From Symmachiella macrocystis (GTDB taxonomy: Bacteria; Planctomycetota; Planctomycetia; Planctomycetales; Planctomycetaceae), in NCBI RefSeq assembly GCF_007860075.1, contig NZ_SJPP01000004.1:1-64000 (forward strand): a stretch of 64,000 nucleotides of DNA, in the 5' to 3' direction. This document shows, one piece after another, positions 1 to 64,000 of this stretch. A program made the position numbers and the translations under genes. Every line of letters starts with the position of its first letter. Position 1 is the stretch's first letter. A model generated the notes under the pieces. The model was given only the letters and a program-made list of their open reading frames with translations, did no database searches and had not been told where the DNA came from.

Positions 1-35
1 TGCAACAGCGGGTGAAACAGCCGGGACATCCCGTG

Positions 36-416
36 CCTGTCTGTGATTTCGATAAGGTGTTGTCGAATTGGGAGATCGCATTGTTTTTGTACCCCGCCGG
101 AACGTGCGTCACAACAATTCGGCGCCGAAAGCTGGGGGTGTCGAACGTTGAAAAACGTCTCTTTGTCGCGCATGCTGTTGACCAATGGATCAAAGGTTTT
201 GGCACTCCCCTCCGGTTAACACAAAGCGAGACATTTCTGTTCACCAGAAATCGTGCGCGACACAGTCGATTTTGTCGCGCTAAGCCGATTTCGCATCGCT
301 TGCCCTGCCCCGCTCTCTCCGTCACCTGCGCACGTTCCATGCTTTAGGTAGCGGCGTCCGTCAAATATCTCTTTGCACAAAGAGATATTGGTTCGAAGAG
401 GGTTTCGAACGGGGAG
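36..416 (+). repeat. Dispersed structured repeat, family R1, full copy 1
   Basis: This stretch aligns by eye over nearly its whole length with 33033-33406, with blocks such as GTTTTTGTACCCCGC, TTTTGGCACTCCCCTCCGG and CAAATATCTCTTTGCACAAA kept exactly. It contains inverted repeats that are also present in the other copy: TTTCTG/CAGAAA near 235-252, GCGCGACA/TGTCGCGC near 254-280, and a perfect 12-bp hairpin with arms 364-375 and 378-389. It ends in GTTCGAAGAGGGTTT and ACGGGGAG, a tail found as fragments elsewhere in the window. It encodes no convincing protein and lies just downstream of the stop of the minus-strand gene at 446-2557. It could be a non-autonomous mobile element or a structured RNA; strand is arbitrary. 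Confidence 0.8.
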
Positions 417-445
417 ACTACTGGCGTTTCCGAGATTCCGCCAAA

Positions 446-2557
446 TCACCTTCCCGCAAGCGCGCGATTGATCTGTACGATGGCCTCCGCGAATTCTCGA
501 CGGGAATTCTCCAGTTCGCCAGGTCGCAGACTACACACGTATTCGAACCACCGTCCACGAATTGACTCGTAGCGCTCTTGGCGGACATGTTGCGCCTGCG
601 CGATTGCGACTCTCAAGTCATCTGAAGGGTTGGATTGCTCAAGTCGGTGCTTCGCTGCGGCGATTGCGCGGTCGAGGGTCTCGAGGTACCGCACGTCATT
701 GATGCCTGCGCGATGAGCTTCCCAGGCGAGTGTTGGAATCGGTTCGCCGAACTCGTCCGGATAGCTGACCTGGTGGTTGATGGCATCGGGATCATAAATC
801 CGCTCATCAGGTGCATCTCGGTAGGCCCACGGGCTGGAGCCGAGATAACCGCAGGATTTGTTGTACAAGCCGGTGAAAGCTCGATACCAAAGCGGATAGA
901 TCGTCGCCGTGGTCCAATACGAGATGGGACGAAAACCCTTCTCTCGGGCGTACATGGCCGCAGAGTTGTCTTTGCCACCGAACACGTAAATGTTGTAGAC
1001 GGGGCGATCGACGAAGTCTCTCGTTGCAAGTTGCGCCTTCGTGCTATTGATCGCGGTGAGCATGTGCAACCCCAATCCGGCTCGCCGCTCGGCTTCCTTA
1101 CGGCATCGCTCGATCTGAGCCGGATTCCTCGGTTCATCGACCCCATAGTAATAGAGATCCTCCAAGCCGATCTTCTTGGCGTGTTCCACCTCACCTTGCG
1201 CCGAATCACCAGGCCAATGCATCAGGCAAGGTGCTCTGGTCATCCCAGCCCGTTTGGCCAGGGAAATCGTGGAGAAGCCGCCGTACAACGTTGTCGCGTT
1301 CAAACCGTGCCGTACCTGATCCTTTAGTTCCGCAAGGAACCGTTGCTCGGAAACATGCAAGAGTTCGGTGGGTTTGGCCGGGTTGTTGGGATAGTAAATG
1401 CCATAGTAGCCTTCGGCGGGAAGAAGTGTCAGAGGAAGCACTTCCAACTCGATCGGCAGATGCTGCAATCGCTCTTCCCCACCGTTGGCGCGAAGTATAA
1501 TTTCGCCGCGATAGAGACCAGGGGGTGATTCAGGCGGCACGCGCACAGTCAGCCAGAACTGGCGGCTGTGGTGAGCCGGGATCCGCGTGACACAAACTCC
1601 GCCGCCATAGCCGCCTTGTTTGCCCCCCGGCGGAAGAGCCGTACGGTCGTCGCGAAGCAAGAGTTCGGGCACGAGAATTCGTCGGCGGCTGTGTCGAAAC
1701 AGGGCATGCTTACGCTCGCGGACATGAACGACGCGCAGGTCAATCTCATCGGCCGCAAGCAGGACGCCGTCGGGACCGGCCAATTGATTGAGTGACACGC
1801 GAAACTCGTTCGTTGCATCAAGCATACGGACAGCAAACGTGGAGTTGACGTACTGGTTTGCCGCTCCCCAAAGTTGAACACGCTCCAGCACACGATCGCG
1901 TTTCGGTATCCAGTCGTAGAGCAGCTCTTCATAGGGAATTGACGACCCCACGATAAAACCTCGTACGCCGGCATCATTCTTCAGGAGAACATCGTCTCGA
2001 TAAGTACGCAAAGCCCTCAAGACAGGCTTTTCGACCGGATCAGGAAGGGAGCCTCCTTCGGGTTGTAGATCGGCATCCAACGTGAAGAGTATCGCGTCGA
2101 GCATTCCACCGGGAACGGCCACATCAACATGATGCCGACCTTTGGTGATAGTGTACGTTCCTAAATGGGTCCAAACATATCGCGCGCCGCCCGGTCCGCC
2201 TTTCCCCTCAGCAAGAGATTGTTCGTCCACGAAAACTTCAACCTGACCGATTCCACCGTATTGGCGAGCCCATACGTGATATTTACCAGGCAGATCGAAC
2301 GCGTGGACCCATGTCAATGATGCCGGCTTGCCACTGCGATTCCAGGCTGCGACCTCCTGCAAGGGTTTGGTCCCGTTGTAAGCCTGGCCCAGCGGATAAA
2401 ATCCCCAAGCAGGCATGAGGGCGGCTCCGGTAGTCCAGACCGTATTTTCACCAGACTGTAACTCCGCAACCGGTTCAGCACGGTCCTCCGCGAAAGCCTC
2501 AGTGAGAAGCGAAATTGCAAAGACAGCTATGAACAGCGCAGATTTCATTGTGGGCAT
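446..2557 (-). CDS. Secreted glycoside-hydrolase-like protein, DUF4091-type C-terminus
   Basis: Protein of 703 residues (700 if it starts at Met4) with a clear signal peptide (about 1-23, ending in TEAFA). Residues 60-160 look like a carbohydrate-binding-type beta module (KYHVWARQYGG, RHHVDVAVPGG). A beta-sandwich region follows, then a TIM-barrel-like part with YYYGVDEP near residue 470. The C-terminal WEAHRAGINDVRYLETL near 610 is typical of DUF4091 proteins, which are predicted polysaccharide-active enzymes. I infer an exported carbohydrate-active or carbohydrate-binding protein; substrate and catalytic residues are unknown. It is divergent from the sigma factor gene at 2943, and a repeat copy sits immediately 3'. 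Confidence 0.75.
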   Translation of the reverse strand: MPTMKSALFIAVFAISLLTEAFAEDRAEPVAELQSGENTVWTTGAALMPAWGFYPLGQAYNGTKPLQEVAAWNRSGKPASLTWVHAFDLPGKYHVWARQYGGIGQVEVFVDEQSLAEGKGGPGGARYVWTHLGTYTITKGRHHVDVAVPGGMLDAILFTLDADLQPEGGSLPDPVEKPVLRALRTYRDDVLLKNDAGVRGFIVGSSIPYEELLYDWIPKRDRVLERVQLWGAANQYVNSTFAVRMLDATNEFRVSLNQLAGPDGVLLAADEIDLRVVHVRERKHALFRHSRRRILVPELLLRDDRTALPPGGKQGGYGGGVCVTRIPAHHSRQFWLTVRVPPESPPGLYRGEIILRANGGEERLQHLPIELEVLPLTLLPAEGYYGIYYPNNPAKPTELLHVSEQRFLAELKDQVRHGLNATTLYGGFSTISLAKRAGMTRAPCLMHWPGDSAQGEVEHAKKIGLEDLYYYGVDEPRNPAQIERCRKEAERRAGLGLHMLTAINSTKAQLATRDFVDRPVYNIYVFGGKDNSAAMYAREKGFRPISYWTTATIYPLWYRAFTGLYNKSCGYLGSSPWAYRDAPDERIYDPDAINHQVSYPDEFGEPIPTLAWEAHRAGINDVRYLETLDRAIAAAKHRLEQSNPSDDLRVAIAQAQHVRQERYESIRGRWFEYVCSLRPGELENSRREFAEAIVQINRALAGR

Positions 2558-2942
2558 AGCATTCCTTATGCTAGTGAACTGATCACTCTCCTATTGAACA
2601 ATGTAAGACATAAATAGTCCATTGGGCACGTGACGGTCTTTCGGATGTTCACGCAACTAACAGACTGGCAAGGAATGTCTTCTTCTGCTTGGCGACACTC
2701 CGACAAAACTTGGTTCATCAAGCCGTCAAATGCTCAATGTTTTTGGAAAGCCGTAAATTTGCCCCTGCTCTTGACACAGACTCCACGCTCTGAAAAACGG
2801 TTGGGATTTTCGAAATCCGCGTGATACAGCTCAACGACATTGCCGTACTCGCAAAAAAACTTTTCGAAAACTGGTAGAATTGTGTGTTTTCCCCGTAATC
2901 CGTATCGCTGCGAACACGCTTACTTTCGTAGAGGACGTGTGA
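2558..2942. other. Divergent intergenic region
   Basis: No gene seen. The stretch separates the minus-strand secreted protein gene from the plus-strand sigma factor gene and must carry promoters for both. It is A/T-richer than its neighbours, but no consensus promoter could be assigned with confidence. Confidence 0.5.
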
Positions 2943-3494
2943 ATGACCGATCACACCGGCAAATTGGAGAATTACCGTGAATTGCTGGGGTTGCTGGGGC
3001 GTATGCAGTTGAGTGTAGAATTGATCGGCAAAGTCGATGTATCAGGTGTTGTCCAAGTGACATTGATGGAAGCCCACCATGGCGGATGGGAAAAACTTGC
3101 GGAGGATGATCGCGCCCCGTGGCTGCGGCTTGTCTTTGCCAACAACTTGTTGGACGAAATTCGCAAATATCGGACGCGAGCCCGCGACGTCGAGTTGGAA
3201 CAATCCATTCAAGCGGCGGTCCATCAATCCGCGTCGAGGCTTAACAGATGGATGGTGTCGGAGCAAACATCCCCCAGCGAGAAGGCGGTTCGGGCGGAGA
3301 ATGGTGTGCGGCTGGCAAGTGCACTCGCTTGCCTCCCATCCGCACAGAGACAAGCAATCGAGTTGCACCACCTTCAGGAGCTGCCACTGGAGGAAATCGG
3401 AAAGAGGATGAATCGTAGTAAGGGCGCAGTGGCCGCGCTGATCTTTCGCGGAACGACCCGGTTGAGGGAATTGCTGCGAACCGGAGAGGAGTAA
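2943..3494 (+). CDS. ECF RNA polymerase sigma factor, planctomycete type
   Basis: 183-residue sigma-70 family protein. Region 2 covers about residues 10-90 (LRLVFANNLLDEIRKY, with the start of a basic linker). Region 4 covers about 125-178 (LPSAQRQAIELHHLQEL followed by the helix-turn-helix IGKRMNRSKGAVAALIFRG). It should direct RNA polymerase to a small set of promoters. The next gene, a Ser/Thr kinase, begins 5 bp after the stop, and the purine-rich end of this gene (GGAGAGGAG) serves as the kinase ribosome binding site, so the two are transcribed together. No anti-sigma factor is visible; in planctomycetes such sigma factors are often paired with kinases, which suggests control by phosphorylation. 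Confidence 0.9.
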   Translation: MTDHTGKLENYRELLGLLGRMQLSVELIGKVDVSGVVQVTLMEAHHGGWEKLAEDDRAPWLRLVFANNLLDEIRKYRTRARDVELEQSIQAAVHQSASRLNRWMVSEQTSPSEKAVRAENGVRLASALACLPSAQRQAIELHHLQELPLEEIGKRMNRSKGAVAALIFRGTTRLRELLRTGEE

Positions 3495-3499
3495 CGAAA

Positions 3500-6253
3500 A
3501 TGGCGAGCATGCACGACTCCAAGTTTCTGGATAATCCCAAATTCGTATCTCGGCTAGTCGCCTGCATCGAGTCGCTCCAGCAAGGCGAGCCTTTCGACCG
3601 CGACTCGCTCTGCCGCGACTTCCCCGAGTATGCCGCTGACGTGGATGAATTTCTGCATGGCCAGAAAGATCTCAACAAGCTAGTGACTGATCTCGGCAGG
3701 CTGAGCGGCGATCCTTCTGTCGAAAAAACAGTCGGTGCAGATGGCAGCATTGATGAATACCGCATCGGTGAAACAATTCGCTTCATCGGTGAGTACGAGC
3801 TTCTCCAAGAGGTTGCACGTGGCGGCATGGGAATTGTCTTTAAGGCGCGACAGCAATCATTAAATCGTATTGTTGCACTAAAGATGATTCTGGCGGGGCG
3901 TTTGGCAGATGCATCAGAAGTTGAGCGGTTTCAACGCGAGGCCCAAGTCGCTAGTCGCATCAAGCATCCCCATATAGTTCCCATCCATGAGATTGGGCAG
4001 CACGAGGGGCGGCACTACTTCACGATGGACTTCGTGGAAGGGAAGAGTTTAGCGGAATAACTCCGTGAAGGATCACTCGCGCCGGACCAAGCTGCGGAAG
4101 TAATCCACAAGATCGCATTAGCCGTACAAGCGGCACACGAACATGGCGTGCTGCATCGAGATCTAAAGCCGGCGAACATCTTGATCGCACAGGATGGAAT
4201 TCCTCATGTGACCGATTTTGGATTGGGGAAGGTGCTCGACTCGATTAACGAGGAATCACGCGCCGACCTGACAGCTTCCGGTGAGATTCTGGGGACTCCC
4301 AGTTACATGTCCCCTGAGCAAGCAGCGGGAACGCCCAAGGCGGTCGGGGTTCAGTCGGATGTGTACTCCTTGGGAGCGATTCTCTACGCCTGCCTCGCCG
4401 GCCGTGCACCGTTTGTCGCGAATTCACCGGTAGACACGCTGTCGCAAGTTATGCACCAGGAGCCAGTCGCTCCACGCATCTTGAATTCGTCGGTACCCAA
4501 AGACTTGGAAACAATTTGCCTGAAGTGTCTCGATAAGGCCCCCCGGAGACGCTACCAATCGGCCGAGGAATTGGCCGAAGAGCTCAAACGATTCATGGAT
4601 GGAGAAACGATATTGGCGCGGCCAGTAAATCGAGCAGAGCGGTTGTGGCGGTGGTGCAAGCGCAAGCCCGGTGTGGCTGCGGCCTGGGCGACAGCCATAA
4701 CCTTATTGCTCACGCTGAGCATCGGCGGGCCGCTGGTCGCCTATCAGCAGCGACAAATAGCCAAACAGCAACAGGACTTCGGAGCACAAGAGCATCAATT
4801 TGCGTTGCAACAAAAGAAAAATGCGGAAGAAGAACGCGCCTTGCGGTCACAGGCTGAATCGGCACGGGAAAGCGAAGCGGCAGCGCGGAAACTGGCGGAC
4901 ACCAATGCGGCGCTGGCCCAGACTGAACGAGATGCCAAGGCTCGGCAGCTGTACCTGGCCCACATGAACATTGCCCACCAGGAATGGCTCAATAGTCACG
5001 CCGCCAGAACGCGCGAACTGCTGGCGCTAAATATGCCGGAGCATACCTCTGGCGAAGACTACCGCGGCTGGAAATGGAATTATCTTTGGCGGCTTTCTCA
5101 TGCTGAACTGAACGCGATTGAAACGACACCGCCCGAACTCAAGTCCTATCCGAACCAGCAAGACTTTCACCTCAGGCTGCTTTTTTCGCCTGATGGTCAA
5201 TACTTACTGACGGCAGGCTATCGCGGCGAGTTGACGGTTTGGAACGCGGACGGGGCAAAAAAACTTAGATCCATACGTGCACATAGCGAAGCAATTAGCA
5301 GTATTGATGTCAGTTCAGATGGGATGTACGTGGCCACCGGCAGCGCCGACAAAACAGTCAAGTTGTGGAACGCAAGAGATTGGACTGTCGTACGCGAATT
5401 CTCCGGTCATGAGAAATCTTGGTACGGAATGGCATTGAGCCCTGAAGGGGACCGCATCGCGGTTGGAGACAAACAGATCGTGATCTACGACACGTCTGCA
5501 GGAAACGAAATCGTGCGATTGTCGGGGCATGGTGGTTCCGTCAAAGAATTGCGTTTTTCCAGTGACGGGCGACAGCTCGTTTCAAAAGGCATGCATGCCA
5601 CCGGCATTTTGTGGGACGTGGAGACCGGCCGAAAGCTTCATCGATTTCCCTCAGTGGATACGATCAACATCAGTCCCAACGGAAACACGATCGTCACTGG
5701 ATCCCGAGGTGGAGATGTTACATTTTGGCAAGCGGATTCCGGGAAAGAAATTGCCACCTTGAAAGAACACGCTGGAGCGCTAAAACGAATTCAATTTCGT
5801 GCCGACGGAAACCGCATGGCGACTACGGGAAATGACACCACAGTTAAGGTCTGGGATGTGCACTCTCGACAAGTGATCCACACATTTTACGGACACGACG
5901 GACCGGTCACCGACGTGGCGTTTTCGCCCAATTCCGATCACGTCGCTTCGTGCGGTTGGGATCTTGTCAGCCGCGTATGGGATACTGCGAGCCGGCACGA
6001 GTTGATGTGGACTGGCCCCAATCAACTCAACGGGATTTGTTTCAGCCCCGATGGAAAGTTCTTGTTGGCTGGAACCGGAAACAAACTGATGGTGTACGAT
6101 GCCAACAGTCGCGAGCTTATATGGGAGCGGAAAGAAACTGGTTATTCTTCACAATGGTCGTTTCCGGCTCGATATGATGAAGCGGGCCACCTTATTGCCA
6201 GCGGGCGAAGTGACGGGTCGGTCAGTCCAGTCGCATCGTCTAACGATGGGTGA
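3500..6253 (+). pseudogene. Ser/Thr protein kinase with WD40 propeller, split by an in-frame TAA
   Basis: One continuous reading frame interrupted by a single TAA at 4058-4060. Before it: an N-terminal helical region, then the kinase N-lobe (VARGGMGIVFKA, VALKMI) up to the hinge (FVEGKSLAE). After it, in the same frame: LREGSLAPDQAAEVIHKIA, HRDLKPANIL, DFG, SPEQAAG, a membrane helix near 4680-4740, a coiled coil and about nine WD40 repeats to 6253. Family members normally read Q at the stop position, so CAA to TAA is the likely event. A restart at GTG 4148 would lack the N-lobe and be inactive. Either a recent pseudogene, a sequencing error or read-through. The last WD40 blade ends abruptly. 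Confidence 0.85.
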
Positions 6254-6302
6254 TATCCAGCATCGAAGCTTGGAGTCCGACTGTTGATATCCCTCGAAGC
6301 CG

Positions 6303-8069
6303 CTAACTGCCACGACTGTTGTCGACCATTCGCACGTCGAGGGGAGCCTGTTCGCTGTTGAGAGAAGTGTGCGTGACCCGATTTGGTAACGAAAAACGGA
6401 TACCTTGGTTTTCGAAAGCATGAAATACCGCTAGATTGAACTTTTCGCCAAACGCGAGGTAATCCCAGTAGTTCGGTGGGTGATACCAATAGATCACGCG
6501 AATCGTGAACGCAGTCGGCAGAAAATCCACAAAGTAGACGCGTGGCGGATAGTCGGGATTCATTCCTTCATGGTTGTCGAGCTGCTCCTGCAGAATTGCC
6601 ACAGCAGCTTCGACCTTTTCGGAAGGGGTGTCCAAGGGAATGTGAATGTCGGTCACGCGCTTGATGCATTGGCGTCGTCCGACATTTTCAATGTCACTTC
6701 GAGCCAACTCGTCGTTAGGGATTGTGACTTGATGACTTGTGAGCAATCGAATTCTCGTTGAGCGTAGCCCAATATCTTCGACCACGCCGTCGTAACCTTT
6801 AATAACGATTCGCTCACCCACCCGAAACGGCTTGTCGGCCATCAGCATCAAGGTGCCAAACAAAGTTTTTAGCGTGTCTTGTGCTCCCAGCGCCAGCGCT
6901 AGGCCACCAATTCCAGCACTCGCTAAAAGAGTTCCCACCGGGATGCCTAAGTACTGTCCACCGACCATCAGCACGATGACCGCTAGGACAAGACTCGTTA
7001 ACTTCGACGCAATGCGTATCAATTGTGCGTTGAGGCCCTGCCGATTGACTCGAGGAGACGCAATCACCGTCTCGGCAACACGGTTGGAGGCTGCAAAGAC
7101 AACAACAATACCCGCCAGCGTGGCTGTCGCATTTGCACAGAAGCTAACAATGTAGAGAGGAGTTCCTCGGATCGTTAAATAATCACGTGCGAACCACTCA
7201 AAGAGTAAAGGCACCATCGTGGCGGCGACTGGATAGACAATTGTCAGGCAATAAGCCAGATTTCGGCGTCCGCGCGTGCGTTGTGTGATCACTAAATGCC
7301 ATCGGTAAATCAACACCATGAAAGCGACCGTAATTAGCAAAGCGACAAGGAGAGCTGGCCATTTCCAATTCGTTAAGCCGAGAGTGCGGCCGAATCGCAT
7401 TCCATCCGGCAAACGACGCACGATTGCAGCAACGAATGGGTTGTGCGGCGTAGACATGTACCATTTGTGCAAGTCTGGTGAGGTGAGTGGTCCATCGGTG
7501 CGATAGGGGCTTGCCTGGACGTCGCTAAAGTAATCGACTGCGCGATCAACAGTTCCAGTCGAGAACAAGTATTCATGTTTTTGCGGGCCTTCCTCGATGC
7601 GCGCAATCGTGATCCGCGTGCCAGGGACCCTCCAGATTGAGAATTGCTCGAAGCCACCGGCGGACTCGATTGCGGCTGTGTCGGGTATTTCGTCCCGGGA
7701 CGGCAACTGATGGCGATCGAGAATCTCCTTCAAGCAGATTGCCGCCTCAGCGGCTCGCTCTTCGCGCTCGAATGCTGGAAGATTACTCGCATCGATGCAA
7801 TCCAGAATCCGCGTTTCAACTGCTAGATGTTGCGGGTTTTTCGAATCAATGTAATGCTCAGTTAGAATTAGCTGGTGCAATTCATTGCAGGCGTCAATGA
7901 AACTCTTGAGCATCGAGCGTGGGCTTGACGTATCCGCAACCGTGGGCTCCATGCTTTGCTGTGCGTATAAGGGCGCAGAATGCAGAGAAAAACACACGAA
8001 TGACAGCAACACTATCCCGCTAAATCGCCACTTCATGATTGATGCCATAGTTGAATCGCTTGCGCTCAT
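6303..8069 (-). CDS. MscS-family mechanosensitive ion channel with large N-terminal domain
   Basis: 588-residue membrane protein. A signal peptide begins at the internal Met12 (KWRFSGIVLLSFVCFSL), followed by a periplasmic domain to about residue 220 and transmembrane helices near 235-255, 270-290, 305-325 and 355-385. The MscS core is clear: LASAGIGGLALALGAQDTL (pore helix near 393), then the beta domain with GYDGVVEDIGLRSTRIR and IPNDELARSDIEN, and an alpha/beta C-terminal domain. It would release solutes on hypo-osmotic shock or act as a regulated channel of the YnaI/YbdG kind. It is convergent with the kinase gene, ending 50 bp away. Confidence 0.9.
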   Translation of the reverse strand: MSASDSTMASIMKWRFSGIVLLSFVCFSLHSAPLYAQQSMEPTVADTSSPRSMLKSFIDACNELHQLILTEHYIDSKNPQHLAVETRILDCIDASNLPAFEREERAAEAAICLKEILDRHQLPSRDEIPDTAAIESAGGFEQFSIWRVPGTRITIARIEEGPQKHEYLFSTGTVDRAVDYFSDVQASPYRTDGPLTSPDLHKWYMSTPHNPFVAAIVRRLPDGMRFGRTLGLTNWKWPALLVALLITVAFMVLIYRWHLVITQRTRGRRNLAYCLTIVYPVAATMVPLLFEWFARDYLTIRGTPLYIVSFCANATATLAGIVVVFAASNRVAETVIASPRVNRQGLNAQLIRIASKLTSLVLAVIVLMVGGQYLGIPVGTLLASAGIGGLALALGAQDTLKTLFGTLMLMADKPFRVGERIVIKGYDGVVEDIGLRSTRIRLLTSHQVTIPNDELARSDIENVGRRQCIKRVTDIHIPLDTPSEKVEAAVAILQEQLDNHEGMNPDYPPRVYFVDFLPTAFTIRVIYWYHPPNYWDYLAFGEKFNLAVFHAFENQGIRFSLPNRVTHTSLNSEQAPLDVRMVDNSRGS

Positions 8070-8617
8070 TCTGCAACTAGAGGTTTTTCGACATTGTAGT
8101 TTCTCTCATCGTCGGAGCGAGATCGCGTCACCACGGAAAGGGAATATGGGACTCTGACGCTCCGCTCAGCGGAACTATCTTCACAATACGTGATTCGCCT
8201 TTGCAGTAGCAATATCCACCGGGGATTCTTTGAGCGATTACGTACAAGCCCCGGTGATTTGTCTGATTGCGCGGCCACGGAGAGGCGAATCAAGAATGCC
8301 GGACAACACCCTTGGTTGAATCCCACATGTTGTGAGGTTTGTAAGCCAAGCGGCATTGCCTTGGTCACCTCTCAAGCTGACTTCCGACCAGCGTAACCTC
8401 CGGCAGAATCATTAGAGTTGCCGCGCGACTTGCGCCTTGACGAACGATGCCAATCGGAGCGAAGTTCAGCTTCGTGGTTTCGTGGAACCCAGCACCCAAG
8501 GAACATTGGGAATAACTTGCCAAGTCTTGAAGCACGGGCACGCACAAATGACGCCTGACATCGCTGCGGCTCATGCCTAAGAACCGCTCGCTAAGTGACG
8601 TTTACGTTGCCATACGG
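8070..8617. other. Intergenic stretch without a recognised gene
   Basis: Open frames exist on both strands (for example minus 8365-8574), but none has a recognisable motif, signal peptide or ribosome site, and their compositions look like chance. It includes the promoter region of the MscS-like gene. Confidence 0.4.
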
Positions 8618-9037
8618 CTAGCCATTGGATTCGGGTTTGCCTTGAGCGTGCAGAGATTCCTTAATTGTTTCCGTGAACGCTCGCGTTGCTACGGTAACCA
8701 TGAGTCCAAAATATATTGTGCCGACAAACGCGAGGAAGACACTGATGCACTGCCCGATTCCGGTTTTGGGTGTGATGTCGCCAAATCCAACGGTTGACGA
8801 TGTGATCAGTGGAAAATAGATCCCTTGCGAATAGGGGATGCCTTGACGCAGGCCGCACGGTGATGATGGCGGACTGAATCCCAGCATCCCCAATACCCAA
8901 ACAAGGAAAACGCCACCGACAACAACAAGAAAAGCGACAGTTGACCATGCCGGATGAAAGCCCGAAATGCCCATCACAATCAAGGTACAGCACAAGACTG
9001 TAACAATGGCCAACGGGATGTCCCAGTACCATTTCAT
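8618..9037 (-). CDS. Small two-helix potassium channel-like protein
   Basis: 139 residues. Two N-terminal membrane helices (about 9-28 and 32-52) come before a pore region with the selectivity-filter signature TVGFGD near residues 83-88, followed by a last helix (ISVFLAFVGTIYFGLMVTV). This is the Ion_trans_2 (PF07885) arrangement. Only a short cytoplasmic tail follows, with no RCK/TrkA domain, so gating is unknown. It would pass K+ as a tetramer. It is on the same strand as the MscS gene but separated by about 550 bp, so it is probably an independent unit. Confidence 0.85.
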   Translation of the reverse strand: MKWYWDIPLAIVTVLCCTLIVMGISGFHPAWSTVAFLVVVGGVFLVWVLGMLGFSPPSSPCGLRQGIPYSQGIYFPLITSSTVGFGDITPKTGIGQCISVFLAFVGTIYFGLMVTVATRAFTETIKESLHAQGKPESNG

Positions 9038-9473
9038 GACAAGTGCTCAGTACGCGCAAAAAGGCATTGCTGTGTTTCAACAAGTTCCACGACGACTCTT
9101 TTAACAATCTCCAGGTTGACGTCCAACTTAAAGATGCTGCCCGGATTAATATCGCCTTCTGCAAGTGTAGGCCCGGCAGACCGACGTAGGTTGCACAGCC
9201 CACGAATTAGGATAGTTCAGCGGATCGTCCCAAAAAATCGTGGCGACTGAAACACATTGAAAAACGACCGATTTGTCAAAAAACGTTGCCCGTTAGGTTT
9301 TTGACACTTGCCGACTGTCCAACGTATATCGAGACAATCATTCGTCGCCATGGTTCTTGGCCACAAGCATTTGATTCCGCTAAGATTGTCATCCATCGTC
9401 GCCGATTTGGTGCATCACAATCAGCACGATTCCGAAGACTACAGATGAATCTCAAATCAAAGATCGAACTGCC
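9038..9473. other. Intergenic region with a 9-bp inverted repeat
   Basis: No gene recognised. A perfect inverted repeat TGTCAAAAA (9274-9282) and TTTTTGACA (9298-9306) encloses 15 bases, about 170 bp upstream of the pseudogene at 9474. It could be an operator or a weak bidirectional terminator. Confidence 0.4.
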
Positions 9474-9960
9474 ATGAAACACACTCTCATTCTCTTCCTC
9501 GTTCTGCTGCTGACTCCGCTGGCCCCGATCCAGGCTGCTGAAACCTTCCTTGTCGAAGACGGACAACCGCGTGCGGAAATCATCGCGGACAATCCTCAGC
9601 GATCCGTGCGACTCGCGGCTCAGGAATTGCAGGACTACGTGCTGAAGATATCCGGCTCGAAGCTGCCTCTGGTCACGCAGCCGAGTGAAAATGCAACGAA
9701 GATCTTTGTGGGCCGCAGCCCCAACACGGATGCCCTGAAACTCACGCCCTTTGAATTGAAGTACGGCGCGTATCGCATTGTGTCGGGCAGAAACTGGCTC
9801 GCTTTTCTGGGCGATGATACTGACTTCGTTCCGATTGAACCTTGGGCGAAGAACAACAATCACCGGGCCAGCGGCTGACTGCAGTCTGAGTGGGACAAGT
9901 TCACCGGCCATCAGTGGGGTGTGCCCAATGGTGGGATGTATAAGAATCGCCTCCGGCTAC
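9474..9960 (+). pseudogene. Truncated 5' end of a secreted DUF4838/GH67-like protein gene
   Basis: The frame starts with a good signal peptide (HTLILFLVLLLTPLAPIQAAE), then RSVRLAAQELQDYVLKISG and KIFVGRSPNTD. This pattern is typical of the N-terminal alpha-glucuronidase-like domain found at the start of long planctomycete secreted proteins. A TGA at 9876-9878 ends the 134-residue frame, but the same frame goes on with meaningful sequence (SEWDKFTGHQWGVPNGGMYK) to about 9955, where it abuts an unrelated repeat fragment. The catalytic part is absent. I infer a gene cut by a rearrangement and then mutated. Confidence 0.65.
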
Positions 9961-9984
9961 CGGGTGCCATCGGCTCGTTTCGGG

Positions 9985-10140
9985 TACATCCTGCGAGCAG
10001 AAACAGTAGCGGCTGGAAAACCCGTCCCATCTTGATAGATTCCCTTCAAATACTGCGGATTCATGGGGGTGTTCAAAACTATTGATACACCGCTGAGACG
10101 CTCGCCACACCCGGTTGAAGGGCCGAAATGAGCCTTCCCA
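9985..10140 (-). repeat. Repeat R2 copy 1 (gene-fragment remnant)
   Basis: This aligns by eye with 55060-55225 at roughly three bases in four. Shared blocks include CCGTYCCATCYTGA, CCCTTCAAAT and GACGCTYGCCACAC. On the minus strand a short frame reads LKGIYQDGTGFPAA against LKGLIQDGTEFPLA in the other copy, so both may derive from a coding sequence, but frames are broken in this copy. It joins directly to the truncated gene at 9474-9960. Confidence 0.6.
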
Positions 10141-10302
10141 ACGCATTGACCATCGCTGGTCCTCAAAGCCTGCGCAGATTACCGCTTCGATTTTACGCGC
10201 GGGCTGTTAACCAACTTCCAAACAGTTCGAAGAGGGTTGGTTACGTTTCGAGCCACCGTGACGGACTCGAAATTTTGTAAACCCTTGCTACTACTGGGTT
10301 TT

Positions 10303-10353
10303 AAAAAACAGTCCCAAAGAGCATGGTTACGAAGAGGGTTTGACACGGGGAGG
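10303..10353 (+). repeat. R1 tail fragment, left
   Basis: Contains AAAAAACAG, AAAGAG, ATGGTTACGAAGAG and GGTTTG in the same order as 12104-12155, and resembles the 3' end of repeat family R1 (AAAGAGATATTGGTTCGAAGAGGG at 380-403). The two fragments bracket the gene pair at 10502-11931. A further short piece (GTTCGAAGAGGGTTGG) lies near 10222. Confidence 0.6.
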
Positions 10354-10501
10354 CTCGAATCAGGCTACTGCAGGGATAGCATTTTGACCTCTTTAACGTA
10401 CACTGGGCACTGCATGGTACTGATGCGAGTTGAATCGGGAACTGTACCGGGAATTTCACCAGAACAACGTTCTTGCGATCACGCGGTGCGAGCGAGGCCA
10501 C

Positions 10502-11455
10502 ATGTCACCGGATGAGTCAACAATGAGTTCACAGCCGGTTGTACTTTTGACAGGGGCCACAGGCTATGTCGGAAGTCGACTGGTTCCGTTGCTGGAACAG
10601 CGAGGTGTCGTTCTGCGATGCCTAGCACGAAGTCCTGAAACACTTCGGCAAAAGGTGTCCGCATCCACCGAAGTTGTCCAAGGCGATGTGCTGGACAAGA
10701 AATCGCTCGAATTGGCTCTTGCTGGTGCGGAAACGGCTTACTATCTCGTCCATTTGATGGCTTCTTCGGCCGACTTCGAGGCAAATGACCGTAAAGCCGC
10801 AGAATACTTTGGCTCCGCCGCCCATCAGGCGGGCGTTAAAAGAATCATATATCTGGGTGGACTAGGTGACGAAACTGATCCCAAACTCTCACCACACCTG
10901 CGCAGTCGGCATGAGGTGGGTCGAATTCTGAGGGAATCTGGAGTGGAAACGGTTGAGTTCCGGGCCTCTGTCGTGGTGGGAGCAGGGAGTCTCTCATTTG
11001 ACATGATCGGTTCCCTCACCAACCGTTTGCCTATTATGCTCTGTCCACGGTGGTTGGCAACACCGACGCAGCCGATCGCCGTTGATGACGTTCTGAGCTA
11101 CCTTTTGGCTGCTTTGGATTTGCCACACGGCAAAAGTCAAATTTTCGAAATTGGCAGCGCCGATGTCGTGACGTATGGCGACTTAATCCGTGAATATGCC
11201 CGTCAACGGGGTTTGCGCCGATTGTTGATCTCCGTCCCGGTGCTCACCCCCTACTTGTCGAGCTTGTGGCTGGGATTGGTGACTCCGGCCAATGCAGAGG
11301 TGGGTCGTCATCTGATCGAAGGATTGAAGAATCCCACAATCGTGCGAAACAAGACTGCGTTGGAAGTGTTTAATGTGCGTCCTCTGGGAATTGGAGAGGC
11401 AATTCGAAGAGCCTTGCAAAGTTGTGACGAATACTCGTCAATGGCGATTAAATGA
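10502..11455 (+). CDS. NAD(P)-binding atypical SDR / NmrA-like protein
   Basis: About 317 residues from the ATG at 10502, which has GAGG four bases upstream; ATG 10523 is an alternative, and a longer frame to 10430 is unlikely because homology begins at PVVLLTGATGYVGSRL. The glycine-rich motif TGATGYVG marks a Rossmann fold, and EVVQGDVLD and AYYLVHLM fit the atypical SDR group that includes YbjT/NmrA and complex I NDUFA9-like proteins. The classical YxxxK catalytic pair is not apparent, so it may bind cofactor as a sensor or act on a quinone or carotenoid-type substrate. The C-terminal half has a hydrophobic stretch (LLISVPVLTPYLSSLWLGLV). Its stop overlaps the next start (ATGA), so the two genes are coupled. 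Confidence 0.8.
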   Translation: MSPDESTMSSQPVVLLTGATGYVGSRLVPLLEQRGVVLRCLARSPETLRQKVSASTEVVQGDVLDKKSLELALAGAETAYYLVHLMASSADFEANDRKAAEYFGSAAHQAGVKRIIYLGGLGDETDPKLSPHLRSRHEVGRILRESGVETVEFRASVVVGAGSLSFDMIGSLTNRLPIMLCPRWLATPTQPIAVDDVLSYLLAALDLPHGKSQIFEIGSADVVTYGDLIREYARQRGLRRLLISVPVLTPYLSSLWLGLVTPANAEVGRHLIEGLKNPTIVRNKTALEVFNVRPLGIGEAIRRALQSCDEYSSMAIK

Positions 11456-11931
11456 ACGACACGAGACTCAACATTTACTTGAACGATCACTTAGCTTTAA
11501 TGGTGGGCGAAATCGATGTGGCGGCACGCTGTGCGTCCAGCAACCGCGGGACTCCATTGGGAGACTTTTTGCATCGATTGGAAGTTGAGGTCGAGGCTCA
11601 AAAATCGATTGTCAGCAATCTCATCCGACGAGTGGGGGGAACAGAGAGCTCCGTAAAGAAGGGAGCAATGTGGTTGGCTGAAAAACTGGGACGGTTCAAA
11701 TTGAATGATTCGCTGCTGAGTTATTCTGACCTCAGTCGAGTCATCGAATTAGAAGCGTTGGCTGCGGCTGCTCAGGAACGGGTCGCTCTGTGGGACACGA
11801 TGAATGCCGTTGTAACCAGTGACGAGCGGTTCGCTGGAATCACGTTCTCTTTTTTCCTTGATCAGTCTCAACAGCATCTCAACGAAATCTGTACCCGGCG
11901 AAGATACGCTGCCACGCAAGCGTTTTCTTGA
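11452..11931 (+). CDS. Hypothetical helical protein coupled to the SDR gene
   Basis: 159 residues, predicted almost entirely helical (GDFLHRLEVEVEAQKSIVSNLIRR, ELEALAAAAQERVALWDTM), resembling a four-helix bundle, with no signal peptide and no recognised motif. Its start overlaps the SDR stop by four bases (ATGA), so it is translated from the same message and likely works with that protein. The ferritin-like shape is only an impression, and no complete metal-ligand set was identified. R1-tail repeats flank the pair. Confidence 0.65.
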   Translation: MNDTRLNIYLNDHLALMVGEIDVAARCASSNRGTPLGDFLHRLEVEVEAQKSIVSNLIRRVGGTESSVKKGAMWLAEKLGRFKLNDSLLSYSDLSRVIELEALAAAAQERVALWDTMNAVVTSDERFAGITFSFFLDQSQQHLNEICTRRRYAATQAFS

Positions 11932-12103
11932 ACCGAATTCCGTCTGTTTCCCACCAAGCACATTCTGGTCGAACCAGGGGTGAAACTGAAAGCGGTGGAT
12001 CTTCCAGCACGAATTCGTTCACAAAGGCAGATCGGCTTGAAGCGGGGACTGTTCGGAGCGACTCCGCTGTGGTCCATCGAATACTTTGCGAATGGAATGC
12101 CAC

Positions 12104-12155
12104 AAAAAACAGCCCGAAAGAGAATGGTTACGAAGAGCGTTTGGTAGGGGAGTTG
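12104..12155 (+). repeat. R1 tail fragment, right
   Basis: Partner of 10303-10353 in direct orientation: AAAAAACAG, CCGAAAGAG, ATGGTTACGAAGAG, GTTTGG. It lies about 170 bp after the 159-residue protein gene and before the convergent glycosyltransferase gene. Confidence 0.6.
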
Positions 12156-12199
12156 GCCTCCGTTAAAGGAGCCCTAGGTCACTTGGGAATGGGCGTGTA

Positions 12200-13483
12200 T
12201 CACCACTTCCACGTCGCTTCGCGAACATGCTGAGGCACGTAGTTGTCCTGGAATGATGCCCGGAAAAACAGTTCTTGCAGATTTGATACAAATCGCACGC
12301 CAAGCATCATGATTTGGTAGAACGGCATCAACGGAAACACGGCACAGATGAGGCTGTCGCGGCGGAGATTGTCCGAGTAATAGGCCAGCGTGCACACCTG
12401 CAGCAACTCGAATAGGGCGGCCAAAACATAGATCGTCAAGCTGACGTTGAGGAGGTCGTTCGAAAAGGTAAATGCTAAATAGATACTGTAAAAAAACAGT
12501 GCAATTGGACAGGCAAATTGTGTGATGAATGCCTCCGTCGCAACCATTGCGTTGGAGAGCGAATGGTTTTTTTTCCAAAATTGAAACATGCCGGCGTGCT
12601 TCCGCATATAGTTTCTGACGACGGCGCCCTGTTCCCAACGCAATCGCTGCTTGATCAAGCTCCAAAGCGTTGTTGGCATATCCGTAAAGCATTGAGCAAA
12701 ACGCGTGAACTCGATGCGGTACCCGCTTCGCAGCACGCGGAGCGTCAAGTCAAAGTCTTCTGGGGGACCGACGTCCCAGGCACCACTGCGATCCATTGCT
12801 TCGCGGCGAATTGCAGCAAATGCTCCCGACGCGATTGCCAACACCCCGAGTCGCCGCGCTACCTCGCGCCCGACAACGATGCTGTGCATGTATTCGTAGG
12901 ATTGCATCCACGTCACCAGATTGTCCCAAGGGTTTCGCGGAAGAATGCTCGCAGACACGACTCCCACGCGCGGATCTTGAAACGGTTGTACGATTTCCCA
13001 CAACGCATTGGGGCCTAACGATGAATCCGCATCGACGCAGACAATGATTTCGCCTCGTGAGTAGTTCAGCCCGAAGTTCATCGCTGAGGATTTTCCGCCA
13101 CGATGTGGGCGGGCCAAAACGGTGACATCTTCGTGTGTTTCGGCGAACTTGTTGGCGACGCCTGACATGTTATCTGTCGAACCATCGTCGACGACGACAA
13201 GTTCCAATCGCGGATAGCTACCATACAGCGATTCCAATGTGCCATGGATTGTTTCGCCTTCGTTGTAACCGGCAACGATGACCGTCAGCGACGGGCAATG
13301 CGTGAAACGCGTCCTCAACGTTCCGTTCAGAGTGCGCCAAGCGTGCCCGGTCACATCGATTGTCAACACAATCACGCGAGCGACGGCATACCGTGGGCCG
13401 TCCAGCAGCATGAAACCGGCCATGAGCGTCATCAACTCGATGGCATGGTGGCCGCGAATCCAGTGATACCATTGCTCAAGCAT
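12200..13483 (-). CDS. Processive family-2 glycosyltransferase, membrane-bound
   Basis: 427 residues, GT2 of the cellulose/PNAG/hyaluronan synthase kind. A membrane helix lies near 17-45. The catalytic core runs from VIVAGYNEGETI through VVDDGSTD (UDP binding), DADS (metal-binding DxD), PPEDFDL (catalytic Asp) and QRLRWEQG (the QxxRW motif of processive enzymes). Three or four C-terminal helices follow. It would polymerise and extrude a beta-linked polysaccharide. No PilZ domain is fused, unlike bacterial cellulose synthase. It is last in a minus-strand operon after the HlyD adaptor and response regulator, 27 bp after the latter. Confidence 0.88.
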   Translation of the reverse strand: MLEQWYHWIRGHHAIELMTLMAGFMLLDGPRYAVARVIVLTIDVTGHAWRTLNGTLRTRFTHCPSLTVIVAGYNEGETIHGTLESLYGSYPRLELVVVDDGSTDNMSGVANKFAETHEDVTVLARPHRGGKSSAMNFGLNYSRGEIIVCVDADSSLGPNALWEIVQPFQDPRVGVVSASILPRNPWDNLVTWMQSYEYMHSIVVGREVARRLGVLAIASGAFAAIRREAMDRSGAWDVGPPEDFDLTLRVLRSGYRIEFTRFAQCFTDMPTTLWSLIKQRLRWEQGAVVRNYMRKHAGMFQFWKKNHSLSNAMVATEAFITQFACPIALFFYSIYLAFTFSNDLLNVSLTIYVLAALFELLQVCTLAYYSDNLRRDSLICAVFPLMPFYQIMMLGVRFVSNLQELFFRASFQDNYVPQHVREATWKW

Positions 13484-13510
13484 CGATGGAAGACTCTCGC
13501 AAGGTGAGGT

Positions 13511-14530
13511 TCAAGGCGATTCGACACAGTCACTCTGGGAAATAGACGCGTGCTGTGGAGATGCACCGCGACGAGAGTGATAGGCGACCAGACTCTCGAC
13601 CACGCTTTCGGAGGCCGGGAAACGATAATTGCATGCGAGGCAATGTGCGATGTGTTCGAGTTCCGCTGCGGACCATTGGCAATCCAAACACCGGTAGGGG
13701 CCGGTCAGGTACTCAAAATCAGAGCCAACAATTAGGTTCACCGTCCGGCATTTGGGACAGGTGATCCGGCCGTCATTGTCGAATGCATCAATTCGTGCGA
13801 CGTGTGCGCAGGCAAAATGATGAATGAGCCGTTCATTGGTCACGCACCCTGATCCACACGACGCACAGCCAAATCGAAAGGAGGGCAGCGCACGACATTT
13901 TGGGCAGACTTGCACGCTGTCCAACAACACTTTTTGGAGGGTTCCATCATCCTGCCACGCGCGGAGCATTGGAGACGGGACACCGTAGTTGAATTTGAGC
14001 GATTGGGGATCAAAAACGGGAGTGAGGAATCCGCTATCTGCCAAGGCGGTCGTCGCTGGCGACGGTGCATCCATCCAGAGGTCCATCGCCCGGTTGGCGG
14101 GTGACGCGTCATGGGGTAGGGCTGTGTTCTCATTGGCGACAAGCCGTTGTCCCACCATTAGTCGCGCACGTAATTCTTTGGCGTCGAATGGCTTGCTAAT
14201 GAAGTCATTGGCGCCCGCCTCTAAGGCACGAGCAAGGTCATCGGAACTGGAGCGGCTCGTCAATATCAAGATGTAGACATCGGAAGCGGACCGGTGTTGG
14301 CGAACGGCACGACAAACGTCAATACCGTCGAGCTTAGGCATATTCCAGTCGATAATCGCCAGTCGAGGGCGGCGTTCCGAGAGGAGTGCTCGACAGGACT
14401 CCTCACCGTCGTCCACGCTCTGCACGTCGAACCCCCATTTTTCTAGGGAGGCATTTAACAAATGCCGGCAGATGGGGTCGTCGTCTGCGATCAAAATATC
14501 AGTGTGCTGGCACTGGTCCGCGGCTACCAT
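13511..14530 (-). CDS. Response regulator with zinc-ribbon TackOD1-like output domain
   Basis: 339 residues. The receiver domain (1-125) has the acidic pocket ILIADDDP, the phospho-acceptor in LAIIDWNMPKLDG, LTSR and the lysine in FISKPFD. After a linker, residues about 205-320 hold paired cysteines: CPKC (208), CASC (222), CPKC (258), CLDC (280) and CLAC (298), with the segment RLIHHFACAHVARID. This cysteine pattern around an HHF motif resembles the TackOD1 output domain described in Thaumarchaeota and some bacteria; its function is unknown. The start overlaps the end of the HlyD gene (ATGGTAG), so the two are coupled. The likely partner kinase is the hybrid kinase at 16266. Confidence 0.8.
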   Translation of the reverse strand: MVAADQCQHTDILIADDDPICRHLLNASLEKWGFDVQSVDDGEESCRALLSERRPRLAIIDWNMPKLDGIDVCRAVRQHRSASDVYILILTSRSSSDDLARALEAGANDFISKPFDAKELRARLMVGQRLVANENTALPHDASPANRAMDLWMDAPSPATTALADSGFLTPVFDPQSLKFNYGVPSPMLRAWQDDGTLQKVLLDSVQVCPKCRALPSFRFGCASCGSGCVTNERLIHHFACAHVARIDAFDNDGRITCPKCRTVNLIVGSDFEYLTGPYRCLDCQWSAAELEHIAHCLACNYRFPASESVVESLVAYHSRRGASPQHASISQSDCVESP

Positions 14531-15828
14531 GATTTCAACTCCGATATGTCTTTCAGGGCAATCGACGACTTTGGCAAACGGACCTGCGCCCCTGAGCGTA
14601 CGCCGATCGCTTCGAACACTGTGTGGACCGGGCGCAACTCGATCGCGATTAACTGTTCGTGTGGAGCGTAGAATGTTTCGATTTGCGCCGGAGCACGTGA
14701 GAATTCATCAGCGACTCGTTCCACAACGCAAGCGATCGTTTCCGTATGTGGCCGAATCTCGATGTTGACCGTGTCCCCAATGGCGAAACGGTCGCGAGCT
14801 GCTTGTGGGAGGAAAAGCTTGACGTACTCGGACTCCTCTTCGACGATCGAAAACAGCGCATCGCCTTGTTTGGCGAATTCCCCCGTCCGTAAGTCCCACT
14901 TGGTGAGCCGTCCATTGACGGGTGATCGAACCTCACATTGGCGTATCAATTCCTCAATCCGAGTCGACTGGGCCTGCAGCGAATCGATCCTTGCAAGAAT
15001 CGGGTCGATATGGTCGGTAGACATGCCGGCTTTGACCGCGCCTTCGGCGCGGGTGCGCCACGCCTGAAGCGCATCGCGGCGTTTCTTTATTTTTTCATCG
15101 GCGCCTTGCCGTTCGTAGAATAACTCTTCGTATTGATCGGAAGTCAGCACGCCGCTTTTGTGCAGTCCTTCTGCACGCGCTAATCGTTTCTCCATTGCTT
15201 TTTGATCGGCGACTTCACTTTCCAGACGCGCCCAGGCTTCGTAGTAGTCCGCAATCGCTTCGTCATTCTCCAGTTGTTGATTCCGCATCTGCCAATTCAT
15301 TTTTGCTGTTTCCGCCGACAATCTGGCTTGTTCAATTCCCAACTCGTCGCGCGTCTGTTCCAGCTGGTGTTCAAGTTCGACGTTGTTGATTGTGAGAATC
15401 AACTGTCCTTGTCTCAACGTTTCTCCCAAGCGGGCATGAACCGACTGTACGGTGCCCTGTATCGGAGCCGAGACTTGCACGCGATGACTGTCGACAATGC
15501 CATAGGCGGAAAACCGAAAAAATGTCGACCAGACTTGCCAACTGCCAAAGCCAATCATTCCCAGCAGCAATAGCCCGGTCAGAAGGCGTCCCCTGGGGCG
15601 TACGGGCGTCGGGTGCGCATCCGCCTGGGGCTGAGGGGAATTTTCCGCAGTCTGCTTGGGAATTGCGGTCCCTGTGTATTGATAACCCCGAAACTGGGGT
15701 GCCGAGTCCGGTGGATTCGGGGGAGCCGCCGCCGAATCTTCGTTTTCGCCGAGCTTTTGCCGACGACGCATTTCGGTGTAAAGCTCCATTTCCTCAAGTA
15801 CTTGATCAATATCCGGTTTTTGAATCAT
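14524..15828 (-). CDS. HlyD-family membrane fusion / periplasmic adaptor protein
   Basis: 434 residues from the ATG at 15828; a longer frame to 15918 adds 30 Arg/Pro/Ser-rich residues unlike the family. A proline-rich cytoplasmic tail leads to one membrane helix (LLTGLLLLGMIGFGSWQVW), then a beta strand and the first lipoyl half (VQVSAPIQGTVQSVHARLGE), a long coiled coil (about residues 140-300), the second lipoyl half (CEVRSPVNGRLTKWDLRTGE) and a beta-barrel domain. Such adaptors bridge an inner-membrane exporter or synthase to the outer membrane. With the GT2 synthase two genes downstream it resembles Alg44-like polysaccharide export partners, although no PilZ domain is seen. First gene of the three-gene operon. 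Confidence 0.85.
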   Translation of the reverse strand: MIQKPDIDQVLEEMELYTEMRRRQKLGENEDSAAAPPNPPDSAPQFRGYQYTGTAIPKQTAENSPQPQADAHPTPVRPRGRLLTGLLLLGMIGFGSWQVWSTFFRFSAYGIVDSHRVQVSAPIQGTVQSVHARLGETLRQGQLILTINNVELEHQLEQTRDELGIEQARLSAETAKMNWQMRNQQLENDEAIADYYEAWARLESEVADQKAMEKRLARAEGLHKSGVLTSDQYEELFYERQGADEKIKKRRDALQAWRTRAEGAVKAGMSTDHIDPILARIDSLQAQSTRIEELIRQCEVRSPVNGRLTKWDLRTGEFAKQGDALFSIVEEESEYVKLFLPQAARDRFAIGDTVNIEIRPHTETIACVVERVADEFSRAPAQIETFYAPHEQLIAIELRPVHTVFEAIGVRSGAQVRLPKSSIALKDISELKSW

Positions 15829-16265
15829 GCTTCGCGATCCAGGGTGAGGCTGACGACGTGTTGGCCGGCGGGAGGGCAAATGATGCAAGCTAGCGGAGGG
15901 CGCTCCATGATTGTTCATCGGAAACGGCGACTAATCGCAATAGGATTCCAGTCGGCTTATCCCAACGGATCAAATTATCGTTCCATTTCGGAGGGAACAT
16001 CCCGCACATACGTCGTATCGTAAGGCTCAAAAGAACATACGTAGTGACTCAATAACCCGATACCAGCGGAACAACTGTTGTCAGCCACACAAATCGCACG
16101 ACGGACCCAAGAGTTACGACGGGATCCCCAGCAAATAGTCACGTTGAAATGGGGGGGCCAAGATTTGGCGAGTGTATTTTTTGCCCGGCGGCGTTGGGAC
16201 GCTGAATTCAGTTTTACTTGGTAATGAATGCCGACGGCGTCCACTCTCGTGGTATGAACTCGGCA
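15829..16265. other. Intergenic region upstream of the HlyD operon
   Basis: No gene seen. It separates the stop of the hybrid kinase gene from the start of the HlyD operon on the same strand and presumably contains the operon promoter. Confidence 0.4.
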
Positions 16266-19022
16266 TTAGTCTAATGAGGCAGCGTACTGATCAATTTGTT
16301 GGATGGCTTCTTTAATTGCGCGATAGATACATTGTGCGTCGCCGATCTGAGCTTCCTCAAGATGTTCCATCTGCCGCGTGGTCGCTGCCAATTTATTTGC
16401 GCCGATGCTCCGGGCTGCCCCCTTCAATTGATGTGCAGCCAGCAGGGCAGCTTCGAGGTTTTGGTTTTCAATAGCGCCCCGTAGATCGGAAAGATATTTT
16501 TCCCCGCCGGCAACAAACATCTCCAACAGCTCCTTGGCAAGTTGTACGTCACCCTCGACCCGGGCTAACAACTCCTCATATTGAACGACCGCCAGGTCAC
16601 AAAACGCATCCTTGCGGTTTTCTTTGTAAACGTGGGAAGATTCAGTGATGTTGGCGACTGCTTTTCGCAAAACATGAATATCGATCGGTTTTTCTAAGCA
16701 GGCATCCATGCCGGCATTGAGGCATCGCGCTGTTTCGCGTTCCCCCTCTTGGCCGGTCATGGCAATGATGTTCACCCGACGATTTCTTGTGCATTCCCAT
16801 TCCCGAATCTCGCGTGCTGCAGAAACCCCATCAAGAACCGGCATTTGGATGTCCAAAAGCACAATGTCAAATTCGGTACGTTGAACAGCCGCTACTGCCT
16901 TGGCACCGTTGTCGACGACCGTTACCTGGTGCCCATGTTTTTGTAAAACCTCCAGGCCCACACACCTGTTCACAGGATCGTCGTCGGCCAGTAGTACACG
17001 CATGCTGCGAAATGTAAGGGCGTCGGAGATTGTATGGTGATCGGTTTCCAAAGAAGCGGACTGGCCAGGCGACATTTCGAACCGCGCGGTAAAGCTGAAC
17101 AAGCTTCCGTGTCCGAGTTCGCTCTTTGCGAGAAGTTCCCCGTCCATGAGTTCAACCAATTCCTTGCAGATCGACAAACCCAGACCGGATCCACCATAAG
17201 AGATGGCAGTGGAGCGGTCGGCTTGCATGTATCGTTCAAAAATGTGCGGCATTTTCTCCTCTGCAATGCCGATTCCCGTATCGCTGACAGAAAACTCTAA
17301 GAGGACTTCTGAATTCATTGTTTTCTTGATGCAAACCGATAATACGATGCGTCCACGTTTCGTGAATTTGAATGCGTTACCCAGCAAATTGGCCAACACC
17401 TGCTTGAGGCGATGGGCATCGCCGGTTAATACATTGGGAACGTCGTGGTCGATATGGCAGCTCAAGTCCAATCCGTTTTTAAGTGCGAGATGCCGGAATG
17501 GCAACAGCATTCGTTCCACCTGCCCACGCAGCTCAAATGCCGCCAATGCCAACTGGAATTGATGCGATTCCAGTTTGGAATAGTCAAGAATGTCATTCAG
17601 CAGCGTCAGTAGCGTCTCCGACGAGGATTGTGCCGCTTCCAGGTATTCACGTTGCTTGCCTGTTAAATTGGTTTCCAAGGCCAATTGGGTCATGCCTACA
17701 ATTCCATGCATAGGATTGCGGATTTCGTGGCTCATTATTGCCAAAAAGTCACGTTTAGCCTGCTCGGCCTTGGCTAGTTTTGGATTCTGTTGTTCCGAGT
17801 TGGCTTGCGGTGACTGCTCTTGCGACAAAACTGCAGTTGGCAATGCAAGCTGAGCGTCGTTTGTTGTGGATTCCAAAAGAGACGCCAGTGCGTCTTGAAT
17901 GCATTCGCTACACCCCTGAGCCAATTGTTCAGCGTGCAAGGGCATTGATAAACGGTTCCGCGACGTCACGCAGAGCACGGCAAACACTCGATCGCTTTGC
18001 ATCACGGGAGATACGACCGCTCCGCCAATCAATGATTGAATCTCGAATCTTTGCAACTCGGTGATATCGAAACTCAATACCTGTCTACGGTCGGCACAGA
18101 CGTGGGCGAGCCGATCTTCGTGCGCTTGCCAAGCCAACTCAATTCCACGTGGAACGGGGATTGCACCTACCGCCAGCCGCGACATGGGCGATGAATCATG
18201 CAAAACCAAAAGTGAGACACGATCGACTCCCAATACTTCACGTAACTGATTCACATAGTGCGTGATCAGGTTTACGGGACTGTCGCCAGCAGCTTGGGTG
18301 ACTGTTTGGATTTTTGCGATCGCGTCGCCGATTCGTGTCCCAAATTGTTGCGCTCGGTTGTTTCTATTTCGGATTCTTAACTCGGACAGGCAATCTATTA
18401 TCTCTGTTGTGAATCCTGGTTGTTGCGGTGATGCAACATCCATCGAAAATCCGTTGGTCGCCACAATCACATCGAAGTCGCCACCAGCGTCCCCCAGGCG
18501 AGTGAGATACAATTCGTTCACCTTCCGGCGGTCGCACGTCGTCAAGCATCGGAAAAGTGCGCTTTCACGGAGTTCGCGTCCGCTCAATATTAGGTGTGGT
18601 TGAAATCTGAGTTGCTCGTACAATTCATGATCGACCGTAAGTTTGCGGCGGGATGCCTGCGAGAGCCCTCGGCTCCGGACGGGTAAGTCATCAATGGGGT
18701 TCGACTCGAGAAGTACCGCGAAGCCCTGCTGCTGATCGGGAATTAGCCAACGCAGAAATTGCCGAATAGATTTATCAAAATCGTTTTGTGATAAGAGTTC
18801 GTCTAAGAGCCTGCGATTTACATCTTGGCGTTTTTCCAAAGGCGATTCATGACATGATTGCTTCAGGAAAAGTCCCCGGTAGCGGCAAAAGGCATCACGC
18901 GCGCCGTCGGTCCACCGTGCACGCATCACCGCCCATAATCTGCGCAACAATTTGTTCGACGCAGAATATGCACGACTTGCAGGCAATTTATCACGGGTCT
19001 GATTGTCACCGACTTGACGCAT
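16266..19022 (-). CDS. Hybrid sensor histidine kinase (GAF-HisKA-HATPase-REC-HPt), BarA-like
   Basis: 918 residues, apparently soluble. The N-terminal 240 residues are unassigned. A GAF-like domain spans about 250-370. HisKA has FLAIMSHEIRNPMHGIVG with the phospho-His near 432. The ATPase domain has N-box LANLLGNAFKFT (about 545), DTGIGI and GGSGLGLS (about 615). The receiver has ADDDP, LLDIQMPVLDG (about 720) and EKPID. The C-terminal HPt has AHQLKGAAR with His near 864. All four phosphorelay residues are present, so it can run a full His-Asp-His relay and pass phosphate to a separate regulator, plausibly the one at 13511. Lack of membrane helices suggests an intracellular signal through GAF. 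Confidence 0.92.
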   Translation of the reverse strand: MRQVGDNQTRDKLPASRAYSASNKLLRRLWAVMRARWTDGARDAFCRYRGLFLKQSCHESPLEKRQDVNRRLLDELLSQNDFDKSIRQFLRWLIPDQQQGFAVLLESNPIDDLPVRSRGLSQASRRKLTVDHELYEQLRFQPHLILSGRELRESALFRCLTTCDRRKVNELYLTRLGDAGGDFDVIVATNGFSMDVASPQQPGFTTEIIDCLSELRIRNRNNRAQQFGTRIGDAIAKIQTVTQAAGDSPVNLITHYVNQLREVLGVDRVSLLVLHDSSPMSRLAVGAIPVPRGIELAWQAHEDRLAHVCADRRQVLSFDITELQRFEIQSLIGGAVVSPVMQSDRVFAVLCVTSRNRLSMPLHAEQLAQGCSECIQDALASLLESTTNDAQLALPTAVLSQEQSPQANSEQQNPKLAKAEQAKRDFLAIMSHEIRNPMHGIVGMTQLALETNLTGKQREYLEAAQSSSETLLTLLNDILDYSKLESHQFQLALAAFELRGQVERMLLPFRHLALKNGLDLSCHIDHDVPNVLTGDAHRLKQVLANLLGNAFKFTKRGRIVLSVCIKKTMNSEVLLEFSVSDTGIGIAEEKMPHIFERYMQADRSTAISYGGSGLGLSICKELVELMDGELLAKSELGHGSLFSFTARFEMSPGQSASLETDHHTISDALTFRSMRVLLADDDPVNRCVGLEVLQKHGHQVTVVDNGAKAVAAVQRTEFDIVLLDIQMPVLDGVSAAREIREWECTRNRRVNIIAMTGQEGERETARCLNAGMDACLEKPIDIHVLRKAVANITESSHVYKENRKDAFCDLAVVQYEELLARVEGDVQLAKELLEMFVAGGEKYLSDLRGAIENQNLEAALLAAHQLKGAARSIGANKLAATTRQMEHLEEAQIGDAQCIYRAIKEAIQQIDQYAASLD

Positions 19023-19565
19023 CTTGACCGTTCACTCCAAGTGAAATCAACAATTGTGAGCTTATAGATCTTCCGTAAAAGAATATGTTGGAAAATGTCA
19101 ACGTGCCGCGAGCATGTTTCTGAAATGCGACATTCATGACCGGCTAAAAACTAAAGTGCCGAAAGTGTCGGTTGGGTCGCTCGTACAGATTGTATCAAAT
19201 CTGACAACTTCGCTTGTGATCAGGAACATCGGACATTTTTACAAATCCCAGACGCTCAATAATTATCCCATACTGCCCGTTCGTAGCATGAAAGATGACG
19301 AATTGGAAACGCGTGAATTCCACCGACGAGTTTGTGGCGACGACGGATTAGCAAAACGACATGTCACTGGTGTCTCTACCCGATTCCGGTTTCGGGTTAA
19401 CGGATTCGCCCCAAGGCGAATTGAGTTGTTGACTTGAAGTTAACCATTTAGAATCGATGTCGGTCCGCAATTATTCTTTTCAGTTGCGTTCCTATCGAAA
19501 CGTCAAATGGAATCCAGCCAAGGCATGCGGTTAACAACGCTAGCCGATCGAACAAATTTGGGGTA
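19023..19565. other. Divergent intergenic region
   Basis: This lies between the minus-strand hybrid kinase and the plus-strand oxidoreductase. A 107-codon frame at 19114-19437 has no signal, motif or credible ribosome site and is treated as chance. Promoters for both genes must lie here. Confidence 0.4.
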
Positions 19566-21620
19566 ATGAACTCAATGCGTATTTCGCGAGGCAATCTCTG
19601 GATTGGTTTACTGGCAACGCTCGTCGCCTGCGCAGTACATCAAAAAACCATCGGGGCACCGGAGGCGAAATCACCAGAGACAAACGCTGCGAAGAAATAT
19701 GATCCAATAAAGTACGATCTTGTTATCTACGGAGCCACACCAGGCGGTGTGGCGTGCGCGGTCAGGGCTGCCCGCGAAGGTCTCAATGTCCAATTGGTCA
19801 GTCATACGAAACACGTCGGCGGAATGTTAACCAATGGGTTGAGCACGATGGACACGCTGTACAACGGCGAACGCGCACCGATCTATGACGAACTCCGGGG
19901 GCGGATTTACGCGTTCTACCGCGAGAAATACGGGCCGGAATCATTGGCATACCAAGCAACACAGCCCGGCCACCCTAAAACACGTTATGAGGCGCATGTC
20001 GTAGAGCGATTGATCAGTGAACTTCTTGCGGCGGAGCCGCGAATTTCACTGGTCACGGGATATTATCCGGTGGCTGCAAAGCGTGAGGCATCGCTACTAC
20101 GGTCCGTCACGTTTCAACAACTCGATGGAAACCAAGAGTGGACGGTTTCTGCCAATGTATTCGCCGATTGCTCGTACGAAGCTGACTTGGCAGCCGTAGC
20201 AAAAGTGCCCTATCGAGTAGGTCGCGAGTCTGGGGATGAATTTAACGAGAGGCATGCCGGCGTGATTTACATGCGTCGCGCGACTTGGCCACCGTTGAAT
20301 GCTGACGATGAAGACTTTGTTTTGAGTCGTCGGCTTAACTTGTACCGCTACAACGAGGGATACGAGATGATCGAAGGCGCGAGTACAGGGGCCTCACATC
20401 CGGCAGTGCAAGGGTATAACATGCGCACTGTCATTACCAATAACCCTGCCAACCGTGTCGAAATCAAAAAGCCGCAAAACTACGATCCTGAATCGTATCG
20501 CAAGTTCGGCTACGGGAAACCACAACGGCCCGGACTGAGTATGCCGAATCAGAAATTCGGCCTGAATGAACCGAAACTCGTCGGTGAACAAGATCCGTAT
20601 GTCGAAGGCGACTGGGCGACCCGACTCGCAGTGATCCAGGAACACAAACAGGCGACACTCGGGCTGTTGTATTTTCGTCAGCATGATCCAGCCGTCCCAG
20701 CATCGATTCGCAAACAATGGCAAGAGTACGGATTGCCGCGCGATGAATTTGCAGACAACGGACATATGCCCTACGAGATCTACGCGCGCGAGACACGGCG
20801 AATTCAGGGACGCGCCGTTTTCACAGAAAACGATGCTCAACTCGCGCCCAAGCTACGTCGAACTCCCGTACATGCGGACAGTATTAGCATTACCGAATGG
20901 TTCCTGGATTCACACGCGTGTACCCCGCGGCAAGTCGACGGCAGCGAACTTGAGGGAATGGTCATGCTGAAAAATCAAACGTTCCCTGGCCAAGTTTCGT
21001 ATCGCACTATCCTGCCGGAGGGAATCGACAACCTGCTTGTCCCGGTCTGCCTTTCATCCTCCCATGTCGGTTGGGGGACGATCCGGCTTGAACCGACCTG
21101 GATGAGCATTGGAGAATCCGCTGGTCATGCGGTGGTGCTGGCAAAGCGGCAAGGTGTGCATCCCGCACAGGTTGACGATAACGCCTTGGTCCGCCATTTG
21201 GCAGAACAACATGTGATGATTTCGTTTTTCAATGATGTCGAAGGGCATGCGAACGCGAACTGGTATCCCGCGGTGCAATATCTCGGCGCAAAGGGCTATT
21301 TTGCGACGTATGACGCCCGGCCTGCTGAATTGTTGACAACCACTCTGGCCGACGCATGGATCGAGCGGCTTCGACACCAAGTTCAAGGGCACAAAGAGAA
21401 TCCGACGATTGCTGCTCAGAAGGTTTTAGCAGACAAACAAATGCCCGGGCTGCCGATCACCGCACGTGATTTTGTCGAACGGTTGGCGAAAGTCGTTGCC
21501 GACACAAAGTTGGGCCCGAATTGGGTGCTGAAACGGTTGTCAGATTTAGAAATCTCTCCGGACAAATCGATCAATCGCGGCGATGCATGTCGTTTGATAT
21601 TCGCCGTGGAGGCGATTTAG
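19566..21620 (+). CDS. Secreted FAD-dependent oxidoreductase (FAD_oxidored family)
   Basis: 684 residues. A signal peptide runs to about residue 31 (GNLWIGLLATLVACAVH). The FAD-binding Rossmann motif YDLVIYGATPGGVACAVRAA is near 52-72, and HVGGMLTNGLSTMDT follows, the usual pattern of PF12831 proteins. RIQGRAVFTENDA and LLVPVCLSSSHVG are also typical. Family members are abundant in planctomycetes, where most lack a known substrate; sugar or polyol oxidation is often presumed. Here export places the reaction outside the cytoplasm. It stands alone, with a hairpin just past the stop. Confidence 0.85.
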   Translation: MNSMRISRGNLWIGLLATLVACAVHQKTIGAPEAKSPETNAAKKYDPIKYDLVIYGATPGGVACAVRAAREGLNVQLVSHTKHVGGMLTNGLSTMDTLYNGERAPIYDELRGRIYAFYREKYGPESLAYQATQPGHPKTRYEAHVVERLISELLAAEPRISLVTGYYPVAAKREASLLRSVTFQQLDGNQEWTVSANVFADCSYEADLAAVAKVPYRVGRESGDEFNERHAGVIYMRRATWPPLNADDEDFVLSRRLNLYRYNEGYEMIEGASTGASHPAVQGYNMRTVITNNPANRVEIKKPQNYDPESYRKFGYGKPQRPGLSMPNQKFGLNEPKLVGEQDPYVEGDWATRLAVIQEHKQATLGLLYFRQHDPAVPASIRKQWQEYGLPRDEFADNGHMPYEIYARETRRIQGRAVFTENDAQLAPKLRRTPVHADSISITEWFLDSHACTPRQVDGSELEGMVMLKNQTFPGQVSYRTILPEGIDNLLVPVCLSSSHVGWGTIRLEPTWMSIGESAGHAVVLAKRQGVHPAQVDDNALVRHLAEQHVMISFFNDVEGHANANWYPAVQYLGAKGYFATYDARPAELLTTTLADAWIERLRHQVQGHKENPTIAAQKVLADKQMPGLPITARDFVERLAKVVADTKLGPNWVLKRLSDLEISPDKSINRGDACRLIFAVEAI

Positions 21621-21682
21621 GTCGAAGACGACGATTCGAAAAACATCCTCACTGAGTTTCCACTGGCGTTAAAACGAGAAAA

Positions 21683-21711
21683 CCCCCCAACGTGGCGGAA
21701 CGTGGGGCTTT
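21683..21711 (+). terminator. Probable rho-independent terminator after the FAD oxidoreductase
   Basis: CCCCCCAACGT and ACGTGGGG form a GC-rich stem with one bulge around a short loop, followed by CTTTG, about 63 bp after the stop. The T-run is short, so efficiency is uncertain. Confidence 0.4.
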
Positions 21712-21720
21712 GTTCGAGGC

Positions 21721-21960
21721 CTATTTCTTGATCGCAAACAACCCGCAATCAGCCTTCACAAACCGCGAGTCTTCGCCCTCGCGTTGGATGTCGCGGAGTA
21801 TAGCAGCATAAAGCGTCTCAGGCGACGTCTTATCGCCGGGGCTGGTCCAATTTTCCATGGCCGCCATCCGCTCGATCAAGCCTCCTTTAGTTTGATTTTT
21901 CGGTGACGACACGGGCAGTTCTCCGATTGCGAACAATTGACGTATACACTGGGGCAACAA
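21721..21960 (-). pseudogene. HARE-HTH domain remnant
   Basis: The last 55-75 codons of this minus-strand frame match the HARE-HTH fold: LIERMAAMENWTSPGDKTS, ETLYAAILRDIQREG, SRFVKADCGLFAIKK. The domain is known from the RNA polymerase delta subunit, restriction enzymes and many small planctomycete proteins, and is proposed to read DNA modification state. The first helix is only vaguely recognisable (IRQLFAIGELPVSS) with an insertion, and upstream codons to 22083 show no homology and no start with a ribosome site. I read it as a truncated or decaying gene. The left boundary is the stop codon; the right boundary is approximate. Confidence 0.6.
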
Positions 21961-22105
21961 CCAAGGTCGAATGAAAAGTAAAAGGGACCGACACAACAAT
22001 GTTGTTGGGCCAATCGTTTGACAGAAACCATTTGAATTGAATGCACGAATTCTCAATCCGCTTAGCAACGAAACAGGCGACAATTAGCGTTCGATGGCGA
22101 TTCGA

Positions 22106-22843
22106 TTATCCAATAATATTTGTATTCGGTAGCGAATGATTGAGCTGGTTGATTCCCTGTCGACTGAGATTTGTATGCGAAACATCCAAAACTCGGAGCT
22201 GAGGCATTTTTTGAAAATGGGCAATCGATTCATCACTGATTTTTGTGCGACTGAGGTAGAGTTCGGATAGACCTAGTGGGATCAATGCGGGGAGATCATC
22301 ATTTGAAATCCCGCTCCCGCGCGCGAACCCCACATTGATGGCGCGATGTTGGTAGTTTTCGACAATAGAAACGCCTAGCTGATCAAAGTGTTTTTTGGTG
22401 ATAGGGTCCATCCTCTGAAACAGTGCTGTACGGTTGGGACCGCCTGCAGTATCACCATCCGCCGTCGCAATGAATGGTGATTGGCCGAATCCAAGGATCG
22501 GGTAGAAGATAAAACCAAGACAGGCAAGCCCCCATCCAAATCCTGACCCTTTGCCAAAGGCTCTAGCAATGTCGACCGAAACGACAAAAAAGACCACAAC
22601 ATTCACCAACGGGATCATTAACAATATGATCCACCACAGGGGCCTTTGGGCGACCCGAAGCAGAAGAACAATGTTGTAGATCGGAATGAAGGCTCCCCAC
22701 CAGGGCTTGCCAGCCTTGGAAAATGTCAACGCCAGGCCAATGAGTTCGAAGATACAAAGTGCGATGAAAATGATTTCGACGCTTTTGCTGCCGGTTCCGC
22801 TAGTGCTCTGTGCAAGCACGAGCGATTCATGGGATTGGTTCAT
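22106..22843 (-). CDS. DUF5684-like membrane protein fused to leucine-rich repeats
   Basis: 245 residues. Residues about 20-130 form four or five membrane helices with the signature GKPWWGAFIPIYNIVLLLRVA and FGKGSGFGWGLACLGFIFYPILGFG, as in DUF5684 proteins. From about 175 on there are two leucine-rich repeats: LSELYLSRTKISDESI and LRVLDVSHTNLSRQGI. The combination suggests a membrane anchor presenting a small protein-binding surface, on which face of the membrane is not clear. Partner unknown. It stands on the same strand as, and just downstream of, the MNIO cassette, about 108 bp after 22951, so co-transcription is possible. Confidence 0.75.
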   Translation of the reverse strand: MNQSHESLVLAQSTSGTGSKSVEIIFIALCIFELIGLALTFSKAGKPWWGAFIPIYNIVLLLRVAQRPLWWIILLMIPLVNVVVFFVVSVDIARAFGKGSGFGWGLACLGFIFYPILGFGQSPFIATADGDTAGGPNRTALFQRMDPITKKHFDQLGVSIVENYQHRAINVGFARGSGISNDDLPALIPLGLSELYLSRTKISDESIAHFQKMPQLRVLDVSHTNLSRQGINQLNHSLPNTNIIG

Positions 22844-22950
22844 GGCATAGCCTTACTTATGTGTGTTGAGAAGTGTCTCTTCGTCGCCCGCTGATACGTA
22901 GGCAGTCAGCTGCCGAGTGCTCAGGGTCTGAGCCATAAGTTGGCGTGATC

Positions 22951-23583
22951 TCATGTGAGATGATTGAGTTCCGACACGCTGTCCGACAAACTGGCAAACG
23001 AGGGAAACACAACAATGCGAAATCGTGTTATCGAGCCGATGCGAAACCAAATGCCGGCACTCGGACGGAACACCTCCTGTGCAATCTGCCGTCCTTCCTT
23101 GACCCTGAAAATTGACTGCCTCACGTCGTGACGAAACAGCCGGATGAGAACCCGGTCCGAGTATTGGCTCATTCTTAATGCGGCCGCCTCGAAACGGGCA
23201 ATGTCGATCACATTTGCCGCGACATTCTGACAACGAGCGTTGCGGGTAAGATAAACGACAAATTGCAAAGCGTCGTCTCGATGTTTGTGGCATCCTTGCG
23301 GGCAAAACGTTTCGGAGTACGTTGAAAATATTTGTCCGAACGATTTGCCGAGTGCGCGACAGGTATAAGGCAGCAGGCTGCGCACCTCATCGGCCCGTTT
23401 TCTGCGCAACGATTGAGCAAAACATTCGATTTGTTGAACTGACACCGCGGTAAGCTGAACCGCCTCCACCGTCGATAATCCCAAAGTTACGGACGTGTCG
23501 TCGGGATCAGCTAGAAACTCCGCGCGCAACGTCGCATCGGTGTATAACTTCGCCAAAGCTTGTTGCAATTGCTCTAAACCCAT
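22951..23583 (-). CDS. MNIO (DUF692) partner protein, possible substrate-recognition subunit
   Basis: 210 residues. Its N-terminus (LQQALAKLYTDATLRAEFL, followed by a proline/asparate segment and GLSTVEAVQL) resembles the small helical domain of Nif11-like leaders and LigA-type proteins, and the middle (RSLLPYTCRALGKSF) resembles proteins encoded next to DUF692 genes in other bacteria, for example the SCO6045-like group as I recall it. The start overlaps the MNIO stop by about 10 bases, a strong sign of coupled translation and a working complex. By analogy with BufC/TglI-type partners it may bind the peptide substrate for the oxidase. There is no signal peptide or membrane segment. Family assignment is tentative. 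Confidence 0.6.
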   Translation of the reverse strand: MGLEQLQQALAKLYTDATLRAEFLADPDDTSVTLGLSTVEAVQLTAVSVQQIECFAQSLRRKRADEVRSLLPYTCRALGKSFGQIFSTYSETFCPQGCHKHRDDALQFVVYLTRNARCQNVAANVIDIARFEAAALRMSQYSDRVLIRLFRHDVRQSIFRVKEGRQIAQEVFRPSAGIWFRIGSITRFRIVVFPSFASLSDSVSELNHLT

Positions 23584-24413
23584 TGACGTTGTGCCTTGCC
23601 AATATGCCGCACCCTTTTCAATTCGTCTATCAGATTCTCAAAAGGGGGCAGATTCTTATCTCGCTCAAGAATAACACCCTGGACCGTGAACCGTTCCAGC
23701 ACCTGTTCCATCAGTGACCAGACTTCCGCAGGCGCCGGTTGTGAATGGCTGTCGATCAACGTACCGTCGTGCCAGTGCCCTCCCGCGAAGTGCAATTGCA
23801 CGATCCGCTCCATAGGTAGGCGATCTAAAAATGCAAGCGCGTCGAAGCAGTGATTGGTTGAATTGGTAAATAGATTTGTGACATCGAGTAGCAATCCGCA
23901 GTCGGTCCTCTCTAAGACTTCAGTGAGAAAGGCTGCTTCATCCATTTCGGAGTACGGAAACTGGACGATGTAAGTAATGTTTTCCAAGATCAACGGCGTG
24001 TCGATCCGGCTGCGCACGTGATCGATGTTGCGGCAGAGTGTCTCTATCGATTCATGAGTGGTTGGGAGTGGTGAGAGATGCCCAATCGGCACGCCGCCGG
24101 CACGTGTGAATGCGATGTGTTCACTCCACCACGGGGGCTGGAGATGATTGATTAACTCCGCCAATTTGTTGAGATAGTCCTCATCAATACCTTCGGCACT
24201 TCCGAGAGAAAGATCGAGTGTATGGGGAATGATCGGAAAATGGTTGGCCAATAGATCGAGTTCACGTCGTTTTTCACGGGAGGCGTCGAGATAATGATCT
24301 GCGACGATTTCGACGAAATCGACATCCTCGCGATGCAGAAACAATTCGCTGAGGAAAGGCTCGCGAAACCCGATCCCGACGCCTAAGTTTGGAAATTCAG
24401 CGAAACGCGACAT
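23574..24413 (-). CDS. MNIO family oxidase (DUF692, multinuclear non-haem iron)
   Basis: About 279 residues. The start chosen is the ATG at 24413: AGGAG at 24422-24426 is 8 bases upstream, whereas the ATG at 24419 is too close, and codons further upstream only overlap the Gly/Cys tail of the preceding gene. The TIM-barrel family pattern is clear: LGVGIGFREPF, FVEIVADHYLD, LSLGSAEGID, WWSEHIAF, LILENITY, CGLLLDVTNL, IVQLHFAGGHW and a final GVILERDKN. His, Asp and Glu ligands for two or three irons are all present. Known members (MbnB, TglH, ChrH, BufB) modify cysteines in ribosomal peptides. The gene between a Gly/Cys-tailed membrane protein and the partner gene gives an obvious candidate substrate. 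Confidence 0.88.
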   Translation of the reverse strand: MSRFAEFPNLGVGIGFREPFLSELFLHREDVDFVEIVADHYLDASREKRRELDLLANHFPIIPHTLDLSLGSAEGIDEDYLNKLAELINHLQPPWWSEHIAFTRAGGVPIGHLSPLPTTHESIETLCRNIDHVRSRIDTPLILENITYIVQFPYSEMDEAAFLTEVLERTDCGLLLDVTNLFTNSTNHCFDALAFLDRLPMERIVQLHFAGGHWHDGTLIDSHSQPAPAEVWSLMEQVLERFTVQGVILERDKNLPPFENLIDELKRVRHIGKAQRQWV

Positions 24414-24432
24414 TGCCATAACTCCTGTGTTA

Positions 24433-25356
24433 TTAATCACCACACCCACCGCAGCCGCCTCCGCCCCCTCCACACCCGCCGCCGCAGCCACCACTGCCAC
24501 CGGCGGCAGCTTGTTTGAACATATCGTGAAAGGATGAGTATGCTGTCCCCTCTAGAATCGTGACGCCAAAGATACCCATCGTCAGCAGAAGCGCGGGATC
24601 GGGCTCACTGGTTGCATTGATCCCTTCGGATGCCTTCACACGATCCTGCAGCTTACCAAAAGCAAGTTGCAATTCCTCAAGATACCGTTTCCCACGTTGC
24701 GAGAGCCGCGGAAGCTGGCAGATTGCGGCAAGTACAAGGAGCGAGATCGCACCAATTGCAATCAAAAACCCCACATTCGTTCGTCCAGCTGACAATGCTA
24801 CCGCGAGCTTGAATCCGCCTAGCCCCACAATGATCAGACCGCCCACGAGAAAGGTGGGGACATCGAATTTCACTTGTGATGACGAGGTCAGGAGTTGGGA
24901 TTGTTCGAGCTCGTCCTGCCAGTCTTCAAAATAGGAATTCAGTTCGTTAGGCAACGATTTGAATATCTCGCCCGCAGCGAGTGGAGAGGAGAAGTAGTCG
25001 AATACTTCTCGCCGCATTGCCGAAAGGTGACGAGGAGAGGGATGGTCGGCGGCGCGCTTGATCTGCGAAGGTTGGGTCTCGAAAACCAGAATTTTCTTTG
25101 CTTCGTTCAGAACCAAGTAGCCTCGTTGGATCAGGTCGAAAATCAATAATCGCGTGACTTCATTTTCACCTCCCCGTAAAAACGCAGCTTTATAGGGACC
25201 CGGATTTTCGGGAATCTTGGGGAGAGGCAAGTCTCTTGTTGAATCCCGGTTATGAACCCTCCACCAACAACCCACAAGCGTACTCGTAACAACAACTCCA
25301 TAGATCACGAGAAATTGCGGACCGGGCATGTTCACGATTGCAAATGGCAAATGCAT
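24433..25356 (-). CDS. TIGR04222-like membrane protein with Gly/Cys-rich C-terminal tail
   Basis: 307 residues. One membrane helix lies near 10-30, then a cytoplasmic domain with YKAAFLRGGENEVTRLLIFD and LIQRGYLVLNEAKK (a winged-helix-like patch), then two helices near 165-215 and a final helical part. The last 22 residues are GGSGG followed by CGGGCGGGGGGCGGCGD: four cysteines in a glycine ribbon. As I recall, TIGR04222 proteins commonly end this way and lie beside DUF692 genes. Here the MNIO gene begins 19 bp downstream. I infer that the tail is the MNIO substrate, making this a membrane-anchored RiPP-like precursor or a metal site, rather than a released peptide. The alternative is an unmodified metal-binding tail. 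Confidence 0.75.
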   Translation of the reverse strand: MHLPFAIVNMPGPQFLVIYGVVVTSTLVGCWWRVHNRDSTRDLPLPKIPENPGPYKAAFLRGGENEVTRLLIFDLIQRGYLVLNEAKKILVFETQPSQIKRAADHPSPRHLSAMRREVFDYFSSPLAAGEIFKSLPNELNSYFEDWQDELEQSQLLTSSSQVKFDVPTFLVGGLIIVGLGGFKLAVALSAGRTNVGFLIAIGAISLLVLAAICQLPRLSQRGKRYLEELQLAFGKLQDRVKASEGINATSEPDPALLLTMGIFGVTILEGTAYSSFHDMFKQAAAGGSGGCGGGCGGGGGGCGGCGD

Positions 25357-25373
25357 GATGGTTACCCCAACAT

Positions 25374-26117
25374 CTAGATCGTATCGATGAGTTCGGCCGC
25401 CCGATGAACGGTCCGCATGAAGGAATCGTAAAGTTGTTTCAACTCATCCGTGGTCAATTCTAAATCGCCACGCCGTAGCGACAGGCACTTAAGCACCGGC
25501 CCGACATCGAGTCCGAGTATTTCGGCTCGTTCAAAGACTTCTTCGTTGTTCGCAGGTGTCGTTCCCGTTTTCAACTCGACGAGCACTCTGAGGCTAATAA
25601 CGAATGATGCGACCCCTTGGATCAAGGTTTTTTCAACTCGCTCAAAATAGGGTGCTTGTTGCAAGTAAAAGTGATGCAGGCGAAGCATGAGGTTCTTGAT
25701 TTCCTGCTCGCAACGCAATCGCAGATGATCGTGCGAAATCTGCAAATTGGCAAGCACGTCCCGGCCCTGCAATAGACGGTGGCGACGCTGCATACCGAGA
25801 AACTTTATCGGAAAGACGTCGGTTGACCGGCGCAATTCGTCTTCGCTGAGCAAAAGTACCGCCAGGCCAAATTCCCGGCATCCCACCTGAACAGGTATAG
25901 CAGCCTGATCGAGCAGTTCGACCGAGACAGCTTTGAGTACGACCATGACATTGACGGAAGTATTCTCTGGTGTGAAATCCTCACCAACAAATCCGCCGTA
26001 AAGCACGATCGAGATGATCTGATCACCGAGCGTGCTCTGCATCTTCTCACAGAACTGGTCCAAACCGGATTGAACTGCCGCCGGCAACTGACCGTCCAAA
26101 GATTCATTTGAGGCCAT
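25374..26117 (-). CDS. Nucleotidyltransferase-fold protein with degenerate active site
   Basis: 247 residues from ATG 26117, which has AAGG 8 bases upstream; the longer frame to 26243 enters repeat sequence. The N-terminal part has the shape of an MNT nucleotidyltransferase: QIISIVLYGGFVGEDF, then TSVNVMVVLK. The usual GS...D-x-D is replaced by GG...S-V-N, so the metal-binding aspartates seem lost. The C-terminal 130 residues are helical (NLMLRLHHFYLQQAP, VASFVISLRVLVEL), as in HEPN or substrate-binding domains. It ends 17 bp before the TIGR04222-like gene and so opens the four-gene MNIO cassette. It may be a scaffold or non-catalytic nucleotide sensor. Function unknown. Confidence 0.6.
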   Translation of the reverse strand: MASNESLDGQLPAAVQSGLDQFCEKMQSTLGDQIISIVLYGGFVGEDFTPENTSVNVMVVLKAVSVELLDQAAIPVQVGCREFGLAVLLLSEDELRRSTDVFPIKFLGMQRRHRLLQGRDVLANLQISHDHLRLRCEQEIKNLMLRLHHFYLQQAPYFERVEKTLIQGVASFVISLRVLVELKTGTTPANNEEVFERAEILGLDVGPVLKCLSLRRGDLELTTDELKQLYDSFMRTVHRAAELIDTI

Positions 26118-26187
26118 TGAGTCGACCTTTCGTAGGATGGACTTGAGAATACAACGTCCCGTTTTTACGCTTTTAATGATGCTGGCC

Positions 26188-26279
26188 TGTGATTTCGATA
26201 ATGTATTGACGAAGTGAGCGATCACATTTATTTTCTCCCCCACCGGAATGGCAATCTCAACGATCTAGCACGGGGAGGA
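26188..26279 (+). repeat. R1 repeat, internally deleted copy
   Basis: Matches the head of family R1: CTGTGATTTCGATAA, then GAAGTGAGCGATC, CATTTATTTT and CCGGAATGG, aligning with 42-110. It then jumps to a tail-like GCACGGGGAGGAG. It lies between the TPP enzyme stop and the start of the nucleotidyltransferase-fold gene, that is, in the leader of the MNIO cassette. Confidence 0.6.
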
Positions 26280-26290
26280 GGGGTGACAAT

Positions 26291-28189
26291 CTAGGACTGT
26301 TGCTTGCGTTCATCCGCGAGGCTGTATCTCTGATGCCACTTCGAGTCCGCTCCAACCCCAATGCAGCGAACATTGACGTCAAGAATATACGGCGCCCCTT
26401 CGCGTGTCGCGTCGATTCCTCTTTGGATGGCATCTTTTAATTCGCTAGGATGCTCAACGGCCGTCCCTTCAACTCCCTGGCTCTGGGCAAGCTTAACAAA
26501 ATCAATTTCAGGGTCGCCCAAATAGGTGCCCGTGAATTGATTCTTCTTCACCATCTGGCCGCCGTATTCGACATAAGCATTGCGTACCGTCTGGTAGTTT
26601 CGATTGTTGCAGACGACCGTTAACACTGGGATGCCATATCGTGCCTGAGTCCAGAACCCTGCCGCGCTGTACATAAGCGACCCGTCCCCAATATTGCACA
26701 CCACTTGCCGATCGGGTTGCCCCAGTTTCGCACCCGTTGCCGCTCCCAACCCCCAGCCCAATCCGGATGAAGTGTTACCAATCCAAAGCTTGTCATCCTC
26801 CCCACAGCCCGTGGAGAAAAATTGATTTGATCCGGTAATGTTCTCACTCACGATGATCGCATTTTTGTCTAGCATCTCTTCGAGGGTCCAACCGAGTTGA
26901 TCGGGATGCATTGGCGACATGTTGAAGGGAGCGTGCTGAAGTTTGGTGGACCACGGTTTGATTGGCCGACGTTTGGCAACAGTCTTGGCACGACGCTGTT
27001 GGGTTGTGCTGCTGAGCAACTCGTCGATCAATCCCCGTAGTGCTAACTTCGGGTTAGCAATCATTGCGACATCAAACCGCTGTGTGCGTCCTATCTCAGA
27101 GGTATCGAGGCCAATGCAAACAACCGTGGCATCGCGGTCATATATCGACTTTTCTGGAATGCTTCGCCCTCCTACGTCCAAGGCACCACAGTTGATCACC
27201 AGGTCGTGTCCCGCGAACATCGACCTCGCAGAGTCTTTCTCACGTTCGACCCAATACTCGCCAGCATAGAGTCGATGGCGTCGAGGAAAATTGTGATAAA
27301 CGCATCGGCGGGGGTGAGCGACAGGAATATCGAGCAATTCTGCGAACTCCAATGCCTCGCGATGTGCGTCCATTTTGGCAATTTCGTCACCGACCACCAA
27401 CAGAGGAGAGCGGGCATTCAGCAGCTTTTCTGCCACATGTTTAACCAGTTTGTCGTTTGGTGGGATCTCATCAGGAAGGATGAACTGTTCCCAGGGATAG
27501 ACGCGGGCCGTGACGTTGGGCTTTTCCAATACCGTATTAGGCACGGCCAAATAAACGGGTCCTTGGGGAGCTGTCGTGGCAACCTTAAAAGCGCGCCGAA
27601 GCATCACGGGAAGACCGGCCGCATCGTGCGAATCCCAGGAAAGCTTAGTGAACTGGCGGTTTATTTCTTTCTGACCGAATCCTGGGCGAGCCCCCAGCAG
27701 CAAATTGTCGCTGAACGTTTCGTTATCGATCATCCCCGCGGTGACAATGAGGACAGAACGATCGCGGCTCGCATTATACATCTGGCCTGCGGCCTGCGCT
27801 GTGCCAGCTACGGTGTGAACGTTGACGAAGCCGGGCTTGCCGCTGGCCTTGTGGTAGCCATCGGCCATCGCAATCACGAGTCCTTCGTGTAGTCCGACAA
27901 TGAGTTGTAGGCCCTCTCGACCGAGGCAGGCATCAAACAGGCCAACCTCGAAAGAACCGGGATTCGTGAAGAGATAACGAACCCCGGCATCTCTCATTTG
28001 CTCGACCATCAGTTTGCCGCCGGAACCTGATACCGTTCGACCAGCCCCCGTTTTGCCTTCGGCGACGGCTGCCGCTGAAGCCGCGACTTGATCCGCTGCA
28101 ACCGCTGTGAAGCCTGCGACAAGCAGCGACTGGACGAAACCACGGCGCGACAATTCGCCCCGGAGATACTGCTGAAGCTGTTCTTTCAT
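26291..28189 (-). CDS. TPP-dependent enzyme, acetolactate synthase/benzoylformate decarboxylase-like, Tat-type leader
   Basis: 632 residues. The N-terminus has a Tat-like motif SRRGFVQSLLVAGFTAVA (about 14-31), unusual for this normally cytoplasmic family. The three TPP-enzyme domains follow: N-terminal pyrimidine-binding with the catalytic Glu in NPGSFEVG (near 77), the central domain, and the C-terminal pyrophosphate domain with GDGSLMYS...NNRNY (near 500), the GDG-x(24-27)-NN cofactor motif. It should bind thiamine diphosphate and Mg2+ and act on a 2-oxo acid (decarboxylation or carboligation). It follows the amine oxidase gene by 73 bp on the same strand. A deaminating oxidase making a 2-oxo acid, then this enzyme, is a plausible pathway. 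Substrate unknown. Confidence 0.85.
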   Translation of the reverse strand: MKEQLQQYLRGELSRRGFVQSLLVAGFTAVAADQVAASAAAVAEGKTGAGRTVSGSGGKLMVEQMRDAGVRYLFTNPGSFEVGLFDACLGREGLQLIVGLHEGLVIAMADGYHKASGKPGFVNVHTVAGTAQAAGQMYNASRDRSVLIVTAGMIDNETFSDNLLLGARPGFGQKEINRQFTKLSWDSHDAAGLPVMLRRAFKVATTAPQGPVYLAVPNTVLEKPNVTARVYPWEQFILPDEIPPNDKLVKHVAEKLLNARSPLLVVGDEIAKMDAHREALEFAELLDIPVAHPRRCVYHNFPRRHRLYAGEYWVEREKDSARSMFAGHDLVINCGALDVGGRSIPEKSIYDRDATVVCIGLDTSEIGRTQRFDVAMIANPKLALRGLIDELLSSTTQQRRAKTVAKRRPIKPWSTKLQHAPFNMSPMHPDQLGWTLEEMLDKNAIIVSENITGSNQFFSTGCGEDDKLWIGNTSSGLGWGLGAATGAKLGQPDRQVVCNIGDGSLMYSAAGFWTQARYGIPVLTVVCNNRNYQTVRNAYVEYGGQMVKKNQFTGTYLGDPEIDFVKLAQSQGVEGTAVEHPSELKDAIQRGIDATREGAPYILDVNVRCIGVGADSKWHQRYSLADERKQQS

Positions 28190-28262
28190 CTTTGCACCCG
28201 GTGGCTTGAAGAATCGATCGTGTAAGGAACTTCAATATTCGTTCGTGAGTCTGGCTCCAGGG

Positions 28263-29771
28263 CTAAGTTGAGGCTTCTGAGATCTCCTTCGCGGTGCGAA
28301 TCCCCGACTCCACCGCGCCTTCAATCCAACGATGATCGAGAGAGGTATGTTCTCCCGCGAAATGAATGCAGCCTTCGGGGCGTCTTATCTCTTGGTAATA
28401 ACGCTGTTCCTGCCCGGGATTGAACAGCGCAAATCCCCCGCCGAAGTGCTCCATCTCATGCCACATCACGGACGTGCCCCCCTCGATCAGATTCTTGTTC
28501 TTGATGTTGGGGTGAAGCCGCTCCAGGTCTTCGGTCGCTTGCTGAACCTGGTCTTCCACGCTTAAGTGAGACCAGCGTCGCGTGTCCCGGGCCCAGGTGT
28601 AGCTTGCTAACAATACGCCTCTCTCTCCGGCACCTCGAAATCCATTCGCATGCTGGGGATACCAGGTAGAGCGGATGCCTAGGTCCGACTGGCTCCCCCC
28701 GCCAAAAATCTTCTCTTCTTCCCAGAACCGTTTTCGGCATTGCAACAGGATCTTGCCGGACTGATCGTAGTTAAGCCCCGTGATGGCGTCCCACTTGTGT
28801 GGACTGAGTTCTCGAAGCCCCTCGACGTGTCGCAACATCGGGAAAGGAATCGCGAGGATCGCATGGTTGGCCTTTAGCGTCTCGGTTTTATCGAGAGACG
28901 TCTTGTACTTCACAGTAACGGCATCTTGTTCTTGATGGATCTCAGTCATTTTCGCATCAAAGACAATGTCGTCGGCAAGATCCGGGTAGAAAGACCTCGG
29001 AAGCCGATCGCTGCCCCCTTTGATTTCATACAAGTTCTGGAATGAACCAGAGAGAACTTCCCACAGGAGCGCAGTCACTGAATTGTTCAGCCTGGCCCGT
29101 TGATTCTCCACGATGCCGAATATGGTAATCGCATCCTGTGACCAACCTTGTTTCTCAAGAAACTGACGTGTTGTGAAGTTCCCCCATTCCTGCAAGATGA
29201 CCTGCCAGCCACCAGCTTCAAATTGCTTACGGAGTGGTTCGATCGTCTCATTCCAAAGATCACGAGGTGTCTTGCCACGTTCGGAGTCCTTCAGATTCAA
29301 CCCTGCTGCGGTAGGATCACGATGAAACTGGCTCCATGTCCTTCGTTGACGATTGAGATGCAAGAATTGGTTGTCGCGGGCCATAATGAATGGCTGCGTT
29401 TCAAGACTAAATTGTTTGATATATCGCAATGTCAAACGATGTGCATCAGGGATTCTCATTGCCCCACCCTCGGCGTACAAGCCATGGGTGAATGGCTCGC
29501 GGAGAGTCCACACCCTGCCTCCTACACGGCGATTTGCCTCAAGGATTGTGACTTGGTGCCCCGCCTTTTTTAATTCGTAGGCGGCCACGAGCCCCGCCAT
29601 GCCGGCGCCAACTACGACCACAGACGTGGGTTTCTTGGCCTTTGGCAACCCATCATCGATAACGTCCAGCAGTTCTCCTTTTTCGATGGCAGCTTCGGCA
29701 AGCTTCTCCCAGAGCACAGCAGTGGAAACGGTACCTGCGGCAACTGTTTTAAGGAAGTTACGTCGCTTCAT
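28263..29771 (-). CDS. Flavin amine oxidase (L-amino acid/monoamine oxidase family), Tat-type leader
   Basis: 502 residues. The leader KRRNFLKTVAAGTVSTAVL is Tat-like. The FAD Rossmann motif VVVVGAGMAGLVAAYELKKA lies near 50-69, followed by LEANRRVGGRVWT, the standard GG-motif of this family. Toward the end FAGEHTSLDHRWIEGAVESG is the second conserved FAD contact typical of amino acid and polyamine oxidases. It oxidises an amine or L-amino acid with O2, giving imine/oxo-acid and H2O2. The TPP enzyme follows at 73 bp, so the pair may turn an amino acid into an aldehyde outside the cytoplasm. It heads the minus-strand run that leads toward the MNIO cassette. Confidence 0.88.
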   Translation of the reverse strand: MKRRNFLKTVAAGTVSTAVLWEKLAEAAIEKGELLDVIDDGLPKAKKPTSVVVVGAGMAGLVAAYELKKAGHQVTILEANRRVGGRVWTLREPFTHGLYAEGGAMRIPDAHRLTLRYIKQFSLETQPFIMARDNQFLHLNRQRRTWSQFHRDPTAAGLNLKDSERGKTPRDLWNETIEPLRKQFEAGGWQVILQEWGNFTTRQFLEKQGWSQDAITIFGIVENQRARLNNSVTALLWEVLSGSFQNLYEIKGGSDRLPRSFYPDLADDIVFDAKMTEIHQEQDAVTVKYKTSLDKTETLKANHAILAIPFPMLRHVEGLRELSPHKWDAITGLNYDQSGKILLQCRKRFWEEEKIFGGGSQSDLGIRSTWYPQHANGFRGAGERGVLLASYTWARDTRRWSHLSVEDQVQQATEDLERLHPNIKNKNLIEGGTSVMWHEMEHFGGGFALFNPGQEQRYYQEIRRPEGCIHFAGEHTSLDHRWIEGAVESGIRTAKEISEAST

Positions 29772-29955
29772 CGGATTCCCCCAAGTGATTGCGTTTTAGA
29801 GAGCCACACATCCCACCTGTTATCTAGGCACGAATGGGCAAACTATCAGGCGCAATAAATCAGGAAAAAACCAAAATAACTTTCTCGACCATAGTTCTGA
29901 GAAGCGGCGAAATTAGCCTTCAGGCTTTTAGAAGCACGCCCCAAGGCTTGGCGAC

Positions 29956-32178
29956 TTAGTCGATGACGTCCCCTTCCTCAACGACCACTACCAATCCAGT
30001 CCACACTCCATTGACTACGACCGGAGCAATGGCTGCTTGACGCGAAGAAATGCCGGGTGGGTCCACTGGTCCGGAGTAGTCGGCCACAAGAATAGCGTTG
30101 AAATGATCGCTGTTCGTAAAGTCTTGGGCATCGATCTTTTCCAGCAACTCGGTGGAGACTCGTTTTAAAGATTGAGGGTTGTCATTCACATTATACTTCA
30201 GGTAAATCCCTCTGAGTGACTCCTTCCCGCCAAACGTATTCTCCCGCATGTCGATGAGATCAGCGTCTTCCAAGAAACCGAGGTCGATCGTCATAGTCAA
30301 GACACCGAGACGATCCTCGACCGGACCAATAGGAACAGAGAGCGCGACGCGATAGGCAAGTTTCTCTCCCACACTTCTGTAAACGGCTGAAAGCTTTGGC
30401 CTTTCGAGCATCGGATAGGCGACTTCTGCTGGCTCTTTCTTGGGTAAGTCATTCTTTCCCCCGTGAAAATATGTTCGGTAGTCGAACCGAACACCATGAA
30501 ATTCAGATTTGCCTGGTAGATTGGGATCGTATAGCGCAACGATCCGGCCCTGGCTGTCATTGACATACCAACTTGTGACTTTTAAATCACCGATACCTTG
30601 AACAGCTCGTTTCGTTAGCCAGTCTTGAACCTCGTCAGCCTCTGCAATTTGCAGATCATTCATCTCGTTGACTCTGCGCAGTGCCTGATGTAGTTCCCCA
30701 TCGTCCGCCCAATGCTCCAACTTACCCCAGCGCCCCCTTAAGTCAGACGACCAGCGAAGCGCGGCAGTATTGGCCAGATGGAGCAACAAGCTCTTGTTGA
30801 GTTCGACGGCCCTCGAATAAAATATTGAGGAGACAATCAATCCTGCGGTGACGCTCAGCAGGATCAAGATCGTACTAACACCACCCGTTAGAACAGCAAC
30901 TGGGTGATGACGCGACCAGCGGGCGATTCGTTGGGAGGCATTGTCGGGGTGGACTGAAACCGGTTCGTCGGCAAGAAAACGCTCGACATCTTCAGCCAAC
31001 TCAAGGGCTGTTGTGTAGCGGTCTTGCGGCTTCAACTCCATAGCTCTCAAGCAGATGGCTTCCAGTTCCGGGCTCACGTCGTGCCGCACTTCACGAGGAC
31101 TTGGGTAGTCTCCCCGAATTATTTTTTGTATTGCGCTCGCGAATGTTTCACCTTTCAAAGGCGCCTGTCCACAAAGAAGTTGGTAAAGGGTGGCCCCCAA
31201 GGCGTAAATATCTGCCGCTGGTGTAAGTTGCTGTTCGCCCGCTGCCTGTTCCGGCGCCATGTAGGCTAGTGTACCATTAATGACGGGGTGTCCCTCAGAA
31301 CTCCCTCCGTTTTCCGGAAGGATTGTCCCGTCCCCTTCGGCTCGAAGATCGCGCGACGGCTCTATCGGTATGGACAGTCCCCAATCCACGACTATCGTCT
31401 CACCGTAACTTCCCAGCATGATATTGTGTGGTTTGATGTCACGGTGCAGAATTCCACACGAGTGGGCGTAGGCAATCGTCTTGCATACCGAAACATAGCA
31501 GGCCAGCATGTTCCGAAAATCGACCGCACGTTCACTTTCGTCTTGCTCTACATGTTTATGATACTTACTAAGTTGGTCGCGAAGCGATTCGCCTGGCAGA
31601 AACCGCATCACGTAAAACCGCTGCCCCTCCTGTGTTTCTCCAATTCCATGGACCGGTGTGACGCCGGGGTGATCGAGGCGCCCCGTGATTTCTGCTTCTA
31701 GCGCGAACGTGTCACTTGCTGTCTCCGTCGCTCGGTCGGGGCGAATAAATTTGATGGCGACTCTGCGATTGAGAATCGAGTCTTCCCCGGAGCAAATCAC
31801 ACCGAGCCCACCCTTTGCATGAAACGCAATCTCCCGGACGACCGTTTCGAAAGCTATGTCATCGGGAACGTCGTGATACGATTCGACATTAGCATTCGCG
31901 GGAAAATCAACCGTTTGATCGTTGATGTCGTTTGCACTGTTCCCGGAGGGATCCTCCGCTCTATTCGAGGAGGGCTCTCCATTCAATCCGATTTGATTAG
32001 CAGCTTCGGCATGGCTCCGAAGCACCTCCGCATACGCCGCACACGCGGGCGATTCTTGGAGGAAATCGTCCACGTTCGCATTGCCGGTGCTTTCCTTGTA
32101 ACGCAGATAGGCCAATAAAGCCTCGGCGTTGGGTCCGCTAACAGAATCTAACGTTTGCTCATTAGGGTCGTCAGTCAT
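29956..32178 (-). CDS. Membrane Ser/Thr protein kinase with Cache-like sensor domain
   Basis: 740 residues. The N-terminal 115 residues are a helical/acidic region. Kinase: HAKGGLGVICSGED (degenerate glycine loop), VAIKFI, HRDIKPHNIM (near 250), VVDWGLS (DWG in place of DFG), MAPEQAAGE. A membrane helix lies near 435-458. The extracellular part has WYVNDSQGRIVALYD, DYRTYFHGG, LSAVYRS and a Gly-rich LGVLTMTIDLG, which fits a double-Cache/PDC ligand sensor. So an outside ligand would control an inside kinase. The gene follows an ECF sigma gene by 29 bp; the kinase probably phosphorylates the sigma factor or a partner. DWG is found in some active bacterial kinases, so activity is still likely. 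Confidence 0.88.
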   Translation of the reverse strand: MTDDPNEQTLDSVSGPNAEALLAYLRYKESTGNANVDDFLQESPACAAYAEVLRSHAEAANQIGLNGEPSSNRAEDPSGNSANDINDQTVDFPANANVESYHDVPDDIAFETVVREIAFHAKGGLGVICSGEDSILNRRVAIKFIRPDRATETASDTFALEAEITGRLDHPGVTPVHGIGETQEGQRFYVMRFLPGESLRDQLSKYHKHVEQDESERAVDFRNMLACYVSVCKTIAYAHSCGILHRDIKPHNIMLGSYGETIVVDWGLSIPIEPSRDLRAEGDGTILPENGGSSEGHPVINGTLAYMAPEQAAGEQQLTPAADIYALGATLYQLLCGQAPLKGETFASAIQKIIRGDYPSPREVRHDVSPELEAICLRAMELKPQDRYTTALELAEDVERFLADEPVSVHPDNASQRIARWSRHHPVAVLTGGVSTILILLSVTAGLIVSSIFYSRAVELNKSLLLHLANTAALRWSSDLRGRWGKLEHWADDGELHQALRRVNEMNDLQIAEADEVQDWLTKRAVQGIGDLKVTSWYVNDSQGRIVALYDPNLPGKSEFHGVRFDYRTYFHGGKNDLPKKEPAEVAYPMLERPKLSAVYRSVGEKLAYRVALSVPIGPVEDRLGVLTMTIDLGFLEDADLIDMRENTFGGKESLRGIYLKYNVNDNPQSLKRVSTELLEKIDAQDFTNSDHFNAILVADYSGPVDPPGISSRQAAIAPVVVNGVWTGLVVVVEEGDVID

Positions 32179-32207
32179 GTCTTACTGCCTTGCAAAACGG
32201 CATCCGA

Positions 32208-32810
32208 CTATTCGTTTACCATTAGCTTTTTTAGTTTCTTGATTCCGCGATACAGAAGCCCAGCCACGGCAACGGGTGACTTATCCATTTCGATTGCTAT
32301 GTCATCTATCTTCATCATCTGAAAGTGCTGCAATTCCACAGCTCGTCGCTCGTTTTTGCTCAATTCTTCTATTGCCCAAGACAAGCGGAGGATCAATTCA
32401 TTTTGGGATGCACGATTCTGCGGACAGTTGGAAGATGCTGCACGGCACGTTTCGGCGAAAACGATTGCACTGCTGTACGACTCGTTGATCGTGCGGTCCA
32501 CGTCCCTCTTTTGTGCCTTCTGGAAACGAACACAGTTTTGAGCCGTCCGGCTCAGAATGGTCTTCAGCCAGTCGACGAACTGCGCCTCGGTTTGCCCTTG
32601 GAATTGATTCAGGTCTGCGACTGCTTTTTGCATCGTTTCTTGTGCGATGTCGGATTCATCGACCCGGACCAGTACCTTTTTTTGCAACATCCCTACAGCT
32701 AGGATTCGAACCAAGTGACGGTATTTTTTAAAGAGCTGCTCGGTGGCAGATGGGTCACCAGCCAACACAAGTTCAATGAATTCACGAAAACTGCATGGTG
32801 GATCGGTCAT
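32208..32810 (-). CDS. ECF RNA polymerase sigma factor
   Basis: 200 residues. Region 2: FKKYRHLVRILAVGMLQKK, ESDIAQETMQKAVADLNQF and FVDWLKTILSRTAQNCVRF. Region 4: SWAIEELSKNERRAVELQH and the helix-turn-helix IDDIAIEMDKSPVAVAGLLYRG. It is the same planctomycete-specific group as the factor at 2943. First gene of a two-gene unit with the Cache kinase; a full repeat R1 copy lies about 220 bp upstream of its start. Confidence 0.9.
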   Translation of the reverse strand: MTDPPCSFREFIELVLAGDPSATEQLFKKYRHLVRILAVGMLQKKVLVRVDESDIAQETMQKAVADLNQFQGQTEAQFVDWLKTILSRTAQNCVRFQKAQKRDVDRTINESYSSAIVFAETCRAASSNCPQNRASQNELILRLSWAIEELSKNERRAVELQHFQMMKIDDIAIEMDKSPVAVAGLLYRGIKKLKKLMVNE

Positions 32811-33032
32811 TTTGGAATCTTAGGATATAGATATAGGCAAGAAAGAGGGCTCACCCCGGCGCTTAATCGGTTAATTTTCCCGACGATTAGATAAATAGTC
32901 GCGGCTGAGCCTACCCGCCTTGTCCCCAAAAAATGAACGACGGAACGAGGTTCGTGTGAAAATTGCCTGGCGGAACTCTTGGCGGAGATTTTGGTAGCAA
33001 GCGACAAAGGTGCTTGCAAATTGGGAGGTTTT

Positions 33033-33406
33033 GCCTGTCTGTGGTTTCGATAACGTCTTGTCGAAGCGAGAGATACCATTGTTTTTGTACCCCGCAGGAA
33101 TAGTAATCGCAACGAATGCGCGCCGAAACTCGCGCGGTGCTAACCGCCGACAACGTCAATTTGTCACGTTTTCTGTTAACCAATCGTGAAAAGTTTTGGC
33201 ACTCCCCTCCGGTTAACTCAAAGAGAGATTTCTGTTAACTAGAAATCGCGCGAGAGACAGTCGATATTTGTCGCGCGAAGACGTTTTGCGTTGCCTGCCC
33301 CGCTCTCTCCATAACGTGCGCTCATTCCAAGCTTTAGGTCGCGTCACCCGTCAAATATCTCTTTGCACAAAGAGACATTAGTTCGAAGAAGGTTTTGAAC
33401 GGCGAG
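33033..33406 (+). repeat. Dispersed structured repeat, family R1, full copy 2
   Basis: Near full-length copy of 36-416 in the same orientation. The hairpin arms at 33354-33365 and 33368-33379 have one mismatch compared with the perfect copy. The CGCGCGA/TCGCGCG stem near 33246-33283 is shifted by two bases relative to copy 1 but kept as a stem, which suggests the pairing rather than the exact bases is conserved. It lies upstream of the sigma factor gene and may overlap its control region. No coding capacity seen. Confidence 0.8.
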
Positions 33407-33571
33407 GGGGCGCGTAGAACGTGAAAAACTCTGCCGGTCGATACAAATCGAGAATCTCGTCCGCTACGCGTCGCTTTCGGACCTGCGAGAGTCCTGGGCT
33501 GGATGACACCCGGGACGACCTGATCGTGGGTCGTGCTTGCGAGAACTGTAGAGGCAACTTTGCCTTACCCA

Positions 33572-34289
33572 TCAGCCATTGGGCTGTGCCCATCCACGTG
33601 CCATGAATGATAAGCCGCCCGCCAATATGGGGGAGCCAACAATCTCCATGAAATCCGTCAGAGTTTCACCGACCTCGGCGACTGCCGCGACATGATCGAG
33701 GTCACCAGGAGAAATCTCGTTACAGTCGGCCTCAAGCATTCCGATGAGATATCCAATGCTCATATCGCGAGCCCAAATCACCTCCCGTGCGTCGCACTTA
33801 TCCTGGACCGCTGCAATCAGGTCGAGCAACCGACCTCCGCGAACAGCACTGTCAAGCTCCGCAAAATCACTTTGCTGGAACCGTAACACTACCCCCCGCC
33901 GTTGCCCGACAGTGAAAGGTCCGACAACCAAGCTCGCTTCTCCTGCTTGCGCTCGCCAACCGATGTCCTCACCGCCGTCCGCCTTGTCAAGCGAACTAAC
34001 CGCGTCGGCGAGGGTGGCGCGCGTATCGGACGGCGACACGCCGTCAGCGCCGTCATTGACAAGGGCTACCGCCGTCTGTGCCTCGACGCCGAACTTGTGC
34101 AGTATTTGACGGATACGATCGCCACGCCCAGGTGCATCGCCGGGGGGCAGTGTCATCCATACCAAGTGCAACATGTTCATCACTGGCCTCGTAGACGGTG
34201 GAATCAACAGGTTCGATTATAGACGTATCCCGAATCTTTTGCGCCTCCGATGGTCTCAGAGCTGGCATATTCGGAGTAGGCTTTGCCAT
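33572..34289 (-). pseudogene. Unrecognised gene with a frameshift in a C6 run
   Basis: A start at ATG 34289 has GGGAG 8 bases upstream and gives AKPTPNMPALRPSEAQKIRD through ALGMDDTA. The run of six C on the minus strand (34142-34147) then shifts the frame. Removing one C joins it smoothly to PGDAPGRGDRIRQILHKFGV and the rest of a soluble protein ending GLSFMARGWAQPNG. The second part has strongly GC-ending codons unlike many neighbours, suggesting a different origin. No domain recognised; the later part (GYLIGMLEADCNEISPGDLD) looks like a folded alpha/beta protein. Either a disabled gene or a sequencing slip. On its own the 34207-33572 frame would code for 211 residues. Confidence 0.45.
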
Positions 34290-34684
34290 CAACGTAGCTC
34301 CCTCGTTGCCGACAAAATGAAGGCGATGACTCGAAAACACCCTAGGCGCAACGCTTCTACGGAGGGCCAAGGATTTGACGTCGATTGGATTGAGAGGCAC
34401 CATAATCGAGACTTCCTCGACAGAATCCACGCAATGGCGGCTTTGGGAACACATGAGAATTGCCCAGTGGGGCATTCTGGAGTTCTCCCGAAATTCCAAC
34501 CACGTCTCACCCGATTTCCCAGACGGCTATTGGCGGGATGGCGATGCACCACCGGATTCAGATTCGTAGCGTGATTCGAGAATGACAACAGCTGCACTGG
34601 AGGTAATACTCGACGAAAGGAAATTGCCTCATGCTTCTCCGCCCCGAAGAAGGGTATCGAGCTGAGCACCGATAACGGCTCCGA
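34290..34684. other. Intergenic stretch without a recognised gene
   Basis: Frames on both strands were inspected and show no family features. It lies between the frameshifted gene and the chimeric scrap and is likely part of the same rearranged patch. Confidence 0.4.
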
Positions 34685-35083
34685 TCAAGACGATGACTCT
34701 TCATTTACCTCTCGAATAGCCCATCCGATTTTCGGTCGGACGGAGAAATCTTCTTCGTCTTGAGTGAATGCGGTGAACCCAGCGATAAACTCCATTGACA
34801 ATGGTTTACCACGAAAATGCCAAACGAATGGCATTTTCGAAAGACTACCGGGGAGATCGCTGGTTTGAATTTCGCGATCCTGCTCAAACGACCAATTGCG
34901 GCAGTTCCTGCCTTCCCGATCCTCAAGATACGGAAAGAAGTCGGTGATCCATCCGGTAATGAGGTCGCCACCGCTCATTAATTCCCGTTTGTATTTGAAC
35001 ACTTCGTCGAACTGTGCCGTGAACTTTGTGTCGCGGTCGCGAATCAGATAGGATGGCTTTTCGTCGCGATCGGCGGTGTGCAT
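34685..35083 (-). pseudogene. Chimeric frame: integrase-core fragment joined to DUF4419 fragment
   Basis: 132 residues with two unrelated parts. Residues 1-29 (KPSYLIRDRDTKFTAQFDEV) match the DDE integrase core of IS3/IS481-type transposases, which normally continues for more than 100 residues. From about 33 on (RELMSGGDLITGWITDFFPY ... FVWHFRGKPLSMEFIAGFTA ... RPKIGWAIRE) it matches the C-terminal end of DUF4419 proteins, which are normally over 300 residues. Neither part is complete. The join at about 34993 probably marks a deletion or a past insertion. No function is expected, although an expressed fusion cannot be excluded. Confidence 0.7.
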
Positions 35084-35183
35084 CAGAAAGTGATGAATTC
35101 GTGCAGAAATAAGTCAAATCAGCTATCAATGTAAAGGGAGTCAAAGCAACCACGTCTTTTACAACTCCTGGAGGCAGTTGAAC

Positions 35184-35867
35184 ATGCGCGATCCGACAAA
35201 GGCCAGTCCATCACAGCGCCGATCTTATCACGCAAGAACTTGGGGTTGGGTCGGGGTGCGGGCCTTACGTATTCTCACTGCTACCTGGAGCGAGCATCAC
35301 GAAGGACTGCACCTCCTGGATGAGTTGCTAGAAAACAAGCGTCCACACATCATGACGTTCTGGCATCGCAAGTTCGTTACACTCTTTCCGTTACTGCAAG
35401 GTCGGCCTGTTTGCGTTGCTACAGCGGCCTCTCCGCCTGGTGACATCATTGCAGACATGTGTGACAGATTTGGATATCTAAGCGTCCAGATTCCCGACCA
35501 TGGCAGAGATCATTCGTTGAACTTGATGGGAAAAGCATTCGCCCATGCTGATCAAGCCAGCATGGCTGTTGACGGACCGCATGGTCCTTACCATGCCGTG
35601 AAGCAGGGTGCCATTCAGCTCGCATCTGAACTTGGTCATTTGATTGTTCCTGTCTCAGTTGCCACTCGACGGAATATCGTTCTCTCGCACCGATGGGACC
35701 AACTCGAAATTCCCGTCGCATTCACACGGGTGTCACTGGTCATCGGCGATCCGATCAATATTCCTGCGAATCTTTCCCAAGACAAATTACCCAGCTGGAC
35801 CAAACGGCTGCATGATGTGTTGGAAGAACTCGACGAACGTGCAGAAAGAAAAGTTCGTGAACTCTGA
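35184..35867 (+). CDS. Lysophospholipid acyltransferase-like protein (DUF374)
   Basis: 227 residues from ATG 35184, which has GGAGG 9 bases upstream; a TTG at 35178 is less likely. The DUF374 pattern is clear: IMTFWHRKFVTLFPLLQG, the conserved AVDGPHGPYHAVKQGAIQLA with the family DGP-GP motif, LIVPVSVATRRNIVLSHRWDQ and VSLVIGDPINIP. Members belong to the LPLAT acyltransferase superfamily and likely transfer an acyl chain to a lipid A-like or phospholipid acceptor at the membrane. Standing alone with rearranged DNA upstream. Confidence 0.85.
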   Translation: MRDPTKASPSQRRSYHARTWGWVGVRALRILTATWSEHHEGLHLLDELLENKRPHIMTFWHRKFVTLFPLLQGRPVCVATAASPPGDIIADMCDRFGYLSVQIPDHGRDHSLNLMGKAFAHADQASMAVDGPHGPYHAVKQGAIQLASELGHLIVPVSVATRRNIVLSHRWDQLEIPVAFTRVSLVIGDPINIPANLSQDKLPSWTKRLHDVLEELDERAERKVREL

Positions 35868-36080
35868 GTTGCTAGTGGCTTTCACAACCGGCAGACTGAT
35901 AGCAATCTGTCGATACGCATGCAGGACCTATATCGCGAAATAAACCTTGGCTGATTTCAAAGCGATTGACAAGGTTCGTTGAGACTCGACAGAGGATCGG
36001 CTCAAAGTCTGAACGCAGTTGCCAGCGGTATCAAAGGTTTACTGCAACTGACGCTGGAGGGTTCAAGCAGGACCCAGGCC

Positions 36081-36551
36081 TCACTCGTCTGTTGATTCAC
36101 CGGCATCGCCTAATTTGACAACGTCGCGTACATGCTGATGGCAGGCAATGCAGGTTCCCGTCATATTTTGAAAGGTGTATGCTGCACCTTCTAGGTTTTT
36201 GGACTCTGACATGCGAACCAGCTTTAAAGACAGACGTCGAAACTCTACGTGAAAGTGCCGATAGGCAGGATCTGCCTCCGCCACTCCCCAGCCGGGTTGT
36301 TCGGAGACATCGTGGAGATCTCGCGCGCCATGCAACAACAATTCGAAGTCAGCGCTCACCAGGCCCTTCAGTGCCTGATTGGAGCCGTTTAACTTCTGAC
36401 ACATCAATTCCGTAGTGGAGAGACCAGCGCGGTCGGGAATCAGCGAGACTTTCTGTTCCGCACGAATGTACTGCGGGGGCCAAAACAAGCCGGCGAGCAC
36501 AGCGCCGCTTGTGCCAACAATCATAAAAAATGTTCGAAGGGCCGCAGACAT
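36081..36551 (-). CDS. Cytochrome c'-like haem protein
   Basis: 156 residues. The N-terminal leader (FFMIVGTSGAVLAGLFW) is a signal peptide or anchor. A four-helix body follows and one haem-binding CIACH motif lies near residue 130 in a C-terminal helix (TGTCIACHQHVRDVV), which is the topology of cytochromes c'. Such proteins bind NO or serve in periplasmic electron transfer or stress. Alone on its strand, upstream of the aldolase. Confidence 0.8.
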   Translation of the reverse strand: MSAALRTFFMIVGTSGAVLAGLFWPPQYIRAEQKVSLIPDRAGLSTTELMCQKLNGSNQALKGLVSADFELLLHGARDLHDVSEQPGWGVAEADPAYRHFHVEFRRLSLKLVRMSESKNLEGAAYTFQNMTGTCIACHQHVRDVVKLGDAGESTDE

Positions 36552-36699
36552 CGCACCAATTTTCGGTTGAACCAGATACCCGCTATGAGACCGTACAATC
36601 CGACTTATCTTCCTTATCGGAAAATCCTGTAGAGTCCCTTTAATTTTTCATCCGGCACGTGCGCCTCGCCAAGCTCCGGTAGCGATGAGCTTGTCCGCT

Positions 36700-37752
36700 T
36701 CACGCAATTGTGATCTGCGGGTCCAGATAAACATCTTGAATCGCGTTTAACAACTCGACGCCTTCGGACATGGGCCGTTGAAACGCTTTGCGCCCGCTGA
36801 TCAGTCCCATGCCGCCCGCACGCTTGTTGATCACAGCCGTACGCACAGCTTGGGCCAAATCACCGGCACCGGCTGAGGCCCCGCCAGAATTGATCAACCC
36901 GCTACGCCCCATGTAACAGTTGGCCACCTGATACCGGCATAAATCAATCGGATGATCACTGGTTAAGTTCTCGTAAACCAATGGAGATGTTTTACCACAT
37001 TTCAAGGCCGTATAGCCGCCGTTGTTCTCGGGTAGCTTTTGTTTGATAATGTCAGCCTGTAGCGTGACACCCAGATGGTTTGCTTGCCCGGTCAGGTCAG
37101 CCGCGACGTGATAATCTTTATCCGCTTTGAACGCGCTGTTACGGAGGTAGCACCAGAGGATGGTTGCCAGACCGAGTTCGTGCGCCTTTTGGAATGCTTC
37201 AGCCACTTCGACGATCTGCCGCGACGATTCGACAGAACCGAAGTAGATCGTAGCTCCAACAGCGGCGGCGCCCATATCATATGCCTGCTGCACGCGTCCA
37301 AACATAATTTGATCGAAAGTATTTGGGTAAGTGAGCAATTCGTTGTGATTAATCTTCACAATGAACGGGATTTTGTGAGCGTAACTGCGGGCAACCACGC
37401 CGAGTACGCCGAACGTTGATGCGACGGCATTACAGCCACCGGCGATAGCCAGCTTGACGATATTTTCGGGATCAAAATAGGCGGGATTCGGAGCGAATGA
37501 AGCGCCAGCGGAATGCTCGATGCCTTGATCGACCGGCAAGATGGAAACATACCCAGTGTTTTGCAATCTTCCGTGGCCGAAGAGCCGCTGCAAATTCACC
37601 AATACACGAGGATTACGGTCGCTCTGCATGAAGACGCGATCGACAAAATCGGGCGATGGCAGGTGCAAGGATTCCTTCGTGATGCCCGTGCATTCATAAT
37701 TGAGCAATGCATCGCCGTCAGCACCGAGTAGATCGTTTACCTGGAGTTTCAT
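36700..37752 (-). CDS. fbaB: Class I fructose-bisphosphate aldolase (FbaB/DhnA type)
   Basis: 350 residues from ATG 37752; the longer frame to 37887 adds 45 residues without homology. Typical features: [59 protein letters not shown], a TIM-barrel middle part and the end [20 protein letters not shown] with the phosphate-binding glycine turn. It cleaves fructose 1,6-bisphosphate into triose phosphates (or runs gluconeogenically) through a Schiff-base lysine. Length fits the family. Neighbour GlgX also serves carbohydrate metabolism. Confidence 0.9.
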
Positions 37753-38193
37753 GGATAGGTCCGTTCGATTGAAAATCTTGTTTATGATTCTGGGATGATC
37801 GCTCGGATCGCAAAAACGTGCGAAGTCGTTTGATTGATAAAAGCCCGCGCGGTCTAAAAACAATGTCCAATGGAAGCCAAACTCCAAAGGCGAGTTCGAC
37901 GATCAAAGTTAGGTGGAACTGACGACAAATTTGATAGTAGCCTGCGGAAAATCTTATTGCAATTCGGTAGCTTTTTAGATGAAGCGCTCATGGAGAACGC
38001 TGATGTTGCAATCACAGACAGTTATATCGGTGCGCGGTACTTTCTTGGCATTGATTCAGGACGTAGAATTGTTTGTGACGGACGATGTCATTGAGAACGA
38101 TTGGGTGGCTCTCCAGCGGTGGATGGCTGTGTACTGAATGCGTGTCTACGCGGCCCTCTTCAGAGGGGGGGCCCTACAATGCATAGGCACCCC
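37753..38193. other. Intergenic region between aldolase and glgX
   Basis: No gene recognised. A GC-rich hairpin (GGCCCTCT/AGAGGG with extra G, about 38152-38173) lies just past the glgX stop and could stop glgX transcription, although no T-run follows on that strand. Confidence 0.4.
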
Positions 38194-40242
38194 TCAATGA
38201 GCGGAAAGTACGACAACTGAACGAGGCTCGACTCGATAAGTATTTCCGGATACTGGCGGTAGATCCGGCCATTCACTGATGTCCTCGGGCGAAGATCGCG
38301 ATGTGTCAATCCACCGTTGCCACGGCATGCCATTTGACGCCGCGGGCAATTCGAATTCCAACGGTTCCCAGTAGCTGTTGAAGATCAGGTGATAGGACGA
38401 GTTTCGATGTTCGGCCGTTAGGGCAATGCTATGCGAATTCTCGCTCCAGTCTGGTTGATTCAGTTTCACTCCGTGCCAAGAATTACTAGCCTGGCCGATC
38501 ATGTCAGTCAGGCTCACTCGCTGTTCCTCATGATTGACACCCCGTAACAACCTTCGTGCCAAGAGTAGCTTGACGAATCGATGCACGTCCGCATGCTTGT
38601 CTACCAGTGACCAGTCAAACCAGGTAGTCGCATTGTCGTGGCAGTAGGCGTTGTTGTTCCCGACTTGAGTCCGGCGGACTTCGTCTCCCATGACGATCAT
38701 CGGGACCCCCAGTGAAAGCATGGTGATGGTCAAAAAATTCTTAATCTGCCTGTTTCTCAACGTTTCGATGGTTGTGTCATTTGTCGGACCTTCGACGCCA
38801 CAGTTCCAACTCTTATTGTTATCGGCTCCATCACGATTTTGTTCGCCGTTTGCCTCATTATGTTTCTGGTCGTACGAAACCAAGTCATTGAGCGTGAAAC
38901 CGTCGTGACAGGTGATAAAGTTGATACTTTGTTCAGCCTCTCGTCCCTTATGGCCATAGATCTCATGACTGCCAAGCATCCGATCAGCCATACGGCTGGA
39001 CATGCCAGGTTTGCCTCGGAAGAAATCGCGTGTGTCATCTCGGAATCGCCCATTCCACTCTTTCCAAGCATCACCGATGAATCGACCGACCTGGTAAAGA
39101 CCAGCAGCGTCCCACGCTTCAGCAATTATTTTGGTGCCGGCTAATGCAGGGGCCGATTCGATATCCCAAAGCACTGGTGGGTTGGGCAATACACGACCCG
39201 ATGAGTCACGTGAGAGAATTGACGCGAGATCAAACCGGAATCCATCGACATGCATTTCGGTCACCCAATAAAGCAAGCTGTCGAGGATCATTCGCCGGAC
39301 CACCGGGTGATTGGCATTGAGTGTATTCCCACAGCCAGAATAGTCCGCATAACGCGATCCGCCGTTTTCCAGGATGTAGTAAGTCGGGTTATCAATTCCA
39401 CGGTAGCAGAGTGTTGGCCCGTCGTGGTCTCCTTCTGCGGTATGATTAAAAACCACATCCAGGATCACCTCGATTCCCGCTCGATGAAGTGCCTTGACCA
39501 TGTCACGGAACTCGGTTACTGGGCCAAGCGGATCTCGACGGGAGCTGTACGCTGGGTGCGGAGAAAAATACGAAACTGGCTGATAGCCCCAGTAATTAAC
39601 AAGACCTGCAGGGCACGCTTGCGTATCGAATGCTTGAATCGGGAGCAGTTCAACCGCCGTAATCCCCAGGTCTTTAAGGTATGGGATTTTTTCGACCAAC
39701 CCAGCGTAAGTGCCACGGGTCTGGGCCGTAACGCCAGAATTGCAGTTACGCGTGAAGCCACGAATGTGCGTTTCATAGATGACGGTACGGGCCGAGGGAC
39801 GGTGTAGCGGCACATCCCCTTCCCAGTCGTACTCCGCGGAATCCACCACCACGCTTTTCATTGCGGTCGCGCAATTATCGCCTGCGGTTGACGCGGCAAC
39901 GCGTGTGTAATCCTGCGGGGTCACAACGCCACGACCGTAAGGGTCCAGCAAAACTTTTGCCGAGTCGAAACGTAATCCACGAGCGGGATCTGTTGGGCCT
40001 TGAACGCGATAGCCATAGATCTGACCTGGCCGAACATCCGAAACAAACGTGTGCCAATAATAATACGTGCGGTTCCTGACAGGCTCCAGGACGACCACGC
40101 GGGAAGGCTTGCTATCGTCTTCGCGGTCAAACAACAGCAATTCCACACAATTTGCCGTGCGCGAAAATAAGCTGAAATTGACGCCGCCATCCAAAACTGT
40201 AGCCCCCAAGGGTGAGGACTGGCCCGGTCCAATGGTATTCAC
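38194..40242 (-). CDS. glgX: Glycogen debranching enzyme GlgX (GH13_11 isoamylase-like)
   Basis: 682 residues, usual for GlgX. The N-terminal CBM48 begins with SSPLGATVLDGGVNFSLFS. The GH13 barrel has EVILDVVFNHTAEGD, the nucleophile in GFRFDLASILSRD, the acid in IIAEAWDAAGLYQVG and the third acidic residue in FITCHDGFTLNDLVSYDQKH, plus a C-terminal beta domain. It hydrolyses alpha-1,6 branches of limit dextrins during glycogen breakdown in the cytoplasm. No other glg gene lies in the window. Confidence 0.93.
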   Translation of the reverse strand: MNTIGPGQSSPLGATVLDGGVNFSLFSRTANCVELLLFDREDDSKPSRVVVLEPVRNRTYYYWHTFVSDVRPGQIYGYRVQGPTDPARGLRFDSAKVLLDPYGRGVVTPQDYTRVAASTAGDNCATAMKSVVVDSAEYDWEGDVPLHRPSARTVIYETHIRGFTRNCNSGVTAQTRGTYAGLVEKIPYLKDLGITAVELLPIQAFDTQACPAGLVNYWGYQPVSYFSPHPAYSSRRDPLGPVTEFRDMVKALHRAGIEVILDVVFNHTAEGDHDGPTLCYRGIDNPTYYILENGGSRYADYSGCGNTLNANHPVVRRMILDSLLYWVTEMHVDGFRFDLASILSRDSSGRVLPNPPVLWDIESAPALAGTKIIAEAWDAAGLYQVGRFIGDAWKEWNGRFRDDTRDFFRGKPGMSSRMADRMLGSHEIYGHKGREAEQSINFITCHDGFTLNDLVSYDQKHNEANGEQNRDGADNNKSWNCGVEGPTNDTTIETLRNRQIKNFLTITMLSLGVPMIVMGDEVRRTQVGNNNAYCHDNATTWFDWSLVDKHADVHRFVKLLLARRLLRGVNHEEQRVSLTDMIGQASNSWHGVKLNQPDWSENSHSIALTAEHRNSSYHLIFNSYWEPLEFELPAASNGMPWQRWIDTSRSSPEDISEWPDLPPVSGNTYRVEPRSVVVLSAH

Positions 40243-40835
40243 GCTGCTGCTCCGGTTTGACTTAATTTTTGTTATTCCGTTTTCATTTCGTCTTGTTCCA
40301 ACCAGTCAGTATTAACAGCCGGCAAATTCTTGTTTTGGAGTTGGAATTGTAACAGCTATCAGGCGAAGATGTGCATTAGACAAGCGAGAGTTTCTGCCCA
40401 GAATACTTACGATGTCGCAAGAGACAGAATGTTCCCAGACTGAAAACTGCCATGCTGCTTTGAACGCATGGAGCATGATGTGCTCTTGTGAGACACAGGG
40501 CTGCGTAAATTCTAACCCGGTGGTGAGCAGTTTGATCTGCGGGTTCAGTTTTAATGTCAGCAGAATGCCGCAAATGGATTCTGAGATCAAAGGATCGCCA
40601 CGTAAAATACGCGCTCGATTGCTAATTCGCGAATCAAAGCATGCCGGTCAGCAAGCAATCTGATCTCGATTTCACGACTGAATCGACACCTAGTCAATTT
40701 GAAACCCTAGGTCATTGGGGCAAAAAGTGATTGATTTTTCATTTGGTGATTGGGTACAGTCAGTTTGTAGACGAGACAATGGGCTTAACGAGGATGAATT
40801 CCAAGATCCGTATTCGAAGATCCATGGGATGCCTA
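40243..40835. other. Divergent intergenic region
   Basis: This separates glgX (minus) from the third ECF sigma factor (plus). Short frames here lack any recognised signature. Promoters in both directions are expected. Confidence 0.4.
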
Positions 40836-41450
40836 ATGAATCACCGCCAGCTCGGACGACACCGTGACGAATCCACGCGTAGCAGCCTGCTCAACAAGGC
40901 ACGAGCGAATGATGAAGATGCATGGCAGCGGCTCACGCAGTTGTACGGTCCGTTGATTCGCTGCTGGTGTCGACGCCGGGGATTGCGGGACGAAGCGATT
41001 GACGACGTCGTTCAAGAGGTCTTGTTGTCCGTTACCGGTGCGCTGGGGCGTTTTCGTCGTGGTGCCAGCCGCGGCAGCTTTCGAGCTTGGTTGCGGCGCA
41101 TCACCGAAAACAAGATTCGTGACCACTTTCGTCGCTGCCAACACCAGCCCAATGCACCGGGTGGTAGTGCAAACATTGCACAGCAACTGAATATCCCAGC
41201 GGAGCCGATTTCGAATGAGACGGGATCGAATTCGCTGACTGGCTCGTCGAGCGAGGTCATGGCAGCGCTGGACTCGATTCGCGAAACAATTTCCGAGCGG
41301 ACCTGGAGGGCGTTTGTCTTGGTGACGTTTCGTGATTTCTCACCGGTGGAGGCAGCCACCGAACTAAATATGACGAGCAATGCAGTACGACTTGCCAACG
41401 GCCGTGTTCGCAATCGACTTCGCAGTCTAGTGTCCGACTTGCCGAGTTGA
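40836..41450 (+). CDS. ECF RNA polymerase sigma factor
   Basis: 204 residues if it starts at ATG 40836, where typical sequence (DESTRSSLLNKARANDEDAW) begins soon after; the open frame extends to 40731 with earlier ATGs at 40779, 40794 and 40824, so the start is uncertain. Region 2: LYGPLIRCWCRRRGLRDE, DDVVQEVLLSVTGALGRF and FRAWLRRITENKIRDHFRR. Region 4: TWRAFVLVTFRDFSPVEAAT and NMTSNAVRLANGRVRNRL. The WCRR segment and long linker fit a planctomycete-specific ECF group. It is followed at 190 bp by a Ser/Thr kinase. Confidence 0.9.
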   Translation: MNHRQLGRHRDESTRSSLLNKARANDEDAWQRLTQLYGPLIRCWCRRRGLRDEAIDDVVQEVLLSVTGALGRFRRGASRGSFRAWLRRITENKIRDHFRRCQHQPNAPGGSANIAQQLNIPAEPISNETGSNSLTGSSSEVMAALDSIRETISERTWRAFVLVTFRDFSPVEAATELNMTSNAVRLANGRVRNRLRSLVSDLPS

Positions 41451-41639
41451 AGACTCGACCGCGGGAGAGATGCTGCAATGTGGGCACAAGTGATCTCCAG
41501 ATAAAATGTTATGGCCGGCGACCTCTGCAAGTCGAGGCTCGTCTTGGTCAGCGCGACGCGCTTGAGCGTTTTACCAGGTGGGGAATTATTTCCACTCACC
41601 CAGAGGCTATATGCCATAAATCGTTCAAGAGACATTCGC

Positions 41640-44600
41640 ATGCTTGATCAACCGCAACTTTCTCCACAGGAAGAGACATGTCCTTCGCTCTCGGAACTCA
41701 GATCACTTTTGATTGGCGATGTGCCCGGGGCTGTGTTTGACCAGTTGGAAGCCCATGTGGATCAATGCGAGGCATGTCAGAAACGATTGGAGACAATCGG
41801 CGATGTCCCTGATCCGGTGTTCACTGCCATCCGTGAAATGTTGGGCCCCGCCGCCGCTGTATTTGAATCGGACCTAGGTGCCGACGAGATAGTCGATCTG
41901 GTCACTGAGCAAGTGACGCTGGGTGATTTTAGGATTGTGCGAGAATTGGGTCGCGGCGGGATGGGGGTTGTCTATGAGGCGGTACAGCTTTCGCTAGGCC
42001 GCCGGGTTGCGTTGAAGACGATGACTTTTGCCGGCACGCTCGATCCCCGCCAGTTGGTCCGCTTCGAGAATGAAGCTCAAGCAGCGGCACTCTTAAACCA
42101 TCCCAGTATCATTCCTGTTTATTCGGTGGGGAGCGACCGGGGCGTTCATTATTTTGCCATGCGGCTTGTGGACGGATTTGATCTGCGGAAAGTCCTTCGA
42201 AACGTTTTTAGTGGCGGGTTGGATATTGATCCGCACGCGACCACCAAATGTGCCGCTATTGAGACGAGCGACGAGGGAAACAGCGTCGATTTCATTTCCA
42301 AAATACCAAACGGCCCGGCGGAGAGTGTTTCTCCAGAGTCGAGTTGCTCTAGCAGACCAAATCCAAAGATACTGGCTGACTTCTCTGCGGATGATGTTGC
42401 TACAGAGCAGGACTACATGCGCTGGGTGGGGAAAATCGGCATTCAAGCGGCCGAGGCACTGAATGCCGCCCATGAAGAGGGCGTTCTTCACCGCGATGTG
42501 AAACCGTCCAATCTGATGTTGGAAAAAACCGGGAGTTTGTGGGTGACCGATTTCGGATTGGCCCGGCTTGAGGCGGGTGCAGATATGACCGCCACTGGCG
42601 ACGTCTTGGGAACGCTGCGCTATTCCAGCCCAGAACAGGCACTCGGCAAACGGGGGCTTGTTGATCATCGCAGCGACATCTATTCGCTGGGGGCGACATT
42701 ATACGAACTGTTAACAGGCGTCCCCCTCTTTAGTGATTCGCAGCGCGAAGCACTCGTCGCAAATATCGCTCATGATGAACCGCTCCCGCCGCGGAAGATC
42801 AACCGATCTGTTCCTTTGGACTTGGAAACGATCGTGCTCAAGGCGATCTCCAAAGACGCAGCAATGCGTTACAAAACAGCGCAGCATTTGGCGGACGACT
42901 TGCGGCGGTTTTTAGACGGCATGACCATCGAGGCCTCACGACCTTCTGCCTGGAACCGCACGGTCAAATGGGTGAAGCGAAACAAGCCGTGGGCGGCGGC
43001 GATCTGCACGGCTCTTGTGGCAATCACCAGCCTGCTGGCAGGGTTAGCTGTGCATAATCAAAGTCTGGGCACTTTTAACAAAAAACTGAGGGACAGCAAC
43101 CAAAAACTTGAGGCGGTGAATGCGGCTTTGTCCGAGGCGGTGATCGAAAATCGAGAAAAGCAAAATGAATTGGAGGAAACCCTCTATGCGGCCGGCATGC
43201 AACTTGCGGAGGAGGCTTGGCGGGAGAGTGACCCTCAGCAGGTGATGACGATACTGAATCGCTACGTCCCCCGCGAAGGACAACCCGACCGCCGCGGTCC
43301 GGAATGGCATTATTTGCAATTACAAGCGTCTGGCCTGGAGACCACGATTGCCCAATTTGAAGCGGCAGTCTATACGCTGGCGTTTTCGGCAGCCGGACGT
43401 TGGGTGGCCGTCGGCGGCGAAGAGGCTACCGTGTACATATACGACACGGTTACTTTGACCGAAGTCGTCCGCTTTGCGACAGAACAGGGCGAAGTCAACG
43501 GGGTGGCCTTTTCGCCTGATGGGACGCTATTGGCGTCATCCGGGGACGATGGGACGGTCCGCCTTTGGGACTGGCAACAACGACGGCATGTGCGGACGAT
43601 ACAAGCGCATGCGGATGAAGCTTACGAGGTCGAGTTTTCGCTCGACGGAAACCGACTGATTACATCGGGAATCGATCCTATTATTCGCGTTTGGGACGTC
43701 GCAACGGGTGCGGTCGTAGGCTCGTTAGAGGGCCATGCGGAAGCAGCCGGCGCAATTTCCGTCTCACACGACGGCCGACGTCTCGCGTCTGCTGGTCGTG
43801 ACGGGACAGTTCGGCTCTGGGATCTGGATACGTTTAAAGAGCTTCGCATCGTGCGGCAGGCCGAGAACACAAAGCTGTCATGCATCGGCTTTTCCAATGA
43901 CCGACGCTGGCTGGCGTCCGGCGGTCGCGACGGTCTATTGCAAGTTCATGACGCGGACTCAGGTGAATTGGCCTTTGTGGGAAAACATCACGACGGTGTC
44001 CAAAGCGTGGCTTTTTCTTCCGACAACCGACACTTGGCGAGTTCGGACCGAGGCGGCAACATTTACTCTTGGACTTTGCCAAGGGAAAAGCCGAATGAGA
44101 TTGTCGAAATGACCGCCGAGAGACAGTTTTCAGCACATGGGCAAGATCGCGCGTATTGCCTGCGATATGCGCCGGACGGCCTTCACCTAGCGTCGGCCGG
44201 ATCAGACGGCGCGATTAAATGGTGGTTTCCCACGAAAAAGTCGGTCTGGCAAACCATTTCTGGTGCCGGTGAATTTGCGAACGGCAGCGCCTTTTTACCC
44301 AACGGGAAGGAGCTGATCACGTGTAGGGAAGGCGTCTTCCGAAACGACGTAGCTGAGTTGCGGACGACTGAGACCATTTCGGCAACAAAAAAGAACTTTC
44401 GTTCTATCGCCGTCTCTCCCGATAGCCAACGGATTGCCGCGGGCGACGCGCAGGGCAACCTAAGCCTGTATGATCTGAACAGCAGACACGAAATTCATCA
44501 CACGCATTGGGACACCGAACCAGTTTTAGGGCAGTGCGTCTTTGCTCCCGATGGCTCAAAACTGGCCATACAATTGGGCTCAAGCGAAACAGTTGTTGTT

Positions 44601-46271
44601 GATGTGAATTCGCTGGAAGAGCTGCCTTTTGAAGCGGTGATTGACGGACACCACGCCGTGTTCACGCCGGACGGACAACAGCTGGTTGTCACCTTCGATA
44701 ACAACATTATCTTCTGGGATGTTGCGAGTCGAAGTCGTGAGAGAATGATTGTGAAGGCGCACCACGAGGGAATCAATGCAATGGCGATCAGCCCTGATGG
44801 CCGCATTCTCGCCAGTGCAGGCGGTGATCGCCACGTGCGATTGTGGAACGTACAGACAGAGGACTCCCCTTTTGAATTGACCGACCATCGACACAGTGTA
44901 AACGCTTTGGAATTTTCCCCAGATGGTCGAACGCTGCTTAGTGGGGATGCGGCTGGAACACTCATCGCCTGGCGTATCGCAGGTGACCGCATCAGCGGGC
45001 AAAAGACATTGCAGTTCGGGGAGTTACCGACTGGAATCTCGCAAATTGACTATAGCCCCAATGGCGAAATCATCGCTTGCCGGTTGCTCGATGGCCGTAT
45101 TTATGTACTCAAGTTGCGCGGCGGGGCACCTGAGTTGCCAACGTCAGACGTTCCAATTGCCCCCAGAATTGCGACCGGTCGACCGATTTTCATGCAAGGC
45201 CCCCAGACGCTCGGCAGCGGGGATACCAATTACGCGGACGTGGCGTTAGGCGATTTTAATGAGGATGGTCACCTCGATGCATTGTTCGTCACAACGGATG
45301 AACCGGGCAGCCAAATCTGGTTAGGCAAGGGTAACGGGACATTTTTCGAGCCGCCTCTTAATGTTGGCGACCCGACTGCTCCGAGTTGGAGTGTGGCTGT
45401 TGGTGATTTCAACAACGACCGCCATTTGGATCTATACTTCGCGAACTCCTACGTTACGGTCGCATCTGGGGGCGAACCAAATACCGTCTGGCTCGGGCGT
45501 GGAGACGGAACGTTCAGCGCAGGGCAACAGGATCTCGGAAATGGCATGAGCAAACGCATCACGCTCGGGGATTTGAATCAAGACGGCCACTTGGATGCAG
45601 CCGTGGCCAATATCAATGGTGATTCGGTGATTTGGAGAGGAGATGGGATAGGTGGCTTCAAACTCCAAACCCAGTTGGGCTTTCACGGTTCCACTTCACA
45701 GATTGCCTTCGGTGACCTGAATGATGATGGCTATTGGGATTTGTTCGTTGCCCATCATAATCTTAATAAGGTACGCATGGGACAGGGGAATGGGACGTTC
45801 GGGTTACTGCATCAAGCGACCCACTTCGGAGGTGCGCTGAGTCAGGGGGTCGCACTCGGGGACCTAAATGATGACTCCTACCTCGACGCCATTGTGGTCA
45901 ATGCAACTCCCTATCGGAGCGCAGTGTGGCTTGGAAACGGCCTTGGCCGTTTCCAAGCCACACTGATCTTAGGTGACCCCGTACAAAGCGAATCTATCGC
46001 ATTGGCAGATCTGGACGGAGATGGTCACCTGGATGCGTTCATTGCCAACGGCGCTGCTCACGGACCACCGGCGAACGACGTGTGGCGGGGCGATGGTCGC
46101 GGCGGATTTCAATACGTGCAAAAGTTGGGGCACCGCTATTCAAGCGGCGTCGCGCTGGGGGACGTGGATGGTGACGGCGATTTAGATGCCGTTGTCGCGA
46201 ACGGCGCCCCCCCCTCACCGGCCAATACGATCTGGATCAACCAGACGAAAGCCCCGTTGAAGGTTGATTGA
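41640..46271 (+). CDS. Giant Ser/Thr kinase with WD40 propellers and VCBS/FG-GAP repeats
   Basis: 1543 residues from ATG 41640; a longer frame from 41511 is unlikely. A zinc-finger-like segment (CPSLSELRSLLIGD, then CEACQKR) resembles an anti-sigma HxxxCxxC module. Kinase: RELGRGGMGVVYEA (near 105), VALKTM, HRDVKPSNLML (285), VTDFGLARLE, SSPEQALGKRG, with a roughly 60-residue insert before the catalytic loop. A membrane helix lies near 460, then a coiled coil, about a dozen WD40 repeats (565-1160), and from about 1185 to 1535 seven or so FG-GAP/VCBS repeats with Ca-binding DxNxDG motifs (GDFNEDGHLDA). VCBS repeats are usually outside, WD40 inside; here both lie on the same side of the one predicted helix. 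A perfect 21-bp hairpin occurs at 45922-45965. Confidence 0.88.
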   Translation: MLDQPQLSPQEETCPSLSELRSLLIGDVPGAVFDQLEAHVDQCEACQKRLETIGDVPDPVFTAIREMLGPAAAVFESDLGADEIVDLVTEQVTLGDFRIVRELGRGGMGVVYEAVQLSLGRRVALKTMTFAGTLDPRQLVRFENEAQAAALLNHPSIIPVYSVGSDRGVHYFAMRLVDGFDLRKVLRNVFSGGLDIDPHATTKCAAIETSDEGNSVDFISKIPNGPAESVSPESSCSSRPNPKILADFSADDVATEQDYMRWVGKIGIQAAEALNAAHEEGVLHRDVKPSNLMLEKTGSLWVTDFGLARLEAGADMTATGDVLGTLRYSSPEQALGKRGLVDHRSDIYSLGATLYELLTGVPLFSDSQREALVANIAHDEPLPPRKINRSVPLDLETIVLKAISKDAAMRYKTAQHLADDLRRFLDGMTIEASRPSAWNRTVKWVKRNKPWAAAICTALVAITSLLAGLAVHNQSLGTFNKKLRDSNQKLEAVNAALSEAVIENREKQNELEETLYAAGMQLAEEAWRESDPQQVMTILNRYVPREGQPDRRGPEWHYLQLQASGLETTIAQFEAAVYTLAFSAAGRWVAVGGEEATVYIYDTVTLTEVVRFATEQGEVNGVAFSPDGTLLASSGDDGTVRLWDWQQRRHVRTIQAHADEAYEVEFSLDGNRLITSGIDPIIRVWDVATGAVVGSLEGHAEAAGAISVSHDGRRLASAGRDGTVRLWDLDTFKELRIVRQAENTKLSCIGFSNDRRWLASGGRDGLLQVHDADSGELAFVGKHHDGVQSVAFSSDNRHLASSDRGGNIYSWTLPREKPNEIVEMTAERQFSAHGQDRAYCLRYAPDGLHLASAGSDGAIKWWFPTKKSVWQTISGAGEFANGSAFLPNGKELITCREGVFRNDVAELRTTETISATKKNFRSIAVSPDSQRIAAGDAQGNLSLYDLNSRHEIHHTHWDTEPVLGQCVFAPDGSKLAIQLGSSETVVVDVNSLEELPFEAVIDGHHAVFTPDGQQLVVTFDNNIIFWDVASRSRERMIVKAHHEGINAMAISPDGRILASAGGDRHVRLWNVQTEDSPFELTDHRHSVNALEFSPDGRTLLSGDAAGTLIAWRIAGDRISGQKTLQFGELPTGISQIDYSPNGEIIACRLLDGRIYVLKLRGGAPELPTSDVPIAPRIATGRPIFMQGPQTLGSGDTNYADVALGDFNEDGHLDALFVTTDEPGSQIWLGKGNGTFFEPPLNVGDPTAPSWSVAVGDFNNDRHLDLYFANSYVTVASGGEPNTVWLGRGDGTFSAGQQDLGNGMSKRITLGDLNQDGHLDAAVANINGDSVIWRGDGIGGFKLQTQLGFHGSTSQIAFGDLNDDGYWDLFVAHHNLNKVRMGQGNGTFGLLHQATHFGGALSQGVALGDLNDDSYLDAIVVNATPYRSAVWLGNGLGRFQATLILGDPVQSESIALADLDGDGHLDAFIANGAAHGPPANDVWRGDGRGGFQYVQKLGHRYSSGVALGDVDGDGDLDAVVANGAPPSPANTIWINQTKAPLKVD
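45922..45965. repeat. Perfect 21-bp inverted repeat inside coding sequence
   Basis: Arms 45922-45942 and 45945-45965 are exact reverse complements around a TT loop. The arms encode the end of one VCBS repeat (AVWLGNGLGRFQATL) without disturbing its consensus. No IS ends are near. A template-switch event could have made the arms identical. Confidence 0.95.
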
Positions 46272-46596
46272 CGTCGCCACGCTTGCCACAGCGACTCGCG
46301 CGCAAAGCCCACGCGGTGTGTTCGCCTTGAAATCGAGATTTGCACCGATTTCTAGTAAATATCGCAACGCGTTTCTGGACAGGTTGTTGCAGTGCCAGCG
46401 CATAGCTGGATTCATGCTTAAATCGGCCTCCGCGATGCTAAAACATGCCTGGAAGCGACGCGCAATTTCGTTCTCTTTAGTAGGGGAAACTGGTGTACCC
46501 ATTTCCTCCCTTGTCAGCCTGAACGCGCTTTGTCGGCGACTCGTGATGTCAGTCTTCACAGTGCCGTGTTTGTCCTAGACTTCGAGGAGCGTGGAA
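46272..46596. other. Intergenic region before the PEP-CTERM gene
   Basis: A minus-strand frame (46215-46559) overlaps the end of the kinase gene and has no recognisable features. No gene is called here. A ribosome site GAGGAG (46584-46589) precedes the next gene. Confidence 0.4.
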
Positions 46597-47889
46597 ATGA
46601 CAACAAAGAGAATTGGTATTAGCGGCATCTGTCTCTTGAGTCTGGTCTTAGCCTGTTCACCTACACGTGCCAATTGGATCGACACGTTTGACGGTGGCTT
46701 GGATCAGACGTGGTACTTCGGCAATAGCCCCGCATCCTCGACATTTTCCGCCAGTACGGTCGGCAATGTCCTTCGGATTGAAGACCCGGCGCCGGTTTTT
46801 AGTGGTGGATCGGCGTTTGGCTTCGGGTATGTCAACGAAACGTTTTCTAACGTGCGTGTCTCGGGCATTGTAAACCCTGGCGACCTGACCAATGTTAACT
46901 CCGATCACACATTAATAGCGCGGGCCAATCCGAGCGTACTTTCGGCTTATGCTTTGACCTTAGACTACCGAAATGACGCCACAGGTGATTTGCAGGGCAC
47001 CGTAATCCTCTCCAGAATTGATCCGAGTGCTGTGACCAACGATCTGGTCATCGAAAGTATCGGAGAGAGCGACTCATTTTACCTTGAATTTGATGTGTTT
47101 GGATCAACTTTGACAGGACGCGTTTATGACCAACCAGGCGGGACGCTTTTGAAAACGGTTTCTGCATCAGACAGTGCCTTTGCAAATGGAGTCTCTGGAG
47201 TTGCGGCCAGTGCGGATTTCTTTGATGAACCTCTCCTCGCAGAGTTCGACAACGTCGCATCGTCGGTTATTTCTGCCGCACATTTTGACGTGACTATCCA
47301 ACCCAGCGCAGATTCGAACGACATTGTCTGGACCGTGAAATGGGATTCCTTGAATGGCATCCCGGCAGACGACTTCGGGAGTTATGCCTGGGATGCCATG
47401 GACCCGATGACCGGTGATGTTGTCGCGACCGCCCCTTGGGGGAGCGCCGTGAAGGAACTCTATTTTGACGATATCGGCGACCCATTCGGGGCTGCCTACT
47501 CCTTTGGAACCAGTCGGGGGTTTGGCGATGCTATTGGTGGAGTGAGCAGCGATCCATCCGGATGGGGCGTCGGTCCCGACTACGACGGTGGTGTTTCAAA
47601 TAATGATGACTTGTTCATTTTCAACACGCTCTTAGATTCAACCGCTTCCTTTCCGACAAGTGGGGAGTTCGTTCTGACGGTTTCTGGTGCCAATTTGAGC
47701 AATTACAACCTCGGTACTTACACGAACAACCCGTTCGTCACTGTTACCGTGACAGATACACTCTATATCGCTCCTGTCCCCGAACCCAGCACCTTTGCTC
47801 TACTCGGTCTCGGCAGCCTTGCCTTGGTCGTTTACGGCTGGCGACGCAAGCAGCATGACTCAACGTGCGTTGGGAAGTCGCTCTCCTAA
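46597..47889 (+). CDS. PEP-CTERM exosortase-target protein
   Basis: 430 residues; ATG 46597 has GAGGAG 7 bases upstream, whereas GTG 46591 is too close to it. Signal peptide: IGISGICLLSLVLACSPTRA. The first half (NWIDTFDGGLDQTWYFG) looks like a concanavalin/laminin-G-type beta sandwich that could bind glycans. The C-terminus is classical PEP-CTERM: VPEPSTFALLGLGSLALVVY, then GWRRKQ. Such proteins are processed by exosortase and sent to the surface, often with exopolysaccharide. No exosortase gene is in the window. Confidence 0.88.
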   Translation: MTTKRIGISGICLLSLVLACSPTRANWIDTFDGGLDQTWYFGNSPASSTFSASTVGNVLRIEDPAPVFSGGSAFGFGYVNETFSNVRVSGIVNPGDLTNVNSDHTLIARANPSVLSAYALTLDYRNDATGDLQGTVILSRIDPSAVTNDLVIESIGESDSFYLEFDVFGSTLTGRVYDQPGGTLLKTVSASDSAFANGVSGVAASADFFDEPLLAEFDNVASSVISAAHFDVTIQPSADSNDIVWTVKWDSLNGIPADDFGSYAWDAMDPMTGDVVATAPWGSAVKELYFDDIGDPFGAAYSFGTSRGFGDAIGGVSSDPSGWGVGPDYDGGVSNNDDLFIFNTLLDSTASFPTSGEFVLTVSGANLSNYNLGTYTNNPFVTVTVTDTLYIAPVPEPSTFALLGLGSLALVVYGWRRKQHDSTCVGKSLS

Positions 47890-47956
47890 TTCCCTAAAGA
47901 AAGAGTCGAACGTAGATTTCTTTCTAATTTCACCCTAAACATCCAGAGTATCTGAG

Positions 47957-48607
47957 ATGGCGAAGCATTCACGAAACCGACTTTCTGCAGCAGTCACAAT
48001 GACGGGACTCATGGTGTTGCTCGCGTGCTCGAATGAATCGGTTCAGGCCGGTGATTGGTTGAGTTTCCACACTGGTGGCGAAGGCGTATTTGTGCCGGCT
48101 AACTTGGGTGTCGGTGATCCCGCTGAACACCCGACAATCATCGGCGATGGGGATGGATTGGCGACGTATGACGGTACTCCGACGGGCAACGAGTTCCGCC
48201 TGGACGGTGAATTGGTCGGTGACGGATGGGACCGCCATTTTGGAGCTGCCCAAAGCCGCACTGCAGGCATCGCACGTGGCGATCTGGTGTTTTATCCGTA
48301 TCGAACCGCTGCCAATCCAGACGGTTCGGGACAAAAAATCCACATTATGGAAACCCGTGCCGGCGAAGTGTGGTTCAAGTACACGGGCGTCTTCACGCTC
48401 GATCCGAATGACGGCGAGGCAGGTACTTTGATCAGCCGCTCAGGCTTCAGAATTGTCAGTGGCACCGGGTTGTTCGAAGACGCTCGAGGATGGGTGTTTG
48501 TCAGGACCGAAACCAGTTTGGCCGATGTGTTTCCCGATTCGGATGGGAATTTGAACGCGCCGTTCCGCTACGACTTTGATGGATTTATTAAATTGGCCGA
48601 CGACTGA
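47957..48607 (+). CDS. Secreted small beta-barrel-like protein
   Basis: 216 residues with signal peptide (LSAAVTMTGLMVLLACSNES, cleavage after about VQA). The body contains GEVWFKYTGVFTLDPND and SGTGLFEDARGWVFVRTETS, a pattern like the dirigent/allene-oxide-cyclase barrel where a GTG-F-A-G turn follows a long strand. Several Asp/Gly turns. Function unknown; family assignment by fold impression only. Same strand as the PEP-CTERM gene, 67 bp after it. Confidence 0.6.
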   Translation: MAKHSRNRLSAAVTMTGLMVLLACSNESVQAGDWLSFHTGGEGVFVPANLGVGDPAEHPTIIGDGDGLATYDGTPTGNEFRLDGELVGDGWDRHFGAAQSRTAGIARGDLVFYPYRTAANPDGSGQKIHIMETRAGEVWFKYTGVFTLDPNDGEAGTLISRSGFRIVSGTGLFEDARGWVFVRTETSLADVFPDSDGNLNAPFRYDFDGFIKLADD

Positions 48608-48619
48608 CGCTCAGTTGGC

Positions 48620-48647
48620 AAGGGGGGCCGCATTGGGCCCCTTATTT
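48620..48647 (+). terminator. Rho-independent terminator
   Basis: AAGGGG.GCC and GGGCCCCTT pair around GCATT, followed by ATTT, 13 bp after the stop of the secreted beta-barrel-like protein gene. A strong stem with a short T tail. Confidence 0.65.
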
Positions 48648-48726
48648 CCGCAGCTTTCATACGGGCGGCGCGTTTTTTCTGTTTTGTGATGGGTCGCCTT
48701 AATGCTGGCTCATAGGGGGAATTGTG

Positions 48727-50577
48727 ATGGGAGCGGGTAACGCACAGAATCGTCTCCAGGGGCAAAGTCACGAACCCAATGCCTATGAACTGTGGTTGGG
48801 AGTCCCCGAAAGCGAGCAGCCCCCCAACTTTTATCGGCTACTCGACCTTCCGCCGCTGGAATCCGATCTTGCCAAAATTGAGCAAGCGGCGAAACGTTGC
48901 GTTAGCCTAGTTGAAGGTCATCTTGACAGCGGAAACGATCGTGCCGCCAAGAAATTGCTGAAGCAGATCGGCCATGTGCGTCAGACACTGCTTAACGTGG
49001 AGGACAAGGCACGCTACGACGAAAAGCTTCGCGCGAAACTGAGCGGCGATTCAGATAAAATGCGTTCCGAATCAGCGGAGCGGTTCATTCTGAATATGAG
49101 CAGTGACGATTTTAATAAGCCCCGTTGGCTGCCCGAGCAACTCCTGGCGACAATCGCCGTTGCCGCATTAGGAATTCTCGCCATCAGCGTCGCGGTGATT
49201 GTTTGGCAGTCCGCGTACGAGAACGTGGCCGTTTCCGTTACCGAAAATTCGCCACCTGGCACGGATCCACCCAAAAGACCTCCTAATTCACAGCTAGGTC
49301 CACGGGGATCTGTCGAAGATGACTCTTCACCTGGCGCGTTGGAAAAGCTGCCAGTTGAGCCAGTGGTTCCCAATTCGACATCGGTTGCTCAAAACGATAC
49401 GCTCCCAACCGACGTCGCTCACAAACCTGAACCGGGTGAGACGCAACCCGGCGATGCGAGCTTGAGCGAATCGGACGATTCGCTCAAGGGGCCCATTCCC
49501 GGGACGCCTGCAACAATATCCAGTATGAAATACCCATCCCGTTTCAAAAACGTTGGCCCGAAGATCGAGCTCACCCCTCAGGACGTCTTGGCGGAACGTG
49601 ACTTAATAATTATCGAAAATCAGTTAGTGCTGCGCGAGGAACTCGAAATCAAGACTTCGATGAAAGCAATCGAGGAACTGGGAAATGACATCAGCAAAGC
49701 ACAGAAAGCCCAAAAGAGCATCCAAGGGAAGATCGGCGGTGTCGATAAAACAGTCGCCCGGCTTACTGGCCAGATGATGAAATTGAATGCGCGGATGACA
49801 AAGCTCGGTCCGAACAATGTGCTGGGAAACAACAAGATTGTCGCCGAAATGAACAGCATAAGCGGCAAGCGCGACATTGAACTGAAGGACAAGATGAAAC
49901 TCAACGCGGACCTGGAGGCAGCCCGCGTAAAAGAAGGCCAAGCACGTGGGACTTACATCGAGAATATTTTGCAGATGCAACGCTTAGCCGAGCGAATTGA
50001 TGAAAAATATCGACAGCTCGTTGATGACCCAGAAGTACAGCGTTCTCTAGCTGCATTCAACCGCAATCTTAACGATGACCAGAAATTTACATTCCAGCGA
50101 TCCACTCAACTCGAACAACATTTGGCACAACTCAAGACCATGGCGACCGCGGTGTTGTCCGCGGTCATTCCGATTCGACAGGGACGGGGCAATAGTCTGT
50201 ATGTCGATGTGACGTTGAACGGCGACAAAACGATTCCAATGGTGCTTGATTCCGGCGCGAGTCTGGTTTGTCTACCGCACAAAGTGGCGATCGCCGCCGG
50301 AGTGGAATCGAAAGATTCGGATGCGAAGATTTTGCTCCAGATTGCCAATGGTGAAACAATCAAAGGGACAGCTGTGACGATCCCAACAATGCGCGTTGGG
50401 AAATTCACGGTACAGAATGTAGACGCTGTTATCATTGGTCCCGAAGCACCGAGTGCTCCAACCTTGCTGGGGATGAGTTTTCTGCGCAACTTTCAATTCA
50501 AAATCGACCCCGCTGCAAATGAGTTGAAACTGATTAGCATCAACATCGAATCTCGCAAAATGATCAAGAACAAGTGA
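48727..50577 (+). CDS. Membrane protein with J-like N-terminus and retropepsin-like aspartic protease domain
   Basis: 616 residues from ATG 48727. Residues 10-100 (NAYELWLGVPESEQPPNFYR ... ARYDEKLRAKL) form a planctomycete-specific J-domain-like module (FYRLLDLP, QTLLNVEDKARYDEKL) without HPD. One membrane helix lies near 139-162 (LATIAVAALGILAISVAVIV), then a Pro/Ser/Thr linker, a coiled coil (about 290-430) and a C-terminal retropepsin-like domain: MVLDSGASLVCLP with the catalytic Asp-Ser-Gly near 508 and LLGMSFLRNFQFKID. Such domains work as homodimers. It likely cleaves a membrane or periplasmic substrate. A 12-bp perfect hairpin lies in the linker at 49461-49488. Confidence 0.85.
   Translation: MGAGNAQNRLQGQSHEPNAYELWLGVPESEQPPNFYRLLDLPPLESDLAKIEQAAKRCVSLVEGHLDSGNDRAAKKLLKQIGHVRQTLLNVEDKARYDEKLRAKLSGDSDKMRSESAERFILNMSSDDFNKPRWLPEQLLATIAVAALGILAISVAVIVWQSAYENVAVSVTENSPPGTDPPKRPPNSQLGPRGSVEDDSSPGALEKLPVEPVVPNSTSVAQNDTLPTDVAHKPEPGETQPGDASLSESDDSLKGPIPGTPATISSMKYPSRFKNVGPKIELTPQDVLAERDLIIIENQLVLREELEIKTSMKAIEELGNDISKAQKAQKSIQGKIGGVDKTVARLTGQMMKLNARMTKLGPNNVLGNNKIVAEMNSISGKRDIELKDKMKLNADLEAARVKEGQARGTYIENILQMQRLAERIDEKYRQLVDDPEVQRSLAAFNRNLNDDQKFTFQRSTQLEQHLAQLKTMATAVLSAVIPIRQGRGNSLYVDVTLNGDKTIPMVLDSGASLVCLPHKVAIAAGVESKDSDAKILLQIANGETIKGTAVTIPTMRVGKFTVQNVDAVIIGPEAPSAPTLLGMSFLRNFQFKIDPAANELKLISINIESRKMIKNK
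49461..49488. repeat. 12-bp perfect inverted repeat in coding linker
   Basis: Arms 49461-49472 and 49477-49488 are exact reverse complements around GGAC. They lie in the low-complexity linker of the retropepsin-like protein. The repeat might affect mRNA structure or be a chance result of biased codons. Confidence 0.9.
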
Positions 50578-50640
50578 CGGTGGCTGCGTGTGGAGAATCT
50601 ATTATTAAACTCGGGCGGACAAGAATAGGGGTTGCGTGCC

Positions 50641-53136
50641 ATGGCCATTTCCTTCTGCTGTCCTCATTGTGAGAATATTCACATCTTTTCAGACGATCTG
50701 GCCGGCAAGCGGATTCGTTGCCAGAGCTGTCAGCAATTCGCGACGCTCACGACCGATGGTTCTGATGTGGATTCCTCGCCGTCAACACGCCGCTTGTCTC
50801 TATTAGCACGCATGAATCGGTGGCACGTTCTAATCGTTGGATCGGCAATCATGGCTTGCTTGCTCATCGCGTTAGCGGTGTTTCGTGTTGGGCACGAGAA
50901 AGACTTGACTGCCGCGGATACAAATGGCAGCCTACCCTCTCCTTCCGGCGCCCCGTCGCTAAGCCCCAAAGTTAATAACGACGCCGAAAACGATACTCCC
51001 CCCAGATCAGGAGATGTCGCTAGTAATGTCGAAAAGCCCGACGTCGACTTACCATTGCCCAGCAAAGTTTTGGTCTCACCCCCCACGATCCCCCCGAGCC
51101 CACCAGAACGGATTACAAACTCAATTGGCATGCAACTGACACTCGTCCCTGCCGGTGATTTTCAAATGGGGTCACCCATAATGGAGAGTGGCCGCGATGA
51201 GGACGAACTCTTGCATAAAGTCGCGCTGAGCGAACCGTATTACATGGGGGTTTTTGAGGTCACGCAAGAAGAATACCGTACGGTTATGAATCGGAGTCCG
51301 AGTTACTTCTCCTTACAAGGAAAAGGCCGAGAGAAAATAAAGACACAAGACACCGCACAATTTCCCGTAGAGTGGGTTTCGCGTGCGGAGGCTATGGAAT
51401 TCTGTTCCAAGCTGTCTCTTCGCCCGGACGAGCGTGCCGCAGAACGTATCTATCGCCTTCCGACGGAAGCGGAATGGGAGCGCGCGTGTCGGAGTGGACA
51501 AGAAAGCCAACCATTCAGTTCAGGAGATTCGTTATCCTCCACCGAAGCGAATATTAACGGAAAGTACCCCTACGGGGGTGGCGCTGTTGGGCCTTATTTA
51601 CAGAGGACGGTGAAGGTCGGCTCCTATGCGCCAAACCCGTTCGGGCTATACGACATGGACGGTAATGTATCTGAGTGGTGTCACGACCAATACGACGCAT
51701 CGTATTACCGTTATGCGACTGAAAGTGACCCCCAAGGTCCAACTCACGACATTCGAGTCTACGCCTGTCGAGGTGGAGCGTGGTGCTTTGGAGCGACCAC
51801 TTCGAGATCTGCACACCGAAATTACCGTCCGCACTTACGAGCAGATAAGAATCGCGCATTCCATTGCAATTACATTGGATTTCGTGTTGTCTGCCCCGTT
51901 CCGATTGCCTTCCGAAAACCGATTTTCGGTGTCGGAAATAAGGATGCACCCAGTCTTGAAGAGTTGTTGCAGAAATCCAATGAGTTGGAGCAGAGCGGCG
52001 ATCTTCAAGGTGCTGTGCAACGTGTTGAACGGTACTTGAAACTATTCCCGCACCAGCGGGAAGTCGTCCTCCGGCTCGCTGAGCTTGAACAACGGTGGGC
52101 TGAATCGCTCGAAGACACTGGCAACGCGGAAAGGGCTGCAGAGCATACTGCCCTGGCAGGTCAAGCCATAGACAAGATCGTGGCATCGTTCGAGACCTTG
52201 TCTGAGTCCGAACGAATGACCCTGCGACCGACGTTATTCTGGCTCGCACGAGTTTCTGCAATAAACGGCGATTCCAAACAGATGCGAACCAGACTCAAAT
52301 TGTTATTCGGCGCTGCATATGCCGCGATTGAGCCGATTGCTAGTGAAACAATTCGTCAGGCTTTGAGATCCAGTCCTGGGTTCCCGGCTTTTGATAAGCA
52401 AATCTATCAGGAAGCTCTGACACATCAGGAACAAGGCGCCTACGAACATATTAAGAAATTTGAAGGGTTCGAATTTGACTTTCAATTAACAGATTTGGAC
52501 GGTAATAAGGTCAACCTCGACGACCAACACGGTAAAGTCGTCATTGTCGAATTTTGGGGAACGTGGTGCCCGGACTGTCGTGATGTCGTGCCGCACCTGA
52601 TCGGCCTAAAACAAGACTATGAACAAAAAGACTTTGAGATCATAGGAATCAGCTATGAACGCATGCCTCCGGATAAAAGCCAGAGTTCGGTCGCAGAATT
52701 TCTTGACAAATCGCAGATCAACTATATTTGTCTGATTGGGGACGGGAATGATGAAGTGCGCAGCCAGATCCCTGGTTCTAGTGAATACCCGACACGGTTG
52801 TTTGTGGATCGTAATGGAAAGGTGCGAATGCGAGTTACCGGCTATCAGTCGCGACTTGAACTGGAATCGTTCGTGAAGGCCTTGCTCGATGGGAAGCAAG
52901 GAAAAGGTCTCAATATAATTGAGCCAATAGAACGGAACTTGCAACCACAGCCGAATCCGGCCGCACAAAAGAAAGCTGCAAAAAAACTTCAATTGGCCAA
53001 AAAGTTTGAGTCCCGTCAGAAGTCTGAGGTATACAAGAAGTGGTTGTTGGAAATCGTGGAGGAGTTTCCAAATACAAGTGCGGCTGCTGAAGCGGCTAAA
53101 TTATTGGAGAATTTGGGAACCGCCTCTAAACCATGA
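50641..53136 (+). CDS. Zinc-ribbon / FGE-sulfatase / TPR / thioredoxin-like fusion protein
   Basis: 831 residues from ATG 50641. An N-terminal zinc ribbon (FCCPHCENIHIFS ... IRCQSCQQF), a membrane helix near 63-82, then an FGE-sulfatase (SUMF1-like) domain: NSIGMQLTLVPAGDFQMGSP, GVFEVTQEEYRTVM, YRLPTEAEWERACR, NPFGLYDMDGNVSEWCHD, RGGAWCFG, GFRVV. A helical TPR-like part (about 430-560) follows, then a TlpA/AhpC-type thioredoxin domain with FWGTWCPDCRDVV, whose CPDC motif is near 642, and a helical tail. The FGE domain lacks an obvious catalytic Cys pair and is probably a binding module. I infer a membrane-anchored periplasmic thiol-disulfide protein with protein-binding modules. Confidence 0.88.
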   Translation: MAISFCCPHCENIHIFSDDLAGKRIRCQSCQQFATLTTDGSDVDSSPSTRRLSLLARMNRWHVLIVGSAIMACLLIALAVFRVGHEKDLTAADTNGSLPSPSGAPSLSPKVNNDAENDTPPRSGDVASNVEKPDVDLPLPSKVLVSPPTIPPSPPERITNSIGMQLTLVPAGDFQMGSPIMESGRDEDELLHKVALSEPYYMGVFEVTQEEYRTVMNRSPSYFSLQGKGREKIKTQDTAQFPVEWVSRAEAMEFCSKLSLRPDERAAERIYRLPTEAEWERACRSGQESQPFSSGDSLSSTEANINGKYPYGGGAVGPYLQRTVKVGSYAPNPFGLYDMDGNVSEWCHDQYDASYYRYATESDPQGPTHDIRVYACRGGAWCFGATTSRSAHRNYRPHLRADKNRAFHCNYIGFRVVCPVPIAFRKPIFGVGNKDAPSLEELLQKSNELEQSGDLQGAVQRVERYLKLFPHQREVVLRLAELEQRWAESLEDTGNAERAAEHTALAGQAIDKIVASFETLSESERMTLRPTLFWLARVSAINGDSKQMRTRLKLLFGAAYAAIEPIASETIRQALRSSPGFPAFDKQIYQEALTHQEQGAYEHIKKFEGFEFDFQLTDLDGNKVNLDDQHGKVVIVEFWGTWCPDCRDVVPHLIGLKQDYEQKDFEIIGISYERMPPDKSQSSVAEFLDKSQINYICLIGDGNDEVRSQIPGSSEYPTRLFVDRNGKVRMRVTGYQSRLELESFVKALLDGKQGKGLNIIEPIERNLQPQPNPAAQKKAAKKLQLAKKFESRQKSEVYKKWLLEIVEEFPNTSAAAEAAKLLENLGTASKP

Positions 53137-53411
53137 CTAACGCAGTTTGAAATCCGGACAGAAAATGTGAGCACAACAACCCGCGGAAGTGCTCATCGCT
53201 ATCGCAGATTGCGGTATTCGTAGTGCTCAACTGGTACACTCACATGGAATACGCTAGGCCACGACGTGAGCTTCATTTTCGCTCCCGTTTAGTGTCCCCC
53301 AGAGCGTCGATGGGTTTGGTACGCGAGGCCGTCCTGGGTAAAACTCTCTGGGCCGAAACATTTGGATAGGGCGCCGTCGCGCAATGTCACACGAGTACGT
53401 TTGCCCAGTAA

Positions 53412-54605
53412 TTAGCGGCAGCGTCGGGCGCGTCCAGCGAAGGTGCCAAGTCCGATCACACCGACTGCGAACAACACAAGTGACGAAGGCTCAGGGACAG
53501 CGTGTACGACGCCCGAGATCGGTGTGTCGCTTACGAGCCAGGAGCCGAATGTCGAGCTGCCGCTAGCATCCAGTGGGTTGGCATACTGGGCGAGCGTCGC
53601 ATACCCCAGCGTCCCGGCCGTGTCGACACCCATGCCAGGCATTGCAACGCGGTCGTTTCCCAGTACATCGATAATGTCCGCCGACAAGCCATAAGTCATA
53701 ATCGAGTCGATTCCAACATTGAACCCAGCATCGGGCGCGCCCATCAAGCCTTGCAAATACGAGGCTCCCGAAAAGTTGGCGGTCGTGTAGTTGGTGGAGC
53801 TGTTGCCGCTCGCTGCAATATCGACGAAGCCCGCACTCTCCCATAGCTCCCGCACCTCATCGCGCGTCGCCAGCCGAAAGCCCTCGAACTGCCCACCGGG
53901 TAGCAGTTCGGACTGGATTTCCTGGAAGCCGAGCCCAGTGGACAGGGGCATGTCGAGCCATACATTGCCCGTCACCAAGTCCAGCGACCGTGAACCGTCA
54001 CCGATCGAAATAACCAGTGGCAGATCGGTGTCGCGCACCAACCAGGAGCCGAATGTCGAGCTGCCGCTAGCATCCAGTGGGTTGGCGTACTGGGCGAGCG
54101 TCGCATACCCCAGCGTCCCGGCCGTGTCGATGCCCATGCCAGGCATCGCAACGCGGTCGTTGCCCAGTACAGCGATAATGTCCGCCGACAAGCCATAGGT
54201 CATGATCGAGTCGATTCCAACGTTGAACCCATTGTCGGGCGCGCCCATTAGGGACTGAAGCGCATTGATCGCTGAATAATTCCCCGGCTGATAGTTGATC
54301 GACGAGTTGCCGCTGTTCGCGATGTTCGTGGCGCCAGCGTTCTCCCAGAACGTGCGAACCTCGGCGCGCGTCGCCAGTCGAAAGCCTTCGAACTGCCCAC
54401 CGGGCAACAACTCGGACTGGATCTCCTGGAAGCCGAACCCTGTCGAGGCGGTCATGTCCAGCCATTCGAGGCCAGTCTGGCCGTCGAGTGTCACAGTTCC
54501 CCCTCGTGCGCTAATGATGGCGGCATTCGCCTGCTGGGGGAAGCCCAGCCAGCTGGAGGCGCCGACCACGAATGCCATCAACAAACCCGCAGTAGTTTTC
54601 CGCAT
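53412..54605 (-). CDS. PEP-CTERM protein with recent internal tandem duplication
   Basis: 397 residues. A signal peptide (GLLMAFVVGASSWLGFPQQANA) precedes two copies of a 168-residue domain (LEWLDMTASTGFGFQEIQSE ... SSTFGSWLV), then VPEPSSLVLFAVGVIGLGTF and GRARRC, an exosortase-target tail. The two units are offset by exactly 504 bp, and 53541-53720 differs from 54045-54224 at only a handful of bases, while the rest has diverged more, suggesting partial gene conversion. The domain (RLATRAEVRTFWENAG) resembles cell-surface modules with a C-lectin-like/DUF1566 feel; ligand unknown. Confidence 0.85.
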   Translation of the reverse strand: MRKTTAGLLMAFVVGASSWLGFPQQANAAIISARGGTVTLDGQTGLEWLDMTASTGFGFQEIQSELLPGGQFEGFRLATRAEVRTFWENAGATNIANSGNSSINYQPGNYSAINALQSLMGAPDNGFNVGIDSIMTYGLSADIIAVLGNDRVAMPGMGIDTAGTLGYATLAQYANPLDASGSSTFGSWLVRDTDLPLVISIGDGSRSLDLVTGNVWLDMPLSTGLGFQEIQSELLPGGQFEGFRLATRDEVRELWESAGFVDIAASGNSSTNYTTANFSGASYLQGLMGAPDAGFNVGIDSIMTYGLSADIIDVLGNDRVAMPGMGVDTAGTLGYATLAQYANPLDASGSSTFGSWLVSDTPISGVVHAVPEPSSLVLFAVGVIGLGTFAGRARRCR

Positions 54606-54740
54606 TACTCAGATCCTCCAGAAAAGTACCCGGTGCAGTACCGTGCCCCCACCGGTTACGAGAGAAATGTTCGCGAATATCGCCAAGCTAGCACGTGTTG
54701 TCTCCGTTAAGCAAGTAAAAACTTTCCACGGTGGTCGGTT

Positions 54741-55235
54741 TTAGTTCGACCGTGTGTGGTAAGCGGTGCGGTTGCAACCCTGTTTGAACTTTTTCAAATA
54801 GATCTTTAAATAGTCATCGAGGGAAATCAAACGGTCACCATCACGATCAAGCCGTTGAAATGCCATGCTGTCTCCGATAAATTTGCGGCTCGAAATGTCC
54901 CCATCCCGATTCCGATCCATTGCAAGGAACCATTCCGCGGTGCTGACCATCTGATTGTTGTGATGATCCAATATTTTGAGGATCGCCGACTCCAAAGCTG
55001 CTGACGATAGAGCAAGTCCCGCACTGATGGTCACCCCGCCGAGCCGCGACCGGCAAACCACAGTTGCCAGTTTGCGAGTCTCGCGAACAGAACCAGCAGC
55101 GAGTGGAAACTCCGTTCCATCCTGAATGAGCCCCTTCAAATTCACGGTTTTCTCGGGCTGTTCAAAGCTATTGCTATACCGCTGCGACGCTTGCCACACG
55201 CACTTGACCGGCCGAAAGCGGCTCTCTCGGCGCAT
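54741..55235 (-). CDS. EF-hand protein remnant containing repeat R2
   Basis: 164 residues. The C-terminal half has two EF-hand loops, DRNRDGDISSRKF and DRDGDRLISLDDY, each with the acidic positions needed for Ca2+. The N-terminal half (about 1-60) lies in repeat R2, shared with 9985-10140, where the same frame is not open. No signal peptide is present, whereas planctomycete EF-hand proteins are usually exported, so this is likely a 3' fragment of a longer gene joined to unrelated DNA. It could still be expressed. Confidence 0.45.
   Translation of the reverse strand: MRRESRFRPVKCVWQASQRYSNSFEQPEKTVNLKGLIQDGTEFPLAAGSVRETRKLATVVCRSRLGGVTISAGLALSSAALESAILKILDHHNNQMVSTAEWFLAMDRNRDGDISSRKFIGDSMAFQRLDRDGDRLISLDDYLKIYLKKFKQGCNRTAYHTRSN
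55060..55225 (-). repeat. Repeat R2 copy 2
   Basis: Aligns with 9985-10140 in the same orientation. Conserved blocks include CCCTTCAAAT, GTTCAAA.CTATTG.TA.ACCGCTG and GACGCT.GCCACAC. Identity is by eye about three in four bases. Confidence 0.6.
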
Positions 55236-55271
55236 TAACCCCTGCAGACCAAGAGATGCTCGTTGTTAGCT

Positions 55272-56258
55272 TCAATTGAGTACCGGTACCGGAACCGATT
55301 CGAGGATTTCTTTGACAATTTTCGGACCGGAATCAATGTCGACCGCCAGTCGGACCTCCAGAATTGGGCCGGCGACATGTTGAATGTCATCAGGAACCAC
55401 GAAATCCCGGCGTTGAAGGTGCGCCCACGCTTGCGCGGCTCTCTGCCAAGTGAGTAATCCCCGCGGGCTCAATCCGAGTGTGACGTCGCGATGGTTTCGC
55501 GTGGCAGTGGCAAGTTCAACAAGATACTTTTGGACGTTCACGTCCACACTAACTCCTGCGACGTGCTGCTGCAGCATTTGTAGCTGAGCCGGATCGATGA
55601 TCGCTTTCGAGGCTGTGGGGTTTTGTTCTTGTGGGCCGACATGCGCCGCTAGCATCGAAAGCTCGCTGCTCGGATCGGGATAACCGATGCGCAATTTCAT
55701 GGAGAAGCGGTCGAGTTGAGCTTCCGGAAGTGGAAATGCTCCGTGGCTCTCAACCGGATTCTGGGTGGCGATGACAATGAACGACTTGCTCAACGGGTAG
55801 GTTTGATTATCGATCGTCACTTGCCGCTCGGCCATCGCTTCAAAGAGCGCGCTTTGTGTACGGGGTGTGGCTCGATTGATTTCGTCGGCCAGCAGCACAT
55901 CGGAGAAGATAGGCCCTTCGCGAAACTCGAAACTGCGCGACTTCTGATTGAAAATGTTAAACCCGGTGATATCACCTGGGAGCAAGTCGGGAGTACATTG
56001 CACGCGGGCAAACTTGCCTCCCACGACCCTGGCAACCGCTTTCGCTAAAGTCGTTTTTCCCAGCCCGGGAAGATCGTCGAACAAAATGTGCCCCCGCGAC
56101 AGTACGCAGGCGAGCACGAGTTCCACGATATCTGACTTGCCGATCAACGCTTCGTTGAGTGACAACCGTAGACCATCGATGGTTGATTGATATTGGCAGT
56201 GGCCTTCTGTGCTCTGGTCCGCTTGATTTCTTGAATCCATTGTTTCTAGCTTCGTCAT
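55272..56258 (-). CDS. MoxR-family AAA+ ATPase
   Basis: 328 residues from ATG 56258, which overlaps the stop of the upstream gene by four bases (ATGA). Walker A: GLGKTTLAKAV (near 67). Walker B/sensor region: LLADEINRATPRTQSALFEA (near 122). IATQNPVESHGAFPLPEAQ and LDRFSMKLRIGYPD are the standard MoxR signatures. MoxR ATPases work as chaperones that mature or load metal/protein partners and are nearly always beside DUF58 (VWA-like) and transglutaminase genes, as here. Third gene of this operon; the order DUF58, transglutaminase-like, MoxR is the reverse of the usual. Confidence 0.92.
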   Translation of the reverse strand: MTKLETMDSRNQADQSTEGHCQYQSTIDGLRLSLNEALIGKSDIVELVLACVLSRGHILFDDLPGLGKTTLAKAVARVVGGKFARVQCTPDLLPGDITGFNIFNQKSRSFEFREGPIFSDVLLADEINRATPRTQSALFEAMAERQVTIDNQTYPLSKSFIVIATQNPVESHGAFPLPEAQLDRFSMKLRIGYPDPSSELSMLAAHVGPQEQNPTASKAIIDPAQLQMLQQHVAGVSVDVNVQKYLVELATATRNHRDVTLGLSPRGLLTWQRAAQAWAHLQRRDFVVPDDIQHVAGPILEVRLAVDIDSGPKIVKEILESVPVPVLN

Positions 56259-58693
56259 TGCTGAAGGTCTCCTTGTTGGGCCCAAGAACGTAACTGTGGC
56301 GTTCGCAGATGCTGAATGGCGTTTCTGCAAGCATGGGCCGTTTGGTCACGATCGGTGGTTTGTAAAGTCGCGGGAGCATACAGAGTACGCTCCAAGATAT
56401 TGATAAAAAACGATAATTGATTTCTTGATTTTTCCGACAGTCCTTCGGAGCGATCGAGGTACCATTGACGAACAGTCACTGTCGCCGGGCGCGGCAATCC
56501 CGCCAGCCAGGAGCGATACTCCAACATGTACAGGGTGGCTCGAATTCTGTGGATCGGATGCCCCCAACGCCAAAGCCGGATTAAGCTGATGAAGCCCCAA
56601 TCGAGCCAAGTGAATCGGGTGTACCAAATACTAAAAAGTACCAATCCCCCACTGAGAAGCAGCACAACATTCGCTTTCAACCAGCTCAGCATGGCAGCCG
56701 CGAGCTGAGCGAATTGTTGCTTCCAGGTCAAAACTTCCGGCGGAGGTTCGTAGCCGGGTGTCGGTTCTATAGCGACCCACTTGGAGCCACCGACTCCGAC
56801 TTCCGCCCAAGCATGAACGTCCTCCGGTAAGACGATGGTCTGCCCTCCGGCTCGATCGTAATTTTGGGGATCAGCATAGAATCCGGTGACGAGCCGGGTC
56901 GGATATCCTTGTGAGCGGAGCATGACGGCTGCAGTGGTGGCAAACAAATAATCCGGGCCGCGCCCCGCATTCAGAAAATGGCTCACCACATCGTCGCTCG
57001 CTTCCGGAACTGTTGCGAGAGAATCACGTGTGAATTCCGATCTCAAGTGCGAAACGATCGCTTCCACTTGCTGCCAACCTCGGGGGACCCCCTTGGTCCA
57101 CTCCGCGGCGAGCGTGGCCGCCTTTTGGCTCTGAGGAGGAATTTCCAGATGCCGCTTCATGGTTGTAGACGTGATCGCTGCCCATGAATTTTGTTGATCT
57201 TCACGGAATTGCCGCGGTGTCCGAAAGCTCTCAGTGAAGTCCAACTCGCGTAAGCTGGTGAGATTCACCTTGGCGGATTGGGTATAGAGCACTGTCAATT
57301 GCGGGATCAAGTCGCGTTGAGGCAGCTCCACGACACCATCTGTCGACCAGCCGTAGAAATCCACGAGGTCGATCTTGTCGATATGCACAGCTGTGATTTG
57401 GGGAGGAGAGGGGACACGTTTAGTCTTGAGGTTAATTAATTTCACACCATGAGTTTCCAGACCACCCGGAATGGCAAAGTTGGCTGCGGGTTGTACTTGC
57501 ACCCATGGCTTCTCATCTTGTCTCTGAAGTGAGAGATTGGAATGATTTAATTTTTCGTTGGAATGCTCCCAGTCACGACCGTTGAAGGTGTCGAACCGCT
57601 CGATCGCCAAGTGCAGTGGTACACGACCGACGACATGCAATAAAGCCGGGGCTTTGCGATCTTTGAGATCCGATTTGGTTCGCTCGACCATTCGCCGAAC
57701 AGTGGAAAATTCTTTGCCACTACGTTCCGTTTTTGCAGTGCGTTGGTGCGTGATTTTCATGTTGCCCTGCGGGAGCCCCATGGCACGCTCTCGTTTTTTG
57801 GGAGGTTTCAGCGGCTCACCGTATGCTTCATTCATCATGTCGTATAAAGAGGGCATTTCGGATTCGAGAAATAGGTCGCTTTCAACCGGTCCGAAACTGT
57901 TAGCGTCTTCTTGGGCAGCGACCATCGCGTCACCGTCACCGACTCCAGAACGTGCCAAATCATTGCTGTCGCTGTTTCCGCCAGAAGTCGGCATAAAACC
58001 GCCCAAAACGTATGTGGCCCCACCGGTCGTGCCGAAGAGCGCCGCCAGTAGCAGCAGTCCCCCTGCAACGCTCGCCAATACAGACGAACGGACCGGTAGG
58101 CAGCGGTCGGAACGGTGTGAGGCGTAAGTATTGCTGACTCGCTCCCAATAACGGGCCATGAGCCACCACAGCATCATCACACCGAATAATCCCGCCAGAA
58201 CAAAAACTACAGGCTGCGAACAAATGATTAGGACATAAAGCGTCAGAAAACTGCTGATCAAACAAGCGACTTGTTGGCAGCGACGCCAATGCGAGTAAGC
58301 CGCAGTGATCAATCCGGCATTTTGGAGAGTCGTCAGCATCAGTATTTCCGGCGCCTCTCCCAATCCAATGGCGCGAGAAAAAAGCTCCGTGAGCATTGAC
58401 CACAACACCCAAGCGGTGATGATCACCGGGGCATATTGAATCAGCTTGTTCTTGGGGGATTGATCTTCACGGAGGAACCACCAAATGCCCCAGGGCAAAC
58501 CGGCTGATAGCAAGGCCGAGACGATTAACAAACTAACGGATCGCGTGGATTCAAAGCGGGGTATGAATAGGGCGATGGCGGCCACAGTTGCTAGCAACAG
58601 GGTCCCGAATTCCGACGTGTGTTTGGATAACGGTTGCACGTGCGACCGCGGCACTGGAGAGGCGCTAGCTTTAATTGACTGACCAGTTGTCAT
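56255..58693 (-). CDS. Transglutaminase-like membrane protein lacking the catalytic Cys
   Basis: 812 residues from ATG 58693, overlapping the DUF58 gene by 23 bases. The N-terminal half has several membrane helices (DUF3488-like), followed by a large outside domain with HLAIERFDTFNGRDWEHSNE. The transglutaminase core spans about 540-620: GPDYLFATTAAVMLRSQGYP and EDVHAWAEVGVGGSKW, then AIEPTPGY. In active members the first motif reads G-x-C-x-x-FA; here Asp stands in the Cys place, and the Asp of DPTP is Glu. The His is kept. So it is probably inactive as a transglutaminase or protease and may bind peptides. A C-terminal helix and cytoplasmic DUF4129-like tail follow. Confidence 0.88.
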   Translation of the reverse strand: MTTGQSIKASASPVPRSHVQPLSKHTSEFGTLLLATVAAIALFIPRFESTRSVSLLIVSALLSAGLPWGIWWFLREDQSPKNKLIQYAPVIITAWVLWSMLTELFSRAIGLGEAPEILMLTTLQNAGLITAAYSHWRRCQQVACLISSFLTLYVLIICSQPVVFVLAGLFGVMMLWWLMARYWERVSNTYASHRSDRCLPVRSSVLASVAGGLLLLAALFGTTGGATYVLGGFMPTSGGNSDSNDLARSGVGDGDAMVAAQEDANSFGPVESDLFLESEMPSLYDMMNEAYGEPLKPPKKRERAMGLPQGNMKITHQRTAKTERSGKEFSTVRRMVERTKSDLKDRKAPALLHVVGRVPLHLAIERFDTFNGRDWEHSNEKLNHSNLSLQRQDEKPWVQVQPAANFAIPGGLETHGVKLINLKTKRVPSPPQITAVHIDKIDLVDFYGWSTDGVVELPQRDLIPQLTVLYTQSAKVNLTSLRELDFTESFRTPRQFREDQQNSWAAITSTTMKRHLEIPPQSQKAATLAAEWTKGVPRGWQQVEAIVSHLRSEFTRDSLATVPEASDDVVSHFLNAGRGPDYLFATTAAVMLRSQGYPTRLVTGFYADPQNYDRAGGQTIVLPEDVHAWAEVGVGGSKWVAIEPTPGYEPPPEVLTWKQQFAQLAAAMLSWLKANVVLLLSGGLVLFSIWYTRFTWLDWGFISLIRLWRWGHPIHRIRATLYMLEYRSWLAGLPRPATVTVRQWYLDRSEGLSEKSRNQLSFFINILERTLYAPATLQTTDRDQTAHACRNAIQHLRTPQLRSWAQQGDLQQ

Positions 58694-60017
58694 GGCATTG
58701 CCTTTCCCATTGATGTCGAAGTTGTTGGGAGGTGTCCTCAGAGATGTCGATCCACATCCAAGGTTTGGTACTTCGGACAGCGGATTGTGGTGTTTCAGCG
58801 CGGTTGAAATCGTAAGGTGGAGTTTGCCCATGGTTTTGCGGAGTTGATCCTGGATCCAAAACGATCACGTGAAATGAAGCGATTTCGCCCAGCCATGATG
58901 ACCTGCCGAGACGTTCCCAGCCGGCAACGGTTGTCACGAAGAGAGTCATTTGAGCTCGGTCACCGGTGCTGACGGTAATGCTTCCTTTTGGTGCAGCAGG
59001 CAAGGGTGTGTAACGAGCCAAGCGATCATTGATTTGTTGGATGGCGGCGGTGGCGGCGGGAACTGCTTGACGCTCGTCATTGAGTTCACAACTCAAATCA
59101 CAAGCGTGGCCATGAAACTCTTGGCAGAGGCTGGCTACAGTCCTCAGACCCCAGTCGAGTAATATTCGATCTTGGGGGGTCTGATCAGCAAACGCCCAAG
59201 GATCAAGTGTCACGACAATCATCTGCCGCGAGGCTGTCTGACGCTCACAGACAATCAATCTGTCTCGACGAGCCGTTTGCGTCCAATGAATCCTCCTCAG
59301 CGAATCCCCTTCTCGATAATCGCGAGCGGAGAGAATATCACCGTCGTGGCCCGCTCTATCCACAAAGGCTCCGACCGCCGAGAGTCGCTCTCCTTGAAGT
59401 AGCGGCAACGATTTCAAATCGACGCAACGAGGCCAAACGATCAACTGTTCGTTCAAGGCAATCGGCTGATGGGCCTGCCACAAACCGAAAGGAAATCCCG
59501 TGCCCAATAACGGTGCCTGTAACGGATAGACTCCACGTCGAGGAGGTACATACTCAAACGTGAATTGGGTTTTAGACCAACCGCTGACACTGGCCAAAGC
59601 CGTTGTCGCGGTTTCGCTTTGGATTTCACCGGCGCTTTCGAAGAAACCTCGTTCAACCAACAGTCCCCAGACCGCCCAAGGCCAACGGTTGGTTACAACG
59701 AGTGTGACCTGTATCGAATCCTGTTCGCGACAGCGGCGTCGATCAAACTCGATTTCGGCCGTCAATCCCCGCATGGCCAACCAAGGCCATGCGACACCCA
59801 ACGCAGTCACCAACGAAACGACTCCACAGACGAACCAGCCTTGTGGAACCGCAAAGAGACCAATGACCGCCGATGCGATCGCAGCTAGCACAAACCAGCC
59901 GATCGGTTGCTTCAGCCAGTAGACATATTTGTTTGCCCATGGACAATAATCGTAGTTCCCGACCGCCATAATACGGTCGGTGATCTTTGATAGAAATTCC
60001 GACAGATTTCGTTTCAT
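58671..60017 (-). CDS. DUF58 (VWA-like) membrane protein
   Basis: 448 residues from ATG 60017. Two membrane helices lie near 36-80 (GWFVLAAIASAVIGLFAV and WFVCGVVSLVTALGVAWPWL). A beta domain follows and then the DUF58 signature ARDYREGDSLRRIHWTQTAR, then RDRLIVCERQ. DUF58 proteins pair with MoxR ATPases and transglutaminase-like proteins. First gene of the operon, 103 bp after the metal permease gene on the same strand. Confidence 0.9.
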   Translation of the reverse strand: MKRNLSEFLSKITDRIMAVGNYDYCPWANKYVYWLKQPIGWFVLAAIASAVIGLFAVPQGWFVCGVVSLVTALGVAWPWLAMRGLTAEIEFDRRRCREQDSIQVTLVVTNRWPWAVWGLLVERGFFESAGEIQSETATTALASVSGWSKTQFTFEYVPPRRGVYPLQAPLLGTGFPFGLWQAHQPIALNEQLIVWPRCVDLKSLPLLQGERLSAVGAFVDRAGHDGDILSARDYREGDSLRRIHWTQTARRDRLIVCERQTASRQMIVVTLDPWAFADQTPQDRILLDWGLRTVASLCQEFHGHACDLSCELNDERQAVPAATAAIQQINDRLARYTPLPAAPKGSITVSTGDRAQMTLFVTTVAGWERLGRSSWLGEIASFHVIVLDPGSTPQNHGQTPPYDFNRAETPQSAVRSTKPWMWIDISEDTSQQLRHQWERQCHDNWSVN

Positions 60018-60119
60018 TCGGATTCCTTCAGAATTTAGCAAGCAGCCTGAAACCGGCCGACCGGCTCATAAATTTTTTAAACAGCATCGGGTCGGAAGTG
60101 GAAAGATTTTGTTGTAAAA

Positions 60120-61736
60120 CTAATTCAACCCAATCATGCGAAATTCCGAGCGACATTTTCTGTAAGTTTTTTCGACGTAGGTGATCATGGTTCGCGCTTC
60201 TTGAAAACGGCCTGCCACCACATAATCCTCCAAAGTGTCGAGACTGTAGAGAACCTCCTCCACACTCTCTTTCTGAGCCTCGGTCGGCTCTTGCCAGCGG
60301 ATCAAGACGCTCGTTGTCAGTTTCTCTGCATGACTGCGTAATTGTTCCAAACGACGTCGAGACTCGCGTACGTCCTGATCTCGAACGGCGTCATACGCGC
60401 TGATGCGAATATTGCTCATGTCGTCGAACAAATCATCGGAGGGTGGGTAATATAAAAATAGACCGACGATTCCCAAGACGATCGAGCAAACCGCTCCTAC
60501 GAAATAGAGCTGCAACGGTGTTAATCTGGGGTTCCAGGGAGAATAAGCAGTCGTAGCGATCTCTTCTTGGTCATTGCGCAGGAGATGCTCGATGCTCACT
60601 CGATCCCCCAGGAGTCTTAAGACGATTCCCAGCAGGGCCAACAATATAAACAGTCCCAAACCACAGATTTGATCGATCGTGATTTTTCGAGTGACTTCCG
60701 CCCAGACCCAACCGATATTCGATTGATAATCACTGACAAGCGCTAGCCGTGTGAAGGGGTCGAACGCGTGCGTATGATCAGCGACAGTGGCGTTTCCGCT
60801 GATGATCGTGCGGTCTGCCGTTAATCCGATCGCTAACGTCGCTCCGATCAACAGTGAGACAAACAACAGCAGCGACTTCATTCCGTAATCACGGCGGAGC
60901 CAATTCGCGACACCCACGTTGGCTCCCGCTCCGAGAATGATGAGGGCAAAGGCCGCGCCCAAAGAGTAACCGTCCCGCACGATGTGCCCGAAATGCATCA
61001 TGACCTCAGTTGGGGTCACGTATACGGGAATCGCTACCAAACCCATGATGACCGGCGCGAAAACGTTGTCGCGCGTCAACCCCGTCTGCAAAACGCCGTG
61101 CGGCAAAAATGCTCCCAAGAATCCGACAGCCAGCAATGCTAAGCCGTAATCGATCGCAGCCGGTCCCACCAATGACCGAGCCGTCGTGCTGCCCATCACA
61201 GCCAGGCGATCAATACTGCGGCGGGGCGCTTGCTCAAGATCTTCCGGATCAATGTCCTGTTTTTCGGAAACGACGCGATTCCAGATCAAGCCAATCCCGA
61301 CGGAAACCACGAATGTGCCCACCGCAAAATACAACAACATCACAGGAGCGATGTGACTCAGCCCGTAGACAATCGACACGGGGTTGAGCACAGGGGCCAC
61401 CAGTACAAAACTCAACACTGTTCCGCTTGGTACCCCTGCGCGACGGAGTTCTCGAGCTACCGGCAACGCTCCTAATGAACAAATCGGCAAAAGGACACCC
61501 ATGGCCCAAGCACGAAACGGGCCTGTCCAATGCCCGACGCCTAGCAAGCTCCGCACGCGTTGGGCTCCCACCAAACCACGTAATATTCCGGCTGCTAAAA
61601 CACCCGCGACCAGAAACGGTGCTGCATCAACCATGGCCTCGGTGATTCTCAGCACCGCACTCCAAAAGGTTGTATTGAAGTCAGTCAGAAAGCCGCGATA
61701 GCCGGCTCCGTCTGCAAAAATTGGCAGGAAAAACAT
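60120..61736 (-). CDS. Predicted permease (DUF318/YraQ, SO_0444-like heavy-metal efflux family)
   Basis: 538 residues. The permease body of about 8-10 helices has two related halves; the typical motif FRAWAMGVLLPICSLGALPV lies near 70-90, with VAPVLNPVSIVYG and a second AIPVYVTPTEVMMHFGHIV. Members of PF03773 export arsenic or organoarsenic, copper or zinc. After the last helix (SIVLGIVGLFLYYP) there is a roughly 100-residue soluble tail (DVRESRRRLEQLRSHAEKLT ... VLYSLDTLEDYVVAGRFQEA) that is helical and may sense or dimerise. Its start abuts the stop of the His-rich lipoprotein gene at 3 bp, so both belong to one transcript and likely serve the same metal. Confidence 0.82.
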   Translation of the reverse strand: MFFLPIFADGAGYRGFLTDFNTTFWSAVLRITEAMVDAAPFLVAGVLAAGILRGLVGAQRVRSLLGVGHWTGPFRAWAMGVLLPICSLGALPVARELRRAGVPSGTVLSFVLVAPVLNPVSIVYGLSHIAPVMLLYFAVGTFVVSVGIGLIWNRVVSEKQDIDPEDLEQAPRRSIDRLAVMGSTTARSLVGPAAIDYGLALLAVGFLGAFLPHGVLQTGLTRDNVFAPVIMGLVAIPVYVTPTEVMMHFGHIVRDGYSLGAAFALIILGAGANVGVANWLRRDYGMKSLLLFVSLLIGATLAIGLTADRTIISGNATVADHTHAFDPFTRLALVSDYQSNIGWVWAEVTRKITIDQICGLGLFILLALLGIVLRLLGDRVSIEHLLRNDQEEIATTAYSPWNPRLTPLQLYFVGAVCSIVLGIVGLFLYYPPSDDLFDDMSNIRISAYDAVRDQDVRESRRRLEQLRSHAEKLTTSVLIRWQEPTEAQKESVEEVLYSLDTLEDYVVAGRFQEARTMITYVEKTYRKCRSEFRMIGLN

Positions 61737-61738
61737 GG

Positions 61739-62353
61739 TTACTTCTCATCCTGTTGGTGATGCTCATGTTCGCTCTCTGAGTCTGTACCCTGACGTGTGA
61801 TTGAGAAGCTGAAGTTCATCCGTTCTTGGCCCACCTTTAACTTGGGAATCACAATCATTAATTCTTCAGCATCGGGATAGACATCATTAAGATTTGCGGA
61901 AAACTTTAAGGGCTGACCATCGATGTCTTCAGCGGCAAAGCGAATCTCTTTGGACGTTGGCCGCTTCTCACTGACTGCGTCCACTAATGCAACAATCTCG
62001 CGGGTATCGGGTCGATAATCTTCAAGACCGCTGTGGTCAGATTCTCTCGCCAAGAAGAATTGAACCTCCCCGGCATGCAGCGGCATGACCTCCGCGAAAT
62101 AATGTCTCGCCCCATCTTTATTGTGTGTATGACCAACTTCGACCAGCTCACCGCCGTGGAGCGGTTGGGCTTTGCTGTGATCATGGGCATGTGAGTGTAA
62201 TCCGTGATGATCTTCGTTGTGGCTATGGTCTTCAGGGACAGGCTGAGAAGTGGATTCTCCGTTCTGGTTAGTCTCATCGGCCGCTGTCCCACATCCGCAA
62301 ACGCTGCCGCACAATGCGATGATCATGCTCAGCTGAAACGTCAACGCGCGCAT
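61739..62353 (-). CDS. His-rich predicted lipoprotein, metal-binding
   Basis: 204 residues. The leader ALTFQLSMIIALCGSVCGCG ends in a lipobox-like VCGC, so Cys is likely lipidated. Residues 40-75 form a His/Asp cluster (DHSHNEDHHGLHSHAHDHSK) suited to bind Zn, Cu or Ni. The remainder (PLHGGELVEVGHTHNKDGAR, HYFAEVMPLHAGEVQFFLA) resembles small planctomycete proteins with a PHGG-type motif linked with metal efflux. It precedes the permease with 3 bp spacing. It may deliver metal to or from the permease in the periplasm. Confidence 0.75.
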   Translation of the reverse strand: MRALTFQLSMIIALCGSVCGCGTAADETNQNGESTSQPVPEDHSHNEDHHGLHSHAHDHSKAQPLHGGELVEVGHTHNKDGARHYFAEVMPLHAGEVQFFLARESDHSGLEDYRPDTREIVALVDAVSEKRPTSKEIRFAAEDIDGQPLKFSANLNDVYPDAEELMIVIPKLKVGQERMNFSFSITRQGTDSESEHEHHQQDEK

Positions 62354-62671
62354 TATTCCTGCCTTTCTGGATCAAAATAACTCTGAACCTCTCACGCTCG
62401 CGCTACGAAGAGCGGGATTCATCGAATGACTCTATAGTGAATACAAGCACGGCCTTTGCGGCAGCATTCGCCGGACGTAAGTCGATGCAATTGCCGGGTC
62501 TTGTTGGTTAAACATGACAACACGATCTGCACAGCGACGCCGTCTTCCCAAGCTGAGCTTGGACGCAATCCGTATTCGGATTGACATCAACGAAATGAAT
62601 CAGTTGCGCAATGAAGCACCGCAGAGTAAAGCTGCTGCAAAACCGGCGATGCTGAGCAACTGCGATTCAAC
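62354..62671. other. Intergenic stretch
   Basis: No gene seen. Probable promoter region of the His-rich lipoprotein/permease unit; no metal-responsive operator (such as a clear CopY or Fur box) could be picked out. Confidence 0.35.
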
Positions 62672-63127
62672 TTAGTCGCGTGCTGCTAGAGAGCAACATG
62701 GCGGAGCACGGGACCGGCTGAAGGCCGGTTTGAAAAGCGGGCGTTTCGGCTGGGCAAGACCATCCGTGAAATGCACAAGGCCGAAAGCCGATGAGAGGGT
62801 GACTATTGTGCACAGGCTCTGCGACTGGCAAAGCAGCTTACAGATGGCACAGTCAGAAGGATCGTGCTTCTTCGGGGTGGGCGTAGGCGTATTTCTCGGA
62901 TTTTCGCTCGCATGGTGTTCGTGCCCATGACTGTGTGTGTGAGCATGCGATTTGGTGTGAGCGTGGCTGTGGCAGCATGTCGAACTGGAATGCTCACAGC
63001 TTGCCTCACACTGACTGCATTCCCCCGACGAGCAGTGCAAATCATGCAACGCATTGCCGCACGTGACTTGCAAGAGAAACGCCAGCATCGCTGCGAGGGT
63101 CACAAATTGTCGAACAAAGTGTACCAA
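62672..63127 (-). CDS. Secreted His/Cys-rich protein, DUF2946-like
   Basis: 151 residues if it starts at TTG 63127, which has GAAGG six bases upstream; an in-frame stop lies two codons above, and the next ATG (codon 14) would leave only part of the leader. Signal peptide: FVTLAAMLAFLLQVTCGNAL. Then Cys-rich (CSSGECSQCEASCEHSSSTC) and His-rich (HSHAHTKSHAHTHSHGHEHH) tracts, then SDCAICKLLCQSQSLC and the terminal RAPP, characteristic of DUF2946-type proteins. Likely binds a soft metal such as Cu or Zn outside the cytoplasm; it belongs with the permease set. Confidence 0.7.
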   Translation of the reverse strand: MVHFVRQFVTLAAMLAFLLQVTCGNALHDLHCSSGECSQCEASCEHSSSTCCHSHAHTKSHAHTHSHGHEHHASENPRNTPTPTPKKHDPSDCAICKLLCQSQSLCTIVTLSSAFGLVHFTDGLAQPKRPLFKPAFSRSRAPPCCSLAARD

Positions 63128-63912
63128 GATTTACCTTCGAACCAGGACACTCTAACAGCGAGATGGAAAACAGAGAGGTGAAAATGCCCAATAACTCCAT
63201 TATCAATGGTACGCTGGCAACAGTCAATGCGTTTGAAGTGTATTTGCAGATATTGTGCAAAAGCAGCCGTTTCGAAGATACGGCCGGTTTATGCCGCCGA
63301 AACCTCTCGCCTCGTAGAACGAGCACTTACGGCGAGACCTGAGCCGTCATAGGGTATCGGCGGCCTTCAACCTCTGGGGGAAATCAGGCGATTCGTCGAC
63401 CATTTGCGCAGCCTCGCCTTAAACGATCGACGCCCGATCCCGGTCCAGGCCGCCACAGCCCCCGCTTTGGGGCAATTTCTTGTTGGAAAGTCAGATTCGT
63501 CAACGTAAAGTCCCCTTAGTCACACTGACAATCGCCGTCACTCTGCGGGGGGCCGACTCCGCGACAGCCCTGCTTTAACGGTGCGGGCGCGATGTAAGGT
63601 GCCCCTGCGCATTTGCGGCTGCGATTTTGAACGGTCCGCCTTGTGCGTCCGACGGCAACGTGGAATCGCTCCCGATCAAGGCTATCGCGCGTCAACTGTA
63701 AGGCGGGAGGGATGAACCAGCCGAGGCCTTCGAAGCCGCAGGAGGGCCACGCTGGCCGGTATGCGATCAATCGAGATCTAGCGAATGACCACTGTCCAGC
63801 TCAAGAATCCGGCAATGTCCAAAAAAGCATCCGCGTTCTCCTCGAATGATAATGGATTGTTGCTATGATTAGGCTGATTCCTTTCCATTCTAACCGCGAG
63901 TATTCTTCGAAG
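63128..63912. other. Intergenic region before pyruvate carboxylase
   Basis: 785 bp with no recognisable gene. A minus-strand frame at 63516-63770 has no known motif or ribosome site. The region after 63840 is A/T-richer and presumably holds the promoter of the following gene. Confidence 0.4.
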
Positions 63913-64000
63913 ATGACTGAAATAAAGCGACTGTTAGCTGCAAATCGTAGTGAGATTGCCATCCGGATCTTTCGGAGTGCCCACGAGTTGGGGATCCAGA
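63913..64000 (+). CDS. pyc: Pyruvate carboxylase, N-terminal fragment (runs off the window)
   Basis: The first 29 codons begin with TEIKRLLAANRSEIAIRIF and go on with RSAHELGIQ, the conserved start of the biotin carboxylase domain. Ser in place of Gly in the ANR(G/S)EIA motif, and the pattern RSAHELGI, match pyruvate carboxylase better than acetyl-CoA carboxylase AccC. The enzyme makes oxaloacetate from pyruvate, HCO3- and ATP. The rest of the gene lies beyond the right edge. Confidence 0.75.
   Translation, partial: MTEIKRLLAANRSEIAIRIFRSAHELGIQ

Follow-up and report, generated by a model that had tools for sequence, protein, structure and literature searches.

A planctomycete MNIO cassette combining a Gly/Cys-tailed membrane protein with a degenerate nucleotidyltransferase-fold protein

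Membrane proteins with a TPM domain or of the TIGR04222 family commonly end in a Gly-rich tail, to which, to our knowledge, no function has been assigned. In a 64,000-nucleotide stretch of the Symmachiella macrocystis genome (positions 1 to 64,000 of contig NZ_SJPP01000004.1; hereafter, the window), such a tail, here also carrying Cys, is encoded beside an MNIO enzyme, its partner protein and a protein with a nucleotidyltransferase fold (hereafter, NT). What is the NT doing in this company, and is the tail the target of the MNIO? The four genes, each with an ATG start, are packed on the minus strand with gaps of 17 and 19 bp and an overlap of 10 bp, exactly to the base as in a preliminary description made from the sequence alone. 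The relevant features are the following.

25374..26117, minus strand: NT-fold protein of 247 aa, a degenerate nucleotidyltransferase with a predicted AadA-like fold
25950..25997, minus strand: NT residues 41-56, what is left of the catalytic motif, with GG for GS, and Ser54 and Asn56 replacing the two Asp
24433..25356, minus strand: TIGR04222 membrane protein of 307 aa, the candidate substrate, assigned by NCBIfam score and hydropathy
24436..24501, minus strand: Gly/Cys C-terminal tail of the TIGR04222 protein, GGSGGCGGGCGGGGGGCGGCGD, with 4 Cys, the candidate modification site
23574..24413, minus strand: MNIO enzyme (PF05114) of 279 aa, assigned by Pfam score and invariant His/Asp/Glu/Asn columns
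22951..23583, minus strand: MNIO partner protein of 210 aa, classed as PME-type-2-like from its gene position and the absence of DUF2063
23404..23574, minus strand: partner residues 4-60, a helical N-terminal region with a weak resemblance to an Os17/NHLP RiPP leader

The first identification of the MNIO is borne out by its match to PF05114 (303.1 bits, gathering cut-off 25). Its best NCBIfam match is BufB, at 255.1 of the 310 bits set as equivalog cut-off, and HvfB is likewise missed (218.4 of 360 bits). Residues H64, H99, E144, D177, N180, H208, D221, H223 and E250 are invariant in 18 MNIO proteins, and those conserved His, Glu and Asp columns that we take to be metal ligands are, as judged from its sequence, intact in the window enzyme. 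The partner gene directly follows that of the MNIO and its product has no DUF2063 match in Pfam, as is the case for PME-type-2 partners. A profile search of PDB sequences with the partner matched neither NGO1945 nor TglI, and its single-sequence structure model was too poor to use (pLDDT 30.5). Its similarity to the NHLP/Os17 leader domain NF038399 lies below the cut-off (28.4 against 40 bits); matches to this leader at E values up to 0.1 occur in six of nine partners. The partner of genome G161 is identified by gene place only. In G301, MNIO and partner are fused. The tail protein scores 81.8 bits for TIGR04222 (cut-off 43) and has three membrane helices over a plain hydropathy cut, both in keeping with its earlier assignment; by hydropathy, three TIGR04222 relatives have a fourth. 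Three helices would leave the tail in the cytoplasm, four would put it in the periplasm. TIGR04222 proteins are found mostly in Actinomycetota.

The same gene order was found in other genomes in a neighbourhood survey, and a chance neighbourhood of the four genes is therefore rejected. In the window's family, the NT was found in 17 of 170 genomes, and 10 loci in nine of these 170 are ordered NT, tail protein(s), MNIO and partner. Across the phylum, among the matches listed, NT, tail protein and MNIO occur together in 9 of 392 genomes (G000, G384, G461, G161, G203, G301, G257, G387 and G305), of which G000, G384 and G461 are common to both surveys and G305 has its set interrupted by contig ends. 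The G224 set is split: the NT, sister of the window NT (98/90), shares a contig with a 72-aa Cys-tail protein, and MNIO and partner lie on another contig, with no tail protein within a 7-kb stretch. Six loci in the NT profile (L016, L017, L019, L027, L030 and L032) were fetched via TIGR04222 or MNIO, and hence their MNIO adjacency is not independent; G461, G257, G387, G305, G479, G555, G490, G514, G560 and G506 were reached through the NT only. The preliminary description had named absence of the NT-fold gene elsewhere as evidence against a cassette, and we found the gene in other such clusters; its remark that no protease or exporter is adjacent extends to the cassettes surveyed, next to which neither recurs. 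Literature searches returned no published mention of the NT as part of MNIO clusters, and its recurrence in these cassettes is new here.

The association is not universal. Among the matches listed, 3 of the 12 loci that pair a Gly/Cys tail with an MNIO in the phylum survey lack the NT. Genomes G003, G202 and G210 combine a TIGR04222 tail with an MNIO and have no NT match, and the MNIO proteins of G003 and G202 are near that of the window (59 and 55%). In two genomes of the window's genus the NT was not found, in whole-genome searches that score few candidates per genome, so that absence is not proof.

The window NT protein alone has no Pfam match. Its AlphaFold2 model, built on a 48-sequence alignment (pLDDT 92.6), resembles AadA/ANT nucleotidyltransferases (best Foldseek E 5.6e-7, TM about 0.55; VIA-align Z 14.6, rmsd 4.2 over 220 residues), and according to this model the NT has the two-domain fold of AadA-type adenylyltransferases, as the NT-fold assignment had anticipated. 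Matches of the NT profile to triosephosphate isomerase, annexin and designed proteins were regarded as chance. An aminoglycoside resistance gene was rejected because the ANT(3'')-II score is 14.2 of 400 bits and the acids are lost. Active nucleotidyltransferases are characterized by a GS motif and [DE]x[DE] acids. The window NT has GG, Ser54 and Asn56, and thus neither GS nor either acid, which upholds the view that its catalytic residues are degenerate. Across 117 NT proteins, the second catalytic Asp is replaced by Asn in 99, GS is retained in 96 and the first Asp in 95; this site is therefore conserved rather than decayed. Together with the AadA/ANT fold and the invariance of R133, E137 and K141 across the 48-row alignment, this conservation would suit a working enzyme whose rearranged D-x-N active site transfers nucleotides to the tail or to a small molecule. 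We consider such an enzyme unlikely, given the state of the window copy, the Asp42, Lys54 and Asn56 of the G384 and G461 proteins, and the fact that we know of no active family member with Asn at the second acid. Between the NT genes of G384 and G479, dN is 0.138 and dS 1.15; in the closer pair G384/G461 (dN 0.015, dS 0.018) changes are too few to judge selection.

The two halves of the NT also recall toxin-antitoxin proteins, the N-terminal one resembling MNT antitoxins and the C-terminal one HEPN/HI0074 helical domains. A hitch-hiking regulator or toxin-antitoxin-like gene of MNT/HEPN kinship is nevertheless very improbable, since both halves belong to one chain and the NT is usually the gene immediately ahead of a Gly-tailed one, in the same orientation. 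We collected 116 distinct NT loci and left out 16 that were partial or cut by a contig end. A Gly-tailed gene, one in whose last 80 encoded residues a 30-residue stretch is 40% Gly or more, follows the NT in 81 of the 100 usable loci, from Planctomycetota, Desulfobacterota and Nitrospirota; the control figure was 1 of 655 genes crudely called by an in-house script. Five further loci hold a Gly-tailed ORF overlooked by the counting rule, which leaves 14 of 100 with no such neighbour. With the script-called starts, 62 of the 81 ORFs overlap the NT. Most of these genes encode TPM-domain proteins, followed by LemA (Pfam names assigned at locus L040). Hence, the proposal that the NT is a cassette gene holds insofar as it recurs with MNIO, but most of the NT loci examined have Gly-tailed TPM-domain or LemA neighbours and no MNIO; MNIO clusters are not the main setting of the NT. 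Residues 105 and 138 are Lys and Gln in the Cys-tail NT set and mostly Glu and Arg in TPM-operon NT proteins, a switch that counts as one event because it follows one clade (L058 and L061 belong to this clade and were tallied with the remaining rows). Among the literature matches listed, whose accessible parts were covered, nothing on the NT with TPM or LemA was found; a TPM gene and lemA are described to rise in a Flavobacterium sppA mutant, in the accessible part of that report (PMC13236525).

The Gly/Cys tail is conserved while the scaffold and its N-terminal part vary. At least three scaffold kinds stand directly before the MNIO: TIGR04222, a zinc-ribbon membrane protein and the 114-aa mini-protein of G257. 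The zinc-ribbon scaffolds belong to no named family; their membrane half may be common to TIGR04222, the sequence matches being weak (E 0.0027 and 0.00055) and including the tail. Tandem tail proteins occur in G555 and at both G490 loci. In 8 genomes searched for DNA that could encode GCGGCG, hits to the pattern did not clearly outnumber those to the reversed pattern that served as control (G000: 3 vs 3), none of the 11 fetched matches outside cassettes was a credible gene end, and an extra tail-bearing ORF outside the cassette genes was found in G490 only, close to its cassette. The persistence of the tail on changing scaffolds is new here, as are the wider company of the NT with Gly-rich tails and its predicted AadA-type fold with an altered catalytic site.

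These tails also occur away from MNIO genes. Nine Gly/Cys-tailed TIGR04222 proteins do not adjoin an MNIO, and G431, G332, G104 and G407 (completeness 95, 99, 66 and 81%) have such a protein and no MNIO among the matches listed; G407 even has the NT. Thus, neither Cys tails nor the NT require an MNIO. The accessible part of a published survey likewise reports a third of TIGR04222 genomes without MNIO (PMC12452194). The tail could accordingly be structural or metal-binding in itself, with the MNIO acting on some other, unlinked or unannotated peptide. This we regard as improbable, in view of the scaffolds on which the tail stands directly before the MNIO and of 41 additional MNIO loci, lower-scoring for PF05114, in which, among the matches listed, no credible Gly/Cys-tail gene or NT was found; some of these stretches stop at contig ends, 19 further such loci were left out, and the tail check left out the strongest PF05114 scorers (bufferin-like, at a guess).

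The explanation that we favour, and hold to be somewhat more likely than not, is that the four genes form one tail-modification cassette in which the NT is a pseudo-nucleotidyltransferase handling the Gly/Cys tail. The membrane protein would bear the low-complexity tail, MNIO and partner would oxidise some of its cysteines, and the product would be a membrane-tethered, probably metal-binding tail instead of a released peptide. The AadA-like NT, its canonical catalysis lost, would be a dedicated handler that may bind the Gly-rich tail, keep it soluble or present it. Its relatives would do likewise for the Cys-free tails of TPM-domain proteins, and the NT would team with MNIO where the tail carries Cys. 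More tentatively, and at somewhat less than an even chance of being right, the NT proteins as a whole may be a hitherto undescribed family dedicated to binding or modifying Gly-rich tails, acting on Cys-free TPM/LemA tails in several phyla and retuned (E105/R138 to K105/Q138) for MNIO-oxidised Cys tails, the tail being a portable tag on many membrane scaffolds. A family that keeps the company of Gly-rich tails across phyla offers a handle on them, and the variant with MNIO leads to a testable prediction, namely that here an MNIO acts on a membrane-protein tail rather than on a small peptide.

Several known systems resemble this locus in part. As in bufferin clusters (BufA/BufB/DUF2063), an MNIO is encoded next to a Cys-rich protein; unlike them, the window has no DUF2063 partner, its tail is borne by an integral membrane protein and the BufB cut-off is missed. 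Bufferin precursors carry a Sec signal peptide. The NT shares its two-domain fold with AadA/ANT(3'') and ANT(4') adenylyltransferases, from which it differs in having lost the catalytic acids and in adjoining Gly-tailed membrane proteins. Operons of TPM-domain (PF04536) and LemA (PF04011) proteins likewise have the NT directly before a Gly-rich C-terminal tail, but the tails observed in them contain few Cys or none, and they have no MNIO for a neighbour. The resemblance extends to TIGR04222-MNIO-PME-type-2 clusters, with a Gly/Cys-tailed TIGR04222 protein before the MNIO and a non-DUF2063 partner after it, for which the tail was put forward as a putative MNIO target (Antoine 2025, PMC12452194). 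Therefore, the membrane-anchored Gly/Cys tail as an MNIO substrate, suggested in the preliminary description, is not new, having been in print since 2025; the NT gene is not mentioned in the accessible part of that paper. Compared with the clusters described there, those reported here add the NT gene, zinc-ribbon and mini-protein scaffolds, tandem tail proteins and the G301 fusion of MNIO and partner.

We take the four genes of the window cassette to be a tail-modification system. The anatomy of the cassette is directly observed: a re-check of the open reading frames recovered the genes, their gaps and overlap, and the tail, all as laid out in the preliminary description.

22951-26117, minus strand: four genes, in order a nucleotidyltransferase-fold protein (NT), a TIGR04222 membrane protein with a Gly/Cys tail, an MNIO oxidase and a partner protein
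22106-22843: DUF5684 membrane protein whose C-terminal part matches leucine-rich repeats; it immediately follows the cassette here, and none lies beside the other cassettes compared

The MNIO (PF05114, 303.1 bits) and TIGR04222 (81.8 bits, cut-off 43) identities proposed for the window are firm. In the mechanism that we envisage, the tail cysteines would be oxidised by the MNIO and its partner, and NT would be a catalytically degenerate handler that may bind the tail. Metal binding may also be involved.

The nucleotidyltransferase fold was borne out by the predicted structure of the window NT (pLDDT 92.6), which is of the two-domain AadA/ANT type (Foldseek best E 5.6e-7; VIA-align Z 14.6, rmsd 4.2, 220 residues). 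On its own, the window NT had no Pfam match, and 4 of 10 relatives matched NTP_transf_2 at E up to 1 (best 7e-4). When 48 members were scanned at E up to 0.01, Pfam returned NTP_transf_2 in 11 (best 4e-4) and Polbeta in one, and NCBIfam returned ANT(9) in one and an unrelated model in one (best 0.002). Hence, no named Pfam or NCBIfam family covers NT. Among 117 aligned NT sequences, GS is kept in 96 and the first Asp in 95; at the second Asp position, 99 have Asn and 4 have Asp. Comparison of G384 with G479 (NT dN 0.138, dS 1.15; MNIO dN 0.125, dS 1.215) indicates that NT is under purifying selection, and the closer pair G384/G461 (NT dN 0.015, dS 0.018) is uninformative on this point.

NT occurs in 17 of the 170 genomes of the window's family. 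The order NT, one or two tail proteins, MNIO and partner was found at 10 loci in nine of them (G000, which is the window's genome, G384, G461, G479, G555, G490 twice, G514, G560 and G506). In one G490 locus (L156:3017-5288, contig C49), NT is broken: its two frames lie about 1.3 kb from each other, and the other cassette genes are open. Also in G490, some 2.6 kb from an NT-MNIO cassette, lies a 398-aa ORF with no Pfam match (L155:8701-9897) and a Gly/Cys tail of the same type; it is possibly an extra tail-bearing protein. NT precedes a TPM-domain gene in G055, G036 (TPM protein lacking the Gly tail), G231 and G286, and follows one in G548. In G012 it has no TPM or tail-protein neighbour, and G032 and G519 hold only NT remnants. 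Since two congeners of the window's genome have no NT, the cassette is patchily distributed.

Across 392 Planctomycetota genomes, we compared the coordinates of matches to TIGR04222 (above cut-off in 18 genomes), PF05114 (110) and the NT profile (75, many short and partial). MNIO lies beside TIGR04222 in 8 of the 18 (G000, G003, G202, G305, G161, G203, G210 and G301). NT adjoins the pair in G000, G161, G203 and G301, and in G305, whose cassette is cut by contig ends; four more genomes (G384, G461, G257 and G387) combine NT and MNIO with a tail protein outside TIGR04222. This gives 12 Gly/Cys-tail MNIO loci, of which 9 have NT; the other three (G003, G202 and G210) had no match in the NT-profile search. 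These three loci count against the tail-modification reading, as do four genomes in which Gly/Cys tails occur and no MNIO was matched. Since tails outside TIGR04222 had been found via NT, 41 further MNIO loci were read. These were loci with weaker PF05114 scores, exclusive of 19 listed ones of that kind, the unlisted and the strongest-scoring; they yielded no credible Gly/Cys-tail gene and no NT. A tail match in one of them (L205) lay in an arginine-rich frame and was taken as spurious.

Beyond MNIO, scanning named genomes with the NT alignment gave 237 relatives, of which 80 were kept. They come from Brocadiaceae and other Planctomycetota, Desulfobacterota, Nitrospirota, one record titled Patescibacteria, and records titled Deltaproteobacteria that are Myxococcota by NCBI ranks, perhaps a naming artefact. 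Together with the planctomycete set, this made 116 distinct NT loci, 100 of them usable. The gene following NT has a Gly-rich tail in 81 of these (27/40 in the phylum set, 54/60 in the named set), as against 1 of 655 control genes from the same loci; TPM comes directly after NT in 76 (20 and 56, respectively). The counting rule overlooked a Gly-tailed TPM gene at five more loci, at four through overlap with NT beyond the allowed limit and at L146 because another frame was picked. The remaining 14 include TPM genes with no tail or a weaker one (L010, L133, L042), a truncated TIGR04222 (L030) and a TPM-LemA frame (L121). At L062:1946-5437 and L064:4713-8150, from two genomes in a single family (f19), the gene after NT encodes a PPIase/POTRA-sized protein of more than 1100 aa, not a Gly-tailed one; a Pfam scan of the L064 protein gave POTRA/SurA/PPIase domains. 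The rest have no neighbour of these kinds.

In the 79-row NT tree, all 16 MNIO-cassette NT fall within one set of 22 rows (97/89). They share it with two TIGR04222-only loci, the 72-aa mini locus and three loci that lack a tail neighbour. Thirteen rows of this set were present in the alignment compared, and these have Lys at position 105 and Gln at 138; of the other 104 rows, 97 have Glu and 99 have Arg at the respective positions.

The tail is the constant part of the cassette and its scaffold varies. GCGGCG stands near the C-terminal end of most tails, G387 and G224 excepted, on TIGR04222, zinc-ribbon membrane proteins or a 114-aa protein (G257). Four zinc-ribbon proteins scanned had no NCBIfam match; with Pfam, one of two had none and the second a weak zinc-ribbon match. 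Their membrane half may be common with TIGR04222. The G257 MNIO (L034:2702-3556) has one in-frame stop and no detected partner; this cassette is perhaps decaying. G224 carries NT with a 72-aa Cys-tail protein on one contig, and MNIO with partner on another, where no tail gene lay within the 7-kb stretch read. The partner gene lies 3' of MNIO, and its product had no DUF2063 match. In 6 of 9 partners, the N-terminal helices show a weak likeness to the Os17/NHLP leader domain (E no higher than 0.1 and 1.3e-6 at best, below cut-off); one member matched ApyI (E 0.041), and similarity to the borosin precursor SonA was not significant (E about 0.5). In G301 the N-terminal part of the partner is fused to MNIO. 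Flanking genes, compared at 20 cassettes, are common to the close trio G384/G461/G479; one group of large proteins recurs near four cassettes in varying position and direction, and one pair connects L019 with L027. As no flanking gene has a fixed place across genera, the cassette borders are sharp.

Antoine et al. (2025, PMC12452194) describe TIGR04222 membrane proteins with Gly/Ser/Cys tails as putative MNIO substrates, give a Pirellula staleyi example and mention partners of PME-type 2. Their main text nowhere uses the word nucleotidyltransferase. In the literature searched, TIGR04222 was named in two papers and no paper had both MNIO and a nucleotidyltransferase, in line with the earlier remark that NT is not a described part of such clusters. 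Those authors place the tails in the periplasm. Simple hydropathy gives the window protein three helices, which with positive-inside charges would put its tail in the cytoplasm, and some TIGR04222 relatives have a fourth; the tail may lie on either side of the membrane. Apart from the cassette, the window's genome has a single MNIO match (G000:C1:3647027-3647806; L012:5905-7427). It adjoins a Cys-rich ORF of 157 aa, which starts in a twin-arginine-like manner and matches BufA2 weakly (25.4 of 60 bits), an arrangement that resembles bufferin clusters.
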